DNA from: Asticcacaulis endophyticus
Lineage (GTDB): Bacteria; Pseudomonadota; Alphaproteobacteria; Caulobacterales; Caulobacteraceae
DNA: 64,000 nt
Assembly: GCF_014652575.1 (NCBI RefSeq)
Contig: NZ_BMZB01000003.1
Location: forward strand, 1 to 64,000
Direction of reading: 5' to 3'
Position numbers and translations under genes: made by a program. Position 1 is the first letter of the stretch; each line of letters starts with the position of its first letter. Positions 1-64,000 of the stretch are shown here, piece by piece. The notes below the pieces were generated by a model that made no database searches, was not told the origin of the DNA, and was given only the letters and a program-made list of their open reading frames with translations.

Positions 1-55
1 GCTCGTCAGGCTCATAACCTGAAGGTCGTCAGTTCAAATCTGGCCCCCGCAACCA
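1..55 (+). tRNA. tRNA-fMet (CAT), 5' end cut by window edge
   Basis: This is the 3' 55 nt of an initiator tRNA. The anticodon loop CTCATAA (anticodon CAT) is followed by the T-arm, the acceptor strand CCCCCGC region and an encoded CCA at 53-55. The string from the D-arm end onward matches the bacterial initiator tRNA pattern (CCTGAAGGTCGTC, then GTTCAAATC type T-loop) rather than elongator tRNA-Met. The anticodon stem reads TCAGG/CCTGA, so the first of the three usual initiator G-C pairs is A-U. About 22 nt of the 5' end lie outside the window. Confidence 0.93.
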
Positions 56-80
56 TTACTGTTATAAATACAATGCACTA

Positions 81-104
81 AAAGCCTCCTTCGGGAGGCT
101 TTTC
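81..104 (+). terminator. Intrinsic terminator after tRNA-fMet
   Basis: A perfect 9-bp stem, AAAGCCTCC (81-89) with GGAGGCTTT (94-102), closes a TTCG tetraloop and runs into a short T tract. It sits 26 nt after the tRNA and 40 nt before the end of the converging kdpE gene, so it can stop transcription from either side. Confidence 0.85.
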
Positions 105-141
105 TGCGTTTTAAGTCCGAAATCGACCAGCTACCACATGG

Positions 142-825
142 CTACTTATCGCTGAACCGGTAACCAATGCCCGGTTCGGTAAAGATGAAGGTCGGGGACA
201 GCGGATCGTCTTTCAGCTTTTCACGTAAGTGCTGGGTGTGGATGCGTAAGTAATGGTTTTGGTCGCTCGAATGACGGCCCCAGACCGCTTTCATAAGCTG
301 GACATGGGTTAAGACCTTGCCGCGGTGGCGGATAAATTCTGACAGCAACTTATATTCAATCGGGGTCAGATGCACATCGTCGCCGTTAAGCCACACCCTT
401 CGGGCGGCCAGATCGACCTTGAGACCGGATTGTTCGATGATTTCTGTGGCCGCCGCAGGAATTTGGGTCGCATGACGCAAGGCGACCGTCACTCGCGCCA
501 ACAGTTCTCCCGGCGCAAACGGTTTGGTCAGATAATCGTCCGCGCCGTTTTCGAGCGCTTCAATCTTATCGCTTTCACGATCACGGGCCGACAGGACGAT
601 GATCGGAGTTTTTGACCAGTCACGCACCTGACGGATAAAGTCCTGACCGTCCTGATCGGGCAGACCGAGGTCGAGAATGACGACATCGGGCCGGTTGACG
701 GTCAGTTTTTGCAAACCCTCCTTGGCGGTGGCCGCCTCAAGCACCTCATGGTCGCGCGCCGTCAGGGTGGCCCGCAGATAGCGGCGGATATCGGCTTCGT
801 CTTCGATGATAAGAATGGTGGTCAT
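142..825 (-). CDS. kdpE: KdpE, potassium-responsive response regulator
   Basis: OmpR/PhoB-family response regulator of 227 residues. The receiver domain (about 1-115) has the acidic pair near residues 9-11 and the phosphoacceptor Asp at about 52 in VILDLGLP. The winged-helix DNA-binding domain fills about 130-225 (HLTPIEYKLL, then TEPGIGYRF). It is the cognate partner of KdpD and activates the kdp operon when K+ is scarce. It lies 5 nt after kdpD as the last gene of the operon, so the regulators are made from the same transcript as the pump, a positive feedback arrangement. The ATG start lacks a strong ribosome binding site, consistent with coupling to kdpD. Length and order match the family. 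Confidence 0.95.
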   Translation of the reverse strand: MTTILIIEDEADIRRYLRATLTARDHEVLEAATAKEGLQKLTVNRPDVVILDLGLPDQDGQDFIRQVRDWSKTPIIVLSARDRESDKIEALENGADDYLTKPFAPGELLARVTVALRHATQIPAAATEIIEQSGLKVDLAARRVWLNGDDVHLTPIEYKLLSEFIRHRGKVLTHVQLMKAVWGRHSSDQNHYLRIHTQHLREKLKDDPLSPTFIFTEPGIGYRFSDK

Positions 826-830
826 AAAGC

Positions 831-3527
831 TTATTTAGCTACGGGCAGGGTAAAGATAAAGCTGGCGCCGGTGGGGGCATCGTCTTTTGGTGGGTTGTTC
901 TTGGCATAAATCATGCCGCCGTGGGCTTCAACGATACCTTTGCAGATGGCAAGGCCTAAGCCTGTGCCTGACCCATCGCGATCGGCCGCGGGTTTGCCGG
1001 AGTGGAATTTATCAAAGATGCGCGCTTCATCGCCGGGGATCAACCCTTCGCCGTCATCGCTGATGCGCACCCGCACCCGGTCGGCATCGGTCTCAAGGGT
1101 TATCGTGATCACGCCGTCATCACCCGTGTGGGCAATGGCGTTTTCGATCAGATTGATCAGCACCTGTTCGATCAGCGCGCCGTCGATTTGCACCATCGGC
1201 AACTGACCGCTGACCGTGGTGCGGATCTGGCGCGCGCCTTTTTGGGGTTCGACGCGGGCAATGGCCGCCCCGGCGATTTCCTGAATCAGATAGGGCTCAA
1301 GGTTCAGGTGCATCTGGCCCGACGTAATGGCCGCCATGCGCAGCAGATTGGTCACAAATTTCTGAAGCCGGGTCAGGTGGCTCCACAGGGAGGTCAGTTC
1401 CTCAACCGCTTCACGCGGCAGCTTTTTACGCATTTTGAGTAGGGACGACACCGATCCGTTCATGACGGTCAGCGGGGTTTTCAGGTCGTGCGATAACGAT
1501 GCCAGCAGGACATTGCGCAATCGTTCGTTCTCAGACTCTACGCGCGAGGTTTCGGCCAACTCGGCCTGACGGGCGCGTTGAAACGCCCCGGCGATCAGGC
1601 TGGCGACCGTCTCGAACACGAGCAGGTCAGCGCCGGTGAACTGTCGGTCATCGGCGCGGGGTGTGATCGACAGAACGCCCAGTGGGATGTTTTCCGCCAT
1701 GACGGGCAGATAAAGGCCGCTGGCTGATGGCAGTGTATCCGTATGACGGCCAGCGATGTGATGGTTTTGCATGACCCAATGCAGCACTCCAATTTCTTTG
1801 GCGCCGGTTTCTTTGGCATCTATCAAAGGCGCACCGGCGATCTGGCGCTCACCGGCCCACAGGCGGATATGGGCATCAAAGGCCGGCTGCAGGTGGCGTA
1901 CGACCACTTCGGCCATAGTATCGACGCCGCGCACCGCTGATAACTGCCGTGACAGGTCGTACAGCAGGCGCGTTTCAGCTTCGCCCTTGCGTGCCAGACG
2001 GGCGTGGCGGGACAACTGCGCCGTCAGTGATCCGACAATCAGCGACGTGATCAGCATGACCACAAACGTCACCGCATAGCTGACGTCATCAAAGGTGAAG
2101 GTGTAGTAGGGTTTGATGAAAAACCAGTTGAAGGCGGCGACCGACATGACCGAGGCCAGCACCGCCGGGCCGATGCTGAAACGCGCGGCGGTGATGACCA
2201 CCCCAATCAGGTACAGCATGATCAGGGTGTCAGGATCGGTCAGATTGCGGAACGGCAATCCCACCGCCGTGCAAGCGGCCACGATTGCCGTGGCCATCAG
2301 GTGATCGCGGGGGCGGGCGGCCCAGACTTCCCAGCCGGAGGTATCGTCGCGCGGGTTTTCTGCGGTTTCTGAATCAGCATTCAGCGTGGTGATTTCGAGG
2401 CCTGCGCCGCGCTCAATCAGCTTTTGCGACAGGGACGTAGCCCCCAACAGCCTGCGCCACCACGGCTGATGGCTGTGGCCAAGTACCAGACGGGTAAAGC
2501 CGTTCTGACGGGCATGGCTTAGGATCGCGGTGGCGGCACGGGCGGCATTCAGGCGCACCACGCGCCCGCCCAGTTTTTCAGTCAGCCTCAGATTATGCTC
2601 GACCCGCAGGCGCGCCTTGGGCGACAGGGTTTCATGGCGGTCGGTGTGCAGGTAAAGCGCCGACCATGGCGCGCGGGTGCGGTCGGCCATGCGCTTGGTG
2701 TGGCGGATCAGCCGAGACGACAGGGCGTCCGGCCCGACCAGCACAAGGATTTTATCGCCTGTAGGAGCTTCGTCGTGGCCTTGCGCGGCGCTTAGGGCAT
2801 CGTTCTGGGCGTCAACCCGCTCGGTCGTCCGGCGCAGGGCCAGTTCGCGCAGGCGGCCAAGATTGCTCTTTTTGAAGAAGTTTTCAGCGGCGCGGTGGTT
2901 GGCCCCTTCGGCCACATAGACCTTGCCGTCATGGAGGCGTTTGAGCAACTCATCGGGCGACAGGTCGATCAGGGCGATCTCATCGGCGGCATCAAAGGCC
3001 GCATCGGGCACGGTTTCCTTCACCCACACGCCGGTCAGGCGCGCAACCATATCGTTGAGGCTCTCCAGGTGTTGAACATTGAGCGTCGTATAGACATCAA
3101 TGCCGTGGTCGAGCAGTTCTTCGATGTCCTGCCAGCGCTTGGGGTGGCGGGAACCTGGCGCATTGGTGTGGGCATATTCATCGACCAGAATGAGGTCGGG
3201 GTGTTGGGTAAGCGCCGCATCGAGATCGAACTCATGCACCCTGACCCCGCGATGATCGATTTCGCGCAGAGGAAGAGTCGGCAGACCGTCGATCAGGGCT
3301 AAAGTCTCCGCCCGGCCATGATGCTCGGCCACGCCGATGATGACATTGCGGCCTTCATTATGAAGGCGGCGGGCCTCGGTCAGCATGGCAAAGGTCTTAC
3401 CCACCCCGGCGGAGGCACCAAAAAAGATTTTCAACCGCCCCCGGCGCTTACCGGACGCAGGCTCGCCCTCATCGGTGCGGATGAGGGCGAGGAGTTTATC
3501 GGGGTCGGGTCGGGTTATTTCAGGCAA
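831..3527 (-). CDS. kdpD: KdpD, potassium/turgor sensor histidine kinase
   Basis: Full-length sensor kinase of 898 residues. The N-terminal KdpD domain carries a Walker A motif GASAGVGKT at 37-45; a universal-stress-like domain covers about 255-380 (LVLGHSHQPWW); membrane helices of the DUF4118 type cover about 411-505; a GAF-like region follows to about 650; the HisKA motif SHDLKTPL places the phosphorylated His at about 680, and the ATPase domain ends the protein. It should phosphorylate KdpE. The start is unusual: it is a TTG directly preceded in frame by TAA, inside the last codons of the glycosylase-like gene (13-nt overlap). The residues after it (RPDPDKLL) match normal KdpD starts, so TTG is the likely start and translation is probably coupled to the upstream gene. 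Confidence 0.94.
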   Translation of the reverse strand: MPEITRPDPDKLLALIRTDEGEPASGKRRGRLKIFFGASAGVGKTFAMLTEARRLHNEGRNVIIGVAEHHGRAETLALIDGLPTLPLREIDHRGVRVHEFDLDAALTQHPDLILVDEYAHTNAPGSRHPKRWQDIEELLDHGIDVYTTLNVQHLESLNDMVARLTGVWVKETVPDAAFDAADEIALIDLSPDELLKRLHDGKVYVAEGANHRAAENFFKKSNLGRLRELALRRTTERVDAQNDALSAAQGHDEAPTGDKILVLVGPDALSSRLIRHTKRMADRTRAPWSALYLHTDRHETLSPKARLRVEHNLRLTEKLGGRVVRLNAARAATAILSHARQNGFTRLVLGHSHQPWWRRLLGATSLSQKLIERGAGLEITTLNADSETAENPRDDTSGWEVWAARPRDHLMATAIVAACTAVGLPFRNLTDPDTLIMLYLIGVVITAARFSIGPAVLASVMSVAAFNWFFIKPYYTFTFDDVSYAVTFVVMLITSLIVGSLTAQLSRHARLARKGEAETRLLYDLSRQLSAVRGVDTMAEVVVRHLQPAFDAHIRLWAGERQIAGAPLIDAKETGAKEIGVLHWVMQNHHIAGRHTDTLPSASGLYLPVMAENIPLGVLSITPRADDRQFTGADLLVFETVASLIAGAFQRARQAELAETSRVESENERLRNVLLASLSHDLKTPLTVMNGSVSSLLKMRKKLPREAVEELTSLWSHLTRLQKFVTNLLRMAAITSGQMHLNLEPYLIQEIAGAAIARVEPQKGARQIRTTVSGQLPMVQIDGALIEQVLINLIENAIAHTGDDGVITITLETDADRVRVRISDDGEGLIPGDEARIFDKFHSGKPAADRDGSGTGLGLAICKGIVEAHGGMIYAKNNPPKDDAPTGASFIFTLPVAK

Positions 3528-4171
3528 TTAAGGCCTGCATTGTTTTTAGCTTCAGACCATTTTGCGAAGTGCGATTCATCTGATCCTCTTGAGGGATGAG
3601 GAAAATTGTACAAAGGAATTGATTGGGCCAAACCAGTAGAGAGCATCATTTTGTACGGTACTCCCCCTAAGCAAACTATTGCCTTAAGGTTCGTCATTTT
3701 CTTAATTACGTAGCTTAAGACCTTCACAGAGCCTTCAAAGGCAGGGTGTCCTAACCGAAAGTCTTTCAATGGATCTGATGTTGTCCCATGCTTCAGAAAG
3801 AAGCAGGCGTTTGCATATAGAATTCCGCTAGCAGATGCGTTTGTCCCAAGTAAATCGGAACGATTTCGCCCCAGAAATTTTAGCAGTCTGGAGTTAGTGC
3901 GATACCCTGTCCGATACCGGCCATCACCGTCATTGTGGCGATATACTTTTTCTGCTGATAGGCCAATTGCTATAAGTGCTTCAACTTCATGTGCAGGAGC
4001 GAAATCTTGAGCGACGAGAAGTAGTTCACCTTTCCAGTCACCAAATAGCTGCTCAGTCCCGTAGACGGTTGGAGGATCAATACCCATCTCAAAAACATTT
4101 TTGTAATCTGGAGACGCTCGCAGTTCTTTGATCCATGGAGGAAACGGTCCGATCTGAATTAAATGTGTCAT
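3515..4171 (-). CDS. Uracil-DNA-glycosylase-superfamily-like protein inside the kdp operon
   Basis: 218 residues, not a Kdp subunit. Visible motifs resemble the UDG fold: VAQDF at 53-57 in the position of the GQDP/GEAP motif after a hydrophobic strand, LYANACFF at 118-125 like the Asn-containing strand, IVCLGG at 165-170, and FPHPSRG at 190-196 like the HPS loop. It is therefore called UDG-superfamily-like by motif only; whether it cuts uracil is unknown, and a canonical ung lies at 40.4 kb. It begins 18 nt after kdpC with a strong GGAGG site and overlaps the kdpD start. Base composition is clearly lower in GC than its neighbours (26 of 60 bases in 3541-3600), which suggests recent acquisition. 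Function in this context is not known. Confidence 0.7.
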   Translation of the reverse strand: MTHLIQIGPFPPWIKELRASPDYKNVFEMGIDPPTVYGTEQLFGDWKGELLLVAQDFAPAHEVEALIAIGLSAEKVYRHNDGDGRYRTGYRTNSRLLKFLGRNRSDLLGTNASASGILYANACFFLKHGTTSDPLKDFRLGHPAFEGSVKVLSYVIKKMTNLKAIVCLGGVPYKMMLSTGLAQSIPLYNFPHPSRGSDESHFAKWSEAKNNAGLNCLK

Positions 4172-4189
4172 TTGATCCTCCTTTTTCCA

Positions 4190-4756
4190 TTACTTAAATT
4201 TGCCATCCAGTCGGAGATTGACCTCTAGCACATTGACGCGGGCTTCGCCGAAAATTCCAAGCGTGGGGCCTTCGGTTGCAGCGTCGATGGCGGCGCGGAC
4301 TGTGGCGGCAGGCACGGCGCGGGTAGCGGCAATGCGGGGCACCTGTATCTCGGCGGCAGCGGGGCTGATGTGCGGATCGAGGCCGGAGCCAGACGCGGTG
4401 ATGAGATCGACCGGGACGGGGCCTTCAACCCCTAGCGCTGTTTTACGGGCGGTGGCGGCTTCATGCAGGGCCGGGTTGTTGACGCCGTAGTTGGAGCCGG
4501 AGGAGGCCCCGGCATTATAGGGCGTCTCAGCCGTGGCCGACAGTCGGCCCCACAGATATTCAGGCTTGGTGAAGTTCTGCCCGATCAGGCGTGAGCCGAT
4601 GACGGTGTCGCCTTCGCGGATCAGGGAGCCCTGCGCCTTGTCCGCAAAGGCAGTGCCTGAAATGGCGGTAACGGTGAGGGGGTAAACCCCGCCGAACAGA
4701 ACCGTGAACAGGCCAAGCGTCACTAAAGTCGGGCGGATATGGGAGGTGAATGACAT
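4190..4756 (-). CDS. kdpC: KdpC, K+-transporting ATPase subunit C
   Basis: 188 residues with one N-terminal membrane helix (LVTLGLFTVLFGGVYPLTV) and the typical KdpC body (GSRLIGQNFTKPEYLWGR, SGSNYGVNNPALH, VPVDLITASGSGLDPHISP, then a C-terminal RVNVLEVNLRLD). It stabilises the KdpFABC complex in the inner membrane and raises its affinity for ATP. AAGGA precedes the ATG. It follows kdpB by 10 nt. In most bacteria kdpD would come next; here the glycosylase-like gene intervenes. Confidence 0.95.
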   Translation of the reverse strand: MSFTSHIRPTLVTLGLFTVLFGGVYPLTVTAISGTAFADKAQGSLIREGDTVIGSRLIGQNFTKPEYLWGRLSATAETPYNAGASSGSNYGVNNPALHEAATARKTALGVEGPVPVDLITASGSGLDPHISPAAAEIQVPRIAATRAVPAATVRAAIDAATEGPTLGIFGEARVNVLEVNLRLDGKFK

Positions 4757-4766
4757 GATAAATTCC

Positions 4767-6833
4767 TTAAACTAAGCCGACGGCGCTCAGGCCCAGATCA
4801 ATGATCTTGATGCCAATGAACGGGGCGATGATCCCACCGAGCCCATAGATCAAGGCGTGGCGCGTCAGCATGTTGGAGGCCGACTCGGCCCGGTATTTGA
4901 CGCCTTTCAAGGCCAGCGGGATGAGGGCCACGATGATCAGGGCGTTGAAAATTACCGCGGCCAGAATGGCGCTTAACGGTGACGACAGACCCATGACATT
5001 GAGCACGCCTAACGCCGGATAGGTGGTGGCAAAGGCCGCCGGGATGATGGCGAAATACTTGGCCAGATCATTGGAAATGCTGAACGTGGTCAAAGCTCCG
5101 CGCGTCATCAAAAGCTGTTTGCCGATTTCGACAATCTCAATCAGCTTGGTCGGATCGCTGTCCAGATCGACCATATTCCCGGCCTCCTTGGCGGCCTGGG
5201 TGCCGGAATTCATGGCCACGGCCACGTCCGATTGGGCCAGCGCCGGGGCGTCGTTGGTGCCGTCACCGACCATGGCGACCATCTCTCCGCCTTCCTGCAT
5301 CTTGCGGATATATTTGAGTTTTGTCTCAGGCGTGGCCTCGGCAACGAAATCATCAACCCCGGCCTCACTGGCAATGGCGGCGGCGGTCAGCGGGTTGTCG
5401 CCGGTAATCATCACCGACTTGATGCCCATCTTACGCAGTTCGGCCAGACGGGTCTTGATGTCCGGTTTGACGATATCCTTGAGGTAGATCACGCCCAAAA
5501 CCTTGGGGCCTTCGGCGACCAGCAGCGGCGTGCCGCCTTTGCGGGCGATGTCTTCGACCGCGGCATTGACACCAGACGGCACCTGTCCGCCTTTGAGGGC
5601 GACCAGTTTGGCAATGGCGTCGCCGGCGCCTTTCATGATGTGGCGTTCATTGATGATGACACCCGACGCGCGGTGCTCGGCCGAAAACGGAATGAAGGTG
5701 GCCTCAATATCGGCGGGAGCGCGGGCCACAATATCAAACTGCGCACGGGCCAGCGTGACCACTGATCGGCCTTCGGGGGTCTCATCGGCGAGAGACGATA
5801 GCTCTGCCGCTTCGGCTAACTGGCGGGCGGTGACATTGGGGGCGGGGATGAACTCGACTGCCTGACGGTTGCCAAAGGTGATGGTGCCGGTCTTATCGAG
5901 CAGCAGGACGTTGATATCACCGGCCGCTTCGACGGCGCGGCCTGATGTGGCGATGACATTGGCCTTGATCAGGCGCTGCATGCCCGAAATACCGATGGCC
6001 GACAACAGCCCCCCGATGGTGGTCGGTATCAGACAGACCAGCAACGCAATCAGGACGACGATCGAAATCACCGTGCCGGACCCGGCCTTGTCCACACTGA
6101 ACAGCGAGAACGGCAACAGGGTCGCACAAGCCAGCAGGAATACTAATGTTAGCGCTGCCAGCAGGATCGACAGGGCGATTTCATTGGGGGTTTTCTGGCG
6201 CTTGGCGGATTCGACCAGTCCGATCATCTTATCAAGGAAGCTCTCGCCCGGATCAGCCGTGACGCGCACGATGATCCAGTCACTGAGCACCCGCGTGCCG
6301 CCGGTCACCGCGTCCCGATCACCGCCGGATTCACGGATGACGGGGGCGGATTCGCCAGTGATGGCGCTTTCATCGACCGAGGCTATGCCCTCGATGACCT
6401 GACCATCGGCGGGCACGACATCGCCCGCCTCGATGATGATCAGATCGCCTTTGCGCAAGGTGTTGGCGGCGACGACGGTTTGCTTTTTCGATTTGTCGAG
6501 CTTTTTGGCCGAGACATCGCGGCGGGCTTTTTTGAGACTGTCGGCCTGCGCCTTGCCGCGGCCCTCGGCGATGGCTTCGGCAAAATTGGCAAACAGCACG
6601 GTGAACCATAGCCAGAAGCAGATCAGGCCGACGAACCAGACCGGCTGGCCACCGCTGATGAGCGTGTCAGGGTCGGCAAACATGACCCCAAGGATCGCGG
6701 TGGTGACGACCGACCCGACCCAGACCAGGAACATGACCGGGTTGCGGATCTGATAGCGCGGGTCGAGCCGCTGAAAGGCTGCCAGCACGGCCCCCATCAT
6801 ATCGGGTTTGTAGGTTTGAGATGATATTGTCAT
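4767..6833 (-). CDS. kdpB: KdpB, P-type ATPase subunit of the K+ pump
   Basis: 688 residues from the ATG at 6833, the start chosen because the protein then begins like other KdpB proteins and a GGAGGAAAG site precedes it; the reading frame stays open upstream only because it runs through the palindromic repeat. P-type ATPase features are all present: TGES actuator loop ([12 protein letters not shown]), phosphorylation motif DKTGT at about 310, the KGA nucleotide-binding motif, [10 protein letters not shown], and the hinge [16 protein letters not shown]. It hydrolyses ATP to drive K+ through KdpA. The gap to kdpA is unusually long for this operon (152 nt) and holds a large palindrome. Confidence 0.96.
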
Positions 6834-6849
6834 GAGAGTTTCTCTTTCC

Positions 6850-6977
6850 TCCTCCCCTGCGAAGCGGGGGAGGTGTCGCAACTTGTTTGCGGCGGAGGGG
6901 GCATTTTGTGGTCGGGTTGCCCCCTCCGTCAGCTTCGCGAAAGCTCGCTGCCACCTCCCCCGCTGTGCAGGGGAGGA
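6850..6977. repeat. Large intergenic palindromic repeat between kdpA and kdpB
   Basis: The whole gap is one imperfect inverted repeat of about 128 bp. The outer arms TCCTCCCCTGC (6850-6860) and GCAGGGGAGGA (6967-6977) pair, followed inward by GCGGGGGAGGTG with CACCTCCCCCGC, and a second stem CGGAGGGGGCA with TGCCCCCTCCG around the centre. In RNA it would make one long branched hairpin between the two cistrons. Similar G-rich palindromes are scattered in Caulobacteraceae genomes (general knowledge). Here it may affect mRNA stability or the KdpA to KdpB ratio; that is inference. Confidence 0.8.
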
Positions 6978-6985
6978 GAGTGAAT

Positions 6986-8695
6986 TTAGCCTTTGATCAT
7001 GGTTAAATGTTCGATGACCGGCCCCAGGGCGAGCGCCGGGGCATAGGTCAGCACACCGACGAGGACGATGACCCCGATCAGGATGGCGACGAACAGAGGG
7101 GTATGGGTGGGCAGGGTGCCAGCGGAGACGGGCACGCTCTGTTTGACCGCCAGCGATCCGGCAATGGCCAGAACCGGCAGCAGAACAAAGAACCGGCCAA
7201 ACAACATGCACAACCCCAGCAAGGAATTGTAGAACGGGTTGTTCGCGCCCAGGCCCGCAAAGGCCGATCCATTGTTGTTAGCGGCAGAGGTGAAGGCATA
7301 GAGCACCTCAGAAAAACCCTGTGCACCGGGGTTATAGATACCGGCCTGACCGAGCGGTGACAAAACCGCCACAGCCGAGCAGATCAGCACCAGCGCACAG
7401 GGCAAGAGTACCGCGATCGAGGCCATCTTGATCTCATAGCCGCCGATCTTTTTACCGAGATATTCCGGTGTCCGCCCGACCATCAGGCCTGCGATAAACA
7501 CAGTCAGGACGACGAACACCAGCATACCGTAAAGCCCGGAACCTGCGCCGCCATAGATGACTTCGCCAAACTTCATCAGGATCATCGGGATCATGCCGCC
7601 CAGCGGCGTAAAGCTGTCGTGCATCGAATTGACCGAACCGTTTGAGGCGGCGGTGGTGGCCGTCGCCCACAAGGCGGAATTGGCGATGCCAAAGCGGGTT
7701 TCTTTACCCTCCATGTTAGTCGCGCTATCTGCACCGGCGGCGATCAGATGCGGATTACCCGACTGCTCAAGCGCGATACAGGCGACCGTCATCGGCACGA
7801 ACACCAGCGTCATGGCCGCAAAGATCGCTATGCCCTGACGTTTGTCACCGACCATCTTACCGAAGGTGAAACAGAGTGCTGCCGGGATCAGCAGGATTGA
7901 GATCAATTCAACGAAATTGCTAAATGGTGTGGGGTTTTCAAACGGATGGGCGGAGTTGGTATTAAAGAAACCGCCACCATTGGTGCCAAGCATCTTGATG
8001 GCTTCTTGCGATGCGACCGGGCCCAGAGCCAGAGTTTGCGACCCGCCTTCGAGCGTTTGGGCCGTGATATAGGCGCTAAAGGTCTGGATAACCCCTTGCG
8101 AGCCAAGAACAACCGCGACGATCAGCGCCAGCGGCAGCAGCATATAGAGATTGATGCGCACCAGATCGGTCCAGAAATTGCCAAGCTTACTTGTTGATCG
8201 CCGGGAAAGGCTGCGCATCAATACCGCCAGCACGGCAATACCGACGGCGGCTGAGACAAAGTTCTGCACCGTCAGGCCGACCATCTGGCTGAAATAGCTT
8301 AGCGTGGTCTCACCGCCGTAAGATTGCCAGTTGGTATTGGTGACAAAACTGACAGCCGTATTAAACGCCAGATCGGGCGTCAGACCGGGCAGGCGCTGCG
8401 GATTGAGCGGCATAAATCCTTGCGATAACAACAGCCCAAACAACAGCAAAAAGCCACCGAGCGAAAAAGTAATGACGGCGGTCGCGTACTGTTTCCAGGT
8501 CATGTCCTCATTCGGACGCGACTGGCTAAGGTTCAAAAACGCGCGCTCGACAGGTGCAAGCACAGGCGACAAAACCGTCCGTTCGCCTGACAGGACGCGG
8601 GCGATATACCCGCCGAGCGGCACCGCCAGCGCCGTCAGCACACACATATAAAAGCCAAGCTGCAACCAGCCGCTGGCTGTGACACCGAGCATCAT
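6986..8695 (-). CDS. kdpA: KdpA, K+-translocating subunit
   Basis: 569 residues of mostly hydrophobic sequence with about ten membrane helices. KdpA is the channel-like subunit that selects K+, built from four repeats related to K+ channels. Selectivity-filter-like loops are visible, e.g. [29 protein letters not shown] and [15 protein letters not shown], which are characteristic of the family. The start ATG has GGAGA upstream; the second codon is also ATG. It follows kdpF by 24 nt. Confidence 0.96.
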
Positions 8696-8719
8696 GTCGG
8701 TTTCTCCGGAAATTTCTGT

Positions 8720-8812
8720 TTATGGGAAAAGCTCAGGCTTGATCAGGGCAACGATCAGATAGCCCGCCAAAGCGACGGTCACTAAACCTGCGGCGATATA
8801 GAGCGCGATCAT
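8720..8812 (-). CDS. kdpF: KdpF, small stabilising subunit
   Basis: A 30-residue, single-helix membrane peptide beginning MIALYIAAGLV and ending in KPELFP. KdpF peptides are about 30 residues, start with a hydrophobic helix with LxGYLxxAL and end in a short polar tail with a Pro/Glu/Phe ending; GYLIVALIKPELF fits this exactly. It lies directly before kdpA, its standard place, and its ATG overlaps the stop of the micro-ORF upstream (ATGA). It stabilises the KdpABC complex in the membrane. Confidence 0.9.
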   Translation of the reverse strand: MIALYIAAGLVTVALAGYLIVALIKPELFP

Positions 8813-8904
8813 GATCCGCCCTCACGCAAGCGATCGGCGAAACCGATAAAAGCCAGGCACAGGCCAAAAAAGCCTGCCCCCGCGATAAGATATACGATGG
8901 CCAT
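8809..8904 (-). CDS. Membrane micro-ORF at the head of the kdp operon
   Basis: 31 codons encoding a hydrophobic peptide that starts MAIVYLIAGAGFFGLCLAF and ends with a charged tail (DRLREGGS). A good ribosome binding site (GGAGG) lies 8 to 10 nt upstream and its TGA overlaps the kdpF ATG by 4 nt, so it is probably translated as the first cistron. It resembles KdpF in size and topology but has a different tail (FADRL). I recall similar short reading frames with an (A/C)DRL ending before kdpF in other proteobacteria, but cannot confirm this here. Possible roles: an extra Kdp micro-subunit or a leader peptide for coupling. Confidence 0.65.
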   Translation of the reverse strand: MAIVYLIAGAGFFGLCLAFIGFADRLREGGS

Positions 8905-8944
8905 ATAAAAAGCCCTCCGTTCACGTTTAAGATGGGAGGGCTTT
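8905..8944 (-). promoter_or_regulatory. kdp leader hairpin covering the first ribosome binding site
   Basis: On the transcribed strand AAAGCCCTCC (8944-8935) can pair perfectly with GGAGGGCTTT (8918-8909) across a 16-nt loop. The 3' arm contains the GGAGG of the micro-ORF and is followed by more T residues and TATATG, so the element looks both like an intrinsic terminator and like a hairpin that hides the ribosome binding site. It could reduce expression of the whole operon unless opened. No known riboswitch class was recognised around it. Confidence 0.55.
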
Positions 8945-8986
8945 AGGCTGATCGGCATATAGGCGGTGTATGATTGCGGAGGTGGG

Positions 8987-9005
8987 CTATATATTTTTTA
9001 TATAG
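8987..9005. promoter_or_regulatory. AT-rich palindrome, candidate KdpE box
   Basis: CTATATA (8987-8993), five T, TATATAG (8999-9005): a perfect 7-bp inverted repeat with a T-rich centre, 83 nt upstream of the first kdp cistron and just after the end of the GH43 gene. KdpE of Escherichia coli binds an AT-rich T-stretch flanked by TATA-like sequence near the kdp promoter, so this is the best candidate site. The match is by general character only. Confidence 0.45.
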
Positions 9006-9010
9006 GGCGC

Positions 9011-10648
9011 CTAACTGTCCTTAGACGCTAAGCCATGGACATACGGACGTTCTTGATAGTCGAAAAACGCGAAATCGGCAGGCAGAACCGTGCCGGACAT
9101 ATCCTGACAGGCCATGCCGACAAATGCGCCAGTGAAATTGGGCAGGCCCGGTGCCGTGGCTTCGTCGGACAAAATACTGGCGTCGAAAAGCTCTTCGATC
9201 CATGTCCAATCGTCGTCGCCCATCAGCTTGAACGCAAAGCGCAGGCGCTCATAATCGACCTCTACCCGTAAGGCGATTGGGCCTGAACCGATCGGTATCG
9301 GTGCGGTGAAGGCATCACCCACAGGCGCATCGGGAAGGGCTGACATGACACGGATATGGCGGCCCACCGTGTCATCGTGCGAGACATGAAGATAGTGGAA
9401 TTTGCTGCTATTGTAATAGCACACCAGCCCGGCGGCCTGTTGATAATGGACCGGTTCAAAGTCCATTTCCGTCTCGGCGGTATAGCAAAAGGCCTGCTGA
9501 CGGCGGGCGACGAGCGATTGCTCATAAAGACTGCCTATGGACTCGCGGCCATAGAGTCTGAGGTGGCCGGGCCGCTCGGTCAGGCTGAACAGGCGCTGGG
9601 GTTCGGGGGTGCGCAGCCACTGAAAATCAATGGGCAGAACGGGCGTATCGAATGTGGTTCTGACAGGGGGCGTGGTGGCGATCAGCAACGGTTCCGGGCT
9701 TTCACATTCCAGCAATGGCAAGCCATCGCCCGCGACCGTCTCCAGCCAGCCGTCCTCGGTCCAGCGCATCGGCTGAATGGCGGTTTCACGCCCCATCACG
9801 CAGCGCCCGCGGTTGGGCAAAGGGCGGCCGCACAGATAGACCATCATTGGCGTGCCATCGCTGGCCTCAACCCAATCGGCGTGACCGGCCCGTTGCAGCG
9901 GGCTGTCGGGACGGCCCCGGCTGGTCAGGATGTGACCGTTCGGGGCCAGTTCGTAAGGGCCCATGAGCGACTGCGATCGCGCCAGAGTGACGGCGTGGTT
10001 CCAGCCGGTGCCGCCTTCGGCCGTCAGCAGATAATACCAGCCGTTGCGCTTATAGATATGGGGGCCTTCGGTGAAGCCAAGCAAGGTGCCTTCGAAAATG
10101 AGGCTTCGCGCCCCGATCAGGGTCTGTTCAGCGAGTGAGTATTCCTGAATGACAATCCCGGCAAAGCGATTGCGTCCGGGGCGGTGGTCCCACAGCATGT
10201 TGGTCAGGTACTTGCGGCCATCGTCATCATGAAACAGTGACGGATCGAAACCGCCGCTATTCAGGAAAACCGGATCAGACCAATCGCCGCCAATCGTGGG
10301 GCAGGTGACCAGATAGTTATGGAAATCGCGCAGTGACGCCCCGCTGGCCCCCCCGACGGTGGTGCGGCCGTAGCGTTTGACATCGGTATAGATCAGGTAA
10401 AACAAACCATCGGCATAGGTCAGACACGGTGCCCAAACGCCGCAGCTATCGGGAGCCCCACGCATATCAAGCTGGCTTATGCGATTAAGCGGCCGCGCGA
10501 TCAGCCGCCAGTTAACCAGATCGCGCGAGTGGTGGATCTGCACGCCCGGATACCATTCAAAGGTCGAGGTGGCGATGTAGTAGTCATCGCCGACCCTGAC
10601 GATGGACGGATCGGGGTTAAAACCGGGCAGGATCGGGTTGCGGATCAT
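9011..10648 (-). CDS. GH43 beta-xylosidase/arabinosidase
   Basis: 545 residues, no signal peptide, so probably cytoplasmic. The N-terminal five-bladed propeller starts NPILPGFNPDPSI with the catalytic base Asp at 13, continues with GGFDPSLFHDDDG (transition-state Asp near 133) and LGFTEGPHIYKR with the acid Glu near 193. A C-terminal beta-sandwich (about 330-535) completes the two-domain architecture of the XynB type in GH43. It should release xylose (or arabinose) from short oligosaccharides. It overlaps the upstream transporter gene by 4 nt (ATGA), so the two are an operon for uptake and cleavage of a xylan-type product. Exact sugar is uncertain because this family is mixed. Confidence 0.88.
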   Translation of the reverse strand: MIRNPILPGFNPDPSIVRVGDDYYIATSTFEWYPGVQIHHSRDLVNWRLIARPLNRISQLDMRGAPDSCGVWAPCLTYADGLFYLIYTDVKRYGRTTVGGASGASLRDFHNYLVTCPTIGGDWSDPVFLNSGGFDPSLFHDDDGRKYLTNMLWDHRPGRNRFAGIVIQEYSLAEQTLIGARSLIFEGTLLGFTEGPHIYKRNGWYYLLTAEGGTGWNHAVTLARSQSLMGPYELAPNGHILTSRGRPDSPLQRAGHADWVEASDGTPMMVYLCGRPLPNRGRCVMGRETAIQPMRWTEDGWLETVAGDGLPLLECESPEPLLIATTPPVRTTFDTPVLPIDFQWLRTPEPQRLFSLTERPGHLRLYGRESIGSLYEQSLVARRQQAFCYTAETEMDFEPVHYQQAAGLVCYYNSSKFHYLHVSHDDTVGRHIRVMSALPDAPVGDAFTAPIPIGSGPIALRVEVDYERLRFAFKLMGDDDWTWIEELFDASILSDEATAPGLPNFTGAFVGMACQDMSGTVLPADFAFFDYQERPYVHGLASKDS

Positions 10649-11913
10649 GGCTTGACCTCCGCTTCAGGTGCAGGCGCTTTGACCAGAGTCCACAAAACGG
10701 CAGCGGCGATCAGATCAAGCACGCCCAACACAATAAAGAACGGCTCATATCCGACGGTGGTGACCAGCGCCCCGATGGCCAGTGAAAACAGCAGAACCCC
10801 CAGATTGGCAAAGGTGCCCGCCATGCCGGTGACCGTGCCGACTTCGTGTTTGCGAAAAAGGTCGGTCGACATGGTGATTACGGTCACCGACAGGGTTTGG
10901 TGCGCGAAGGCCCCCAGACACAAGAGCCCGATGGCGACATAGGGACTATCGACCATGCCGACAAATATCATGCCGGTCATCAGGATGGCCCCCAGCGTGA
11001 AGGTCCAGCGGCGGGCATTGATCAGGGAAACACCGCGCTTTTGCAGCCAGAGAACGACCGCAGGCCCGAACAGGCAGCCAATGTCGGCGGCGACAAACGG
11101 CAGCCACGCAAATAGCGCGATCTGGGTCAGGTCGAACCCGCGCGAGGTGGCCAGGTATAACGGCATCCAGAAGGTCAGCGTGCCCCAGGTCGGGTCGGCC
11201 AGAAAGCGTGGCAGGGCAATGCCCCAGAAGTTGCGCTGACGCAGGATTTTCATGGGCGATGGCTTTTCAGCGCTGCCTGCCAGAAAGCTTTCCTGGCCTT
11301 CCTTGATGTAGGTTTTTTCCGTCTCAGACAGGGCCTTGTGCTTTTCCGGGGATTGATAGCAGAAGATCCACAAAACCACCCAGATTAGCGCGAACACGCC
11401 GGTGATCACAAAAGCCATGCGCCAGTTGTAATAAAGGATGGCCCACACGACCAAGGGCGGCGCCAGCATCGATCCGAATGACGCGCCGATGTTGTAAATA
11501 CCACCCGCCAGTCCGCGTTCCTTGGCCGGAAACCATTCAGCGACGACCTTAAGGCCACCGGGATGGGCGATGCCTTCGGCGAAACCCAACAACCCGCGCA
11601 GGGCCGCCAGACCCTGCCAGCTATTGGCCAGACCGTGGGCCATGGTGATTAGACCCCAGGCGGTGGCGAAGATGGCAAAGCCCCATTTCAGCTTGATGAT
11701 ATCCAGAAAATAACCCGCGATGGGCTGCATCATGATGCCAAGCTGAAACAGGCCGGTGATATAGCTATATTGCTGTGTCGTGAGGTTAAGCTCGGTCGTA
11801 AGCGTCGGGGCCGCGACGCTTAAGGTGCTGCGCGTCAGGTAATTGATAATCGTGCCGAGCATCACCAGCCCGATGATCCACCAGCGCAAGGCCCGTATAG
11901 GTTTTGCGAACAT
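10645..11913 (-). CDS. MFS transporter, anion:cation symporter (ExuT-like) family
   Basis: 422 residues with 12 predicted membrane helices. The start RWWIIGLVMLGTIINYLTRSTLSVAAPTL, the RGLLGFAEGIAHPGG motif and EWFPAKERGLAGGIYNIGASFGSMLAPPLV are typical of the ACS family that carries hexuronates, galactonate and related sugar acids. Paired with a xylosidase it may import an acidic xylo-oligosaccharide or uronate, or a neutral one; the substrate cannot be read from sequence. It is the first gene of the two-gene operon and has a LacI-type operator about 52 nt upstream. Confidence 0.87.
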   Translation of the reverse strand: MFAKPIRALRWWIIGLVMLGTIINYLTRSTLSVAAPTLTTELNLTTQQYSYITGLFQLGIMMQPIAGYFLDIIKLKWGFAIFATAWGLITMAHGLANSWQGLAALRGLLGFAEGIAHPGGLKVVAEWFPAKERGLAGGIYNIGASFGSMLAPPLVVWAILYYNWRMAFVITGVFALIWVVLWIFCYQSPEKHKALSETEKTYIKEGQESFLAGSAEKPSPMKILRQRNFWGIALPRFLADPTWGTLTFWMPLYLATSRGFDLTQIALFAWLPFVAADIGCLFGPAVVLWLQKRGVSLINARRWTFTLGAILMTGMIFVGMVDSPYVAIGLLCLGAFAHQTLSVTVITMSTDLFRKHEVGTVTGMAGTFANLGVLLFSLAIGALVTTVGYEPFFIVLGVLDLIAAAVLWTLVKAPAPEAEVKP

Positions 11914-11964
11914 AAGCCAACCTCTCCCTGTTTTATATTTTTGAGGAGGGTGGCATGTTCTGAT

Positions 11965-11978
11965 TGATAGCGCTACCA
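11965..11978. promoter_or_regulatory. LacI-family operator upstream of the transporter-xylosidase operon
   Basis: TGATAGCGCTACCA is an even palindrome around TAGCGCTA with one mismatch in the 7-bp arms (TGATAGC/GCTACCA). LacI-type regulators recognise such CG-centred 14-mers, and the xylose operator of Caulobacter is of similar form. The site lies in the 148-nt gap between the divergent transporter gene and the DUF1800 gene, so it most likely controls the former. The regulator gene is not in the window. Confidence 0.6.
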
Positions 11979-12061
11979 GAAATTTCCGTTCAGATTTCGG
12001 GCGGAATTTCGCCCGATTTGTATGATCACGTCATCTGGCAATATATCCAAAAGGATAGGTC

Positions 12062-13471
12062 ATGGCTGTCGCGTCACCATTCGTTTTAGCGGTTAACCGC
12101 TTTGGACTTGGGGCTTCTGTAAGCTCTGGTGCTCTGGCCGGTGATGCGCGGGCCGCGCTTAAGGCGGAGATGACGCCGCCTGATCCATTGGCCGATTTGC
12201 CCCCGACGCCCGTACTGATGCAGCAGTTAGAGGTTTATCAGGCGGCCCGGCGCGATAATCGCAAAGCCGCGGCGGCCATGCCCGAAATGGCAGAGGATAT
12301 GGCTCCTGAAAAACCAGAGATGATGGCGGAGGGCAAAGGCAAAAAGCAGGCCCGTCAGATGGACGATGCACCTGATAATCCCCGTCGTCGGGTTTTCATT
12401 GATGAGCTGTCCGCCCGCTATGACGGCAGCCTGCGGACACCGGTGATCGGGTTTAATGAGCGGCTGGTGATGTTCTGGGCCAATCATTTTGCGGTTGCCG
12501 TCAACCGGTCTTTGCCGGTAGGCGTGCTGGCCGGGGCCTATGAGCGCGAGGCGATCCGGCCCCACATATTCGGATCGTTTACCGACCTTTTGATATCGGT
12601 TGAGCGCCATCCTGCCATGCTTATGTATCTGGATAATCACCAATCGATCGGCCCCAATTCACGCGCCAACCGCAAAGGGCAGCGGGGCCTGAATGAAAAT
12701 CTGGCCCGCGAAATCCTTGAGTTACATACGTTGGGGGTGAACGGCGGCTACGCTCAGGCCGATGTCACCAGCTTTGCCAAGGTTATCACCGGCTGGGGCC
12801 TTGACCGCAAGGCCGGTGATTTCGGCTTCAATGCCAATCAGCACGAACCGGGGCCGCAGACGGTGATGGGAAAGGCCTATGCCCAGGGCGGGCAGGATCA
12901 GGGCCTGGCGGTGCTGAAGGATCTGGCCCGTCATCCGGCGACCGCAAAACACATTGCGTTTAAACTGGCCCGTCATTTCGTGGCTGATGTGCCGCCGCCG
13001 TCGCTAGTCGAGAAACTGAGCCAGAGCTTTACCCGCAGCGATGGTGATCTGAAAGCGGTCTATGAGGCCCTGATTGACGCGCCCGAAAGCTGGAACCCGC
13101 AACCTGCCAAAATCCGCTCCCCGCAGGAGCATCTGATTGCCATGATCCGCGCCAGTGACGCCAAAATGAAACCGGCTTTGGTCGCGACCACGCTTAAGGC
13201 TATGGGCCAGCCGCTGTGGGAACCACCGGGACCGAACGGTTTTGCGGATACCGCGGATGTCTGGGCGTCACCCGAAGGTTTGAGCACGCGTCTTGAGGTC
13301 GCCAACAGTTTATCGATACGGGCAGCGGAGCGGCTGGATGCCCGCGAACTGGGCGACAGCCTGTTTGGCCCGTCATTGAGTGAGACGACCCGCACCGCCA
13401 TTGCCCGTGCCGAGAGCCGGTCACAAGGTCTGGCCATATTATTCATGTCCCCCGAATTTATGAGGCGCTGA
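12062..13471 (+). CDS. DUF1800 family protein
   Basis: 469 residues. Family-typical strings: VNRFGLGA near the N-terminus, RLVMFWANHFAV, NENLAREILELHTLGVNGGYAQADV and GWGLDR, then HIAFKLARHFVADVPPP. A charged, Met/Ala/Lys-rich insert at about 60-110 is low complexity. No clear signal peptide. The function of DUF1800 proteins is unknown, but they nearly always travel with DUF1501 proteins, as here with 2 nt between the genes. AAAAGGATAGG lies just before the ATG. Sometimes annotated as a secreted or cell-surface assembly factor; nothing in this sequence settles it. Confidence 0.85.
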   Translation: MAVASPFVLAVNRFGLGASVSSGALAGDARAALKAEMTPPDPLADLPPTPVLMQQLEVYQAARRDNRKAAAAMPEMAEDMAPEKPEMMAEGKGKKQARQMDDAPDNPRRRVFIDELSARYDGSLRTPVIGFNERLVMFWANHFAVAVNRSLPVGVLAGAYEREAIRPHIFGSFTDLLISVERHPAMLMYLDNHQSIGPNSRANRKGQRGLNENLAREILELHTLGVNGGYAQADVTSFAKVITGWGLDRKAGDFGFNANQHEPGPQTVMGKAYAQGGQDQGLAVLKDLARHPATAKHIAFKLARHFVADVPPPSLVEKLSQSFTRSDGDLKAVYEALIDAPESWNPQPAKIRSPQEHLIAMIRASDAKMKPALVATTLKAMGQPLWEPPGPNGFADTADVWASPEGLSTRLEVANSLSIRAAERLDARELGDSLFGPSLSETTRTAIARAESRSQGLAILFMSPEFMRR

Positions 13472-13473
13472 TC

Positions 13474-14655
13474 ATGACTCTGCACAGACGTAATTTACTG
13501 GGCCTGATGGGAGCGAGCGCCGCCTTTGGCGGATTTGGCATGGCCCATGCGGCCACAGGCCGCGATCCGCGTTTTGTCACCATTATCCTGCGCGGGGCGC
13601 TGGATGGTTTAAGCGCCGTGCCGCCGGTCGGCGATCCGGATTTTGAGCGGGTACGTGGGGAACTGGCGTCGATTAAAACCGATGCTCTACCGCTTACTGA
13701 TTTGTTTGCGATTAATCCGGCCATGCCGCAGTTCGCACGACTTTATAAGGCGGGGCAGGGGGCGGTGGTCCATGCAGTGGCCTCATCCTATCGTGAACGC
13801 TCGCACTTCGACGGGCAGGACATCTTAGAAAGTGGTCAGGAAAAGACCGGCTTTACCCGCTCCGGCTGGATGAACCGGCTGTTGACCGTCATGCCCAAGG
13901 GACAGGGTGCGCCGATCCGTGGCTTGGGCGTGGGGGCCACCACGCCTCTGGTCATGCGCGGGGAAGCCGAAGTGCTGGGCTGGGCGCCGTCTAGCCTGTC
14001 GCCGGTAGATCCGGATTTGCCAGCGCGGTTGATGGCGCTTTATGAACAGTCCGATCCGCTGTTGTATAAGGTGCTGACCGAAGGGGTTGAGACCGGTAAG
14101 ATCGCTGCCAATATGACCCAAACCAATGCGCGCGGCGGCTCGGCTGATCCGGCCATGATGGTGCAGATGGCGCAGGGGGCTGCCAATCTGATGGTTCAGC
14201 CCGAAGGGCCGCGTCTGGCGGCGCTGGCCTTTGATGGCTGGGATACCCATGCGCAGGAAACCGCCCGTTTGACGAAGTTATTGGGCGGACTTGATCAGGC
14301 GATTGCGGCCTTTGAGACGACTTTGGGGCCTGCGTGGCAGGATACGACCATACTGGTGGTTACGGAGTTTGGCCGGACCGTCAATCCCAACGGCACCAAG
14401 GGGACTGACCATGGCACCGGCACAGTGGCGTTTCTGGCAGGTGGTGCTGTTAAGGGCGGTCGGATCATAGGTGACTGGCCGGGTCTGAAAGACGGTCAGT
14501 TATATGAAAACCGCGATCTGATGCCCACAACCGATCTGCGGGCGGTCATTAAGGGCATTGCGGCGGATCAGTTCGGGGTATCGGCTTCGTCTTTGTCAGC
14601 TACGGTGTTTCCGGGGTCTGAGCGGGTAGCGCCGATCAAGGGGCTGATCGCCTAA
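13474..14655 (+). CDS. DUF1501 family protein with Tat-like signal
   Basis: 393 residues. The N-terminus LHRRNLLGLMGASAAFGGFG with cleavage near AHA is a twin-arginine-type signal, so the protein is probably folded before export to the periplasm. The body belongs to the DUF1501 (sulfatase-like/alkaline-phosphatase-superfamily-related) family: RGALDGLSAVPPVGDP, SYRERSHFDGQD, FDGWDTHAQE, TEFGRTVNPNGTKGTDHGTG. The His/Asp rich strings suggest metal binding. It pairs with the DUF1800 gene. The 3' end overlaps the converging GH130 gene by 4 nt. Biochemical role unknown. Confidence 0.85.
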   Translation: MTLHRRNLLGLMGASAAFGGFGMAHAATGRDPRFVTIILRGALDGLSAVPPVGDPDFERVRGELASIKTDALPLTDLFAINPAMPQFARLYKAGQGAVVHAVASSYRERSHFDGQDILESGQEKTGFTRSGWMNRLLTVMPKGQGAPIRGLGVGATTPLVMRGEAEVLGWAPSSLSPVDPDLPARLMALYEQSDPLLYKVLTEGVETGKIAANMTQTNARGGSADPAMMVQMAQGAANLMVQPEGPRLAALAFDGWDTHAQETARLTKLLGGLDQAIAAFETTLGPAWQDTTILVVTEFGRTVNPNGTKGTDHGTGTVAFLAGGAVKGGRIIGDWPGLKDGQLYENRDLMPTTDLRAVIKGIAADQFGVSASSLSATVFPGSERVAPIKGLIA

Positions 14656-15782
14656 ATCCGGAATACCGATTTGGGGATATGAGTGATGCGGCAGGCCAGA
14701 TCGGCTTCGCCGGACGCGACAATATAGTGGTCGCCGCCATCAACTATGCCGGTCGTGAAGACGACATCATCAAGGTACATCTTGTCCTTTAGCGGCTCAG
14801 TCAGGCGGGGGCTGGCCTCAAGCAGCGGATGGAGTGCGGTATGGGTCACGCGGCTGGGGTCGTCCTTATCCAGTAATGACCAGTAGGTACGGTAGATGCC
14901 GACGACTGCCTTCGGCTCAACCCCATGCCACAGGCTCAGCCAGCCATCGGGCGTCAGGATCGGTGGTGTGCCGCCGCCCATGCGGGCCGTGGCTGCCGTG
15001 CCCTTCTTTGGGCGCAGGCCGGGGTGCGTGCAGGGCTTCCAGTAGAGCGCATCTTTCGAGGTCGCCAGATTAATCGATGGCCCGGCATGCCATGGACTGT
15101 CCGGCGGATATGCGAAATAGACATCCCCCAAAGGCCTTGTCTGCGCCCAGTATTCATCCTTGATCAGGCCTTCAAAGATCAGCATGTCCTTGTTCTGGTG
15201 GTCCAGAACCATGTCGGCAAAGCGCCAGTCCAGACCGTTTTGAGATCTGTAAAGCACGGTCGCGTGACGCTCTGGGCTGACCGAGCAGGTGGTCATCAGC
15301 CACTCACCATTCACCTGGCTAATGCGCGGGTCTTCGATGCCATAGCACTGAAAGCTGGCGGTGGGCGTGATCGCCTTATCGTAGTGGATGTTGATAATCT
15401 CCAGTCCGTCAGGACTCAACTCCACTGGCAAAAGCCACGATAGGGAGGTCAGGGCTATGACCTTCCATGAGGCGTCAGTAACCTTAAAGACGCGTGGGTC
15501 GGTGGTATCGACCCTATCCAGCGGCCACGGATCAAGAACGTAGCCGGATTGGGCGTCCCATCTGATGGCGTGGATGTGGCCATTCGCAATTGGCGTTTTC
15601 AGGGCCTCAGCGACACGCACCATCATCAGCAGATTGCCGCTTTCCAACCGCGTCAGGCCGGGGTTGAAAGCCCCCAGCACAAAGGTTTCCGCCCCAAGCC
15701 CTACCCTAAGCCCCGCCACAGGCGATCGCGACAGATCTATATCGTCGGGCGTCAGGATCAGGCGGTCGGTGGCGTAGGTCAT
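14652..15782 (-). CDS. GH130-type mannoside phosphorylase/mannosidase
   Basis: 376 residues with a five-bladed propeller pattern: GAFNPGLTRLESGNLLMMVRV, YGIEDPRISQVNGEWLMTTCS (Asp/Glu pair near the active site), FEGLI, GGGTPPILTPDGWLSLWHGV and LDDVVFTTGIVD. These are the hallmarks of family GH130, which cleaves beta-mannosides, most members by phosphorolysis. No signal peptide, so cytoplasmic. It stands alone between two opposite-strand genes; no phosphate-binding residues were checked, so hydrolase versus phosphorylase is open. Confidence 0.78.
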   Translation of the reverse strand: MTYATDRLILTPDDIDLSRSPVAGLRVGLGAETFVLGAFNPGLTRLESGNLLMMVRVAEALKTPIANGHIHAIRWDAQSGYVLDPWPLDRVDTTDPRVFKVTDASWKVIALTSLSWLLPVELSPDGLEIINIHYDKAITPTASFQCYGIEDPRISQVNGEWLMTTCSVSPERHATVLYRSQNGLDWRFADMVLDHQNKDMLIFEGLIKDEYWAQTRPLGDVYFAYPPDSPWHAGPSINLATSKDALYWKPCTHPGLRPKKGTAATARMGGGTPPILTPDGWLSLWHGVEPKAVVGIYRTYWSLLDKDDPSRVTHTALHPLLEASPRLTEPLKDKMYLDDVVFTTGIVDGGDHYIVASGEADLACRITHIPKSVFRI

Positions 15783-15803
15783 GCTTTGTGGCTATAGGTG
15801 CGT

Positions 15804-16055
15804 TTAATGCGTAGGCTCAGTGACGCTCAGCGGTTTCATGACTCGGCGCCGTCCGGCTGAGGGGCGGTTATAGGCCTCAATTTCCTGACGCAGATAGGTT
15901 TCAAGCTCCGCATCGTTCTGGCTGGCGGCCTGAATGACATAGATGATCTTTTCGCGGGTATCACTGTGGGGGCGTTTGCCCGTCGAAAAGGCGTGCAGTA
16001 CCGCGTCAAGATACTGATTGAGCAGGCGATGATCGGGGACTATCGCGGTGGTCAT
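15804..16055 (-). CDS. Hypothetical 83-residue protein
   Basis: Short soluble, mostly helical protein, acidic in the middle and basic near the end (RRRVMKPL). A strong AAGGAGGAG ribosome binding site precedes the ATG, which is the main reason to accept it. It lies 21 nt upstream of the GH130 gene on the same strand and may be cotranscribed. No family recognised. Confidence 0.6.
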   Translation of the reverse strand: MTTAIVPDHRLLNQYLDAVLHAFSTGKRPHSDTREKIIYVIQAASQNDAELETYLRQEIEAYNRPSAGRRRVMKPLSVTEPTH

Positions 16056-16144
16056 GGTCTCCTCCTTATGATTGTGGGGTCACTTACTGTCCGGCAAAGG
16101 ACATAAGAGAGCAATTGGCAAGTTAACCATTGAGCGCATTTCGC

Positions 16145-16164
16145 TCATAAGGCGAGCCTTATGA
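16145..16164. promoter_or_regulatory. Perfect 9-bp inverted repeat, operator-like
   Basis: TCATAAGGC (16145-16153) and GCCTTATGA (16156-16164) are perfect inverted copies separated by GA. The element is in the 207-nt gap between two divergent small genes, which is a usual position for a dimeric repressor site. The binding protein is unknown. Confidence 0.45.
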
Positions 16165-16262
16165 ATGTCTGCTCGCGGTAAGTTTACCGGGGGTGAATGG
16201 AAAATTCGCGCGTCAGGGGATATGTTTCGGTGAGAACTGACCGGGACATCGGGAGACAGTGC

Positions 16263-16442
16263 ATGGTTGAGATGTATGGCCTATATCGCGGGTGTGGCCT
16301 TAACCGCGAAGAACTGGTGGTTTACGGCAATGGCGAAGTGGATTTTGTTACCACGCGAAAATCCTACGAAGCGGCAGGGTTCACCCCGCGCTATGAAGAC
16401 CTGCCGTGGAAAGAGTCGCTTGAGGAGCTGATGCCGGGTTGA
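16263..16442 (+). CDS. Hypothetical small protein (59 residues)
   Basis: Frame open from 16197, but the ATG at 16263 has a GGGAG site 7 nt upstream and is preferred. The product starts MVEMYGLYRGCGL and has an acidic C-terminus (SLEELMPG). It lies 53 nt before the ArsC-family gene. Coding is plausible from the ribosome site and lack of a competing frame, but no family was recognised. Confidence 0.4.
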   Translation: MVEMYGLYRGCGLNREELVVYGNGEVDFVTTRKSYEAAGFTPRYEDLPWKESLEELMPG

Positions 16443-16495
16443 AACCCTGTCCGCAGGACGGCTATGAGCAGATATACATTGCTCAGGAGTGACTC

Positions 16496-16843
16496 GTGGC
16501 CGTGAAAATCTATGGCATCAAGAATTGCGACACTATGGTCAAGGCCCGCCGCTGGCTGGAGGCGCACGGCATTGAGGCTGTGTTCCATGACTATAAGGCA
16601 TTGGGCATTGAAGCCGCGGTGCTTAAGGGCTGGGCGGATCGCATCGGCTGGCAAAAGTTGATCAATACCTCCGGTCAGACATTTCGGAAATTGCCAGAAG
16701 AAGAACGCGCCGATCTGGATGAGGCCAAGGCGTTGCGGCTGATGCAGGCGCAGCCGTCGATGATCCGGCGGCCTATACTGGACACGGGTGACGAACTCAT
16801 CGCAGGTTTCAAGCCGGAAATATATGAGAGGCTGTTTACATAA
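16496..16843 (+). CDS. ArsC/Spx-family reductase-like protein (YffB type)
   Basis: 115 residues with the thioredoxin-like ArsC fold: VKIYGIKNCDTMVKARRWLE with a single N-terminal redox Cys, FHDYK, then the typical SMIRRPILD and GFKPEIYERLF at the end. This matches the YffB-like subgroup, a glutathione-linked reductase of unclear substrate, rather than true arsenate reductases. It starts at GTG with AGGAG 7 nt upstream. A strong terminator follows 5 nt after the stop, so it is a single-gene unit or the end of one. Confidence 0.85.
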   Translation: MAVKIYGIKNCDTMVKARRWLEAHGIEAVFHDYKALGIEAAVLKGWADRIGWQKLINTSGQTFRKLPEEERADLDEAKALRLMQAQPSMIRRPILDTGDELIAGFKPEIYERLFT

Positions 16844-16847
16844 CCTG

Positions 16848-16876
16848 AAAGCCCGCCACACCGGCGGGCTTTTTTC
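16848..16876 (+). terminator. Intrinsic terminator after the ArsC-family gene
   Basis: Ten-base-pair stem AAAGCCCGCC (16848-16857) with GGCGGGCTTT (16863-16872), loop ACACC, followed by further T residues. Confidence 0.9.
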
Positions 16877-16920
16877 TGTTCTGATGTGAACATTACAAAT
16901 GTGTTATGTATCGATAGGTA

Positions 16921-16949
16921 TCTTGTAATGAATGGTAGCTTGCTATAAA
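16921..16949 (+). promoter_or_regulatory. Possible promoter of the padR operon
   Basis: TATAAA at 16944-16949 with TCTTGT at 16921-16926 seventeen bases upstream. The imperfect palindrome CGATAGGTATC just ahead (around 16912-16922) may be an autoregulatory PadR site. Weak evidence, placed by position only. Confidence 0.3.
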
Positions 16950-17011
16950 TAGGTAGTCAGGCGGTGAGATTGATCACCGCAGCCCGAACGCTTCGGCGGA
17001 AGGATGGGAAA

Positions 17012-17371
17012 ATGCCTGAACCTATTGATATACAACTTAAAAAGGGCGTGCTGGGCCTGTGTGTCCTGGCCGTGCTCGCCCGCCGTGAAAACTATGCCTA
17101 TGAGATCGCCAGCCTCTTGTCAGGCGCGATCGGCATGGGCGAAGGGACGATCTACCCCCTGATGCGGCGCATGCAGACGGACGGTCTGGTGGAAACCTAT
17201 CTGGTCGAATCCTCATCCGGTCCGTCGCGCAAATACTACCGTCTGACCCCGGCGGGTCATCAGGCGCTTAAGGCGCAAAGCGACGAATGGCGCGGGTTTG
17301 CCCGCGCTGTTGACGCCCTGCTTGAGCCCATAGCTGAGCCCGCCGAACCGCAACCCGTAAACGAGGCCTGA
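17012..17371 (+). CDS. PadR-family transcriptional regulator
   Basis: 119 residues from the ATG at 17012, chosen because AAGGA lies 8 nt before it and the protein then starts at the conserved winged helix. Family strings: LKKGVLGLCVLAVLARRENYAYEI, GEGTIYPLMRRMQTDGLVETY, RKYYRLTPAGHQAL. PadR proteins bind DNA as dimers and often repress the operon they sit in. It is followed after 3 nt by a DUF1700 gene and then a DUF2807 gene, a well-known regulator-membrane-envelope trio in which PadR probably senses envelope or other stress. Confidence 0.92.
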   Translation: MPEPIDIQLKKGVLGLCVLAVLARRENYAYEIASLLSGAIGMGEGTIYPLMRRMQTDGLVETYLVESSSGPSRKYYRLTPAGHQALKAQSDEWRGFARAVDALLEPIAEPAEPQPVNEA

Positions 17372-17374
17372 TCC

Positions 17375-17944
17375 ATGACCCGTACTGAATTTCTCACTAA
17401 ACTTAAGGCCGGTCTGTCTGACCTTCCGGCCAGCGCCATTGCCGATATTGTGGCCGATTACGAAACCCACTTTGCCGATGGGGCCGCCGCGGGCCGTACC
17501 GAAGCCGAAGTGGCTCAGGCTTTGGGTGATCCGGAGCGTCTGGCCCGCGAACTGCGCACCGAAGCCGGCATGAAGCGTTGGGAAGACTCCAAAACGCCGT
17601 CGTCAGCGGTGACCGCCGTCTTTGCGGTTATTGGTCTGGGGGCGCTCGATATTTTGGTACTTTTGCCGATTGTTATGGCCATTGCCGGAACCCTGGTCGG
17701 GTTCTTTTTCGGGGCCGTTGGCGCTTTCATTGGCGGGGGCGCACTGTTTGCCGCCGGGCCGTTCATGGGCTTGCCGGGTGGGGCTGCGGCCTCATTGCTG
17801 GGCGGGCTTGGCCTGATGGCCGCGTCTGTGACGGTCGCCGCTTTGACGGCCGCCGTGACCATCTGGTTCGTCAATGGCATCGTCTGGTATGCGCGTCTGC
17901 ATTACCGCCTTTTGAAACCCGCCCTGAATGTTCAGTCGGCCTGA
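17375..17944 (+). CDS. DUF1700 (HAAS-domain) membrane protein
   Basis: 189 residues. The cytoplasmic N-terminus (about 1-70) has the helical DUF1700 motif TEFLTKLKAGLSDLP and DYETHFADGAAAGRTEAEVAQALGDP. The rest is very hydrophobic and Gly/Ala rich with three or four membrane helices (VLLPIVMAIAGTLVGFFFGAV and so on). It is typical of proteins encoded with PadR regulators; its domain probably contacts the regulator. Nothing enzymatic is visible. Confidence 0.85.
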   Translation: MTRTEFLTKLKAGLSDLPASAIADIVADYETHFADGAAAGRTEAEVAQALGDPERLARELRTEAGMKRWEDSKTPSSAVTAVFAVIGLGALDILVLLPIVMAIAGTLVGFFFGAVGAFIGGGALFAAGPFMGLPGGAAASLLGGLGLMAASVTVAALTAAVTIWFVNGIVWYARLHYRLLKPALNVQSA

Positions 17945-17972
17945 TTTTGGCCCCTCTGAAGGAGATTTTATC

Positions 17973-18743
17973 ATGATACGCAAACTCTTTATCGTCGCGG
18001 GTGCGGGCCTTGTCCTGTCGGTGGTCAGCTTAGGCATTGCCGCCGCCCTGTTCAGCCGCGACATGGCCGCGGACGGATGGAACTGGGCGCGGTTCGAGGA
18101 CGGCGACCACAGCATCGTCGTCCGCAGCACCACCAAGGCTACGGAAACCACAACCCGCACCCTGACCTGGACGGGTGGTGACCGGCTCGACATCAACATA
18201 CCGGCGGATGTGATCTATACGCAGGGGCCGGTGGCGTCCGTGAAAATCACCGGTGACAAGGCTATGGTCGATCAGGTGGTGCTCGACGGTGGCCGCCTGA
18301 CGATAAAAGATGGCTCGGACGAGGAGAAGCACATCAATTTCAATTGGAACGGCGGTAAGTTTCGGCCGAACAACGGCCACCTTACGGTTGAAATCACGGC
18401 CCCTTCGGTCACCAGCTTTGGGATTTCCGGCATTGGTGATCTTGAAGTGATCAATTACGATCAGCCAAAGCTTGATCTGGATATTTCCGGAGCCGGTCAG
18501 GCTGAGGTTACGGGCCGCACGCAGGCGCTGAATGTCGACATTTCCGGAATGGGGGATGCCGAACTTGAGGGTCTGCAAACCGTCGATGCCAATATCGATG
18601 TCAGCGGGGCCGGTGATGCCACAATTGCCGCCACCGGCAAGGTCAATGTGTCGGTTTCCGGAACCGGAAATGTCGACCTGAAAGGCAAGCCGGCCAGTGT
18701 CAGTACGGATATATCCGGCCTCGGCAGCGTCGATCAGGAGTAG
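17973..18743 (+). CDS. DUF2807 (GIN-domain) envelope protein
   Basis: 256 residues from the ATG at 17973, which has AAGGAG 10 nt upstream. An N-terminal hydrophobic segment (LFIVAGAGLVLSVVSLGIAAA) is a signal or membrane anchor. The C-terminal half is a ladder of short repeats with the pattern (D/S)xSGxG: ISGIGDL, ISGAGQA, ISGMGDA, VSGAGDA, VSGTGNV, ISGLGSV, which build the beta-helix of DUF2807. It lies outside the cytoplasm. Third gene of the PadR operon. Role unknown; these proteins are often stress- or envelope-linked. Confidence 0.85.
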   Translation: MIRKLFIVAGAGLVLSVVSLGIAAALFSRDMAADGWNWARFEDGDHSIVVRSTTKATETTTRTLTWTGGDRLDINIPADVIYTQGPVASVKITGDKAMVDQVVLDGGRLTIKDGSDEEKHINFNWNGGKFRPNNGHLTVEITAPSVTSFGISGIGDLEVINYDQPKLDLDISGAGQAEVTGRTQALNVDISGMGDAELEGLQTVDANIDVSGAGDATIAATGKVNVSVSGTGNVDLKGKPASVSTDISGLGSVDQE

Positions 18744-18751
18744 GTACATAC

Positions 18752-18790
18752 TTCAGGCCCGACTTGCTTTGATGGCACGGCGGGCCTGAA
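18752..18790. terminator. Bidirectional hairpin between convergent genes
   Basis: TTCAGGCCCG (18752-18761) and CGGGCCTGAA (18781-18790) form a perfect 10-bp stem around a 19-nt loop. There is no T tract. Its place between the DUF2807 gene and nagX suggests it separates the two converging transcripts. Confidence 0.55.
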
Positions 18791-18800
18791 TTCAGCAGGA

Positions 18801-19934
18801 TCAAACCTTGATGATCCATTTTTTGCGGCGCAGGTAGTCCATGCACAGCCAGATGAAGGCGATGAACAAAATGACCGGGATCAGGGCGGCGGCGGCTTCG
18901 CCGATCAACGGTTTGGCCGCATGATAAGGCAGCAGCGTCAGTTGCCAGCCGACCATGCCCGCCGCCAGATCATGCAGCACATAGGCGGCGATGGCGTTAA
19001 TCCCAAAGGCCAGCGGAATGTTGACGAGGGCGGTGCCCGCCGCATTGGGTTTGGCGCCGGTATCAAGTGCCGCATGAAGTCCTGCCAGACAGATCGTGGT
19101 GATGCCGCAGGTGACCAGCACGAATGTGCTGGACCAGATGTCCTTGATTACCGGAAACACAAAGGCCCAGCCGATGCCGACTGCCAGCATGGCGACACCG
19201 GTGCCCAGCAACGGCAGGGCTGAGTTTTTGCCCTTACGGCCCAGCAGATATTCGCCAATGGCCACCCCGATCAAGCCATGCGCCAGTGCGGGCAGGGTGC
19301 CCAGAAGCCCTTCGGGGTCATAGCCTTCGGGGCCTTTAACATAGTTGTGGTTGCCTGCGCCGAACATAATCCGATCGACTGAGGCGACGAAATTATGGCC
19401 GCGCTGCCATATGTCGTTCGGCAGGCCATCAAGGGCGGGTGCCAGACTGAGCGGCCAGTAGAGCGCCAAAATGGCAACGGTAATGCCTATACGGACTTTT
19501 GGCCCGCACAGGAAAAACAGCACAGCGCATCCGCCGTAGACCAGACCGATGCGCTGAAGCACGCCCCAGAACCGCCAGGTTGTTTCCGACAGGGCCGAAA
19601 ACCACCACAGATTGGCCAGAATAAACCCGATCAGAAATAGCCGGAACGTGCGCCAGAAAATCTTGAGAGCCTGATCGCGGTTAAGGCCGCTCAATTGGCG
19701 CGCCCGATCAAGGGCCATGGGAATGGATACCCCGACCATCATCAGAAAGGCTGGAAACACGACATCGGCGATCATTAGCCCGTCCCAATGGGCATGCAGC
19801 AACAGCGGGTAAACCTCGGCATTCTGGCCGTACTTCATGCCGGCGGTGGCGTTGACCAGGATCATGCCCATGACGGTCAGCCCGCGCAGGACATCAAGCG
19901 AGATCAGGCGGGGCGGTTTTGCGGTATCGGTCAT
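18801..19934 (-). CDS. nagX: NagX-like multi-spanning membrane protein (DUF5009/HGSNAT-like)
   Basis: 377 residues with about ten membrane helices. The N-terminal RLISLDVLRGLTVMGMILVNA, HAHWDGLMIADVVFPAFLMMVGVSIPMAL and FLIGFILANL are the hallmark of COG4299, relatives of heparan-alpha-glucosaminide acetyltransferase. In chitin/GlcNAc utilisation loci of Shewanella and Xanthomonas this protein is called NagX and is thought to help GlcNAc or chito-oligosaccharides cross the inner membrane. The gene overlaps the hexosaminidase stop by 4 nt, so it is translated from the same message, which supports that role. Whether it is a transporter or an acyltransferase is unresolved. Confidence 0.8.
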   Translation of the reverse strand: MTDTAKPPRLISLDVLRGLTVMGMILVNATAGMKYGQNAEVYPLLLHAHWDGLMIADVVFPAFLMMVGVSIPMALDRARQLSGLNRDQALKIFWRTFRLFLIGFILANLWWFSALSETTWRFWGVLQRIGLVYGGCAVLFFLCGPKVRIGITVAILALYWPLSLAPALDGLPNDIWQRGHNFVASVDRIMFGAGNHNYVKGPEGYDPEGLLGTLPALAHGLIGVAIGEYLLGRKGKNSALPLLGTGVAMLAVGIGWAFVFPVIKDIWSSTFVLVTCGITTICLAGLHAALDTGAKPNAAGTALVNIPLAFGINAIAAYVLHDLAAGMVGWQLTLLPYHAAKPLIGEAAAALIPVILFIAFIWLCMDYLRRKKWIIKV

Positions 19935-22294
19935 GGCTGGCTATCCGAGGCGGGTTTGAGGGTAATCTGATCGATCGCAAAGACCGGATCAAGAGACGGA
20001 CGGGTAAATCCGATGCACAGGTCGTTGAGGCCTGATTGTGCGGGCACTGCGCCGGTAATGGTCGTCAGGCGCAGGTTGGTTATGATCGTGGAGGGCAAGG
20101 CTAAGGTGGCCAAGGTTTCGCCTTCGCAGGTCGGAGCATTACCGATGCGTTTGCGGATAAACATCTCGCCATAGGCTGTGGCGGGCGGCTCAAAACTGAC
20201 CTTGCGGCGGCCATTGACGGTCAGGAAGTTAAACGGCACCTGACCGACGATTGCGCGGATATTGAGGCCGTGGGACAAATCAACCTGCGGCCACAGCCAG
20301 CAGGATTGATAGACATTGACGGCAAACACGGCGCGGTCTTCGCCGGGCGCGTCGTCCTCAAGGTGATGGGGGAAGGGTTCGCCGCAGGTTTGTAACTGAT
20401 GGTTTTTCCGGGTGGCGACCGTATCGGCGGAAATGGTGTAGGTGCGTTCCCGGCCCAGAGGTGTGCCATTGATATAGGTCTGTGCCGTAATGTGGGCAGG
20501 CATATTCACATTCAGCGCTACGCCGTAAGGCGTTGGGGCCGTGCCATTCAGGCGATAGCGTATCTCACCGATTCCCAGATGATTGATCAGAGTGACCTTG
20601 GTGGTATCGCCTGCACGCTCAAACGCTATATCAGGCTCAAAGGGAATGGTGTCATAGGTCACCCCCAGCGCATTAAGTCGTTTCAGCGTAGCGGGAAGGG
20701 CAGCGCTGAACTGGCTCCAGTCGCGTTTGTCCTGTGGCGACCAGCCGACTTCGGACAGGGCGATCAGGCGCGGAAACACCATTGTCTCCACCTTACGGGC
20801 ATGGCGCATGTGCTCGGTCCAGACATTAGCCTGAACGCCGATGATGTGGGCTTCGCGCTCCGGCGTAATGCCATCGGGTGTGGAGTCGAAGTCATAGACA
20901 TCGCGCAGGCTTGCGATCCGTCCGCGGCCCGGAGGCTCATCCGGTGAGGCGCTTTGGGCGCTGTCGAGATAAAGCACGGGCTCCGGCGACAAAACCGTGT
21001 CGTGGCCCAGACTTGCGGCTGCGACGGCGCCATCAAGCCCGCGCCAACTCATGACCGTGGCATCAGGCGCCAGACCGCCTTCGAGGATTTCATCCCAGCC
21101 GATCATACGCCGTCCGCGTTTGGCAATATGCTGACCTATGCGGGTAATGAACCAGCTTTGTAGTTCGTCTTCGTCTTTCAGGCCCAGTTCTTTGATGCGC
21201 TGCTGGATATAGGGGCTGGCGCGCCACTGGTTCTTGATGGCTTCATCGCCGCCGATATGGATGTAATCGGAGGGGAACAGATCCATGACCTCATCCAGCA
21301 CATCGGTCAGAAACTGGAACGTCGCATCGTCTATATTAAAGAGATAGGGATAGACGCCCCATTTGTTCATACTCTCATTGGGCGATTGCCCGGTGACGCC
21401 AAATTCCGGGTAAGCATTGATGGCGGCCAGCGCATGACCGGGCATTTCAATTTCCGGCACAATAGTTATGTTGCGGGCTCTGGCATAGGCGAGCAGTTCG
21501 CGCACGTCATCCTGAGTATAAAAGCCGCCGTAGCGTAGCGGGCGACCTTTAGTGTCAAACCCTTGCGCCCCGGCAAGCTGGCGATAGGCCGAAGCCTTAG
21601 TTAGTTTGGGGTAGCGCTTGATCTCCAGCCGCCATGCCTGATCGTCAGTCAGGTGCCAGTGCAGGACATTGAGCTTATGGGCGGCCATGGCGTCGATCAG
21701 GCGGCGGATATCGGCGGGGCTCTGATAATGACGGGCCGAATCGAGCATCAATCCGCGCCAGCCATAGCGGGGCTGATCCCTTATAGTGAGGGCAGGCAGG
21801 GTCGGGTTCTGCTGGGCTAATTGCCATAAGGTCATGGCGCCGTAAAACAGCCCTTCGCGATGGGGGGCGGTTACGGTGATGCCGTCGCGGGTGATATCAA
21901 GCCTGTAGGCTTCGATAGCAGAGCTTTCGACGTCGCCGCGCTGAAAGCGAATAGCGGATGGGGTTTGAGAGGTGTTAACGAGCGTTAGGCGAACCCCGGT
22001 TGTCTGCATGAGCAGGGTTTGAAACTGCCGGGCGACACCATAGGCTTCTATATCATCGGCTGCGGTCGCTATGACCATGCCGGAAGCCAGCCGGAAGTGG
22101 CCGTCTCTGGTGGCGAGGTCAGCGGGTGCCGGCGTGATGTGAACCGCTTGCACAGCCTCAGCGCTGCGAGCCGAAGGCGCATATAATCCGGCAAATATCC
22201 CGCCAAGCAAAAGACCAAAGCCTATGGTCTTGCGGCATTGGTTTCTCGCCAGGGTGCTAATTGTGCCTTTTTGCTCGTTTTTAATTGCTACCAA
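19931..22294 (-). CDS. GH20 beta-N-acetylhexosaminidase
   Basis: 787 residues. A signal-like N-terminus (TIGFGLLLGGIFAGL to ARSAEA) suggests export. The GH20 N-domain (about 50-170) precedes the barrel with RGLMLDSARHY, LNVLHWHLTDDQAW, VPEIEMPGHA and the catalytic HIGGDEA (Asp350/Glu351 by my count). It releases terminal GlcNAc from chito-oligosaccharides; the extra C-terminal beta-domain is larger than in many relatives. The start is a TTG at 22294 with AAAGG 7 nt upstream; no ATG is available before residue 73. The start codon lies inside the inverted repeat AATTGGTAGCAATT, so a bound regulator there could also affect start-up. First gene of the operon with nagX. Confidence 0.88.
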   Translation of the reverse strand: MVAIKNEQKGTISTLARNQCRKTIGFGLLLGGIFAGLYAPSARSAEAVQAVHITPAPADLATRDGHFRLASGMVIATAADDIEAYGVARQFQTLLMQTTGVRLTLVNTSQTPSAIRFQRGDVESSAIEAYRLDITRDGITVTAPHREGLFYGAMTLWQLAQQNPTLPALTIRDQPRYGWRGLMLDSARHYQSPADIRRLIDAMAAHKLNVLHWHLTDDQAWRLEIKRYPKLTKASAYRQLAGAQGFDTKGRPLRYGGFYTQDDVRELLAYARARNITIVPEIEMPGHALAAINAYPEFGVTGQSPNESMNKWGVYPYLFNIDDATFQFLTDVLDEVMDLFPSDYIHIGGDEAIKNQWRASPYIQQRIKELGLKDEDELQSWFITRIGQHIAKRGRRMIGWDEILEGGLAPDATVMSWRGLDGAVAAASLGHDTVLSPEPVLYLDSAQSASPDEPPGRGRIASLRDVYDFDSTPDGITPEREAHIIGVQANVWTEHMRHARKVETMVFPRLIALSEVGWSPQDKRDWSQFSAALPATLKRLNALGVTYDTIPFEPDIAFERAGDTTKVTLINHLGIGEIRYRLNGTAPTPYGVALNVNMPAHITAQTYINGTPLGRERTYTISADTVATRKNHQLQTCGEPFPHHLEDDAPGEDRAVFAVNVYQSCWLWPQVDLSHGLNIRAIVGQVPFNFLTVNGRRKVSFEPPATAYGEMFIRKRIGNAPTCEGETLATLALPSTIITNLRLTTITGAVPAQSGLNDLCIGFTRPSLDPVFAIDQITLKPASDSQP

Positions 22295-22296
22295 TT
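22283..22296. promoter_or_regulatory. ATTGGTA-type operator at the hexosaminidase start
   Basis: AATTGCTACCAATT (minus strand AATTGGTAGCAATT), an inverted repeat with 5-bp arms that contains the half-site ATTGGTA. Position over the start codon suggests repression or a site shared with transcript start-up. Confidence 0.45.
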
Positions 22297-22758
22297 AGAT
22301 ACCTTTGAGTGGTTTTGTGTGGTTTTTGACGCCTAAATTAGGGGGTTAAATATAACACACTGTCAATGTAATTTTATGACCTCTGTTGCATTTGAGGTAT
22401 TATATAGCCGTATTGTATGTGTGTTATTTTGATTTATGTTGAAAATATTTATATAAAACAACGTAATAAATTCGGAATTTGCAATGGTCTGACATTGTGT
22501 CGTTTTTGTGTAGACAGTCTTTGGGAACTGTGTTTTGTTGATAATGCCAATATTTAATTGGTAATACCGGTGTGATTATGAAAAGCCGCTTACGCGGGTT
22601 GAAATGTCCAAGTGGTATGGATGCGTCAGGCGGGTGGCAATGTCGTTGGGGAACTATCCGGCAGCCGTCTTTATCGGCGTTATCGCGGACTTTATGGGCC
22701 AAAGTCACTTTCATTCAGGGGAAGTGGCGGCCGGGGATAAATTGGAGGGTTTCAGGGT
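22295..22758. other. Divergent regulatory region between hexosaminidase and TonB receptor
   Basis: 464 nt without a convincing gene. It is markedly AT-rich between about 22340 and 22560, as expected for two back-to-back promoters. One palindrome (22557-22571) and a small stem CCGC-TTAC-GCGG (about 22586-22597) are visible. A 290-nt open frame on the minus strand (22424-22714) reads as a shadow: unusual composition, no ribosome site, no family. Confidence 0.6.
22557..22571. promoter_or_regulatory. ATTGGTA-type operator upstream of the TonB receptor
   Basis: ATTGGTAATACCGGT is an odd palindrome (ATTGGTA, A, TACCGGT; 5 of 7 pairs match). It lies 188 nt before the receptor start. The half-site is the same as at the hexosaminidase and GH18 starts. 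Confidence 0.45.
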
Positions 22759-25700
22759 ATGAAGAGTTTACCTAAGATGTCGCGCACACGTCGCCGTCTC
22801 TTGGCGGGATCGGTGCTGGCGAGCGCGGCCGTTCTGGCCTTTGCGGGGCCTGTGCTGGCTCAGGAGGCTGCTGCCGATACAGATACGACCGAGGTCGTGG
22901 TGGTTGGCGCGCGTAAAAACCTGCAATCGGCGCAGCAGATCAAGCGTAACGCCGATACGGTCGTCGATTCGATCACGTCTGAGGATATTGGCTCCTTTCC
23001 GGATAAGTCGGTGGCCGAAGCCCTGCAACGGGTGGCCGGTATCACCGTGACGCGCTTTGCCGGTACGGACGACACCTCGCACTTTTCGGCAGAACCTTCG
23101 GGGGTGATCGTGCGCGGCCTGCCGCAGGTGCGCTCAGAATTTAACGGTCGTGATACATTCTCGGCCAACTCGTCGCGGGGCCTGAGCTGGGGTGATATTT
23201 CGCCGGAACTGATGGGCCGCATTGATGTTTATAAGAACCAGACGGCGGAACTGATCGAAGGTGGCATCGCCGGTTCTATTGACCTGCGTACCCGTCTGCC
23301 GTTTGACTCCAAGGGCCAGTCAATGGGCCTGACGGTTGATTTTTCATATGGTGATCGCGCCGAAAAATGGGCGCCGTCCGTATCGGGCATCTGGTCCGAC
23401 CGCTGGGAAACTGAGCTGGGTGAGTTCGGTTTGATGGGGAACCTCGCCTATTCCAAGGTCATCACGGCATCCGAAGGTGTGCAGTATGACCGTATGGCCA
23501 TTTTTGATGTCGATGCATTCGGGCCTGGTCTGAGCTATGTGCCGTCCGGCATCTATATGCGCGAAAACATCTATGACCGCCGCCGTAAAGGCATATCACT
23601 GGCTGGTCAGTGGCGCTCCAATGACCGTACCATGGTCGCCACGGCGCAGTTCAATCGCTCAACCTATGATAATTCGTGGAAAGAGCGCTCAATCTATTCC
23701 TCGGCATTTTCCATCTATGGTGCGGCCACGGATTCAATTGTCACCGATCCGGCGCTTTTAGGGGCGCTCAGTGGCACTGATCCTTTGGTGTTTAACGATC
23801 AGGGTGATTTTGTCAGCGGATGGTGGTCTTCCCCAACGCTGTACCGTGGTGAGGGTCTTGCGGCGGGCTTGCTGCTGGCCGGTAACGAACTAGGGCAGCC
23901 TTACTTTAATCAGTGCTATTCGTGGGAAGGCTGCGTCGGGCGTCAGGCGTCACAACTGGATACGCAATCCAACCGTCTAAAAAACAACCAGTATACTCAA
24001 GACGCCTCGCTTAACTTTAAGTGGAACCCGACTGAGAAACTGCGTCTGAATTTTGATGCTCAGTATGTCGAATCCGAAGTGAAAAACTATAACGCTTCAG
24101 CCACAGCGCGTACCTTCGTTAACACCTATGTCGATGCGTCGGGTAAATATCCAACCCTGACGTTTGAGCCTGAATCGGCGGAAAACATCAACCTGTCGCC
24201 GGGTGGTTTGAATAACGCCAACAACTATTCATACTATTCTGTAACTGAGCATACCGAAGACTCAGAAGGCACCGAACTGGCGCTGCGGGCCGATGCCGAA
24301 TACGATTTTGACGGCACGTGGCTCGACTCGATCAAGGTTGGGGTGCGTTATGCCGACCGTGACCAAACCGTGCGCTGGGGCGCTTACAACTGGGCTAATA
24401 TCGCCAATACCTGGGCAAGCTCCGGCCCGTACTATAATATCGATAAGCCAATCTACGGTGATGGCTCATATGAGTTCTACACCTTTGATTCCGACTTCTT
24501 TGACGGCAATCAGATGAACCAGCACACCTTTGCTTTCTTCAGCATGGATCGCCTGATGGACCGCGAAGGCTTTGGTGAGACCCTCCGGGCTGATCGCGTC
24601 AAGGGGCCGGGCTATGTTCTGACGGGTGATGACTTTGCGCCGGTATGTTCCAATATGGGTTATCGTGCGGGTGAAACCATCGTTAGCGACTATGGCTGCT
24701 ACAAGCCAAACGAAATTCTTGAGTTTAATGAAAAGACTTCAGCGGCCTACTTCATGCTGAAATTTGGCGGACCGGATGCCACCATCGGCGGGATTGGGGT
24801 TTCAGGCAACATCGGTGCGCGTTACGTAGAAACAACAGACACCACTGAAGGATCGGTTACCTACCCGGTGGCTTTCTCAAACGCAGCGCTGGTCTGTACA
24901 CGGCCAACGCCTGCAGACGTACCGCCGGGGGCGCCTGTGCCGCCGCCGACCAACGGCTGCGTAACTTCGGCTGAAGAAATTGCCTTCAACAATGGTAGTT
25001 TTATGCTCTCGTCAGCCAAGGCCAAGCACGAGCACTGGCTGCCCAGCTTCAACCTGAAACTTGATGTCACCGATGAATGGGTCGTGCGTTTAGCGGCGTC
25101 TCGTGCCATGTCGCGTCCGGATGTCGGTTTGCTGCGTAATTATGTGACGGTTGGCCGTATCAGCCCGAACCTGTCGAACAGCAGTGACCCGAACATCATT
25201 CGCAATACAGCCGGTGATATTGTCGGCTATAACTGGCAGTATCAGGCCAATTCCGGTAATCCCTATCTGGAGCCGATCACGGCGGATCAGTTTGACATCA
25301 CGGCGGAATACTACTTCGCGGCGGTCGGGTCGCTGACCGCAACCGCCTTCTACAAGAAGTTCAATAATTACATTCAAAACGGCACCTATAATCTGGACGT
25401 GACCAATAACGGCGTGACCCGTTCTGTTCTGGTCGAGGGGCCTATGAATGGTGATGGCGCCAAGATTTCCGGTTTTGAAGTGGCTTATCAGCGCTTCTTC
25501 GACTTCCTGCCGGCGCCGTGGGACGGTCTGGGAGTTCAGGCCAACTACACCTACGTCAAGAATGACGGCATTGAGACCACTCACCTAACCAATGAAACCG
25601 GTCAGGGAACGGCGGGCGGCGGCGTATCCTATGATGGTACGGCGGTTAAGGCTGATGCTCTGGAAGGTGTATCGGAGAATGCCTACAACCTCGTGATGAT

Positions 25701-25995
25701 GTACGAAAAGGGTAAGATCGCGGCCCGTCTGGCCTATAACTGGCGCGATGAGTTCCTGGTGACAGCCATTGACTGTTGTACGGGTCTGCCCATCTGGCAG
25801 GAAGCGGCCGGGTATCTTGATGGTTCGGTGCGGTACCGAGTGAATGATACACTGGAACTATCGGTTCAGGGCTCGAACCTGCTTGGTGAAGATACCGTGC
25901 TCTTGCAGCAGGTCAATAACGATGGCCTGCTCAAGCCCAACGCCTGGTTCAAGAATGACCGTCGCGTTCAGGTTGGTCTGACGCTTAAATACTAA
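22759..25995 (+). CDS. TonB-dependent receptor for chitin oligosaccharides (predicted)
   Basis: 1078 residues. Signal peptide RRRLLAGSVLASAAVLAFAG with cleavage after LAQ; TonB-box-like segment EVVVVGAR; plug domain (about 65-200) with SVAEALQRVAGITVTR and VIVRGLPQVRSEFNGR; 22-strand barrel to a C-terminal aromatic-ended strand (VQVGLTLKY). Size and motifs fit the Caulobacter/Xanthomonas receptor subfamily used for carbohydrates. It imports a substrate across the outer membrane using TonB energy. The substrate is inferred from its neighbours: hexosaminidase/nagX divergent on one side, halogenase-like genes, chitinase and chitobiase on the other. A terminator follows 23 nt after the stop. Confidence 0.9.
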   Translation: MKSLPKMSRTRRRLLAGSVLASAAVLAFAGPVLAQEAAADTDTTEVVVVGARKNLQSAQQIKRNADTVVDSITSEDIGSFPDKSVAEALQRVAGITVTRFAGTDDTSHFSAEPSGVIVRGLPQVRSEFNGRDTFSANSSRGLSWGDISPELMGRIDVYKNQTAELIEGGIAGSIDLRTRLPFDSKGQSMGLTVDFSYGDRAEKWAPSVSGIWSDRWETELGEFGLMGNLAYSKVITASEGVQYDRMAIFDVDAFGPGLSYVPSGIYMRENIYDRRRKGISLAGQWRSNDRTMVATAQFNRSTYDNSWKERSIYSSAFSIYGAATDSIVTDPALLGALSGTDPLVFNDQGDFVSGWWSSPTLYRGEGLAAGLLLAGNELGQPYFNQCYSWEGCVGRQASQLDTQSNRLKNNQYTQDASLNFKWNPTEKLRLNFDAQYVESEVKNYNASATARTFVNTYVDASGKYPTLTFEPESAENINLSPGGLNNANNYSYYSVTEHTEDSEGTELALRADAEYDFDGTWLDSIKVGVRYADRDQTVRWGAYNWANIANTWASSGPYYNIDKPIYGDGSYEFYTFDSDFFDGNQMNQHTFAFFSMDRLMDREGFGETLRADRVKGPGYVLTGDDFAPVCSNMGYRAGETIVSDYGCYKPNEILEFNEKTSAAYFMLKFGGPDATIGGIGVSGNIGARYVETTDTTEGSVTYPVAFSNAALVCTRPTPADVPPGAPVPPPTNGCVTSAEEIAFNNGSFMLSSAKAKHEHWLPSFNLKLDVTDEWVVRLAASRAMSRPDVGLLRNYVTVGRISPNLSNSSDPNIIRNTAGDIVGYNWQYQANSGNPYLEPITADQFDITAEYYFAAVGSLTATAFYKKFNNYIQNGTYNLDVTNNGVTRSVLVEGPMNGDGAKISGFEVAYQRFFDFLPAPWDGLGVQANYTYVKNDGIETTHLTNETGQGTAGGGVSYDGTAVKADALEGVSENAYNLVMMYEKGKIAARLAYNWRDEFLVTAIDCCTGLPIWQEAAGYLDGSVRYRVNDTLELSVQGSNLLGEDTVLLQQVNNDGLLKPNAWFKNDRRVQVGLTLKY

Positions 25996-26017
25996 ACCGT
26001 CCTTAGCGGTTTGGAAT

Positions 26018-26053
26018 ATGGCGCATCACCTGATCGGTGGTGCGCCATTTTTG
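26018..26053 (+). terminator. Intrinsic terminator after the TonB receptor
   Basis: A 13-bp stem ATGGCGCATCACC (26018-26030) with GGTGGTGCGCCAT (26036-26048), one G-U pair, loop TGATC, then a T-rich run. It separates the receptor from the halogenase operon. Confidence 0.9.
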
Positions 26054-26148
26054 TATAATAAACTGATTTTCATGGTTAAATTATTTTTCTGAACGCTTGT
26101 GGACTTATGATTTGTCTGTAATCATCCTGACCAAAAGGTGAGGGCGGA

Positions 26149-27672
26149 ATGCATAAACTGAAAGTCGTCATTGTCGGGGGCGGAACATCGGGCTGGATGT
26201 GTGCGGCGGCCTTTGCCGGTGTCACGCGCCGGGAGCAGGTCGAGGTGCAACTGATCGAATCTGATGAGATCGGCACGGTCGGGGTCGGTGAGGCGACCTT
26301 GCCTCACATCAAGGATTTCAACGACTATATCGGCATCAATGAGGCCGAGTTTATGCGTAAGACCCAAGCCACGATCAAGCTAGGCATCGAGTTTGTCGAC
26401 TGGGGTAAGATCGGCAACCGCTATTTCCACCCGTTCGGAAAGTTCGGCGCGCCGATGGGGGCGACCGACTTTTTCCAGATGTGGCTGCGGGCCCGGGCTG
26501 AGGGCCTTGAGACGCCGCTTGAGGATTTTTGTTACGCCATAGTGGCCTCAAAGCAAAACCGGTTTGAATTTCCGTCGCGCGATGGCAATTCGGTCAAGGC
26601 GTCCTATGCCTATGCCTACCATTTCGATGCGTTTCTGTATGCGCGGTTCCTGCGGGAGTTTTCAGAAGCGCGCGGCATTGTGCGCATCGAGGGCAAAATC
26701 ACCGATGTGACGCTTAATCAGCATAGTGGTGATATCCGGTCGGTGACCTTGGCGTCAGGCGAGGTGGTCACGGGCGATCTGTTTATCGACTGTTCGGGGT
26801 TCAGGGGGCTGCTGATTTCCGGTGCGCTTAAGGTCGGTTATGAGGACTGGACGGGGTGGCTGCCGTGTGATCGGGCGGTGGCGGTGCCTTGTGACCGAAC
26901 CACAAACGAGATTACACCCTACACCCGCTCGACGGCGCGGGCTGCCGGCTGGCAATGGCGTATCCCGCTCCAGCACCGCACCGGCAATGGTTATGTCTAT
27001 TCCAGCCGGTTTATCTCGGACGATGAGGCCGCAGCTACACTAATGGCCAATCTGGACGGGGCCGCGCAGGCCGATCCGCGCCCCTTGCGCTTTACCGCGG
27101 GGCGGCGGGATAAGTGCTGGCATAAGAACTGTGTGACCATCGGTCTGGCCAGCGGATTCTTGGAGCCGCTGGAATCGACCAGCATCTATCTGGTGCAGAT
27201 GGCGATTACCTTCCTGTTGCGCCTGTTGCCCCGCGACCGCGTGATCGATCAGACTCTGGAAGATGAGTTTAACCGCCTGATCGATGTCGAATATGAGCGG
27301 GTGCGTGACTTCCTGATCCTGCACTATCATGCCAATACCCGCACCGACGCGCCGATGTGGCAATACTGCCGGGACATGGACATCCCCGACAGTCTGCGTG
27401 ACAAGATCGCCCGCTTTAAGCACCGCGGCTATATCCATGCCTATGCCGACGGTCTGTTTGCGCCGCCAAGTTGGCAGGCGGTGTTCTTTGGTCAGGATAT
27501 AACGCCGGAGCGCTATGATGCGCTGGCTGAGGCTATGGACCGCGAGGCGCTGATGACGCGGATGACGGATCTGCGCACGCTGATCCGTGAGGGCGTGGCC
27601 ACCATGCCGGGTCATGATGACTTTATCCGCAGCTATTGTGATGCCGGTAAGGCGATGGAGGCCGTGAGATGA
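26149..27672 (+). CDS. Flavin-dependent tryptophan-halogenase-family protein 1 (intact motifs)
   Basis: 507 residues. FAD-binding VIVGGGTSGW at 8-16, GVGEAT at 45-50, the conserved active-site Lys in KLGIEF (Lys77 by my count, position of Lys79 in PrnA), the family signature WQWRIP at 268-273 and FLEPLEST at 337-344 that includes the active-site Glu. The set needed for halogenation is complete. It uses reduced flavin, oxygen and halide; the real substrate of these carbohydrate-locus members is not known and need not be tryptophan. First of three overlapping genes, 153 nt after the receptor. GGTGAGGGCGGA precedes the ATG. Confidence 0.88.
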   Translation: MHKLKVVIVGGGTSGWMCAAAFAGVTRREQVEVQLIESDEIGTVGVGEATLPHIKDFNDYIGINEAEFMRKTQATIKLGIEFVDWGKIGNRYFHPFGKFGAPMGATDFFQMWLRARAEGLETPLEDFCYAIVASKQNRFEFPSRDGNSVKASYAYAYHFDAFLYARFLREFSEARGIVRIEGKITDVTLNQHSGDIRSVTLASGEVVTGDLFIDCSGFRGLLISGALKVGYEDWTGWLPCDRAVAVPCDRTTNEITPYTRSTARAAGWQWRIPLQHRTGNGYVYSSRFISDDEAAATLMANLDGAAQADPRPLRFTAGRRDKCWHKNCVTIGLASGFLEPLESTSIYLVQMAITFLLRLLPRDRVIDQTLEDEFNRLIDVEYERVRDFLILHYHANTRTDAPMWQYCRDMDIPDSLRDKIARFKHRGYIHAYADGLFAPPSWQAVFFGQDITPERYDALAEAMDREALMTRMTDLRTLIREGVATMPGHDDFIRSYCDAGKAMEAVR

Positions 27673-29177
27673 TTGCGTCGCCTGTGCCGCCTAAGCGGGT
27701 CGTTATCGTCGGCAGTGATATCGATGCCTGGCTGAGTGCCAATACGGTGCTTCGGGCGTTAGCGACCCACGGCGTTGAGGTCAGTGTGGTCGAGACCCGC
27801 TCGAACCTGACGCCTTCGGATGTGTGCGAGGCCCTGCCGGAGTTTCGTAAATTCATGCGGCTGCTGAACCTGCCCGAAGCGGCGGTACTGCAATCGGGAG
27901 CCGGAGCGTTCAGTCTGGGGCAGCGCTTTGCCAATTTTTCGGGCAAGGGCGCGTTCATGAACGCTTATGGACCAACGGGGCCCGTTTCCTTAAGCACCAA
28001 TTTCGTGCAGCATTGGGTGCGGGCGCGGCAGATGGGTCTGCCCGCTGAGTATGAAACCTTCAACCTCACCGCTATGGCGGCCCAGACCGGACATTTGCTA
28101 ATGCCTGCGCGGGCAGTGGCGGGCACGGCGCCGAGTGAATACGGCTATCATCTGATGGCGGCCGGATTGGCTTCGTTTCTGAAAGCCGCTGCCATGCGCC
28201 GTGGGGCCACGGTCTATGCCGGTGAGCATTTTGGGCTGAAACGGGCGCAAGACGGGGCTATCTCAGCGGTTTTGGCCAGCGATGGCACGGTCATCGAAGG
28301 GGATCTGTTTATCGACGCGACGGGCGCGCAGGGGCGGTTAATCGGCGCGCTTGAGACGGCGGATTTGGAAAGCTGGCGCGATCTTTACCCATGCAACCGG
28401 CTGCTGACGGCGGCGACGGGTGTGTTCCGGCCCTTGCCGCTCTATGCTCAGGTGTCGGCCAGCCGTCATGGCTGGTGGGGGCTGTACCCGCAACGAAGCC
28501 AGACCACGCTTCAGATGGCCTTTGATGGCGAACGGCTGAGTGATTATGAGGCGCTTGAGGCCGCCCGCAGCCTGTCGGGGCAGGCCCTGTCGGGGGCTAC
28601 GGTGCGGGACATGGCGCAGGGTATGCGCCCGCAGCCGTGGGTGAAAAACTGTCTGGCGGTGGGTGAAGCGGCGGCACGGTTTGACCCGCTGGACGCAGCA
28701 CCGCTACAGTCCCTTCAGATCGCGCTCAGTCATCTGGTGGCGCTCTATCCGGTGACGGCAGACATGGCGATTGAGCGCGAAATCTATAATGAAACCGTGT
28801 CCGATCATTACCGCCGCCTGCGTGATTATCAGTTGGTGCGCTATAGGCTTAACCGGCGTTTTGACGATCCGCTGTGGGACAGGGCGCGTGTCATGACGAC
28901 ACCCGACGCCCTGGCCTATAAGCTTAAGGTGTTTGAAGCGCGCGGCCTGATGGTGCGTTATGATCATGAAAGTTTCAATGAGGATAGCTGGCAGATGCTG
29001 GTTATCGGTCATGGCCTGATCCCGAAGTCCTATGATCCGCAGATCGACCATGCCGATGACGCCGCCACGATCCGCACCTTCCAGAACCATCTGGCATCCA
29101 TCAAGCAGCAGATCGGCATTATGACGCCCCACGAAGAGGCGCTGATGGCGGTGGTGCAGGCTACCGCAACAGCATGA
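27669..29177 (+). CDS. Halogenase-family paralogue without catalytic residues
   Basis: 502 residues, clearly related to its neighbours over the full length but changed at every key place: the dinucleotide motif is VIVGSDIDAW rather than VIVGGGTSGW; GEAT becomes CEALP; the active-site Lys is Ser (AFSLGQRF, position 82); the WQWRIP signature becomes GWWGLYP; the FLEPLEST region is FDPLDAA. It probably no longer halogenates. It has no frameshift, keeps good length and 4-nt overlaps on both sides, so it looks maintained as a protein, perhaps as a partner or binding subunit of the two intact ones. This is inference. Confidence 0.82.
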   Translation: MIASPVPPKRVVIVGSDIDAWLSANTVLRALATHGVEVSVVETRSNLTPSDVCEALPEFRKFMRLLNLPEAAVLQSGAGAFSLGQRFANFSGKGAFMNAYGPTGPVSLSTNFVQHWVRARQMGLPAEYETFNLTAMAAQTGHLLMPARAVAGTAPSEYGYHLMAAGLASFLKAAAMRRGATVYAGEHFGLKRAQDGAISAVLASDGTVIEGDLFIDATGAQGRLIGALETADLESWRDLYPCNRLLTAATGVFRPLPLYAQVSASRHGWWGLYPQRSQTTLQMAFDGERLSDYEALEAARSLSGQALSGATVRDMAQGMRPQPWVKNCLAVGEAAARFDPLDAAPLQSLQIALSHLVALYPVTADMAIEREIYNETVSDHYRRLRDYQLVRYRLNRRFDDPLWDRARVMTTPDALAYKLKVFEARGLMVRYDHESFNEDSWQMLVIGHGLIPKSYDPQIDHADDAATIRTFQNHLASIKQQIGIMTPHEEALMAVVQATATA

Positions 29178-30658
29178 TGGGGGTGCGTAAAACCGTTATT
29201 GTCGGCGGCGGAACCGCAGGCTGGATGGCGGCGGCGGCGATCGCGCGCGCCATTGGTACCGAACATCACGAGGTGTGCCTGATCGAGTCGGACGCGATTG
29301 GCACGGTTGGGGTGGGCGAGGCGACCATCCCGCCCATTCAGGATTTCAATGCCTTTCTGGGCATCGACGAAGACGACTTTATCCGTGAGACCAAGGCGAC
29401 GTTCAAACTGGGGATCGAGTTCATCAACTGGCGTGCGCCGGGTCACGCCTATTTCCATCCGTTTGGCGTCTATGGCCGCGATTTCGACGGTATACCCTTT
29501 CAGCACTTTATGCTCAGGGGATTGAAGGACGGCGTGGCCGCAGACTATGGGCTTTATAATCTGGAGACGATGGCGGCGCGGGCGGGGACATTTGCGCGCG
29601 CCGCCAAAGGACAGGCTGTCGGTTATGCCTATCATTTCGATGCGGGCCTATATGCCAATTACCTGCGCCGCTATGCCGAGAGGCGCGGGGTTAAACGGAT
29701 CGAAGGTGAAATTACCGATGTCGCGTTAAATCCCGATGACGGTTTTATCCGGTCGGTGACGCTGAAAAATGGCGCAGTGGTGACGGGCGATTTCTTTATC
29801 GACTGTTCCGGCTTTCGCGGGCTGCTGATCGAGCAGGCGCTGAAAGCCGGTTATGAGGACTGGTCGAAATGGCTGCCCGCTGACCGGGCGGTAGCGGTGC
29901 CGTGCGTGGCGCCTTCGGATCAGATTATACCCTATACCCGTTCAACGGCGCGCGACGCCGGATGGCAGTGGCGCATCCCGCTTCAACACCGGATCGGCAA
30001 TGGCTATGTGTTCTCCAGCGCGTTTATCTCAGAAACGGCCGCGACCGACACCCTGATGGCCAATCTGGACGGTGATGCTTTGGCTGAGCCGCGGGTGCTG
30101 AAGTTTGTCACCGGCCGTAGGCGCCGAAGCTGGGTCAAAAACTGCGTGGCGTTGGGGCTATCGAGCGGGTTTCTTGAGCCGCTGGAATCGACCAGTATTC
30201 ATCTGATCCATGCCGGTGTTATCCGGCTTTTGGGCATGTATCCCAAATCTGGTTTTGTGCCCGCTGCCATAGACCGTTTTAACCGGGAAATGGAAGTTGA
30301 CTACACCACCGTCAAGGACTTCCTGATTGCGCACTATCATGTGACTGAGCGCGACGACACGCCGTTCTGGGCCTATTGCCGCAACTATGAGATCCCCGAT
30401 AGCCTGAAAGCGCGACTGGAGCTTTACCAGTCGTGTGGGCAGGTCATGCCGACGGTGCTTGAGCTATTCAAGGACACCAACTGGTTTGCGATCCTGATGG
30501 GGCAGGGGCGGGTGCCCGATGATTATCACACCATCGCTGACCGACTGCCCGATGATGAACTGCGTCTGCGGCTGGATGAGGTCCGGCGGCATGTTGCGAT
30601 GAGATTGGCGGATCTGCCGCGTCACGCCGACTACATTGCCAAAATCATCACTCCTTAA
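29174..30658 (+). CDS. Flavin-dependent tryptophan-halogenase-family protein 2 (intact motifs)
   Basis: 494 residues, closest to the first halogenase of the operon. VIVGGGTAGW at 8-17, GVGEAT near 46-51, Lys in FKLGIEF (about 78), WQWRIP, and FLEPLEST are all kept. Same predicted chemistry with unknown substrate. It starts with ATGATG overlapping the stop of the middle gene. The 3' end overlaps the converging GH18 gene by 11 nt, so no terminator fits between them. Confidence 0.88.
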   Translation: MMGVRKTVIVGGGTAGWMAAAAIARAIGTEHHEVCLIESDAIGTVGVGEATIPPIQDFNAFLGIDEDDFIRETKATFKLGIEFINWRAPGHAYFHPFGVYGRDFDGIPFQHFMLRGLKDGVAADYGLYNLETMAARAGTFARAAKGQAVGYAYHFDAGLYANYLRRYAERRGVKRIEGEITDVALNPDDGFIRSVTLKNGAVVTGDFFIDCSGFRGLLIEQALKAGYEDWSKWLPADRAVAVPCVAPSDQIIPYTRSTARDAGWQWRIPLQHRIGNGYVFSSAFISETAATDTLMANLDGDALAEPRVLKFVTGRRRRSWVKNCVALGLSSGFLEPLESTSIHLIHAGVIRLLGMYPKSGFVPAAIDRFNREMEVDYTTVKDFLIAHYHVTERDDTPFWAYCRNYEIPDSLKARLELYQSCGQVMPTVLELFKDTNWFAILMGQGRVPDDYHTIADRLPDDELRLRLDEVRRHVAMRLADLPRHADYIAKIITP

Positions 30659-31670
30659 GGGCGGCCTTGGCGGTTTTGATCAGGCGGTGGTCTTCGGTAT
30701 CCTGGGATATTTCCCACACCATGATGCCGGTGCCTTTATCAGCGGCCAGTTTGGCCTTTTTCTGTAGGGTTTCCAGACCATTATAGGTGATATATGAACA
30801 TCCGCCGCAGCGTTTGCCGATCACATCGGCTTTGAGAATATCGTCACCATATCGGGCAATCAGGTCGCGCATCCCGCCGTAGCCGTCTTTGTATTCACCA
30901 AAACCGTAGCCATAAAACGGCACGCCCAGCACCAGCTTGTCTTTCGGGACACCGCGCGCGCGCCACAGATCCATATCGCGTTCGGCCTGAGACAGCGGCG
31001 AATGCTCGTCGCCCGCTGTCCCCCAGCTTGGGCCGATGGCATCATAGGCCATGACATTGACCAAATCGAAATAGGGGATCGACGATGCCGGAATCATGCC
31101 GCCTTCGTAGGAGGCCGTAGCACAGGTCAAAAGCTTACCACGCGCTTTAAGAGCTTCACTTAAAGCCTTGATAAAGGGCGTATAGTTTCCAGCCTTATCG
31201 ATTTCGGTCAACAGCGTGCCTTCGATATCCACATCTAGGCCGTCAAGGCCATAGTCATCAACCAGCTTGATCAGATCAGCGACCACGACCTCAAGATTTT
31301 GCGGTTCCAGCATAATCCGCCAGTCGCCGGAACATTGCGGAATAATCCCGCCGCCCAGCGATACCAGCACCTTGGTACCCTTGGCGTGGGCCAGTGTCAC
31401 CGCGGTGCGCAAAGCCTCACCGGTGACCTGGGCGCCGCCGCTGTCTGGCATGCAGGTCATGGCCCCGTTGATCGCCACAGCACCGGTCGGATCAGGATTG
31501 ACGAACGACAGGTTGAGGTGAGTGTATTGGGTGAGGTCGCTGTTGGCCATGATCGGGCCCATGCCTTTGAAGGCCGGAACATAACCAATAACGACCGGAG
31601 CTTTGGGTTCCGCGATCGCGGGCTGGGTGGCCAGCAAAGTCGCGATCAGGATTGCATGATTGGTATTCAT
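30648..31670 (-). CDS. GH18 chitinase-like hydrolase
   Basis: 340 residues. A signal peptide ends at ATQPAIA. The barrel carries the GH18 catalytic motif DGLDVDIE (D143, D146, D148, E150), SLGGG near 104-108 and the C-terminal MVWEISQDT. Without extra binding domains it is a small single-domain chitinase or chitodextrinase that cuts inside chitin chains by substrate-assisted catalysis. Predicted periplasmic or secreted. It provides oligomers to the receptor and the GH20 enzymes around it. Two copies of ATTGGTA flank the start codon. No ribosome site is obvious in the AT-rich leader. Confidence 0.88.
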   Translation of the reverse strand: MNTNHAILIATLLATQPAIAEPKAPVVIGYVPAFKGMGPIMANSDLTQYTHLNLSFVNPDPTGAVAINGAMTCMPDSGGAQVTGEALRTAVTLAHAKGTKVLVSLGGGIIPQCSGDWRIMLEPQNLEVVVADLIKLVDDYGLDGLDVDIEGTLLTEIDKAGNYTPFIKALSEALKARGKLLTCATASYEGGMIPASSIPYFDLVNVMAYDAIGPSWGTAGDEHSPLSQAERDMDLWRARGVPKDKLVLGVPFYGYGFGEYKDGYGGMRDLIARYGDDILKADVIGKRCGGCSYITYNGLETLQKKAKLAADKGTGIMVWEISQDTEDHRLIKTAKAALKE

Positions 31671-31675
31671 TGGTA
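31659..31675. promoter_or_regulatory. Tandem ATTGGTA half-sites at the GH18 start
   Basis: ATTGGTA occurs at 31659-31665 and again at 31669-31675, exactly one helical turn apart, in direct orientation across the start codon of the chitinase gene. The first copy lies within its first codons. Likely binding sites for the same regulator as at the hexosaminidase and receptor promoters. Confidence 0.45.
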
Positions 31676-32064
31676 TTGTTTTATCCCCGATATTTATATC
31701 TGTGCTTGGTGGATGATGGCGTCAAAAGCTACACATTTGCAACATTCATTTTTTGAAAAATCGTCTAATTTAATATAATATATTGAAATTAATGCGTAAA
31801 AATGTGGGTGAGATGCGCGGAATAACAATGTGCAAAAAGAATATATCAAAATAAATACCAATATAGACCAAAAAATCATTTTTAGCTTGATATCAGCGTG
31901 AAAACGCGAAAGACTTCCCATCAGGCACGCCGCCGGACATGTCGGCGCGGTCTGATCTTAAAGGGCTTTCCTTCCCTCGGTAAGCCGACTTCCGGAGCGC
32001 GCCCGCTGTGGTATGGTCGCGGCGCGCTCCGTTTTTTACAGATTTGGGGCAACGGGAGCGGATC
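31671..32064. other. Divergent regulatory region between chitinase and chitobiase
   Basis: 394 nt without a gene. The left part (to about 31890) is strongly AT-rich and holds another half-site TACCAAT at 31856-31862. The right part is GC-rich and highly structured (see the leader element). A stretch of open minus-strand frame at 31694-31921 has no ribosome site or family and is rejected. Confidence 0.6.
31896..32037 (+). ncRNA. Structured leader of the chitobiase operon ending in a terminator-like hairpin
   Basis: Reading toward the chitobiase gene: a stem GCGT-GAAA-ACGC (31896-31907, GNRA-type loop); an arm ATCAG/CTGAT (31920-31924, 31952-31956) enclosing CGCCG/CGGCG (31928-31932, 31943-31947); then a perfect 10-bp stem GGAGCGCGCC (31994-32003) with GGCGCGCTCC (32021-32030) followed by GTTTTTT. 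The last element is a good intrinsic terminator 28 nt before the start codon. Either it ends a small RNA or it attenuates the operon. No known riboswitch family was recognised. Confidence 0.5.
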
Positions 32065-34629
32065 ATGAAAACATGGCTATTGGCAGGGGTTGCGGCGGCG
32101 CTGATGAGTGGGGCGGCGTGGGCGCAAGCCGCGCCTGTGAAGCTGTCGCAAGGTGAGTTGGATCGCTTCGCGGCCGACCTTGGCTACCGCTACACCATTC
32201 AGGACAATAAACCGGCCTGCCCGCAGGGTGGCAATGGCTGTTTCCTGTCTGAAATTGAGGTGCGTGTGCCGCAAACCCTGCCGGATGATCTGGCGGCAGG
32301 GAAGTTCACGCTTTATGCCAGTTTCGTCACGCGGTTGTTGGGCATCGAGAGCGATCAGTTTGATCTCAAATTCATCAACGGCGATCTTTATACCCTGACG
32401 CCAAAGCCCGGTGTGAAGCTCAAGGGCGGACAAACGATCAGGATTAAGGTTTGGGGCGAAGGGCAGTTTTATTCGGCCTATTACCCTATGCCCAATGTCT
32501 ATGCGGTGTCGGGCGGCCTGAAAGCGGCGACCATCGCGGCGACAAAGCCGGTTATCGATCCCGAAACCGGTCTTGAGAGTTTGGCGTTTGTGGCGCCGAT
32601 GACGGATGAGGCGAAACTTGGCACCAAACACGCTGATGACCTGACCCGGTGGCTGACGCCGGAGCGGGCGTTTGCGCAGAACGCGGCGCGGACAGTGGTG
32701 CAGGCCAAGCCTGAAATCGTCATCCTGCCGACCCCGGCCAAGGTCACCTGGCTTAAAGGGGCCGCGGTGGATCTGTCCGGCGGGGTAACGCTCGCCCTCA
32801 AGGGGGTGGATCATAGCGCGGTTCAGGTCGCGTTAGATGGCGTTAAAGACGCCGGGGTGGCGGGCTTTACGTCCGGCCCGAAAGTGATGGTAAAAGTTGA
32901 TGCCAAATCGGGTATCGCGGCGGAAGGTTATGGCTTAAGAGCTGAAAACGGAGCGATTACGATCACCGCTTCGGATGCCATAGGGGCGGCTTACGGCCTG
33001 ACCTCGCTGGCCCAGCAGGCGGCCCACGACAAAGCCAAGCTCAAGCCCGTCCTGATCGAAGATTCCCCGCGTCTGCCGTTCCGCGGTCTGCATGTCGATG
33101 TGGCGCGTAACTTCCATTCTAAGGCGGAAATGCTGAAAATCATCGACCAGATGGCGGCATATAAGCTGAATAAGCTGCATTTCCATCTGGGCGAAGACGA
33201 AGGCTGGCGGGTTGAGATCAAGGCGCTGCCGGAACTGGCGACGGTCGGCGGCACGCGCTGCCATGATCCGAAGGAAGACACCTGCCTTTTGCCGCAACTG
33301 GGGGCCGGGCCGGACGCCGACACCCCGGTCAATGGCTACTACAGTCAGGTCGATTACATAGAAATCCTTATGGCCGCCAAGGCACGCCATATCGAGGTCA
33401 TTCCGTCGTTCGATATGCCAGGCCATTCGCGCGCGGCGGTGCGCTCGATGGAGGCGCGTTATCGCCGCCTGATGGCTGAGGGCAAACCGGATGAGGCCAA
33501 TCTTTACCGGCTGGTCGAACCCGAAGACACCACGGTTTACGACAGCATTCAGCACTATAACGATAATACGCTCAATGTCTGTATCCCCGCGACCTACCGC
33601 TTTCTCGACACGGTGATTGATGAGGTCGCGGCCATGCACGCCGCCGCCGGTGTGCCACTCAAAAAATACCATATCGGCGCCGATGAAACGGCAGGGGCGT
33701 GGTCTCAGTCACCCGCCTGTCAAAAGCTGATGGCGACGGAAAAGCTGGAGCCCAAACAACTATCGGCCTATTTTATCGAAAAGGTCTCAAACCGTTTGGC
33801 CGAACGCGGTATCGAAGCGGCCGGCTGGAGCGACGGCATGGGCCATACCGATGCCGCCAAAATGCCCAAGGCCGTTCAGTCCAATATCTGGAGCGGCCTG
33901 TTTACGGGGGCGGCGGCTGAGGCCCATAACCACGCCAATCGCGGCTGGGATGTGGTGATTTCAATCCCCGACACCTTCTATTTCGATATCCCCCAAAGTG
34001 TTGATCCGATGGAGCGAGGCTACGACTGGCCGTCACGCGTGACCGATACTTATGAGGTGTTTGGCTTTATCCCGGAAAATATCCCGGCCAATGCCTCGTG
34101 GCTCAAGACTATTAGGCACCAACCCGGCAAGATCGACGATACGACCCCGCTTAAGGCCGGTTTGAAATTCAAGGGCCTGCAAGGGCAGTTGTGGTCGGAA
34201 ACTGTGCGCAGTGATGCCCAGGTCGATTATATGCTGTTTCCGCGCGTGCTGGGTCTGGCCGAGCGTGCGTGGCACAAGTCAGCGTGGGAACCGGCCTATA
34301 AGGCGGGCGAAACCTACACCTATGATGACGGCAAGGTTGATCGGGTAGCCCAAGCCAAAGACTGGCAGACCTTTCGCGATAAGATGCCGGTGCATTTGGC
34401 AGCCCTTGAGGCTGCCGGTGTCGAATACAGGATCGCGCCACCGGGCGCGCGGATCGTGGATGGCAAGCTGGAGGTCAACACCGAGTTCGCCCATCCGGTT
34501 GAATACCGTCTGGCAGGTGGGCAATGGCAGAGCTACACCGGGCCGGTCGCGGTTACGGGGGCGGTCGAAGTCCGGGCGCGGACGTTTGACGGCAAACGCG
34601 CCGGGCGCTCATCCAAGGTGGGGGAATAA
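32065..34629 (+). CDS. GH20 chitobiase/beta-hexosaminidase with CHB_HEX N-terminal domain
   Basis: 854 residues from the ATG at 32065 (GGGAG 8 nt upstream). Signal peptide LLAGVAAALMSGAAWAQA. Then an N-terminal carbohydrate-binding-like domain (about 30-190), a GH20b domain with YGLTSLAQQ, the catalytic barrel with PFRGLHVDVARNF, LNKLHFHLGEDEGWRVEI, SFDMPGHSRAA and YHIGADETAG (catalytic Asp-Glu pair), and a C-terminal immunoglobulin-like domain (TGAVEVRARTFDGKRAGRS). This order is the bacterial chitobiase architecture: it splits chitobiose to GlcNAc, in the periplasm. The second GH20 of the locus, different in type from the first. The GH16 gene follows after 1 nt. Confidence 0.92.
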   Translation: MKTWLLAGVAAALMSGAAWAQAAPVKLSQGELDRFAADLGYRYTIQDNKPACPQGGNGCFLSEIEVRVPQTLPDDLAAGKFTLYASFVTRLLGIESDQFDLKFINGDLYTLTPKPGVKLKGGQTIRIKVWGEGQFYSAYYPMPNVYAVSGGLKAATIAATKPVIDPETGLESLAFVAPMTDEAKLGTKHADDLTRWLTPERAFAQNAARTVVQAKPEIVILPTPAKVTWLKGAAVDLSGGVTLALKGVDHSAVQVALDGVKDAGVAGFTSGPKVMVKVDAKSGIAAEGYGLRAENGAITITASDAIGAAYGLTSLAQQAAHDKAKLKPVLIEDSPRLPFRGLHVDVARNFHSKAEMLKIIDQMAAYKLNKLHFHLGEDEGWRVEIKALPELATVGGTRCHDPKEDTCLLPQLGAGPDADTPVNGYYSQVDYIEILMAAKARHIEVIPSFDMPGHSRAAVRSMEARYRRLMAEGKPDEANLYRLVEPEDTTVYDSIQHYNDNTLNVCIPATYRFLDTVIDEVAAMHAAAGVPLKKYHIGADETAGAWSQSPACQKLMATEKLEPKQLSAYFIEKVSNRLAERGIEAAGWSDGMGHTDAAKMPKAVQSNIWSGLFTGAAAEAHNHANRGWDVVISIPDTFYFDIPQSVDPMERGYDWPSRVTDTYEVFGFIPENIPANASWLKTIRHQPGKIDDTTPLKAGLKFKGLQGQLWSETVRSDAQVDYMLFPRVLGLAERAWHKSAWEPAYKAGETYTYDDGKVDRVAQAKDWQTFRDKMPVHLAALEAAGVEYRIAPPGARIVDGKLEVNTEFAHPVEYRLAGGQWQSYTGPVAVTGAVEVRARTFDGKRAGRSSKVGE

Positions 34630-34630
34630 T

Positions 34631-35422
34631 ATGCGTATAGTGATTGCCATTGCCGCCCTAATGGCTGGCACGGCTCAGGCTGAGGCACCTGCGGGTTACA
34701 AGTTGGTCTGGGCCGATGAGTTCACGGCGGACGGTTTGCCCGATCCGGCCAACTGGAGCGATGACACCCATGCCAATAAGAGCGGCTGGTATAATAATGA
34801 ACTTCAGTACTATTCGGCTAACCGCCCTGAAAATGCCCGTCAGGACGGTGGCAAGCTGATCATCACCGCTCGTAAGGAACAGCTTAAAGACATGGCTGAC
34901 TATGGCGGCCAAGCCTATTCATCAGCGCGATTGATTTCAAAGGGCAAGCGTGCCTTTACCTATGGCTTCTTTGATATCCGCGCCAGGATGCCGTGCGGCA
35001 AAGGCACTTGGCCCGCGATCTGGATGTTGGGGGAAACCGCGGGCTGGCCTGATGGCGGCGAAATCGACATCATGGAGCATGTGGGCAAAGACCCTGAGAC
35101 TATTCACGGCACCGTTCATAACCGTTCGACCGCCGGTACGTTCGGCAAAGGCAGCAGTATTCACATGCCGGATGCCTGCTCGGCCTTTCATGATTACCAG
35201 ATCGAATGGACGGCCGATAAAATCGACTTCTTCGTTGATGGCCGCAAATACCACACTTACAAAAATGAAGGCACTGGTGCTGCCCAGTGGCCGTTCGCTA
35301 AAGCGCAGTATTTGTTGCTCAACCTGGCGATTGGTGGCGCTATGGCCGGAGAGGTCGATGACGCGGTCTTGCCGGCAGAATTTCACATCGACTATGTGCG
35401 GGTGTATCAGAAACCCAACTAA
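34631..35422 (+). CDS. GH16 endo-beta-glucanase (laminarinase-like)
   Basis: 263 residues from the ATG at 34631, one base after the chitobiase stop. Signal peptide MRIVIAIAALMAGTAQA. The beta-jelly-roll shows YKLVWADEFTADG, GWYNNELQYYS and the catalytic EIDIMEHVG (ExDxxE), followed by HDYQIEWT and FHIDYVRVYQ. GH16 enzymes of this type cut beta-1,3 or mixed-linked glucans in the periplasm or outside. In an operon with a chitobiase it suggests attack on fungal cell walls, which hold both chitin and beta-1,3-glucan. Overlaps the converging gene by 4 nt. Confidence 0.9.
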   Translation: MRIVIAIAALMAGTAQAEAPAGYKLVWADEFTADGLPDPANWSDDTHANKSGWYNNELQYYSANRPENARQDGGKLIITARKEQLKDMADYGGQAYSSARLISKGKRAFTYGFFDIRARMPCGKGTWPAIWMLGETAGWPDGGEIDIMEHVGKDPETIHGTVHNRSTAGTFGKGSSIHMPDACSAFHDYQIEWTADKIDFFVDGRKYHTYKNEGTGAAQWPFAKAQYLLLNLAIGGAMAGEVDDAVLPAEFHIDYVRVYQKPN

Positions 35423-36111
35423 GCCCGCGTGACGAACATATTGGCAGTCAGGCGGCCCTGAACGGGATCAGCGGACAGCCTCAAAGGGTCAACTATGGCT
35501 GAGTGCAGCAGGTTGGAATTATAGATGACCAGCCGGTTATACTGCGCCTCGACCTTGCCTATCATCGTGAAATCGGCATCCGAACCCTCAAAATAACGGC
35601 GCGGGCGGGCCTCAAACCGGGGCAGGCCAGCGCTTATGTGGCGGTTGTAGCCATCGGCACCGGCAGGCGTCAGGGTTTCGAGCCCGCTGACATTATGGCG
35701 ATAAAAGCCGGTGGCACCGTGTTCAGGCCCGCACAGATAGACCAGCACCGCTAGGGCCTCACTATCGGCCACGTCATAGTGCGGGATGGTCTGCATCGGA
35801 TGTAGGTCGCCGGGGGCGTCGGTAACCAGCCCAAAATAACCGCTGCCACTGATAGGGGCGCCCATCGGCAGGCCATAGGCTTTGTCGAGCAGAGGGCGCA
35901 CACCAGCCACAATGATATTGGCCAGTTCAGGCGGCAGTAGGGCGTTCAGGCCGGGATAGAGCGTCGTCGGGCGTTGAAACTCAGCCACATGGGCCGCGTC
36001 CACCAGCACTTGCGGATTCAGCAGGGCGTCATCAATCACCACAATGCGCGACCGACTGCGGCCAACCTCCAGCTTTTGCGGGCGGGCATTTCGGTTGAGG
36101 CGCAGGGTCAT
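35419..36111 (-). CDS. Putative 2-oxoglutarate/Fe(II)-oxygenase-like protein (DUF6445 type)
   Basis: 230 residues. A HxD pair in PHYDVADS and a distal His in NLLHSAIV followed by GRLTANMF give the His-Asp-His pattern and C-terminal Arg used by 2-oxoglutarate oxygenases. It resembles the DUF6445 group found beside halogenase genes in Caulobacteraceae; that assignment is from memory. Last gene of the dgt-gpx-MOSC operon, overlapping the MOSC stop by 4 nt. It is near, but oppositely oriented to, the chitin locus. Substrate unknown. Confidence 0.6.
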   Translation of the reverse strand: MTLRLNRNARPQKLEVGRSRSRIVVIDDALLNPQVLVDAAHVAEFQRPTTLYPGLNALLPPELANIIVAGVRPLLDKAYGLPMGAPISGSGYFGLVTDAPGDLHPMQTIPHYDVADSEALAVLVYLCGPEHGATGFYRHNVSGLETLTPAGADGYNRHISAGLPRFEARPRRYFEGSDADFTMIGKVEAQYNRLVIYNSNLLHSAIVDPLRLSADPVQGRLTANMFVTRA

Positions 36112-36617
36112 AGAACGGGAGCCTCTACGGGAAATATAGCGTCGCCAATCGACACGTTGCCCGCAACAATCACCCGTGCGGTGATGCCGCCGTGGCCGCG
36201 CACGGCGTTATATCCGCCTTCGCCAAAGGTCTCTTCCATGCGTGAACAGGGATGGCAGTCGCCGGTCATTTTGAGCACTGCACTTCCCAGCCGGAACTCG
36301 CGGTCCTTGAGCGCCAGCAGGTTCAGGCCCGACACGACAATATTGCGGCGCAGGTCTTCGGGCGTGATCTGATCGCGCCCCAGAAAACCGGCGATGGCCA
36401 TCAGATGCTCGCTCTGGATAAGCGTCACATGGCGGTTGCCGGTGGTTTTGCTGAGATAGCGGTCACCAACAATGCCGTCCTGTGGGTTCAGTTCGATCCA
36501 GTCAGGTGTCAGCATAGCCGCGAGTCGGGCCGGACGGATGCCAATCCATTCTACACGACCGGGGCGCACCGGGGACTGCATCAGTTGCGCCAGAGGGGAG
36601 GCCGGATTGAGCGCCAT
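36108..36617 (-). CDS. MOSC-domain protein
   Basis: 169 residues forming a single MOSC beta-barrel: VEWIGIRPAR, GDRYLSKTTGNRHVTLIQSEHL, RRNIVVSGLNLLALKDREFRLGSAVL, and the strictly conserved Cys in TGDCHPCSRMEETFG. MOSC domains bind a molybdenum cofactor or carry sulfur; small stand-alone members (YiiM-like) reduce or detoxify N-hydroxylated compounds. It abuts gpx (adjacent bases) and overlaps the 2OG-oxygenase-like gene. Which reaction it does is open. Confidence 0.85.
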   Translation of the reverse strand: MALNPASPLAQLMQSPVRPGRVEWIGIRPARLAAMLTPDWIELNPQDGIVGDRYLSKTTGNRHVTLIQSEHLMAIAGFLGRDQITPEDLRRNIVVSGLNLLALKDREFRLGSAVLKMTGDCHPCSRMEETFGEGGYNAVRGHGGITARVIVAGNVSIGDAIFPVEAPVL

Positions 36618-37160
36618 TTAGGCAGTAATTTCCGCATTGATGGCGCTTTGCAACCGTTCGTCATCGGCGGTGACATCGGGTGAAAAGCGGCCCTTGACCT
36701 GACCGTCACGGCCGACCAGGAATTTCTCGAAATTCCATAAAACTTCGCCGGGGGCGGGCGAGGCCAGGCCATAGGATTGCAGCTTGGCCTTCATGATCTC
36801 ATCGCCGGTGGTGACGGGGGCGGTCTCGGTCAGGGCGGCATAGAGCGGGTGCTGATCCTCACCCTTGACGCTTAACTTTGCAAACATCGGAAAGGTCACA
36901 TCAAAGGTCAGCGAGCAGAAACTGGCGATCTCATCCTCGCTGCCCGGTTCCTGGCCCATGAAGTTATTGGCCGGAAAACCCAGCACGACCAGCCCGTCAT
37001 CCTTGCGGGCACGGTACAGCGCCTCAAGACCCTCATATTGCGGGGTCAGGCCACATTTAGACGCGACATTGACCAGCAGCAACACCTTGCCCGCATAATC
37101 GTTGAGCGTGGCCGGTGCACCATCGATGGTGGTGAGCGGAATATTAGCAATGTCGGTCAT
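36618..37160 (-). CDS. Glutathione peroxidase family protein
   Basis: 180 residues, thioredoxin fold. The catalytic triad is visible: Cys36 in NVASKCGLTPQY, Gln70 in GFPANNFMGQEPGS and Trp142 in LWNFEKFLVG. Cys replaces selenocysteine, as in most bacteria, and these enzymes usually take electrons from thioredoxin. It reduces peroxides in the cytoplasm. Second gene of the operon, 8 nt after dgt. Confidence 0.93.
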   Translation of the reverse strand: MTDIANIPLTTIDGAPATLNDYAGKVLLLVNVASKCGLTPQYEGLEALYRARKDDGLVVLGFPANNFMGQEPGSEDEIASFCSLTFDVTFPMFAKLSVKGEDQHPLYAALTETAPVTTGDEIMKAKLQSYGLASPAPGEVLWNFEKFLVGRDGQVKGRFSPDVTADDERLQSAINAEITA

Positions 37161-37168
37161 ACGCGTCC

Positions 37169-38515
37169 TTACAGTTTATCAAATACCGACCCCATGCGCG
37201 GGCTGAACAGGCGCTCATAGGTCTTCATGAGGTGGCCATCGGTCATGCCTGAAATGTGGTCGCATATGATGCGTTTGTCACCCCCTGAAGCCGCAAATTT
37301 CTCATAAGCATCAGTGGGTAAAAAGGCCTTCGGGTCGCTTTCAAAGGTTTCAAACACGGCCACGACCATGTTCTGGCCTTTGAATTCCAGATGCTGAACC
37401 TGCGGGCTTTTGATAACCTTATCGAACACGATGTCCTTGAGCGCCTTGAGGAAATGGTGCTGCACTCCGGTCATGCCTGCCCGGTAGCGCAGCAGGGGCT
37501 CATCAAACAGGCCGTTATCGTCTAGGCGGACATTGGCCATAAGGAACCGCACCAGAATACTGATGAACATCTTACGGGTGTTAGAATCCGAAAATAAGCT
37601 ATGGACAAAGTGTTCATAGACATCGTTGCCGCACTTGTCCGGGTATTTTTCGTTGAGGTAATTCAGGAACACCGCGCAGTCAGGCTCGCTCACCGCGCGC
37701 CTGAAATCGCCTTCCCGGATCAGTCCCAAGGCGATCGCATCCTCAAAATCATGGACGCCGTAAGCGATGTCGTCGGCAATATCCATGATCGAGCAATCAA
37801 GCGATTTGTGGCGCGTTCGGGCGTGCTTTCCGTATTTAATATCAAAGGCTTGAAATTGATTGCGATCGGCAATTGGTAGTGGTGATAGCACCCACTCAAC
37901 GACTTGCGTTTCGCAATCCAAATAAGATTTGGGCGGCTCAGACGCATGGCGATCAATAATGCGGATGGCTGATGGGCCGTCCTTTATGATCGGGACAATT
38001 TCAGGACTGCGAGCGGAACTATAAGCCACCGGATATTTTAAAATCCCCAGCAGCGATCGCCGCGTCAGATTGGCGCCGTTGGCCTTCGAGAAGTTCTCTA
38101 GTTTGGTGAGTATCCGCAAGGTCTGGCCATTGCCTTCAAAGCCGCCGTCATTGCGCATGCAGTAATTCAGCGCCGTCTCCCCGCCATGTCCGAACGGCGG
38201 GTGGCCGAGGTCATGGGCAAACCCCAGGGTCTGCACCAGACTGATCGGCGGCAGGTGCGGGCAGGCGGGGTGGTCTTTGAAAAAGGTCTGAAACTGCCGC
38301 ACAAGTCCGCCGGCGATTTGGGCGACCTCCAGCGAATGGGTCAGGCGCGTGCGGTAAAAATCACTGTCGCCAAGGTTAAGGATCTGGGTCTTGCCCTGTA
38401 GACGCCGGAATGAGGCCGAATGAATGATGCGGGCATAATCGACGTCAAAGGGCGAGCGGGCATCGTCGTCGGCCTTGCGCTCCGGTTTCTGCCGCGCTTC
38501 CCATACATCGTTCAT
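37169..38515 (-). CDS. dgt: dGTP triphosphohydrolase (dGTPase)
   Basis: 448 residues from the ATG at 38515; GGAG lies 6 nt before it, better than the ATG 18 nt upstream. HD-domain metal ligands are His60 in RLTHSLEVAQ, His101-Asp102 in FAHDLGHPPFGHGGE and a later Asp in SIMDIADDIAYGVHD. It hydrolyses dGTP (and likely other dNTPs in this subgroup) to the nucleoside and triphosphate, which affects nucleotide pools and can starve phages. First gene of dgt-gpx-MOSC-2OG-like operon. Confidence 0.9.
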   Translation of the reverse strand: MNDVWEARQKPERKADDDARSPFDVDYARIIHSASFRRLQGKTQILNLGDSDFYRTRLTHSLEVAQIAGGLVRQFQTFFKDHPACPHLPPISLVQTLGFAHDLGHPPFGHGGETALNYCMRNDGGFEGNGQTLRILTKLENFSKANGANLTRRSLLGILKYPVAYSSARSPEIVPIIKDGPSAIRIIDRHASEPPKSYLDCETQVVEWVLSPLPIADRNQFQAFDIKYGKHARTRHKSLDCSIMDIADDIAYGVHDFEDAIALGLIREGDFRRAVSEPDCAVFLNYLNEKYPDKCGNDVYEHFVHSLFSDSNTRKMFISILVRFLMANVRLDDNGLFDEPLLRYRAGMTGVQHHFLKALKDIVFDKVIKSPQVQHLEFKGQNMVVAVFETFESDPKAFLPTDAYEKFAASGGDKRIICDHISGMTDGHLMKTYERLFSPRMGSVFDKL

Positions 38516-38565
38516 GTCAATCTCCGTATCCATCAGACTTAAAACGATTCCCGGCTTGTACGGAA

Positions 38566-39216
38566 ATGGCTATGGGGTATGAGACACCCATGTCCTTACC
38601 GCCGATTATATATAGCGACGATTATCTGGTTGTCGTCGATAAACCCGCAGGCCTGCTCAGTGTGCCGGGACGGGGTGAGGCCAATCAGGACTGTGTGGCG
38701 GTGCGCGTGCAAGCGGCGTTTCCTGATGCTCTGATCGTACACCGGCTGGATATGGCGACCTCCGGTCTGATGGTCATGGCGCGTGGCAAAGCGGCCCACC
38801 GCAGCCTGTCGATGGCGTTTGAGGCGCGTCAGGTTGATAAACGCTATGTGGCGGTGGTGGCCGGGCGCATGGCGGACGATGAAGGCGAGGTTAACTTGCC
38901 GCTGATCACCGACTGGCCTAACCGGCCGCGCCAGATGGTTGATCATGATATCGGCAAGCCCAGCCTGACGCGCTACCGCGTCCTTGAGCGCCTTAGCGAC
39001 CGGACACGGGTGGAGCTTGAGCCCATAACTGGGCGCTCGCACCAGTTGCGCGTCCACATGATGGCGATTGGTCATTCTATTGTCGGTGATGAGTTTTATG
39101 CCTCAGATGAGGTGCGCGCCTTGAGTGCGCGTCTGCTGTTGCATGCGCAGTTTTTGCGGCTACCGCACCCAGACACGCAACAGCCTGTGGATTATTTCTC
39201 TGAGGTCAAGTTTTAG
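38566..39216 (+). CDS. RluA-family RNA pseudouridine synthase
   Basis: 216 residues. The catalytic motif HRLDMATSGLMVMA carries the active Asp. LYSDDYLVVVDKPAGLLSVPGRG-like residues at the N-terminus and ITGRSHQLRVHMMAIGHSIVGDEFY at the C-terminus match the short RluA form (no S4 domain) that modifies 23S rRNA 746 and tRNA 32. Two starts are possible (38566 or 38590); the ribosome sites do not decide. Its promoter must lie in the short gap to the divergent dgt gene. Confidence 0.88.
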   Translation: MAMGYETPMSLPPIIYSDDYLVVVDKPAGLLSVPGRGEANQDCVAVRVQAAFPDALIVHRLDMATSGLMVMARGKAAHRSLSMAFEARQVDKRYVAVVAGRMADDEGEVNLPLITDWPNRPRQMVDHDIGKPSLTRYRVLERLSDRTRVELEPITGRSHQLRVHMMAIGHSIVGDEFYASDEVRALSARLLLHAQFLRLPHPDTQQPVDYFSEVKF

Positions 39217-39290
39217 GGCGCGGCGGCCCTTAAACCCCGCTCCGGTCATGCCTATATGGCATCTGTAACCCGAACAATAAGGACATTCCC

Positions 39291-40334
39291 ATGAGCACCG
39301 CCAAAGGCTATGCCGCCCTTGCGCCGAAAGCCCCGTTGCAAGCGTTTTCGTTCGAGCGCCGCGAACCTAATGATGACGATGTGGTTATCGATATTCAATT
39401 CTGCGGCGTTTGCCATTCTGACATTCACCAGGTCCGCGACGAATGGTTCCCCGGCATCTATCCGCAGGTCCCTGGCCATGAAGTCGTCGGCGTTGTGACC
39501 AAGGTTGGCGCCAAGGTCAGCAAGTTCAAGGAAGGCGACCGCGTCGGTGTCGGCTGTTTTGTCGATTCCTGCGTCCACTGCCAGACGCGCGATGAGAATG
39601 CTGAGCAATACCTGCCCGGCCTGACCCAGACCTATAACGACCGTGACGCCAGCGGCCAGCCGACCTACGGCGGCTATTCCGACCATATTGTCGTCAAGGA
39701 AGGCTATGTCCTGTCGGTGCCGGACAACCTCCCGCTTGATGGCGCAGCACCCTTGCTGTGCGCTGGTATCACCCTGTGGTCGCCGCTTAAGCACTGGAAC
39801 GCTGGGCCGGGCAAGAAGGTCGCTATTATCGGCCTGGGCGGTCTTGGCCATATGGGCGTGAAGCTGGCCCATGCGCTGGGGGCAGAGGTTACCGTCCTTA
39901 GTCAGTCGATGGCGAAGAAGGACGACGCCCTGCGTCTGGGGGCCGATCATTATTATCCGACCAATGACCCGAAAACTTTTGAGGCTCTGGCGGGTACGTT
40001 CGACTTGATCATCAACACCGTCTCGGCCCCGATCGACTGGAATGCTTATCTGAGCCTGGTCAAGGTCGATGGCACCATGGTGCTCGTGGGTGTGCCAGAT
40101 AACCCTGTGCCGGTCAGCGCCTTTGCTCTGATCGCCGGTCGTAAGTCACTGGCCGGTTCGATGATCGGCTCGATCAAGGAAACGCAGGAAATGCTCGATT
40201 TCTGTGGTGAGCACAATATCGTTTCCGACATCGAAGTGATTGATATCAAAGATATCAATGCCGCCTATGAGCGGGTGATCAAATCCGATGTCCGCTATCG
40301 TTTCGTTATCGATATGGCGACGCTCAAAGGCTAA
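39291..40334 (+). CDS. Zinc-dependent alcohol/cinnamyl alcohol dehydrogenase (YahK-like)
   Basis: 347 residues, MDR superfamily. Catalytic zinc ligands Cys41-type in CGVCHSD, His-Glu in PGHE (63-64), NADP-binding [20 protein letters not shown], and a family-typical end. It reduces or oxidises aldehydes/alcohols with NADP(H). Oddity: the structural-zinc lobe reads [17 protein letters not shown], where relatives keep four Cys; the third and fourth are Arg and Leu here, so structural zinc may be lost. AAGGA precedes the ATG. A strong terminator follows. Stands alone. Confidence 0.9.
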
Positions 40335-40340
40335 AGATTT

Positions 40341-40372
40341 AAAGGCCCCGTCAGTCTGGCGGGGCCTTTTTT
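40341..40372 (+). terminator. Intrinsic terminator after the alcohol dehydrogenase
   Basis: Perfect 10-bp stem AAAGGCCCCG (40341-40350) with CGGGGCCTTT (40360-40369), loop of nine, then TTTT. Confidence 0.92.
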
Positions 40373-40428
40373 CTTGACCTTCGGATAAGAGTCACGGTGT
40401 TCTAACGTGCAAATTTGCGGAGGTGGCC

Positions 40429-41112
40429 GTGGCTGATATCGCCCTTGATGAGCAATGGAAATCTCCTCTGGATGCAGAGTTTTCGGCCCCTTATATGCAG
40501 GCGCTGAAAACCTTCCTGACGACTGAGAAGGCGGCGGGCAAACGGATATTCCCCAAGGGTTCGGAATATTTCGCAGCCCTCAATCTCACCCCGCTGGATC
40601 AGGTGCGGGTAGTGATTTTGGGGCAGGACCCCTACCACGGCGAAGGGCAGGCGCATGGCCTGTCATTTTCGGTGCGTCCGGGCGTAAAAACGCCGCCATC
40701 ACTGGTCAATATTTATAAGGAACTACAGGCCGATCTCGGCATCCCACCCGCTCGTCATGGGTTTCTGGAGCATTGGGCGAAGCAGGGCGTGCTGCTGCTG
40801 AATGCGGTGCTGACGGTTGAGATGGCGCAGGCCGCCTCCCATCAGGGCAAGGGATGGGAAAAGTTCACAGACGCCGTCATCCGGGCAGTCAATGACCTGC
40901 CGCATCCGGTGGTGTTCATTCTGTGGGGGGCATATGCACAGAAAAAAGCGGCCTTTGTGAACGCCGAAAAGCATCTGGTGATCAAATCGGCCCACCCGTC
41001 GCCACTGTCGGCCCACAACGGTTTTTTAGGCTCAAAGCCGTTTTCAAAAACCAATGATTTTCTTAATTCAAAAGGCCTCAACCCCATCGATTGGCAATTG
41101 CCAAACCTATAA
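40429..41112 (+). CDS. ung: Uracil-DNA glycosylase, family 1
   Basis: 227 residues. The GTG at 40429 is preferred because GGAGG ends 5 nt before it; the earlier GTG at 40423 overlaps that site. Motifs: [18 protein letters not shown] with the catalytic Asp, [24 protein letters not shown], and [11 protein letters not shown]. It removes uracil from DNA as the first step of base-excision repair in the cytoplasm. Complete and typical in length. A terminator follows directly. Confidence 0.96.
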
Positions 41113-41118
41113 AAGCCA

Positions 41119-41154
41119 AACCCAGCCAACAGGTCGCCCTGATGCTGGGTTTTT
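41119..41154 (+). terminator. Intrinsic terminator after ung
   Basis: AACCCAGC (41119-41126) and GCTGGGTT (41144-41151) form the stem, followed by a run of T. Confidence 0.85.
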
Positions 41155-41165
41155 CGATTTTAATT

Positions 41166-41206
41166 CCGCGCAAAGTACACTGAGCGTAGCGAAGGACTTT
41201 TCGCGG
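41166..41206. repeat. Interspersed palindromic repeat, copy 1
   Basis: CCGCG-C-AAAGT (41166-41176) is an inverted copy of ACTTT-T-CGCGG (41196-41206). The 29-nt core from AAAGTACACTGAGC to GGACTTT recurs with 26 identities at 63637-63665. It lies 5 nt after the end of leuA, where it could act as a weak terminator. Confidence 0.65.
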
Positions 41207-41210
41207 AGGC

Positions 41211-42884
41211 TTACAATGCGTTGGCGGCTGATAGTATGGCCTTTACCGACGCCGTGGCCGTATCGGAATCGATACCAACCCCAAACACCTTGCGGTCATC
41301 GGGCGTTTTACACTCGACATAGGCGACGGCCTTGGCGTCCGTGCCTTTGTAAAGCGCATGTTCGTGGAAATCGACGACTTCGAGGCCCAGCCCATAGCTG
41401 TCGTTTAGCGCATTGACTGCCGAGGATATCAATCCGTTGCCACGACCATTGACCGGCACTTCGACCCCGTCATGACGAATACGACCGGCAAACAGGCGCT
41501 CTCCGCCCGTCCGCAAAATACCAGAATCCGCATATTCGAGCAGTTCATATTTTTGTTCGCCGTTCAGGTGGTAAGCCCCTTCAAACGCATGCCAGATGTC
41601 TTCGGCGTGCATTTCCTTGCCCGTCGCATCGGCGATTTCCTGAATCTTGCGGGAGAAATCGACCTGAAACCGACGCGGCAGTTTCAAGCCCTTATCCTGC
41701 TCCAGTATCCAGGCGATGCCGCCCTTACCCGACTGGGAATTGACGCGAATAACCGCTTCATAGCTTTCGCCCAGATCGGCCGGATCAATCGGCAGATAGG
41801 GCATTTCCCAGATACCGTCATTGCGCTGTTCGTGGGCGGCAAAGCCTTTGCGGATGGCGTCCTGGTGCGATCCCGAAAAGGCCGTGAACACCAGTTCACC
41901 GGCATAGGGGTGGCGCGGATGGACGGGCAGGGCGTTGCAGTACTCGACTGTGCGCACAACCGAACGGATATCGGAGAAATCAAGGTTTGGCGTGATGCCC
42001 TGCGTATAGAGATTCAGCGCCAGGGTCACCAGATCGACATTGCCGGTACGCTCACCATTGCCGAACAGGCAGCCTTCGATCCGGTCAGCACCCGCCAGCA
42101 GCGACAATTCGGCGGCGGCGATGCCGGTGCCGCGGTCATTATGCGGGTGGATTGAGATAATAGCCGAATCCCGGCGCGACAACTTGCGACAGAAATACTC
42201 GATCTGATCGGCATAGAGGTTGGGCATGGAGACCTCAACCGTGGCCGGCAGGTTCAGGATCACCGGGTTTTCCTGCGTGGCCCCAAACACGTCCATGACG
42301 CGCTCACAGACCTCAACCGCGAAATCAAGTTCCGTGGCCGAAAACGTCTCCGGTGAATATTCAAACATCCACTTGGTGTCAGGCTGTTTGGCGGCCTCAG
42401 CCATGATGGCGGTAGCGCCCTTGACGGCCAAAGCGATCACATCGGCCTTTTCCAGACCGAACACGACCCGCCGGAACAAAGGCGAGGTGGCGTTATACAG
42501 GTGAACGATCGCCTGTTTGGCACCTTTCAGCGACTCAAAGGTGCGCGCAATCAGATCTTCGCGCGACTGCACCAACACCTGAACGGCGACATCATCAGGG
42601 ATATGGCTGCCTTCGATCAGTTTGCGCACAAAATCGAACTCGATCTGTGACGCGGACGGAAAGCCGACCTCGACTTCTTTCAGGCCGACTTCCATCAGCT
42701 TGTTCCAGAAGCGCATCTTCTTTTCGACGTCCATCGGATCGGCCAGAGCCTGATTGCCGTCGCGCAGGTCAGTCGACAACCAGCGCGGGGCGGCAGTGAT
42801 GGATTTAGACGGCCATGTCCGGTCGGACATATCGACGCCCAGGTCAAACGGGCGGTATTTATCGGCGGGATTTTTTAACATCAT
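41211..42884 (-). CDS. leuA: 2-Isopropylmalate synthase
   Basis: 557 residues from the ATG at 42884 (the open frame before it would start at a TTG and is not needed). It resembles the fungal/actinobacterial form: [25 protein letters not shown] at the N-terminus (split here), [15 protein letters not shown] with the metal-binding Asp, [14 protein letters not shown] with metal-binding His, ending in a regulatory LeuA dimer domain. Commits 2-oxoisovalerate and acetyl-CoA to leucine synthesis in the cytoplasm; leucine normally inhibits it through the C-terminal domain. No ribosome site of note. A sigma-70-like promoter lies about 250 nt upstream. Confidence 0.93.
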
Positions 42885-43129
42885 AGGGGTGGTACACCAC
42901 AAAATACGGATAGATCAAAACATGTGACAACGGCGATGGTTCCAGCCGTCGGGGCGCCGTCAGTCCCGACAGCGGCCCATAAGTCGCATAATGAGCGCCG
43001 CCTGTGCGCAGGCACCGGCAATATTCGCACATGTCTTAGACGTTTGATCCGTCGCCATAAATTACACCCGTAACGACCTCAGCACCAGTCAATTCCTGAA
43101 CCGGAATTATGCTGAATCTTTGGGCGCAC

Positions 43130-43158
43130 CCTATCTCACACCCATCCCGCAAGGTCAA
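43130..43158 (-). promoter_or_regulatory. Sigma-70-like promoter for leuA
   Basis: On the minus strand TTGACC (43158-43153) and GATAGG (43135-43130), exactly 17 bp apart, point toward leuA. This leaves a leader of more than 200 nt. The leader holds a stem CTGTCGGG/CCCGACGG (near 42945-42975), but no run of Leu codons for classic attenuation. Confidence 0.45.
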
Positions 43159-43175
43159 TGAAGAACGAGGAACGA

Positions 43176-44366
43176 TCAGAGGTAGGGCTTAAGGGCAGCC
43201 GCCAGCGCCGGGATGTTTTCAACCGTAAGACCTGCGATATTAATACGACCGGAACCGGCCATATAGATACCGTGGTCTTCGCGCAAGGATGTGACCTGAT
43301 CCGGCGACAGCGGCAGAAGCGAGAACATGCCGGTTTGGGCCGCCATAGGCGCCAGTCGCGGATGGGCGGCAGCCAGCAGCATTCGCAGTTCCACCAGACG
43401 GCCTTGAGTTTCGGCCAGTTCGTCCTTCCAGATCTGGGTCAGTTCGGCATCCTGTAAGATAGTGCGCACAATCGCCCCACCATGATCGGGCGGCATCGAC
43501 CAGTGGGTGCGCGCAATCACCAAAATATTGCCAAGTACGCGCTGAGTCAGACTTTCCGTCGCCGCCAGCGCATAGATCGCGCCGACCCGTTCGCGGTAAA
43601 GGCCGAAATTCTTATCGCACGAATAGGCGATCAGGGCATTAGGTACAGCGGCCAGCAAGGCGCGCATGGCCTTCGCATCGTCTTCAAGGCCGTTGCCCAG
43701 CCCCTGATAGGCCAGATCAATGATCGGCAGCAGACCGCGCTCAAGGATGAAATCGCCCAAAACCTGCCATTGAGCCGCCGTGAATTCAGCCCCCGCCGGA
43801 TTGTGACAGCAGCCATGCAGCAGAACCGCATCACCGGCCCGCGCCGCCATCAAGGCCGCCATCATCTCATCGAACCGGACGGTTTGGGTCGTCTTATCAA
43901 AGAACGGATGCTCAATGACATCAACGCCCGCAGACTTAAAAATCGGACCGTGGTTGGGCCAGGTCGGCGTGCCGACAAAGACGCGCGAACCGGTCAGTTT
44001 CAACAGTTCCGCAATCAGTTTTAGTGCGCCGGTGCCGCCGGGGGTTTGTACCCCAATCAGGCGTTTTGATGTGGCTAACGCTTCGCCAAACGCCAGAGGC
44101 TTTAACAACTCCACATAGACCGGGTCGCCTTCCGGCCCCAGATAGGACTTGGAGGTTTGTTCGGTCAGCAGGCGTTGCTCGGCGATCTTAACGGCGGCCA
44201 TGACCGGCGTTTGCCCATCAGCATTGCGATAGACGCCTACGCCCAGATCGATCTTATTGGCGCGCGGATCGCTGCGGTACATACCGATCAGGGCCAGCAG
44301 TCCATCGGCGGGCTGATCCTTGAGGGCGGCAAACGGGTCGCGCTGGGCGGTGGCGGCATCGGTCAT
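43176..44366 (-). CDS. Aspartate/aromatic-amino-acid aminotransferase
   Basis: 396 residues from the ATG at 44366, the same length as AspC/TyrB; the frame upstream adds 14 unlikely residues. PLP-enzyme class I features: NKIDLGVGVYRNADGQTPV, GVQTPGGTGALKL, TWPNHG, HGCCHNPAGAEF, and the PLP-binding Lys in SCDKNFGLYRERVGA. It transfers amino groups between aspartate or aromatic amino acids and 2-oxo acids. It lies upstream of leuA on the same strand but 292 nt away, so it is probably a separate unit. Confidence 0.92.
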   Translation of the reverse strand: MTDAATAQRDPFAALKDQPADGLLALIGMYRSDPRANKIDLGVGVYRNADGQTPVMAAVKIAEQRLLTEQTSKSYLGPEGDPVYVELLKPLAFGEALATSKRLIGVQTPGGTGALKLIAELLKLTGSRVFVGTPTWPNHGPIFKSAGVDVIEHPFFDKTTQTVRFDEMMAALMAARAGDAVLLHGCCHNPAGAEFTAAQWQVLGDFILERGLLPIIDLAYQGLGNGLEDDAKAMRALLAAVPNALIAYSCDKNFGLYRERVGAIYALAATESLTQRVLGNILVIARTHWSMPPDHGGAIVRTILQDAELTQIWKDELAETQGRLVELRMLLAAAHPRLAPMAAQTGMFSLLPLSPDQVTSLREDHGIYMAGSGRINIAGLTVENIPALAAALKPYL

Positions 44367-44564
44367 GTAACAGGTATCCGGTGAAACTTTTCGCCGGGTG
44401 TTTAGCATATGGTGTCAACGGAAACTATTCAAAAAGGCATCCATTGCGGAATAGAATTACCTTTCGTCTTTGATGCGCCGCCTGATGATAAATTTACTGT
44501 CACGCGGGCGGACTATGGTTTAGCGTTTTAGTCTCACATTCACCGAAACAGGAAAGGTCATCCC

Positions 44565-44999
44565 ATGTTACGCACGGCTACGGCAAAATGGAGCGGCGAC
44601 GGCGCCACGGGGCAGGGCGGTCTGACGACCCAGAGCGGGGTATTCACCGATCAGCCCTATTCGTTCAAACTGCGCTTTGAAAACACCGACGGCAAGGCGG
44701 GGACTAACCCTGAAGAACTGATCGCGGCGGCTCATTCGGGCTGTTTCACGATGGCTTTGGCGTTTGCTTTGGGGAAGGCGGGCTTTACGGCTGACCATAT
44801 GTCGACCGATGCCGAAGTCGACCTTCAGCAGGCCGATGGCGGGTTTGCCATTGCGGGTATCAAGCTGAAACTGAAAGCCACCATCCCCGGCATTTCTGAT
44901 GAACAGTTTCAGGAAGTGGCCGCCGGTGCCAAGGCTAATTGCCCGATCTCAAAAGCCTTATCGGCAGTGCCGATCACGCTTGAGGCCGTGCTGGCATAA
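44565..44999 (+). CDS. osmC: OsmC-family peroxiredoxin
   Basis: 144 residues. N-terminal ATAKWSGDGATGQGG, TNPEELIAAAHSGCFTMALAF with the first redox Cys and ANCPISKAL with the second give the two-Cys active site of OsmC, which reduces organic hydroperoxides. Cytoplasmic. AAAGG lies just before the ATG. Classic length and ending (ITLEAVLA). Confidence 0.93.
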   Translation: MLRTATAKWSGDGATGQGGLTTQSGVFTDQPYSFKLRFENTDGKAGTNPEELIAAAHSGCFTMALAFALGKAGFTADHMSTDAEVDLQQADGGFAIAGIKLKLKATIPGISDEQFQEVAAGAKANCPISKALSAVPITLEAVLA

Positions 45000-45106
45000 T
45001 TTAAGCGCGATTTTGTCGCCTTTTTACCAGTCAGCGCGCAATTTACGGCCATTTACGGGTGCGTTTCAAAAAAGCGCTTGCCTTGGTTTCACATGTTATC
45101 GGATAG

Positions 45107-45137
45107 AGGCCTTTGATAGTTTTTTCAAAGGCCTTTT
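45107..45137 (+). terminator. Hairpin with T-run just before nupC
   Basis: Perfect 10-bp stem AGGCCTTTGA (45107-45116) with TCAAAGGCCT (45125-45134), a T-rich loop, then TTT. It lies 107 nt after osmC and ends 7 nt before the transporter ATG, so it is either the osmC terminator or a leader hairpin of the next gene. Confidence 0.75.
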
Positions 45138-45143
45138 CCGTTC

Positions 45144-46424
45144 ATGACCTACGGTTTTCACAATATCCAGAGCCTGATCGGCATTGCCGTCATGTTGTTT
45201 GCCTGCTGGGTATTGTCGGAGAATAAACGAAAGTTTCCCTTTGTGCTGACCATCGGCGCGATCGGCGTTCAGGTCGGGCTGATCCTGCTGTTTTTTGGCG
45301 TGCCACAGGCTCAAATTGTGCTGGATGCCGTCAATTCAGCCGTGGATGGTCTGGCGCTGGCTACCCGTCAGGGCACACAGTTCGTGTTCGGCTATCTGGG
45401 TGGTGGTAATCAGCCCTATCAGGTCGTCAATCAGGGCGGATTGTTCGTTTTTGCCTTTGAAGTTTTACCGCTCATTCTGGTGATTTCGGCCCTGTCGGCG
45501 CTATTATGGCACTGGCATATCCTGAAATGGATCACACAGGCATTCGGATTCCTGTTCCAAAAGACGATGGGGCTGGGCGGGGCATCGGCGCTGGCGGTAG
45601 CGACCAACATCTTTTTGGGCATGATCGAAAGCCCAATTGTCATTAAGGCGTATCTGTCGAAGTTATCACGCTCCGAAGTGTTCATGATGATGGTGGTGGG
45701 GCTGGCGACGGTTGCGGGTTCAACCATGGTCGCCTATGCGCTGATCCTGCGGGATGTACTGCCTAATGCCGCCGGACATGTGCTGGTGGCGTCGATCCTG
45801 TCTGCACCGGCAGGTGTCTTGCTGTCGCGTGTGATCGTGCCGGAAAAAGAAGGCGAGGGCGGCTATTACGCCGATTACGATAGCTCGCTCAAATACGATT
45901 CCGCCATCGACGCCATCGTTAAGGGCACCAGCGACGGCCTGATGGTGGTGATGAATATCTCCGCCATCCTGATCGTGTTTGTGGCCTTGGTGTCGCTGGT
46001 CAATGTCATGCTGTCGGGCCTGCCGCTGGTCGGCGGTGAAGCGGTAACGCTTGAGCGTATCTTAGGGATCGCTTTCTCCCCTCTGGCTTGGCTGATCGGC
46101 GTGCCATGGGAAGAGGCGCAAAAGGCAGGGTGGATTTTGGGGGTGAAACTAACCCTGACCGAGTTCGTGGCCTTCCTTAAGCTGGGGGCCATTCCGGCGA
46201 CCGAAATGAGCGAGCGTACGCGGATGCTGCTGACCTATGCCATCTGCGGCTTTGCCAATATCGGTTCCGTCGGGATTACGGTCACGGGCCTGAGTGTACT
46301 TATGCCCGAACGTCGCGAAGAGGTACTTAGCCTTGTGTGGAAAGCGTTGTTCGCGGGCTTTGTCGCCACCTGTCTGACAGCTGCGGTGGTAGGTGCGCTA
46401 CCGTCAAACCTGTTCGCGCGGTAG
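45144..46424 (+). CDS. Concentrative nucleoside transporter (NupC family)
   Basis: 426 residues, multi-spanning. LIGIAVMLFACWVLSENKRKF at the start, FEVLPLILVISALSALLWHW, the family motif AVATNIFLGMIESPIVIKAYL and GLATVAGSTMVAYALIL, and GFANIGSVGITVTGLSVLMPERR near the end are typical for CNT transporters, which bring nucleosides in with H+ or Na+. The protein acts in the inner membrane. A terminator-like hairpin ends 7 nt before its ATG and takes up the place of a ribosome site, so the start-up of translation is unusual. Confidence 0.92.
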   Translation: MTYGFHNIQSLIGIAVMLFACWVLSENKRKFPFVLTIGAIGVQVGLILLFFGVPQAQIVLDAVNSAVDGLALATRQGTQFVFGYLGGGNQPYQVVNQGGLFVFAFEVLPLILVISALSALLWHWHILKWITQAFGFLFQKTMGLGGASALAVATNIFLGMIESPIVIKAYLSKLSRSEVFMMMVVGLATVAGSTMVAYALILRDVLPNAAGHVLVASILSAPAGVLLSRVIVPEKEGEGGYYADYDSSLKYDSAIDAIVKGTSDGLMVVMNISAILIVFVALVSLVNVMLSGLPLVGGEAVTLERILGIAFSPLAWLIGVPWEEAQKAGWILGVKLTLTEFVAFLKLGAIPATEMSERTRMLLTYAICGFANIGSVGITVTGLSVLMPERREEVLSLVWKALFAGFVATCLTAAVVGALPSNLFAR

Positions 46425-46435
46425 TTTTTTAGGTC

Positions 46436-46478
46436 GCGCAATTTATCCAAAAACCGCTTCACACTTTTTGGATTGCGC
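46436..46478. terminator. Bidirectional terminator between nupC and the thioesterase gene
   Basis: ATCCAAAAA (46445-46453) pairs with TTTTTGGAT (46465-46473) and GCGCA (46436-46440) with TGCGC (46474-46478), with a four-base bulge. A- and T-runs make it usable in both directions. Confidence 0.8.
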
Positions 46479-46481
46479 TTG

Positions 46482-46919
46482 CTAGAACTTTCTGATTACA
46501 CCTGAAAAGGCAATGATCGGCTTATCGCCGACGTGCAGCATACCGCGCGCGAATATGGTTGTGCGGCCTGAGCGAACGACTTCGCCGGTGGCAATGACAA
46601 TATCGCCAACATTGCCGGGGTTTAAGAACTGCGAATCCAGTTGCATGGTCACCCCGCGCGAGCCTTCGAGGTCACCCACGGCAAAGGCAAACAGCGCCGT
46701 ATCAGCCAGCGACAACATAGACCCGCCGTGCATAATGCCGCCGCCATTCATATGGCGCTCATCGACTTTCATGGCGACGCGCATATGGCCAGCGTCATCG
46801 AACTGATAATAAAACGGCCCGATCAGCTTGACATAGGGGTCTTGTTTAGGCGACAGGAACCAGCCCTTGAATTCGCCGTCTTCAATCATTACCGGTTCAA
46901 GACTTAAATTATCGGCCAC
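46482..46919 (-). CDS. PaaI-type hotdog thioesterase
   Basis: 145 residues from a GTG at 46919, preferred over the ATG at 46937 because AGGAG lies 7 nt before the GTG and inside the longer reading. The hotdog fold shows HMNGGGIMHGGSMLSLADTALFAF (conserved His-Gly-Gly and Asp) and DSQFLNPGNVGDIVIATGEV. It hydrolyses acyl- or aryl-CoA thioesters in the cytoplasm; substrate not evident. Confidence 0.85.
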   Translation of the reverse strand: MADNLSLEPVMIEDGEFKGWFLSPKQDPYVKLIGPFYYQFDDAGHMRVAMKVDERHMNGGGIMHGGSMLSLADTALFAFAVGDLEGSRGVTMQLDSQFLNPGNVGDIVIATGEVVRSGRTTIFARGMLHVGDKPIIAFSGVIRKF

Positions 46920-46949
46920 GGGCTTACTCCTGCACATCGGACTTATGTT

Positions 46950-47201
46950 ATGTCGCTATCCATAGAAGATGCTATTTTCGACCTGCTATCGAAGGCGCCG
47001 CCGGGGGAAAGTATCAATCCCAACCAGGTGGCTCAGGCTGTAGACCCGGAAATGTGGCGTCGTCAACTGCCTAAAGTGCGCACCACCGTGGTCGGCCTCG
47101 CACGGCAGGGCAAGATTGAGGTTTTGCGTAAGGGCAAGCCTGCTGATCCGAATACGTTCAAGGGTATTTACCGGCTGCGGTTGCCGATTGAGGGTGAATA
47201 A
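46950..47201 (+). CDS. DUF3253 family protein
   Basis: 83 residues. SIEDAIFDLLSKAPPGESI, NPNQVAQAVDPEMWRRQLPKVRTTVVGLARQGKIEVLRKGKPADPNTFKGIYRLRL (split motif) match the short winged-helix-like DUF3253 family. Probably a small nucleic-acid-binding protein. Divergent from the thioesterase gene with only 30 nt between starts. No further function can be given. Confidence 0.75.
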   Translation: MSLSIEDAIFDLLSKAPPGESINPNQVAQAVDPEMWRRQLPKVRTTVVGLARQGKIEVLRKGKPADPNTFKGIYRLRLPIEGE

Positions 47202-47212
47202 GGTTACCCCCT

Positions 47213-47261
47213 CTGATCTAAACGCGAGCGTTTAAATCAGCTCCCCCTGCAACAGGGGGAG
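47213..47261. repeat. Twin-hairpin intergenic element
   Basis: Two adjoining stems: CTGATCTAAACGC with GCGTTTAAATCAG (47213-47225, 47228-47240; one mismatch, GA loop) and CTCCCCCTG with CAGGGGGAG (47241-47249, 47253-47261; CAA loop). It separates converging genes and has the same G-rich palindrome style as the kdpA-kdpB repeat. Confidence 0.7.
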
Positions 47262-47272
47262 TTCTTAAAAAG

Positions 47273-48304
47273 CTAAAACACCGAGACCAGCTTTGGCTCC
47301 AGCCGGACATGGACGGTTTGCCCGACCGTGTAGGGCCTAAGCGATGACACATGGGCGTGGGCCTCGTCGCCATTCGGCGCTTTAAGCACAAGATCGCAAT
47401 AGGCGCCGTGATAACGATAGGCGGTGACTAAAACCTCTGACGTCAGATCGGTCGCCGCATCCTCAACCACAAAGGCTTCGGGGCGGATGCACAGGGTCAG
47501 CTTGATCGCCGCCGGACCCTTGGCCGGAATGCTGCCGAATCCGGACGTGATATGATCGCCCATATGCTTACCGGGCACCAGATTGGTTTCCCCCAATAAC
47601 CGTGCCGCCACTAGTGAGGCCGGATTGAAGTAGCACTCTTCGGGCGTGCCGGTCTGGATGATCTTGCCTTCGTTCATCAGCGCTAGGGCATGGCCCATGC
47701 TGAGGGCTTCTTCGGCGTCGTGGGTGACCATGATGGCGGTGGTGCCGGTGGTTTCCAGAATATTGAGCGTGGCTTCGCGCACCTCGGATTTCAGGTGGGC
47801 ATCAAGGCCGGAAAACGGCTCATCCAGCAGAATCAACCGTGGATGACGGGCGAGGGCGCGCGCCAGTGCGATGCGTTGCTGCTCCCCGCCGGACAACGAC
47901 GAAGGGTAGAGTTTGGCTTTGTCGCTGAGGCGGACTGTGGCCAGCAGACTATTGATGCGCTCATCGCGTTCAGCCACGCTTAAATGCTTAAGTCCAAAGC
48001 CGATATTGTCGCGCACGCTCAGGTGCGGAAACAGGGCGTAGTCTTGAAACACAAAGCCCATATCGCGCTTTTCCGGCGGCACATGGATGCCCTTGCCCGA
48101 CAGAACGACACCATTTGCAGCGATAGTGCCGCCTTCGATGGTTTCAAGGCCAGATATCAACCGCAACAGGGTCGATTTCCCGCAGCCCGATGGCCCCAGA
48201 AGGCAGGTAATCTCGCCCTCGTTCAAGCTAAGCGACACCCCATCGACCGCCTTATGGCCGCCAAAGGCGCGTTTGACATCGGTAATTTCCAGCAGGGCAG
48301 GCAT
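47273..48304 (-). CDS. fbpC: Fe3+ ABC transporter ATP-binding protein
   Basis: 343 residues. Walker A GPSGCGKST, Q-loop FQDYALFPHLSV, signature LSGGEQQRIALARAL, Walker B LILLDEPFSGLD, switch His in VTHDAEEAL, and a C-terminal TOBE-like domain. It powers import of ferric iron through FbpB. Last gene of the iron operon, 3 nt after fbpB. Confidence 0.93.
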   Translation of the reverse strand: MPALLEITDVKRAFGGHKAVDGVSLSLNEGEITCLLGPSGCGKSTLLRLISGLETIEGGTIAANGVVLSGKGIHVPPEKRDMGFVFQDYALFPHLSVRDNIGFGLKHLSVAERDERINSLLATVRLSDKAKLYPSSLSGGEQQRIALARALARHPRLILLDEPFSGLDAHLKSEVREATLNILETTGTTAIMVTHDAEEALSMGHALALMNEGKIIQTGTPEECYFNPASLVAARLLGETNLVPGKHMGDHITSGFGSIPAKGPAAIKLTLCIRPEAFVVEDAATDLTSEVLVTAYRYHGAYCDLVLKAPNGDEAHAHVSSLRPYTVGQTVHVRLEPKLVSVF

Positions 48305-48307
48305 GAT

Positions 48308-49930
48308 TTATTTGTTTCCGGTACGCGAAGCATCAATGCGTAAAGACAGGTATAGGGATGGAATGAGCGATACCGCAAGGATCAACAGGCTGGGCCAGGC
48401 CGCCTGTGACAATCTTTCATCACTGGCGTAGCGGTCGGCCAGCACGGCCAGGCTTTCCAACTGGAAGGGTCGCAGGATCAGGGTGGCGGGCAGTTCCTTG
48501 GCGATATCGACAAACACCAACAGTGCCGCGGCCATGAATGTGCCACGAACCAGCGGCAATTCCACGCGCCGGATGGCTTGCGTCTTTGTGGCCCCAAGGG
48601 TACGGCTGGCCAAGGCGAGATTGGGCTGGATGCGGGTAAGGCCGGCCTTGATCGGCTCAAACGCGGACGCCATCAGGCGGGCGGCATAGGCGATCAAAAG
48701 CAGGGCGATGCCGATCCAAAAGCTGTTCTGAATGGCAAAACCTTGCCACAGGATCGCGGCAGGCACCAATAGCCCGATGGCCATGACAGCGCCAGGCGTG
48801 GCGTAGCCGATGCTCATCAGATTGGAAATGGCGCGGCTTTTTCTAAACCCAAAGGCCACTAGAGTAGCAAGCACAAGGGTGATGGCCGCACCCGCTATAC
48901 TCAGGCCCAATGTGCTGACGGCGGCGTCCAGCAGGCGCTGAACGTCGGGAGATGTTTTGATGGCGCGGTAGATCAGCCACGCTACGGGGATGACAACCCC
49001 AAACGCCAGCAGCAGCGCACAATAGACCGTTGCCAGCCATTGCTTGGGGCGGCTCAAGGGCAGGGCGTTTAACTCACGCCAACGTGCCGAGGCCGCCGAA
49101 TAGCTACGGTTATGGCGCTGGGTGCGCTCGATCAGCAGCAAAAACGCCGTCGCCCCGATCAGGCACAGGGCCAGACGCGCCGCCAGTTCGGTAGAGCCAA
49201 ACACCGACCACGCCCGCACGACGCCGGTGGTCAGGGTCTGCACCCCTAAGAAGTTGACCGCGCCATAATCAGCCAGACATTCCATGATCACCAGCGCCAT
49301 GCCGGCGATCAGGGCCGGTCGGCATATGGGCAGCGACAGGCGCAGGAAGATGTCGTTGGACCTTACGCCCAACATCCGTGCCGTTTCAATCGCGCAGACA
49401 GACTGGTTTAAAAAAGCAGTTTTAAGTGTCAGATAAATATAGGGGAAATAGGCGAAACTTAAGACGAAAACCGCGCCATAAAAATTGCGCATATTGAGCG
49501 GGACATCATAACCCAGCACACCATAAAGCCAGGCCCGAAACGGTGAGGCGACATCCAGAAAATCGCTCCAGCCGTAGGCCAGCACAAAGGCCGGACAGGC
49601 CAGTGGCAGCACCAGTGCCCACGAAAAGAAGCGACGGCCCGGAAACTCATGCATGGCCACAAGCCATGCGGCGACCGTACCCAGCGCAACCGTAATGACA
49701 GCCACCCATGTCACAAGCGCGGCACTGGTCAGGGTATAGCGCATGACAGGAAAATCGGGCAGGTTAAGCGATTGTCCCGATTCAAACGCCTTATAAACTA
49801 CAGCCAAAATGGGCAACAGGGTCACGCAGACCGCAAGGACCGCACCTGCCTTAAAGGCCGCACCGCTCCAGTCGGTGCGCTCAGGGCGCCCGGACGTAGA
49901 AACCGGAGAAGGTGCGGCAGCGTCAGGCAT
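48308..49930 (-). CDS. fbpB: Fe3+ ABC transporter permease (fused two-domain)
   Basis: 540 residues made of two homologous permease halves with about 12 helices. EAA-type loops are visible (ETARMLGVRSNDIFLRLSLPICRPAL in the first half, split here, and ASRTLGATKTQAIRRVELPLVRG in the second). Inner-membrane path for iron delivered by FbpA. Ends beside fbpC. Confidence 0.92.
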   Translation of the reverse strand: MPDAAAPSPVSTSGRPERTDWSGAAFKAGAVLAVCVTLLPILAVVYKAFESGQSLNLPDFPVMRYTLTSAALVTWVAVITVALGTVAAWLVAMHEFPGRRFFSWALVLPLACPAFVLAYGWSDFLDVASPFRAWLYGVLGYDVPLNMRNFYGAVFVLSFAYFPYIYLTLKTAFLNQSVCAIETARMLGVRSNDIFLRLSLPICRPALIAGMALVIMECLADYGAVNFLGVQTLTTGVVRAWSVFGSTELAARLALCLIGATAFLLLIERTQRHNRSYSAASARWRELNALPLSRPKQWLATVYCALLLAFGVVIPVAWLIYRAIKTSPDVQRLLDAAVSTLGLSIAGAAITLVLATLVAFGFRKSRAISNLMSIGYATPGAVMAIGLLVPAAILWQGFAIQNSFWIGIALLLIAYAARLMASAFEPIKAGLTRIQPNLALASRTLGATKTQAIRRVELPLVRGTFMAAALLVFVDIAKELPATLILRPFQLESLAVLADRYASDERLSQAAWPSLLILAVSLIPSLYLSLRIDASRTGNK

Positions 49931-49939
49931 GGAGGGGGA

Positions 49940-50998
49940 TTATTTCCACCCCGCTTTATCGTAGATTTTTTGAGCTTCAGACTGGTTGGCACCATAGGTC
50001 GTGACCGATAACGGATCGGCCTTGAAGCTGGAAATCGCCTGAATATAGGCAGGCGTCTCGTCTGACGGGACGACCGGATATTCGCCATTGGCCTGAGCAA
50101 AAATGGTCTGGGCTTTCTTTGAGGTCATGTACTCAAGGAACGCCTGAGCTTCCTTTTTATTGGTCGCGTATTTGGCCATGCCGCCACCGGAAATATTGAC
50201 GTGAGTGCCCTGGCCCGCGACATCGGGGAAGCTTAAGGCCGTAGTCTGGGCGACCTTCGGGTCGATTTCACTTTCGTGGTGTAGCAGGCGCATGTAGTAA
50301 TAGGAGTTGGACAAAGCGACTTCGCACGCCCCGACGCTGACGGCTTTGATTTGATCAATATCGCCGCCTTGCGGATCGCGGGCCATGTTGGCGACCACGC
50401 CCTTGGCCCAGTCGAGCGACTTTTTCGGGCCCCAGTGCTGAATGAACGCGGCCATCAGCGACAGGTTATAAACGTTATCGGAAGAGCGGACGCACACCTT
50501 GCCCTTAAAACGAGGGCTGGCCAGGGCTTCGTAGGTGGCGACTTCTTCAGGTTTAACCTTGGCCTTGTCGTACACAATCACGCGCGCACGCTTGGAGAAG
50601 CCAAACCACAGATGGTTAGGTTCACGCAGGTTTTCCGGAACGGCGGCATTAATGACCGGCGATTCCAACGGCTGGAACAGACCGGCGTCGGAGGCCTTCC
50701 ATAAGGCACCGGCATCGGCCATCAGGATGACATCGGCAGGTGAGCCTTCGCCTTCGGCCTTCATGCGCTCAACCAATTGGTCGGGCTGTATCTCCAGACG
50801 ATTGACCTTGATGCCGGTTTCCTTGGTGAAGGCTTCATAGATTAGGTTGTCGGCATCGTAATGGCGGGCGGTGTAGACATTGACCTGGCCTTTGGTTGCG
50901 ACAGGTGCTGCCGGTTTGGTGTCTTCGGAGGGTTTGCCACAGGCCGACAGTCCGATAACGGCGGCAAGGGCTAGAAAACGGGCGGAAATCAAAGTCAT
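49940..50998 (-). CDS. fbpA: Fe3+ ABC transporter substrate-binding lipoprotein
   Basis: 352 residues from the ATG at 50998, where AAAGG lies 9 nt upstream. The signal ends in LSAC, a lipobox, so the protein is probably anchored in the membrane rather than free in the periplasm. Family strings QVNVYTARHYDADNLIYEAFTKETGI, DVILMADAGALWKA and NSYYYMRLLHH with tyrosines that coordinate iron in FbpA/FutA-type proteins. First gene of fbpABC, with a Fur-like box upstream. Confidence 0.92.
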   Translation of the reverse strand: MTLISARFLALAAVIGLSACGKPSEDTKPAAPVATKGQVNVYTARHYDADNLIYEAFTKETGIKVNRLEIQPDQLVERMKAEGEGSPADVILMADAGALWKASDAGLFQPLESPVINAAVPENLREPNHLWFGFSKRARVIVYDKAKVKPEEVATYEALASPRFKGKVCVRSSDNVYNLSLMAAFIQHWGPKKSLDWAKGVVANMARDPQGGDIDQIKAVSVGACEVALSNSYYYMRLLHHESEIDPKVAQTTALSFPDVAGQGTHVNISGGGMAKYATNKKEAQAFLEYMTSKKAQTIFAQANGEYPVVPSDETPAYIQAISSFKADPLSVTTYGANQSEAQKIYDKAGWK

Positions 50999-51049
50999 GA
51001 CTACAAACCTTTCACGCATACCATTTAAGTGCGGTCTGTTTGGCATGTA

Positions 51050-51064
51050 TGAGAATTATTCGCA
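51050..51064. promoter_or_regulatory. Fur-like box near fbpA
   Basis: TGAGAATTATTCGCA, a 7-1-7 style palindrome typical of iron regulators (minus strand TGCGAATAATTCTCA), 52 nt upstream of the fbpA start. Suggests repression by Fur when iron is plentiful. Confidence 0.6.
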
Positions 51065-51263
51065 AGCGCGATGGGGTCATTTGCCGGATTTTTATGAATG
51101 AATTGAGATACGGTATAGGCTTCGCATTCCATTTTTACAAATTATGGCGTGGTATAAACGGCGCGTCAGAAAATAAATGGAGCCCTTATTTTGTCATCCC
51201 TTCATTTTCAGGGTAATCATAACCACTTGACCCGAATAAGGTTGAGCGTTAGGTGATATTGTG

Positions 51264-51285
51264 TGAGAATGAACGATCATTCTCA
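51264..51285. promoter_or_regulatory. Second Fur-like site, perfect 8-bp inverted repeat
   Basis: TGAGAATG (51264-51271) and CATTCTCA (51278-51285), six bases apart, are perfect inverted copies. The GAATG/CATTC core is Fur-like. It lies between fbpA (266 nt) and mlaE (113 nt), so the target is uncertain. Confidence 0.55.
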
Positions 51286-51397
51286 TTTTTGTATCGGTCG
51301 TTTGCCCGGTTAAATCCGGTCTGTTCTAAAATATGAGCCTGCGTTTAGACGGCCATGTTCATGATTTTTAAATTACTTAGGTATTTCAACAGTCTTT

Positions 51398-52558
51398 ATG
51401 GCCAACAAGCGCAACGACAAAGCAAAATACCGCATCGAACCTGTGGGGGAGCAAGACGGCTATGGTCGGCTCACGCTCAGCGGTGACTGGCGCATAGGCA
51501 ATATAGGCGGCATCGCGCCGCGCCTTAAAGGCGATCTGAAGGCCTTTAGCTCTATCGAGGTTGATTCTGGTGCCTTAGAGCAGCTTGATACCGCCGGGGC
51601 TTATCTTTTGAGCGCGGTCATTGGTGATCGGGTGCGCGGGGAGATATTCGTCGGGCAGGACAATTTTCGTGGGCTTTATGATCTGGTTAGCGGACGCGAT
51701 CTGACGGTTGATGAGTTCCACGAAGACCATGTCCGCCGCGAAGAAAGTGAAAACCCGATTATCCGTGGTCTGGCCAAGCTGGGGGCGGGTGTTGCGGTCA
51801 ATCTGGCAATTTTTACCGCCTTGCTGTCCTTTATCGGGCGCACGGTCGTTACGCTGATCGCGACGATCTTCAACCCTTTGAAGCTGAGGCTTACCCCGCT
51901 TGTCAGCCTGATGCAGCGCGCCGGACTCGAAGCGATCCCGATCGTGGTCGCCTCAAACCTGTTTATCGGTGCAGTCATTGCCTTTCTGGGGGCGATGCAG
52001 TTGAGCCAGTTCGGGGCGCAGGTCTTTAGTATCGAACTGGTCGGTATTGCCGAACTGCGTGAACTGGGCCCGCTGATCACGGCGGTGCTGCTGGCCGGAC
52101 GCAGCGCCTCCAGCTTTGCTGCGGAAATCGGCGCCATGAAGATGAACCAGGAAATTGACGCCATGCGGGTCATGGGCATCGATCCTTACGAAGCGTTGGT
52201 GCTACCGCGCCTGATCGGCCTTGTTTTGATGATCCCGCTGATTACATTTGTGGGGTCGATGGCGGGGATGATCGGCGGTTTTGGGATTATCTGGACGACG
52301 CTGGACTACGGCCCGCCGATGATCCTGCAACGCACGCTCGACTATGTTGATATCAGCCATTTCTTTGTCGGCATGGTCAAAACACCGTTCTATGCGGCCG
52401 CCATTGCCATCATCGGCTGCCACATGGGCATGACGGTGACCGAGGATGTGATCTCACTCGGCCGTCAGGTGACGCGCGCGGTGGTACAGGCGATTTTTGC
52501 CATCTTTGTCATTGATGCGGTGTTTGCCCTTCTGTTGCAGGGAGTGCCCGCCCAATGA
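51398..52558 (+). CDS. mlaE: MlaE-family ABC permease with N-terminal STAS-like domain
   Basis: 386 residues. An N-terminal soluble domain (about 1-120; LDTAGAYLLSAV) looks like STAS, an arrangement common in alphaproteobacteria where MlaB is fused to MlaE. The permease part contains GLEAIPIVVASNLFIGAVIAFLGAMQL and AAEIGAMKMNQEIDAMRVMGIDPYEALVLPRLIGLVLMIPL. Inner-membrane core of the system that keeps phospholipids out of the outer leaflet of the outer membrane. Starts the operon mlaE-mlaF-mlaD-lipoprotein. Confidence 0.9.
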   Translation: MANKRNDKAKYRIEPVGEQDGYGRLTLSGDWRIGNIGGIAPRLKGDLKAFSSIEVDSGALEQLDTAGAYLLSAVIGDRVRGEIFVGQDNFRGLYDLVSGRDLTVDEFHEDHVRREESENPIIRGLAKLGAGVAVNLAIFTALLSFIGRTVVTLIATIFNPLKLRLTPLVSLMQRAGLEAIPIVVASNLFIGAVIAFLGAMQLSQFGAQVFSIELVGIAELRELGPLITAVLLAGRSASSFAAEIGAMKMNQEIDAMRVMGIDPYEALVLPRLIGLVLMIPLITFVGSMAGMIGGFGIIWTTLDYGPPMILQRTLDYVDISHFFVGMVKTPFYAAAIAIIGCHMGMTVTEDVISLGRQVTRAVVQAIFAIFVIDAVFALLLQGVPAQ

Positions 52559-53376
52559 GTGCGTATGAATCCACAACCCGCAATGATGGGCCGCCGATAG
52601 AAATCCGTGGGCTTGTCAATCAGTTCGGTGATCGCGTCATCCATCAGGATCTCGATCTAACGGTTGAGCGCGGCAAAATCTTAGGCGTGGTTGGCGGGTC
52701 GGGCTCTGGCAAGACCGTGTTGCTGAAATCCATTCTGGGGCTTTTGCGGTTCAAATCCGGTCAGATCAATATTTTCGGTCAGGATATTGCGACCGCGTCC
52801 AAAAAACAGAAACTCGATGTCCAGTCGCGCAGTGGCGTTCTGTTCCAGAGCGGGGCATTGTTTTCCTCGCTGACCGTGCTGGAAAACATCATGGTGCCGA
52901 TGGCTGAGTTCACCAAACTGAACCGGCGCGAATCCAAGCGTATTGGCCTGTTGAAAATGTCGCTGGCGGGTCTGCCGCTCAATGCGGCTGACCTGATGCC
53001 GTCGGAACTGTCAGGCGGGATGATCAAACGGGCCGCACTGGCGCGCTCTCTGGCGCTTGATCCGGAACTATTATTTCTGGATGAGCCGACGGCGGGGCTT
53101 GACCCGATTTCGGCGGCCGCGTTCGATGCGTTGATTAAGGAACTGGCGTCAAGTCTGGGGCTGACGGTCTTTATGATCACCCATGACCTTGATAGCCTTT
53201 ATACCATTACGGATGAGGTGGCGGTTCTGGCCGACAAGCATGTGGTGGCCAAGGCGCCACCGCTGGAACTGGAAAAATCAGACCATCCGTGGATACACGA
53301 ATATTTTCATGGTCCGCGCGGCCGCTTAGGCGGAAAGATGCGCGATCATACCCCTTCTGGCGATCAGGAAAGCTGA
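52555..53376 (+). CDS. mlaF: MlaF-family ABC ATPase
   Basis: 273 residues. Walker A VVGGSGSGKT, signature ELSGGMIKRAALARSL, Walker B LLFLDEPTAGLDP, switch ITHDLDSL. ATPase for MlaE. Overlaps mlaE by 4 nt and is followed by mlaD after 4 nt. Confidence 0.92.
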   Translation: MSAYESTTRNDGPPIEIRGLVNQFGDRVIHQDLDLTVERGKILGVVGGSGSGKTVLLKSILGLLRFKSGQINIFGQDIATASKKQKLDVQSRSGVLFQSGALFSSLTVLENIMVPMAEFTKLNRRESKRIGLLKMSLAGLPLNAADLMPSELSGGMIKRAALARSLALDPELLFLDEPTAGLDPISAAAFDALIKELASSLGLTVFMITHDLDSLYTITDEVAVLADKHVVAKAPPLELEKSDHPWIHEYFHGPRGRLGGKMRDHTPSGDQES

Positions 53377-53380
53377 GACG

Positions 53381-54319
53381 ATGGAAAGACAAGCTCATTA
53401 TGCCTTTGTGGGCCTCGTGACCCTGCTGCTGCTGGCGGCGGGGCTGGCCTTCACGTTCTGGCTGGTTCGCTTTGATTTTAACCAGAGCTATGACACCTAT
53501 GATGTCGTCTTTACCTCCTCGGTCAGCGGTCTGGTCGAAGGCGGAGAGGTCCACTTCAACGGCATCAAGGTCGGTGAAGTCACGGATCTGCGTCTGGGCA
53601 AGGTCGACAACAAGCAGGTGATCGCAACCGTGCGTCTTGACGGGGAAACGCCGGTGCGGGTGGATTCGACCGCGACCTTAGAGCCGATGGGCGTCACCGG
53701 TCTCAACTATATTCAGATCACACCCGGCGGCAATAAATCGCCTTATCTTGTGCGCAAGAGCCTGTCTGGCCCTAATCCGGTGATTAAGGGTAAGCCCGGC
53801 GCGCTTGATTTGCTGCTGCAAGGTGGGGGCTCGGTGATCCAGAACGCCTACACGACCCTTGACCGCGTCAACCGGCTGCTGTCGGATAAGAACCTGATGA
53901 CTCTGACCAAAAGTCTTGAAAATATAGAAAATTTTACCGCCGATCTCAAAGATCGTGAGCAGATGCTCAACGATACCCATGAGGCGATCGTCAGTGCGGG
54001 GTTGGCTGCCGATGAGGTGGCGCGCCTGGCTAAGTCCACCGACGCCCTGGTCGGTGAGCGGGCACCCCAGACGCTGGCCAAGATGGAAGATGCGGCTGAG
54101 CGGTTCGGCAAGGCGTCGGACGAACTGGCAAAGCTGGCGGTCGCCTTAGAGGCCCCCGCGACCGAAGTGTCGGAGACCACCTTGCCGGATATTCAGGAAA
54201 CCCTGCAAAACCTCAACGAAGCGACCCGGTCGCTGGAACAACTGGTCGAAGAGGCCCGCTCAAGCCCGCAGGGCCTGATCAGCAAACCCGTCGCCAAGGA
54301 CAGAAAGGTCAAAGAATGA
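53381..54319 (+). CDS. mlaD: MlaD-family MCE-domain protein
   Basis: 312 residues. One N-terminal helix (YAFVGLVTLLLLAAGLAFTF) and an MCE domain (about 40-120: FTSSVSGLVEGGEVHFNGIKVGEV, LEPMGVTGLNYIQIT). A long helical coiled-coil region follows (about 150-300) with repeated heptads. It links the inner-membrane transporter to the periplasm and passes lipid. The C-terminal tail is longer than in E. coli MlaD (about 180 residues), as in other alphaproteobacteria. Confidence 0.9.
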   Translation: MERQAHYAFVGLVTLLLLAAGLAFTFWLVRFDFNQSYDTYDVVFTSSVSGLVEGGEVHFNGIKVGEVTDLRLGKVDNKQVIATVRLDGETPVRVDSTATLEPMGVTGLNYIQITPGGNKSPYLVRKSLSGPNPVIKGKPGALDLLLQGGGSVIQNAYTTLDRVNRLLSDKNLMTLTKSLENIENFTADLKDREQMLNDTHEAIVSAGLAADEVARLAKSTDALVGERAPQTLAKMEDAAERFGKASDELAKLAVALEAPATEVSETTLPDIQETLQNLNEATRSLEQLVEEARSSPQGLISKPVAKDRKVKE

Positions 54320-54996
54320 ACCGTCATATGGTTTCCCGCCGCCAGTTACTGACCCTTGGGGCGGTTTTGACCGCGTCAACCGCGCTTGGTGGCTGTATCA
54401 CCCTGCTGCCCAATGTCGATCCGGTGCAGCTTTATCGCTTTGGCTTCAATGCCGATTTGCTTAAAAGCGGCAATGAGGTCGCGTCTGAGCCCGTCACAGG
54501 TGGTGAAGCGGCTGAGGTCTACATCTCCGGCATCAATCTGCCCAAGGCAGCGGCAGGGGATGGCATTCTTACGACCGAAAACTCACTCGTGTCCTATATC
54601 GAAGGCGCGCGCTGGGCATCGCCGGCTGATACCCTGTTTGAAAGCGCTGTGTCCGAAGGCTTTGACCGGGTGGCCAAACATGTTCGACTGTCGGATCGTG
54701 GACGCGGGGCCGCCAAATACCGGCTGGACATTCAGGTGCGCCGCTTTGAGACCGCCTATGCCAAGCGTCAGCCGACGGTGGTGATCGCTCTGGATGTGAC
54801 GATGGTGCGCTTGTCGAACCGCACGGCGGTGGCGCACAAATATCTGTCGCGGGAGGTCAAGGCGGGCAGCAACCGGGTCGGCGAGATTGTCCCGGCCTAC
54901 GAAGAGGCCACGACCCTCATGATTGCCGATATCGTGGCCTTTGCCGAAGGGACGGTGAAGGGGCAGGCTCTGGTGGTTCAGAGCCCGACCTCGTAA
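54316..54996 (+). CDS. ABC-type transport auxiliary lipoprotein (PqiC/DUF330 type)
   Basis: 226 residues. The N-terminus [22 protein letters not shown] combines an SRR twin-arginine-like motif with a lipobox, so the mature protein is a lipoprotein, probably of the outer membrane. The body matches the auxiliary lipoprotein family of MCE systems ([40 protein letters not shown]). Last gene of the mla operon, overlapping mlaD by 4 nt. Confidence 0.85.
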
Positions 54997-55619
54997 TCGG
55001 CATCGGTCAGGCGGGCCACGTCGTCCAGTGTCACGTCGGGTGCTAACTCTTTGAGTATCAGGCCGGAGCCGTCCGGTTTGACCTCAAATACGCCCAGCGT
55101 CGAGATAATCAGATTGACTACCTGGGTGCCGGTTAGTGGCAGGGTGCAGGCCTTTAGCACCTTGGATTCGCCGTGCTTATTGGCGTGTTCCATGACCACA
55201 ACCACGCGCTTAACACCGGCTACCAGATCCATAGCCCCGCCCATACCCTTGACCAGCTTTCCGGGGATCATCCAGTTGGCGATGTCGCCGTTTTGAGCGA
55301 CTTCCATAGCCCCCAAAATGGTCAGGTCGATATGGCCGCCGCGGATCATGGCAAACGAATCTGATGATGAGAAATAAGCAGTTTCATCCAGTTCGGTAAT
55401 GGTCTGCTTACCCGCATTGATCAAATCAGCGTCGATCTCGGCCTCGGTCGGGAAGGGGCCCATGCCCAGCATACCGTTTTCCGATTGCAGGGTGACCGTC
55501 ATTCCTGCGGGAATGTGGTTGGCCACAAGGGTCGGAATGCCGATGCCCAGATTGACGTAATAGCCGTCCTGCAATTCCTTGGCGGCGCGCTCGGCTAACT
55601 GATCTCGTGTCCAAGGCAT
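54978..55619 (-). CDS. scoB: 3-Oxoacid CoA-transferase subunit B
   Basis: 213 residues from the ATG at 55619 (AGGA 8 nt upstream). Catalytic Glu in the SENGMLGMG motif and the [24 protein letters not shown] region identify the beta subunit. With ScoA it transfers CoA from succinyl-CoA to acetoacetate (ketone body use, or in storage-polymer metabolism). Its 3' end overlaps the converging lipoprotein gene by 19 nt. Confidence 0.93.
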
Positions 55620-55688
55620 ATGTATTTTCCTATCTAGTACAAACAGTGCAGCCGTCACCAAGTTTAGGGTAGGGGGCTTGCCCCTTGC

Positions 55689-56402
55689 TTAAACTCCTTC
55701 AGTTTGGCGGATAGTCCGCTGCTCAATGCGCTTTTCAAACGTGCCCTGCACGATGCGGTCAACATAGATGCCGGGGGTGTGGATATGGTCGGGATCGAGC
55801 GCGCCCACCGGCACGATTTCTTCGACCTCGGCCACGCAGATTTTCCCGGCGGTCGCCATCATCGGATTAAAGTTGCGGGCCGTCTTGCGGAAAATCAGAT
55901 TGCCGCGGGCATCACCCTTCCAGGCCTTGATGATCGACAGGTCAGCGACAAGGCCCGTTTCCAGCACATAGTTTTTGCCGTTAAAGTCTTTAGTTTCCTT
56001 ACCCTCTGCCACCAGAGTGCCATAGCCGGTCGCGGTATAAAACCCCGGAATACCAGCGCCACCGGCGCGGATACGCTCGGCCAGCGTGCCTTGCGGGTTG
56101 AACTCCAGTTCAAGCTCACCGGCCAGATACTGGCGCTCAAATTCTTTGTTTTCCCCGACGTAGGACGAGATCATTTTTTTGATTTGGCGGGTATTGAGCA
56201 GCATCCCTAAGCCAAATCCATCAACCCCGGCATTATTGGAAATGACGGTAAGATCTTTGGTGCCCGCATCACGCACGGCGGCGATCAGGTTTTCCGGGAT
56301 GCCGCAGAGACCAAATCCGCCGGACATGATGGTCATGCCGTCGAACAGCAGCCCGTCAAGTGCGCCTTTGGCGTCTGTGTAAACCTTGCTGGCCGATGTC
56401 AT
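55689..56402 (-). CDS. scoA: 3-Oxoacid CoA-transferase subunit A
   Basis: 237 residues with [24 protein letters not shown] (GxGGFG motif binding CoA) and VIAP-like [18 protein letters not shown]. Alpha subunit of the heteromeric CoA-transferase, cytoplasmic. It lies 69 nt upstream of scoB in one unit. Confidence 0.93.
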
Positions 56403-56504
56403 GTGCGTGCCTCGCCCTGGTGCGTTTATGTTGGGGCGAGGCTATGCCATATCGGCTTGATTTGTCACGCGCAAATACGCTGCGCTGCGGCAAAATTATG
56501 TGAT

Positions 56505-57728
56505 TTACCCTGCCGTCAGAAATGGTTTGAGCGACGCCGCAGCGTCGGCCACGACGGACGGATCGAGCGGCACACCCTTGGCAATCAGTTGCTTGGCGGC
56601 CATGAAATCGGCGGGGCGATTGACGCATTCGGCGGCGCGCAAACGGTGGTCATCATCGAGATGGAATACACTGAACGCCCCATCATCAGGATCACCGCGC
56701 ACAACCGTGTTTGACACCGGCGGGATCAGGCCCGCGATCTGCAGCTTATAGTCATATTGATCGGACCAAAACCACGGCACTTCCGGGGCGGGCGGTTTGG
56801 AGCCTGCAATGGCTGCGGCGGCTTGCTTAGCTTGTTCCAGCGCATTGGGCACGCTCTCCAGACGGTAGCGGCCCTCATAAAACGGCTGCACCATGCGCGA
56901 GGTCACATCGCCGATGGCAAAGATGTTCGGATCAGACGTGCGGGCCTCATGATCGACCTGCACCCCGTTTTCACAAAGCAGACCGCAGGCGCGCGCCAGA
57001 TCATCGCAGGGCAGGGCACCAATACCGACCAGCAGCAGGTAAAACGGGAAGCCTTCACCGGTGTTTAATTGAACCGTAACGTCCCCATTGTCTCTGGGGG
57101 CGACAACCTCGATCGTGGAACCAAGGTGGAAATTGACACCGTTATCTTTATGAACGCGCGTAAAAAAATCCGAAATAGCACGAGAGGCTACACGCGCTAG
57201 AATACGTTCTTCGCGCTCAAAAATGGAGACTATACAACCAAGTTTGCGGGCTGCTGCGGCGACTTCGAGGCCAACATATCCGGCACCAATTAATCCAATA
57301 GGTTCACTCGGCATCAGACGCGATTTCAATGCTTCCGCTTGCTCGATCGTGTGAAGCCTGTAGATAGGAGCTTCCGCATACGCTGCCGCAAACGACCGCG
57401 CGGTCGATCCGGTGGCGAGTATCAGATGGTTGTAGCCGATACGGGCGCCATCGCTCAGTTCAATCTGTTGGGCTTCACGGTCAATCGTTGATACGCGAGT
57501 GTTAAAGCGCACCGTGATATTTTTTTCAGCGTAAAAACTGCCCGGACGCAGATAGAGGTCTTCTTCCTCGGCTTCGCCTTTCAGCCACGCCTTAGATAGT
57601 GGGGGGCGCTGATAGGGCAGGTAGGCTTCCGCCCCGATCAGGGTGATCTCGCCCTCATAGCCATATTGCCGCAGAAAGGCCGCGGCACTGCCCCCGGCAT
57701 GACCCGCGCCGATGATCACCACGGCCAT
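56505..57728 (-). CDS. FAD-dependent ferredoxin/rubredoxin reductase
   Basis: 407 residues. FAD-binding VVIIGAGHAGGSAA at the N-terminus, second dinucleotide site IGLIGAGYVGLEVAA, and FAIGDVTSRM for flavin. The pattern YLPYQRPPLSKAWLKG is typical of ferredoxin reductases of dioxygenase and P450 systems. It passes electrons from NAD(P)H to a small iron-sulfur protein. No partner gene nearby. It is 3 nt before folD on the same message. Confidence 0.88.
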   Translation of the reverse strand: MAVVIIGAGHAGGSAAAFLRQYGYEGEITLIGAEAYLPYQRPPLSKAWLKGEAEEEDLYLRPGSFYAEKNITVRFNTRVSTIDREAQQIELSDGARIGYNHLILATGSTARSFAAAYAEAPIYRLHTIEQAEALKSRLMPSEPIGLIGAGYVGLEVAAAARKLGCIVSIFEREERILARVASRAISDFFTRVHKDNGVNFHLGSTIEVVAPRDNGDVTVQLNTGEGFPFYLLLVGIGALPCDDLARACGLLCENGVQVDHEARTSDPNIFAIGDVTSRMVQPFYEGRYRLESVPNALEQAKQAAAAIAGSKPPAPEVPWFWSDQYDYKLQIAGLIPPVSNTVVRGDPDDGAFSVFHLDDDHRLRAAECVNRPADFMAAKQLIAKGVPLDPSVVADAAASLKPFLTAG

Positions 57729-57731
57729 GGG

Positions 57732-58643
57732 TTATAGCCCTTCCGGTGCGGGCAGACCGTGTTGCAGGCATGCAGCATGCAGGGTGTTGTTCAAAAGGCA
57801 GGCAATGGTCATTGGCCCGACGCCGCGCGGCACTGGCGTAATCGCCTTGGCGCGCAGCTTGGCGGCCTCGAAATCGACATCGCCAACTACTTTGGATTTG
57901 CCGTCAACCTCGATGCGGTTGATGCCGACATCGATGACATAGGCGCCGTCCTTGACCCAATCGCCTGCGATGAATTTGGGGCGACCGACCGCCGCAACCA
58001 GAATATCAGCCGTCAGGCATAATTCTTTGAGATTTCTGGTTTTTGAATGCGCAATGGTTACCGTGCAATCCTGATTAAGCAGCAATTGCGCCATCGGTTT
58101 GCCGACAATATTTGAGCGCCCTACGATGACGGCGTTCATACCCGAAAGCGATCCGTCGCCGTGAGTTTTGACGGCATCTTTCAGCAGCATCAGGCTGCCT
58201 AATGGGGTGCAGGGGACAATGCCGTCAAGACCCACGGCCAGTTTCCCGGCATTTTCAACGTGGAAACCGTCCACGTCTTTGAGCGGATCGATGGCGTCAA
58301 TCACCTTAAGCGACGACATATGCTTAGGCAGGGGTAACTGCACCAATATGCCATTGACCGCGCTGTCGGCATTCAGTTCAGCGATCAATTTCAGCAAGTC
58401 ATCTTCGGTCGTGGTGTCCGGCAAGGTGATGGTGCGCGACTCCATGCCGATGGCTCGCGTGCTTTCGCCCTTATTCTTGACATAAATCTGGCTGGCCGGA
58501 TCGTCACCGACAATAACGACCACCAGGCAAGGCGTTATACCGTGGGCGGCCTTCAGTTCCGCAACCTTGACCGCCAGTCGGTCCCGCAGACCCTTGGCGT
58601 AGCCAAACCCGTCGATAATATTGCCCAGATTGGTGTCGGTCAT
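57732..58643 (-). CDS. folD: Methylenetetrahydrofolate dehydrogenase/cyclohydrolase
   Basis: 303 residues. Family motifs: [66 protein letters not shown]. Bifunctional enzyme that makes 10-formyl-THF from methylene-THF in one-carbon metabolism, cytoplasmic. It is the upstream partner of the ferredoxin-reductase gene. Confidence 0.95.
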
Positions 58644-58669
58644 AAAAAAAGGCTCGCGCGCTGTTGCAA

Positions 58670-59503
58670 CTAACCCGGTCTATAAGACCGCTCAAGGTGA
58701 GAAAGCAAGGCCTCAACTAGCGATTTCAGGCGCATTGACATGGCCATCGCAAGCTCAGGATGGAATGTGCGCGGGTCGGCTGTATCGAGATACCGATCCT
58801 GCACAATCTCGGTCTGAAGGCTGAACTGGTTGATCACAGGCCGACCATAATGGCGGGTCGTGTAGCCGCCCTTAAAGCGGCCATCGAGCACGCTGGAAAA
58901 CGGTGATGGCGTCTCTTGCCAGTCGCGTATCATGCCAAGCAATTCTGGCGACAGGGTTTGTCCGTCATTGCTGCCCAGATTGATATCCGGCAATGACCCG
59001 CTGAACAGGCTGGGGATCGCGCTGCGGATCGAGTGGGCGTCAATCAGCAAGGCATAGCCATGCCGCACGCGGGTCGCGGCCAGAATCTCAGTCAATCGTT
59101 GATGATAGGGTGCGTGATACTGCAGCCGTCGGTGTTCAACCTCAGCGGCATCGGGCTCCAGCCCTGCGATATACAGCGGCTGAAGATCAAAATCCGTCAG
59201 CGGGCACAGGGCTGTCTCGAATTTGCCAGGATATAGCGCGCCACCATCAGGCGGACGATTAAGATCAATGACATAGCGGCTATGGGTCGCCCATAATGTG
59301 CTGGCGCCCAGATCGCGGGCAAAATCGTAAAGCCGGTGAACATGAAAATCGGTTTCGCCCACACTCTGTCCCGTCGGTGTCATACGAACGGCAATATCTT
59401 CGGGCAGATGGGTGCCGACATGCGGGGCGGCAATCACCAGTGGTCCGTCGCCGGGCTGGTGCTCAAATATAGCCATATCCGCAGAGGCTGTGGTTTCATC
59501 CAT
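58670..59503 (-). CDS. N-formylglutamate amidohydrolase
   Basis: 277 residues. [51 protein letters not shown] and [13 protein letters not shown] with the metal-binding DxH pattern match the HutG-type enzyme that hydrolyses N-formylglutamate in histidine breakdown. No other hut gene is in view, so the generic family name is safer than a pathway claim. The start at 59503 is uncertain; a downstream ATG at 59476 is possible. Confidence 0.85.
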
Positions 59504-59571
59504 GATTTATGTGAGCCGTGTTCGTTGATGTCTGTCAAGCGCGGCGGAGTTGGGGTATCTACTGACACGTC

Positions 59572-61419
59572 ATGGAATCGAAATTACTGATCAACATCTT
59601 CATCTTTCTGGCGGCCGCCTGCGTGGTGGTGCCGCTGGCATCGCGTTTTAAGCTCGGTTCGGTTCTGGGCTACCTGATTGTCGGTGTTCTGATCGGGCCA
59701 TTTGCTCTGGGGTTGATTGACCAGCCGGAACGGATCATGGGCTTTGCCGAATTTGGCGTGATCATGATGTTGTTCCTGATTGGGCTTGAGCTTGAGCCGG
59801 ACACCTTGTGGCGGTTACGGCGCTCGATTATTGGCATGGGCGGCTTGCAGGTGGTGGTCACCAGTGTGGCGATCATGCTCATTGGGGTGGCTATGGGCCA
59901 TGACTGGCAGACGACGCTGGCGGTCGGCATGGCTCTGTCACTGTCGTCGACGGCCCTTGTTATGCAGATGCTGCAAGAGAAAAAGCTGCTGCACACCAAT
60001 GTGGGGCAGACCTCGTTTTCGGTCCTGTTGTTTCAGGACATAGCCGTCATTTTTATTCTGATCCTGTTGCCGTTTCTGGCGGCCTCGCTTGGGGTGCCCG
60101 AAAGCCGGATCGCCAACGAGGCCGGCCATGCCGATGGGTTATTAGCGGGCGCACCGGCATGGATGCAGGCGGGGGCCGTCGTTCTGGTGCTCGGCACCAT
60201 GGTCATGGCCGCGCGCTTTATCCTGCCCAAGCTGTTTCATGCGGTGGCGAAGACCAACTTGCGTGAATTGTTTACGGCGACCTCTCTGGCGCTGGTGGTG
60301 GGTACGACCGTGCTGATGGAAATGGTGGGGGTATCTCCGGCCTTGGGGGCCTTTATTGGCGGGGTGATCCTCGCCAACTCTGAATATAAGCGCACGATTG
60401 AGACCGATATCGAGCCATTTAAGGGCTTGCTGCTGGGCCTGTTTTTTATCTCGGTCGGCATGGGCATGAATTTCGATGTCCTGCTTGATAATCCGTTTGG
60501 TCTGATGGCGGCTGTCCTTGGGCTGATTGCCGTTAAGGCCGTGGTTATCATGGCTCTGGCCAAATGGTTTGGCTTTAGCGGCGAGGAAAACCTGGGGCTG
60601 GCACTGGGGCTGGCGCAGGGTGGGGAATTCGCCTTCGTATTGTTTCAGATGATCTATGGCTTACGGATTATCGGCGGCGAGATGTATCGTTCGCTCATGC
60701 TGATCGTGGCCATATCGATCGCCTGCACGCCGCTGATTATGGAGCTATATGCCCGCTATATCGTGCCGCGGTTTTTGACGGTTTTGCCGGACCGAAAATT
60801 TGATGAAATCAATGAGCGCAACAGCGTCATCATCGCGGGCTTTGGTCGCTACGGTCAGGTCATTGGCCGGTTTCTGCGCCATCAGGGCGTCGGTATCACC
60901 GTGCTTGAGAATAATCCCGACCAGATCGAACTGGTGCGCAAATTCGGGTCTACGGCCTATTTCGGGGATGCTACTAGGCTAGATCTGTTGCGCGGCGCCG
61001 GTGCCGCTCAGGCGCGAGTTCTGGTGGTGGCGGTCGATGGAGCCGAGGATGCCCTGAATATCGTGCGCATGGCCAAACAGTATTTTCCGAACCTGAAAAT
61101 CTATGCCCGCGCCCGTAACCGTCGCCATGCCTATGAACTGGATAAGGCCGGGGCCGATCATTTTCGGCGTGAGACCTTTGAATCGTCGCTGAATATGGCG
61201 CGTGAGGTGATGATTGCCCTGGGCTTCAAGCCTGCGGACATGGAGCGCAAGGCCAAGAAGTTTATGGCCCATGACGTCATGACGCTCAAAAAATCGTTTG
61301 AGTTCTTCGACAATGAGCCTGAACTGGTCAATATGTCCAAGCTTAGCGCCGAAGAACTGGAGCGCATCCTGCGCGAAGATGTCGCTGACCCGGAAAAAAT
61401 CAACACCAACCTGCGTTAA
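59572..61419 (+). CDS. CPA2 cation:proton antiporter with RCK domain (KefB/KefC-like)
   Basis: 615 residues. Membrane domain (about 1-385) with [26 protein letters not shown] (Kef signature), [12 protein letters not shown] and [15 protein letters not shown]; then a cytoplasmic TrkA-N/RCK domain (about 415-535) with [30 protein letters not shown] binding NAD(H). It exports K+ (or Na+) in exchange for H+, gated by nucleotides or glutathione adducts in relatives. Together with kdp it suggests active K+ control. The 3' end overlaps the converging chemoreceptor by 4 nt. Confidence 0.88.
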
Positions 61420-63125
61420 GCGGCCCGGTCAGACGCGAAGGTTTCGACCGCGTCCGACAGGCGCGACAGGGCTCCGGATACACGATCGGCGGCGGTAGCT
61501 AAATCCTGCGCGGTCTGACGTGAGGCGGCGACGCGCTCAGACGCTCTGACCACGGCCTGACGGGTATCATCGGCACTGCGGGCGGCCGACGCTGCGCCAT
61601 CGGAAATGGCCGAAGACGATACGCTTTGGTCCGCGACTGCGCCTGACATGGCCGAAGCCAGATTTTGCACCTCACCCAGCACCGACGTGATGTTGGTGAT
61701 GGCATCGACCGTGTCGCGAGTGGCGGTCTGGATTTCGCTGATCTGGGCCACGATATCCTCGGTCGCCTTGGCGGTCTGGTTGGCGAGCGATTTGACTTCG
61801 GTGGCGACGACGGCAAAGCCTTTGCCAGCCTCACCGGCGCGGGCGGCCTCAATAGTGGCGTTGAGGGCCAGCAGGTTGGTCTGGGCCGCAATCTGGCGGA
61901 TCAGTCGCACCACATCATCGATTTTTTCAGCCGCATTGGCCAGTTGAGCGACCTTGACCGTAGCCGCATCGCCTTCGACGGTGGCCTTGTGCAGGGCTTC
62001 GGACGTGCTTTGAACCGAAGCTGAGACTTCATCAACCGCGCGCGCCAGGGTCTGGGAGGCTTCGGCCACATGGGCGACGGTGCGCGACGCTTCGTCGCTG
62101 GTGTGGGCCGCGGCCCCCGTTGATTTTTCCGTGTCTGTGGCGCTGGACTGCATATCGCCGGAGAGCTGGCTAAGCGCACGAACATCACTGCTTAAAATAT
62201 CAAACAGACTGCGTGTGGTTTGCAGAAATGTGGCCACGCCGGTTTGGGTACTGTCACGACGAGCGAGCGCCTGAGCGGCCTCAATGGCCTGTTGTTCGCG
62301 CAGGGTTTCGCGCTCACGGGCCGCATCGCGAAGATTAGCAATCGCGCGCCCGATCAGGCCGATTTCGTCGCTGTCATTTTGATGCGGGATGTCGCGATCC
62401 AGTTGACCCTGAGCGATGTCGCGCGCGGCATTTGATATTTTATCGATCTTTTTCAGCTCTTTCGACAGCAGGCTGTAGACCACGAGTGAGGACACGAGCA
62501 GCATGATCACCGCCATGCCCGCAAGCTTCAGGGCTTGGCCGATCAGAGCGGCATTAAGATCGGAAACCTTAGCTGCGCCGACAAAGATGATGCCGATGAC
62601 CTTACCGTCAGCATTGATGACCGGCGTGTAGGCGGTCTGGTATTTTTCACCGACAATGGCGGCGACACCGAAAAAGGGTTTACCCTCAGACACGGCGGGG
62701 AAGGCGGCACTGTCCTTGCCCAAGGGGGTGCCGACCGCGCGGGCCCCGTCGGGTTTAATGACATTGGTGGTCAGGCGCACGAAATCGGCTGCGGCGTCAT
62801 CAGCTTTGAAAACCGTTACATAGCCTTTGTTGATCTGGCCAATGTCATCGACCAGACTGTTGTCAGCGAAGTCAGGGATGCTGTCGGCGCGCACCGCCTG
62901 AACAATCCCGGCGTCATTGGTGTCAACCTGTGTGCCTGGGGCTACGGCGGCATATTTATCGGCGGCGACCCTTAAAGACCACTCCAGTTGCTGGCGGACC
63001 TGATCATCAAGCCGGCCTTTCATGGCCACGAAATCGAGCAGGGCTGTGACCACGACGGCGGCGGCGATACAGACAAACACTGCGCTCAGGATGCGACCTT
63101 TGAGCGACGACAGAATTTTGGCCAC
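61416..63125 (-). CDS. Methyl-accepting chemotaxis protein with Cache sensor domain
   Basis: 569 residues from the GTG at 63125 (AAGGGA upstream). Two helices (about 10-35 and 210-235) bound a periplasmic Cache-type domain ([47 protein letters not shown]), then HAMP and a signalling domain with the conserved tip [21 protein letters not shown]. It reports an external chemical to the CheA-CheW complex. C-terminal pentapeptide for CheR docking not seen. Confidence 0.92.
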
Positions 63126-63300
63126 GCGGAGTCCCTTATAATCAAACGATTCACCTATGCTGCGACTATCGGTCGCAGTGGTAACTATAGGGTTAACCAA
63201 AAGGACTTAACGGGGCTTCAAAGCCTTGAGAGGTAAGTGTTTGCCGCAAGGGCGATGCGCGAAATGTGTCAGCGGTTTTTCGCACCCATATTGCGCCAAA

Positions 63301-63558
63301 TTAAAGACGGTGGCGTTTCAACCAAGCGGCGGCATAACCGCAGATGGGCACGATCTTTTGCGGACGGTCGCTTACGGTATCGACTAGCCCTTGCATCAGC
63401 TTCCCCGCCGCGCCCGTACCGCGCAAGGCATCAGGAGCATACACATAGTCGATATAAAGCGTGTCGCCGATGACATGATAATCGGCATAGGCGGTTTCGC
63501 CCTCAACCGACAGTTCAAAGCGGCTTTCGGCGGTATTGTCGATAACGGCAGTGGCCAT
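63301..63558 (-). CDS. Small GNAT-like acetyltransferase (YjdJ/COG2388 type)
   Basis: 85 residues from the ATG at 63558, with AAGGAG 8 nt before it, preferred to the upstream ATG at 63615. RFELSVEGETAYADYHV, LYIDYVYAPDALRGTGAAGKLMQGLV and the Cys-containing VPICGYAAAWLKRH match the short GNAT family with an R/GxGxA/G acetyl-CoA loop. Substrate unknown. Confidence 0.85.
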   Translation of the reverse strand: MATAVIDNTAESRFELSVEGETAYADYHVIGDTLYIDYVYAPDALRGTGAAGKLMQGLVDTVSDRPQKIVPICGYAAAWLKRHRL

Positions 63559-63635
63559 GAGTGTCGCTCCTTGAAGATCGACTCCAAACATGAGACCGCC
63601 CGTGTAAACTTTCAATAGAGCTTATAATTACACGA

Positions 63636-63745
63636 CAAAGTACACTGAGCAGAGCGAACGACTTTGGAGTGAGATGGGGCCGGAGCGAAGCGACTAGCGA
63701 CCAAGTGGGAGCGCAGGCTGCGCGCCGCCAAGGGCCTGTGGCCCT
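63636..63745. repeat. Interspersed palindromic repeat, copy 2, with GC-rich tail
   Basis: CAAAGT (63636-63641) and ACTTTG (63661-63666) bound the same 29-nt core as at 41172-41200 (26 of 29 bases equal). A GC-rich stretch follows that ends in the hairpin AGGGCC-TGT-GGCCCT (63731-63745). It fills the 234-nt gap before tRNA-Val, where no gene is seen. Confidence 0.6.
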
Positions 63746-63792
63746 GAGCGCCAGAAAAAAGCATTTCTGAATTTTCGGAGAAAATGAGGAGA

Positions 63793-63867
63793 TGGTGGAC
63801 CCGACAGGGATTGAACCTGTGACCCTTCGCGTGTGAAGCGAATGCTCTCCCGCTGAGCTACGAGTCC
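63793..63867 (-). tRNA. tRNA-Val (CAC)
   Basis: Full 75-nt cloverleaf on the minus strand. Acceptor GGACTCG pairs with CGGGTCC (one G-U pair), anticodon stem TTCGC/GCGAA encloses TTCACAC, giving anticodon CAC (valine, GTG codons), T-loop TTCAATC, encoded CCA at 63795-63793. Confidence 0.95.
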
Positions 63868-63922
63868 GAACCAATTGCGAGGAGCGGTGCTTTAACCGCT
63901 CAAAACGCCGGTGACAAGTCTT

Positions 63923-64000
63923 TTATCTCAGGCAGGCGGCGACCGCTTCAGGTAGTTCGCGGAAATGGTGGATAAGCCGGTCGGGCTTAAGTTCAGCCAC
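63923..64000 (-). CDS. C-terminal end of a HAD-type phosphatase gene (Gph-like), cut by window edge
   Basis: 25 codons before the stop in one open frame: ELKPDRLIHHFRELPEAVAA. This matches the last strand and helix of phosphoglycolate-phosphatase-like HAD enzymes (AxxxKPDxxIxHFxELP). The rest lies beyond the window, so the assignment is tentative. Confidence 0.45.
   Translation of the reverse strand: MAELKPDRLIHHFRELPEAVAACLR

Follow-up and report, generated by a model that had tools for sequence, protein, structure and literature searches.

The window, that is, the entire 64,000-nucleotide stretch of Asticcacaulis endophyticus DNA analyzed here, carries on its minus strand a kdp operon with the gene order kdpA-kdpB-kdpC-(inserted gene)-kdpD-kdpE. 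The features of the kdpC-kdpD region are the following, G008 being one of the closest relatives described below.

831 to 3527, minus strand: kdpD, intact, 898 codons (context)
3515 to 4171, minus strand: inserted coding sequence for a protein resembling the uracil-DNA glycosylase (UDG) superfamily, 218 amino acids, ATG start
3516 to 4191, minus strand: inserted segment, 676 bp in place of 10 bp at the unoccupied kdpC-kdpD junction in G008 (blastn breakpoints)
3525 to 3527, minus strand: new TTG start codon of kdpD, giving a 13-nt overlap with the 3' end of the inserted coding sequence
4172 to 4191, minus strand: leader part of the insert, carrying the ribosome-binding site; AAGGAGGATCAA precedes the ATG
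4190 to 4756, minus strand: kdpC, intact (context)

An initial sequence-only reading of this region placed a gene between kdpC and kdpD, with a strong ribosome site of its own and a GC content (about 43 percent) below that of the flanks, and all three observations hold. The open reading frame occupies positions 3515-4171; GGAGG lies directly 5' of its ATG; and its GC content is 0.441 compared to 0.60-0.63 in kdpB, kdpC and kdpD, with a GC3 of 0.379 compared to 0.72 in these three genes. The insert consists of about 20 bp carrying the ribosome site, followed by the reading frame, and little else.

The kdpC-kdpD junction contains no gene in the three relatives with the most similar KdpD (G012, 97% identity; G013, 95%; G008, 93%), confirming the insertion. 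These relatives have only about 10 bp at this place, and in G012 and G013, the GTG start of kdpD overlaps the stop codon of kdpC. In the blastn alignment with G008, homology of the window ends at 4192 and restarts at 3515, so that 676 bp replace 10 bp. The inserted protein ends in GLNCLK, compared to GLNWIAIA in a homolog, and its stop codon is located at the junction itself, suggesting that the gene was truncated at its 3' end there on arrival. The frame of kdpD is kept, and this gene is otherwise intact apart from its new start: the GTG of the relatives is lost, and the TTG is now inside the 3' end of the inserted gene (3515-3527), so that translation of kdpD may be coupled to that of the inserted gene. 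Because no sigma-70-like promoter was seen in the region 3300-4500, the kdp mRNA is the likeliest source of expression. A search of the junctions for terminal inverted repeats or a target duplication gave nothing convincing, and no transposase or integrase was recognized among the open reading frames of the window.

Two observations in the surrounding material are recorded separately. The kdpD gene of G012 (L008) is matched as two overlapping pieces with a TGA, which suggests a frameshift near codon 830-840. Elsewhere in the window, a TonB-dependent-receptor-like gene is followed by three tandem tryptophan-halogenase-like genes (26149-30658), with two beta-hexosaminidase-like genes nearby (19931-22294 and 32008-34629; all names assigned by eye); this region looks like an amino-sugar utilization locus.

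Only two homologs of the inserted gene were found: one in Asticcacaulis sp. AC402 (56% identity; L035:8001-8714, contig NZ_AWGC01000018.1, genome G009) and one in the Hyphomonadaceae metagenome-assembled genome UBA2389 (31% identity; L036:7992-8666). No further convincing homologs were detected in the sampled genomes of the order (398), the phylum (398), the class (385) and the UBA2389 family (60), pattern scans of genome and viral contigs yielded no additional family member, and pattern scans and tblastn detected none by sequence in IMG/VR or in the phage and plasmid collections. Matches in L004 and L037/L038 were rejected as weak and partial, lying inside long unrelated frames, and a match in Mycobacterium phage RagingRooster (E 0.1), antisense to annotated genes, was rejected as chance. 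With only two homologs in these samples and empty kdp junctions in the close relatives, the gene is not an ancient member occupying the same place in most Caulobacterales.

The three homologs occupy three different, lineage-specific addresses. In AC402, the UDG-like gene lies 3' of a same-strand gene whose homologs in G006 and G007 are 94% and 91% identical, respectively; in G006 and G007, about 1 kb of unrelated content separates this gene from a MarR-like gene (named by eye), and in AC402, the UDG-like gene replaces that segment, with homology restarting at the stop codon of the MarR-like gene. In UBA2389, the UDG-like gene begins 4 bp after an SDR-like gene (named by eye); homology to all 11 congeners stops at or just before the stop codon of the latter, and both the UDG-like gene and the gene next to it are absent from that site in these 11 genomes. 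A small Doc/Fic-like protein (identified by eye) is encoded in AC402 about 1.6 kb from the UDG-like homolog (L035:10281-10664). In each of the three genomes, the gene immediately 5' of the UDG-like gene is on the same strand, and homology to relatives breaks off at its stop codon or right beside it (L036:7987-8708, L002:1452-2228). This shared pattern, with three cases, may reflect selection for harmless sites or hint at how the gene moves.

The window and AC402 copies differ at synonymous sites to saturation (pS 0.81) but far less at nonsynonymous sites (pN 0.29). The protein has thus been under purifying selection since the two copies split, with selection before and after the transfer being inseparable in this comparison. 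The existence of a 56%-identical homolog diverged in this manner indicates that the reading frame is more than a chance one and that the inserted gene is real and probably functional.

Neither the protein nor its homologs had a meaningful match in Pfam, NCBIfam, PHROGs, PADLOC or PDB sequences, and none of the three members is recognized by the UDG profiles of Pfam and NCBIfam; for PF03167 (curated cut-off 24.3 bits), hmmscan reported no match to the window protein at E up to 10. A six-frame search of the genome with PF03167 likewise did not find the inserted gene but found two other UDGs, namely, a canonical family 1 ung at 40423-41112 of the window and a second PF03167 protein (G000:C3:162412-162861). 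The presence of these two genes agrees with the initial view that a normal ung is also encoded in the window and that the inserted gene is not the housekeeping enzyme.

The UDG-like nature of the protein, proposed from its motifs, was examined by structure prediction and profile comparison. Because the underlying alignment is shallow, with three sequences only, the AlphaFold models are weak (pLDDT 50.3 and pTM 0.59 for the window protein; 57.1 and 0.62 for the UBA2389 protein). Nevertheless, all Foldseek matches to PDB structures below 1e-3 belong to the UDG superfamily: 13 of 13 for the window model are UDGs, including BdiUNG (2.8e-5) and SMUG1 (6.5e-5), and 35 of 35 for the UBA2389 model are family 4 UDG, UdgX or TDG. 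VIA comparisons yielded Z 11.2 over 188 residues (rmsd 3.9) for the window model with SMUG1, and Z 11.2 over 158 residues (rmsd 3.8) for the UBA2389 model with family 4 UDG. Among viral proteins, the top fold match (E 1.5e-6) was UDG-like and came from an uncultured Caudovirales phage; no Brig3 structure was among the fold matches, which excludes nothing. Independently of the models, hhalign against a pooled UDG alignment gave P 1.6e-4 with a probability of 50%, and the score with the combined family 4 and family 5-like profile was reached by none of 100 column-shuffled controls. Only the pooled profiles were informative, the single-family comparisons (family 1, family 5-like and small family) being short or near shuffle noise. 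Taken with this profile-profile comparison, the two low-confidence models support a UDG alpha/beta fold in the inserted protein.

The putative active site is encoded by three codons.

4004 to 4006, minus strand: codon for D56, proposed water-activating Asp in the motif AQDFAP, invariant in all three homologs, assigned by analogy with Ung D64
3809 to 3811, minus strand: codon for N121, proposed base-reading Asn, invariant in all three homologs
3596 to 3598, minus strand: codon for H192 of the HPS loop, proposed stabilizer of the leaving base, gap-shifted in the most distant homolog

D56 directly follows a predicted strand (50-54) and was matched to Ung D64 by eye. N121 is located on the predicted strand 117-121, and hhalign places it on the base-reading Asn of families 4 and 5. 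In the hhalign register with the pooled UDG alignment, H192 falls on the histidine of the HP motif; it is present in the window protein and in AC402, whereas the histidine of UBA2389 aligns only with a small gap, so that H192 is a probable rather than an assured member of the catalytic set. The HPS motif itself had been correctly noticed in the sequence-only reading, with residue numbers 191-193 that should be 192-194. The motif I, AQDFAP, differs from that of all families compared. In Ung, motif I is GQDPYH, where the Tyr excludes thymine; the position of this Tyr, two residues past D56, is occupied by A58 in the window protein, suggesting by analogy that 5-substituted uracils may be accepted.

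Given these observations, we consider it somewhat probable that the inserted gene encodes a divergent, rare glycosylase of the UDG superfamily that was horizontally acquired, probably acts on uracil-type bases, and is read from the kdp mRNA. Under this explanation, a single foreign gene would have landed after the stop codon of kdpC and before the start of kdpD. Its translation from the kdp mRNA would rely on the strong ribosome site in its leader, and kdpD would restart at the overlapping TTG. The protein would flip a base out of DNA and cleave the glycosidic bond by hydrolysis, which creates an abasic site. In this scheme, water activation would fall to D56 (the part played by D64 in Ung), reading of the uracil-type base to N121 and stabilization of the leaving base to H192. 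The protein would most likely work as a water-activating, monofunctional DNA glycosylase and remove uracil or a 5-substituted uracil. Because two further UDGs are encoded by the host, the role of such an enzyme would be either auxiliary repair of other damaged bases or defense against base-modified phage DNA, that is, restriction of modified foreign DNA, and we lean slightly toward repair. The low pLDDT of both models (50 and 57), the failure of Pfam and NCBIfam profiles to recognize a UDG, the shifted H192, the three-sequence alignment and the two other UDGs of the host all count against this explanation.

A special case of this explanation, which we regard as possible but tentative, is a phage-defense glycosylase resembling Brig1 and Brig3, which would remove a modified base from invading phage DNA and halt replication at the abasic sites left behind. 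Brig1, too, is rare, has the UDG fold and is annotated as hypothetical; it excises alpha-glucosyl-hmC from T4 DNA and requires E147 for base reading (PMC11078745), whereas Brig3 excises 5hmC and requires D127 and E55 (PMC13160076). A single gene that is rare, patchily distributed and horizontally mobile, in hosts already equipped with repair UDGs, fits such a role, as do the UDG-like phage protein that is the best viral fold match and the inclusion of a UDG domain among the predicted, unvalidated defense systems of DefensePredictor (PMC13092281). However, PADLOC, with a library older than Brig1, gave no match, no defense neighbors were recognized in the window, and the base-reading position is an invariant Asn, which fits uracil-type bases, unlike the acidic residues that serve Brig1 and Brig3 in reading cytosine-type bases. 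We consider it unlikely, though worth stating, that the gene represents a new subfamily of phage-defense base-excision enzymes directed at a modified base of the uracil type, spreading as no more than a reading frame and a ribosome site into ordinary chromosomal operons outside defense islands and borrowing the promoter of the host operon.

Three further readings were weighed. If the gene were a neutral passenger that has been decaying since it landed by chance in a permissive gap, its foreign composition and the altered last residues left by the cut at the junction would be accounted for, but the intact frame, the strong ribosome site and the low pN/pS since the split from AC402, even if selection before transfer contributed to the latter, make this quite unlikely. 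That the protein is a UDG relative without activity, or one that only binds DNA in the manner of a UdgX-like trap, appears less plausible still: UdgX structures are among the fold matches and the motif AQDFAP is unlike that of any family compared, but all three homologs share D56 and N121, with H192 as a probable third residue, and the cross-linking histidine of UdgX (H109 in PDB titles) has no mappable position on models this weak. Finally, the notion of a K+-linked DNA enzyme forming a functional part of the Kdp system, which the sequence-only reading had entertained, draws on the position inside the operon only and was rejected as scarcely credible. The closest homolog lies in a genome that lacks a kdp operon, that of AC402 (best KdpB match 30%), the KdpB of UBA2389 is encoded on a contig other than that of the UDG-like gene, and the kdp junctions are empty in all close relatives examined. 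These facts, together with the three different addresses, indicate that the UDG-like gene is a wandering single gene for which kdp is only a landing site; the alternative suggestion of a cargo gene using a safe operon fits the data.

Returning to the favored explanation, the protein would belong to a very rare branch of the UDG superfamily, invisible to profiles and marked by its unusual motif I and by active-site residues that favor uracil-type bases. It would represent a divergent new subfamily within a known superfamily of enzymes, and the horizontal insertion is of an ordinary kind. If it is a defense enzyme, base-excision immunity would also be hidden as single genes in metabolic operons, where searches based on defense islands miss it. 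If its role is only in repair, the locus is a clean case of a promoterless gene entering an operon without breaking its neighbors.

Among the known enzymes, the best fold match of the window protein is SMUG1 (family 3; PDB 5h93/5h98 from Geobacter metallireducens and 1oe4 from Xenopus), which has a similar length and order of elements. The two share 14% identity without a sequence-profile match; motif I of SMUG1 is GMNPG, and in the window protein, D56 replaces the Asn and the G-rich motif is absent. Family 4 UDG and UdgX (PDB 4zbx, 2d3y and 6ajo) are the best fold match of the UBA2389 homolog, and the profile comparison aligns N121 and H192 with the same motifs; the window protein, however, lacks GEAPG and the four-cysteine Fe-S set, having few cysteines, and does not match PF03167. 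With family 1 Ung, the window protein has in common the QD of motif I (AQDFAP beside GQDPYH, by eye), where the D is kept and P-Y is changed to F-A, without a significant sequence match or single-family profile match. BdiUNG of Bradyrhizobium diazoefficiens (PDB 5gn2), also alphaproteobacterial, gives the lowest Foldseek E value for the window protein, at 17% identity, but is longer (272 residues) and yields no phmmer match.

The resemblance to Brig1 and Brig3, compared here by description only, consists in the UDG fold, the rarity, the horizontal spread and the presence in bacteria with other UDGs (PMC11078745, PMC13160076). These enzymes are often encoded in defense islands and read a cytosine-type base with Glu or Asp, whereas the gene described here is a lone one in a metabolic operon and encodes an invariant Asn, N121, which is the likely equivalent of Brig1 E147 and of Brig3 D127 and E55.
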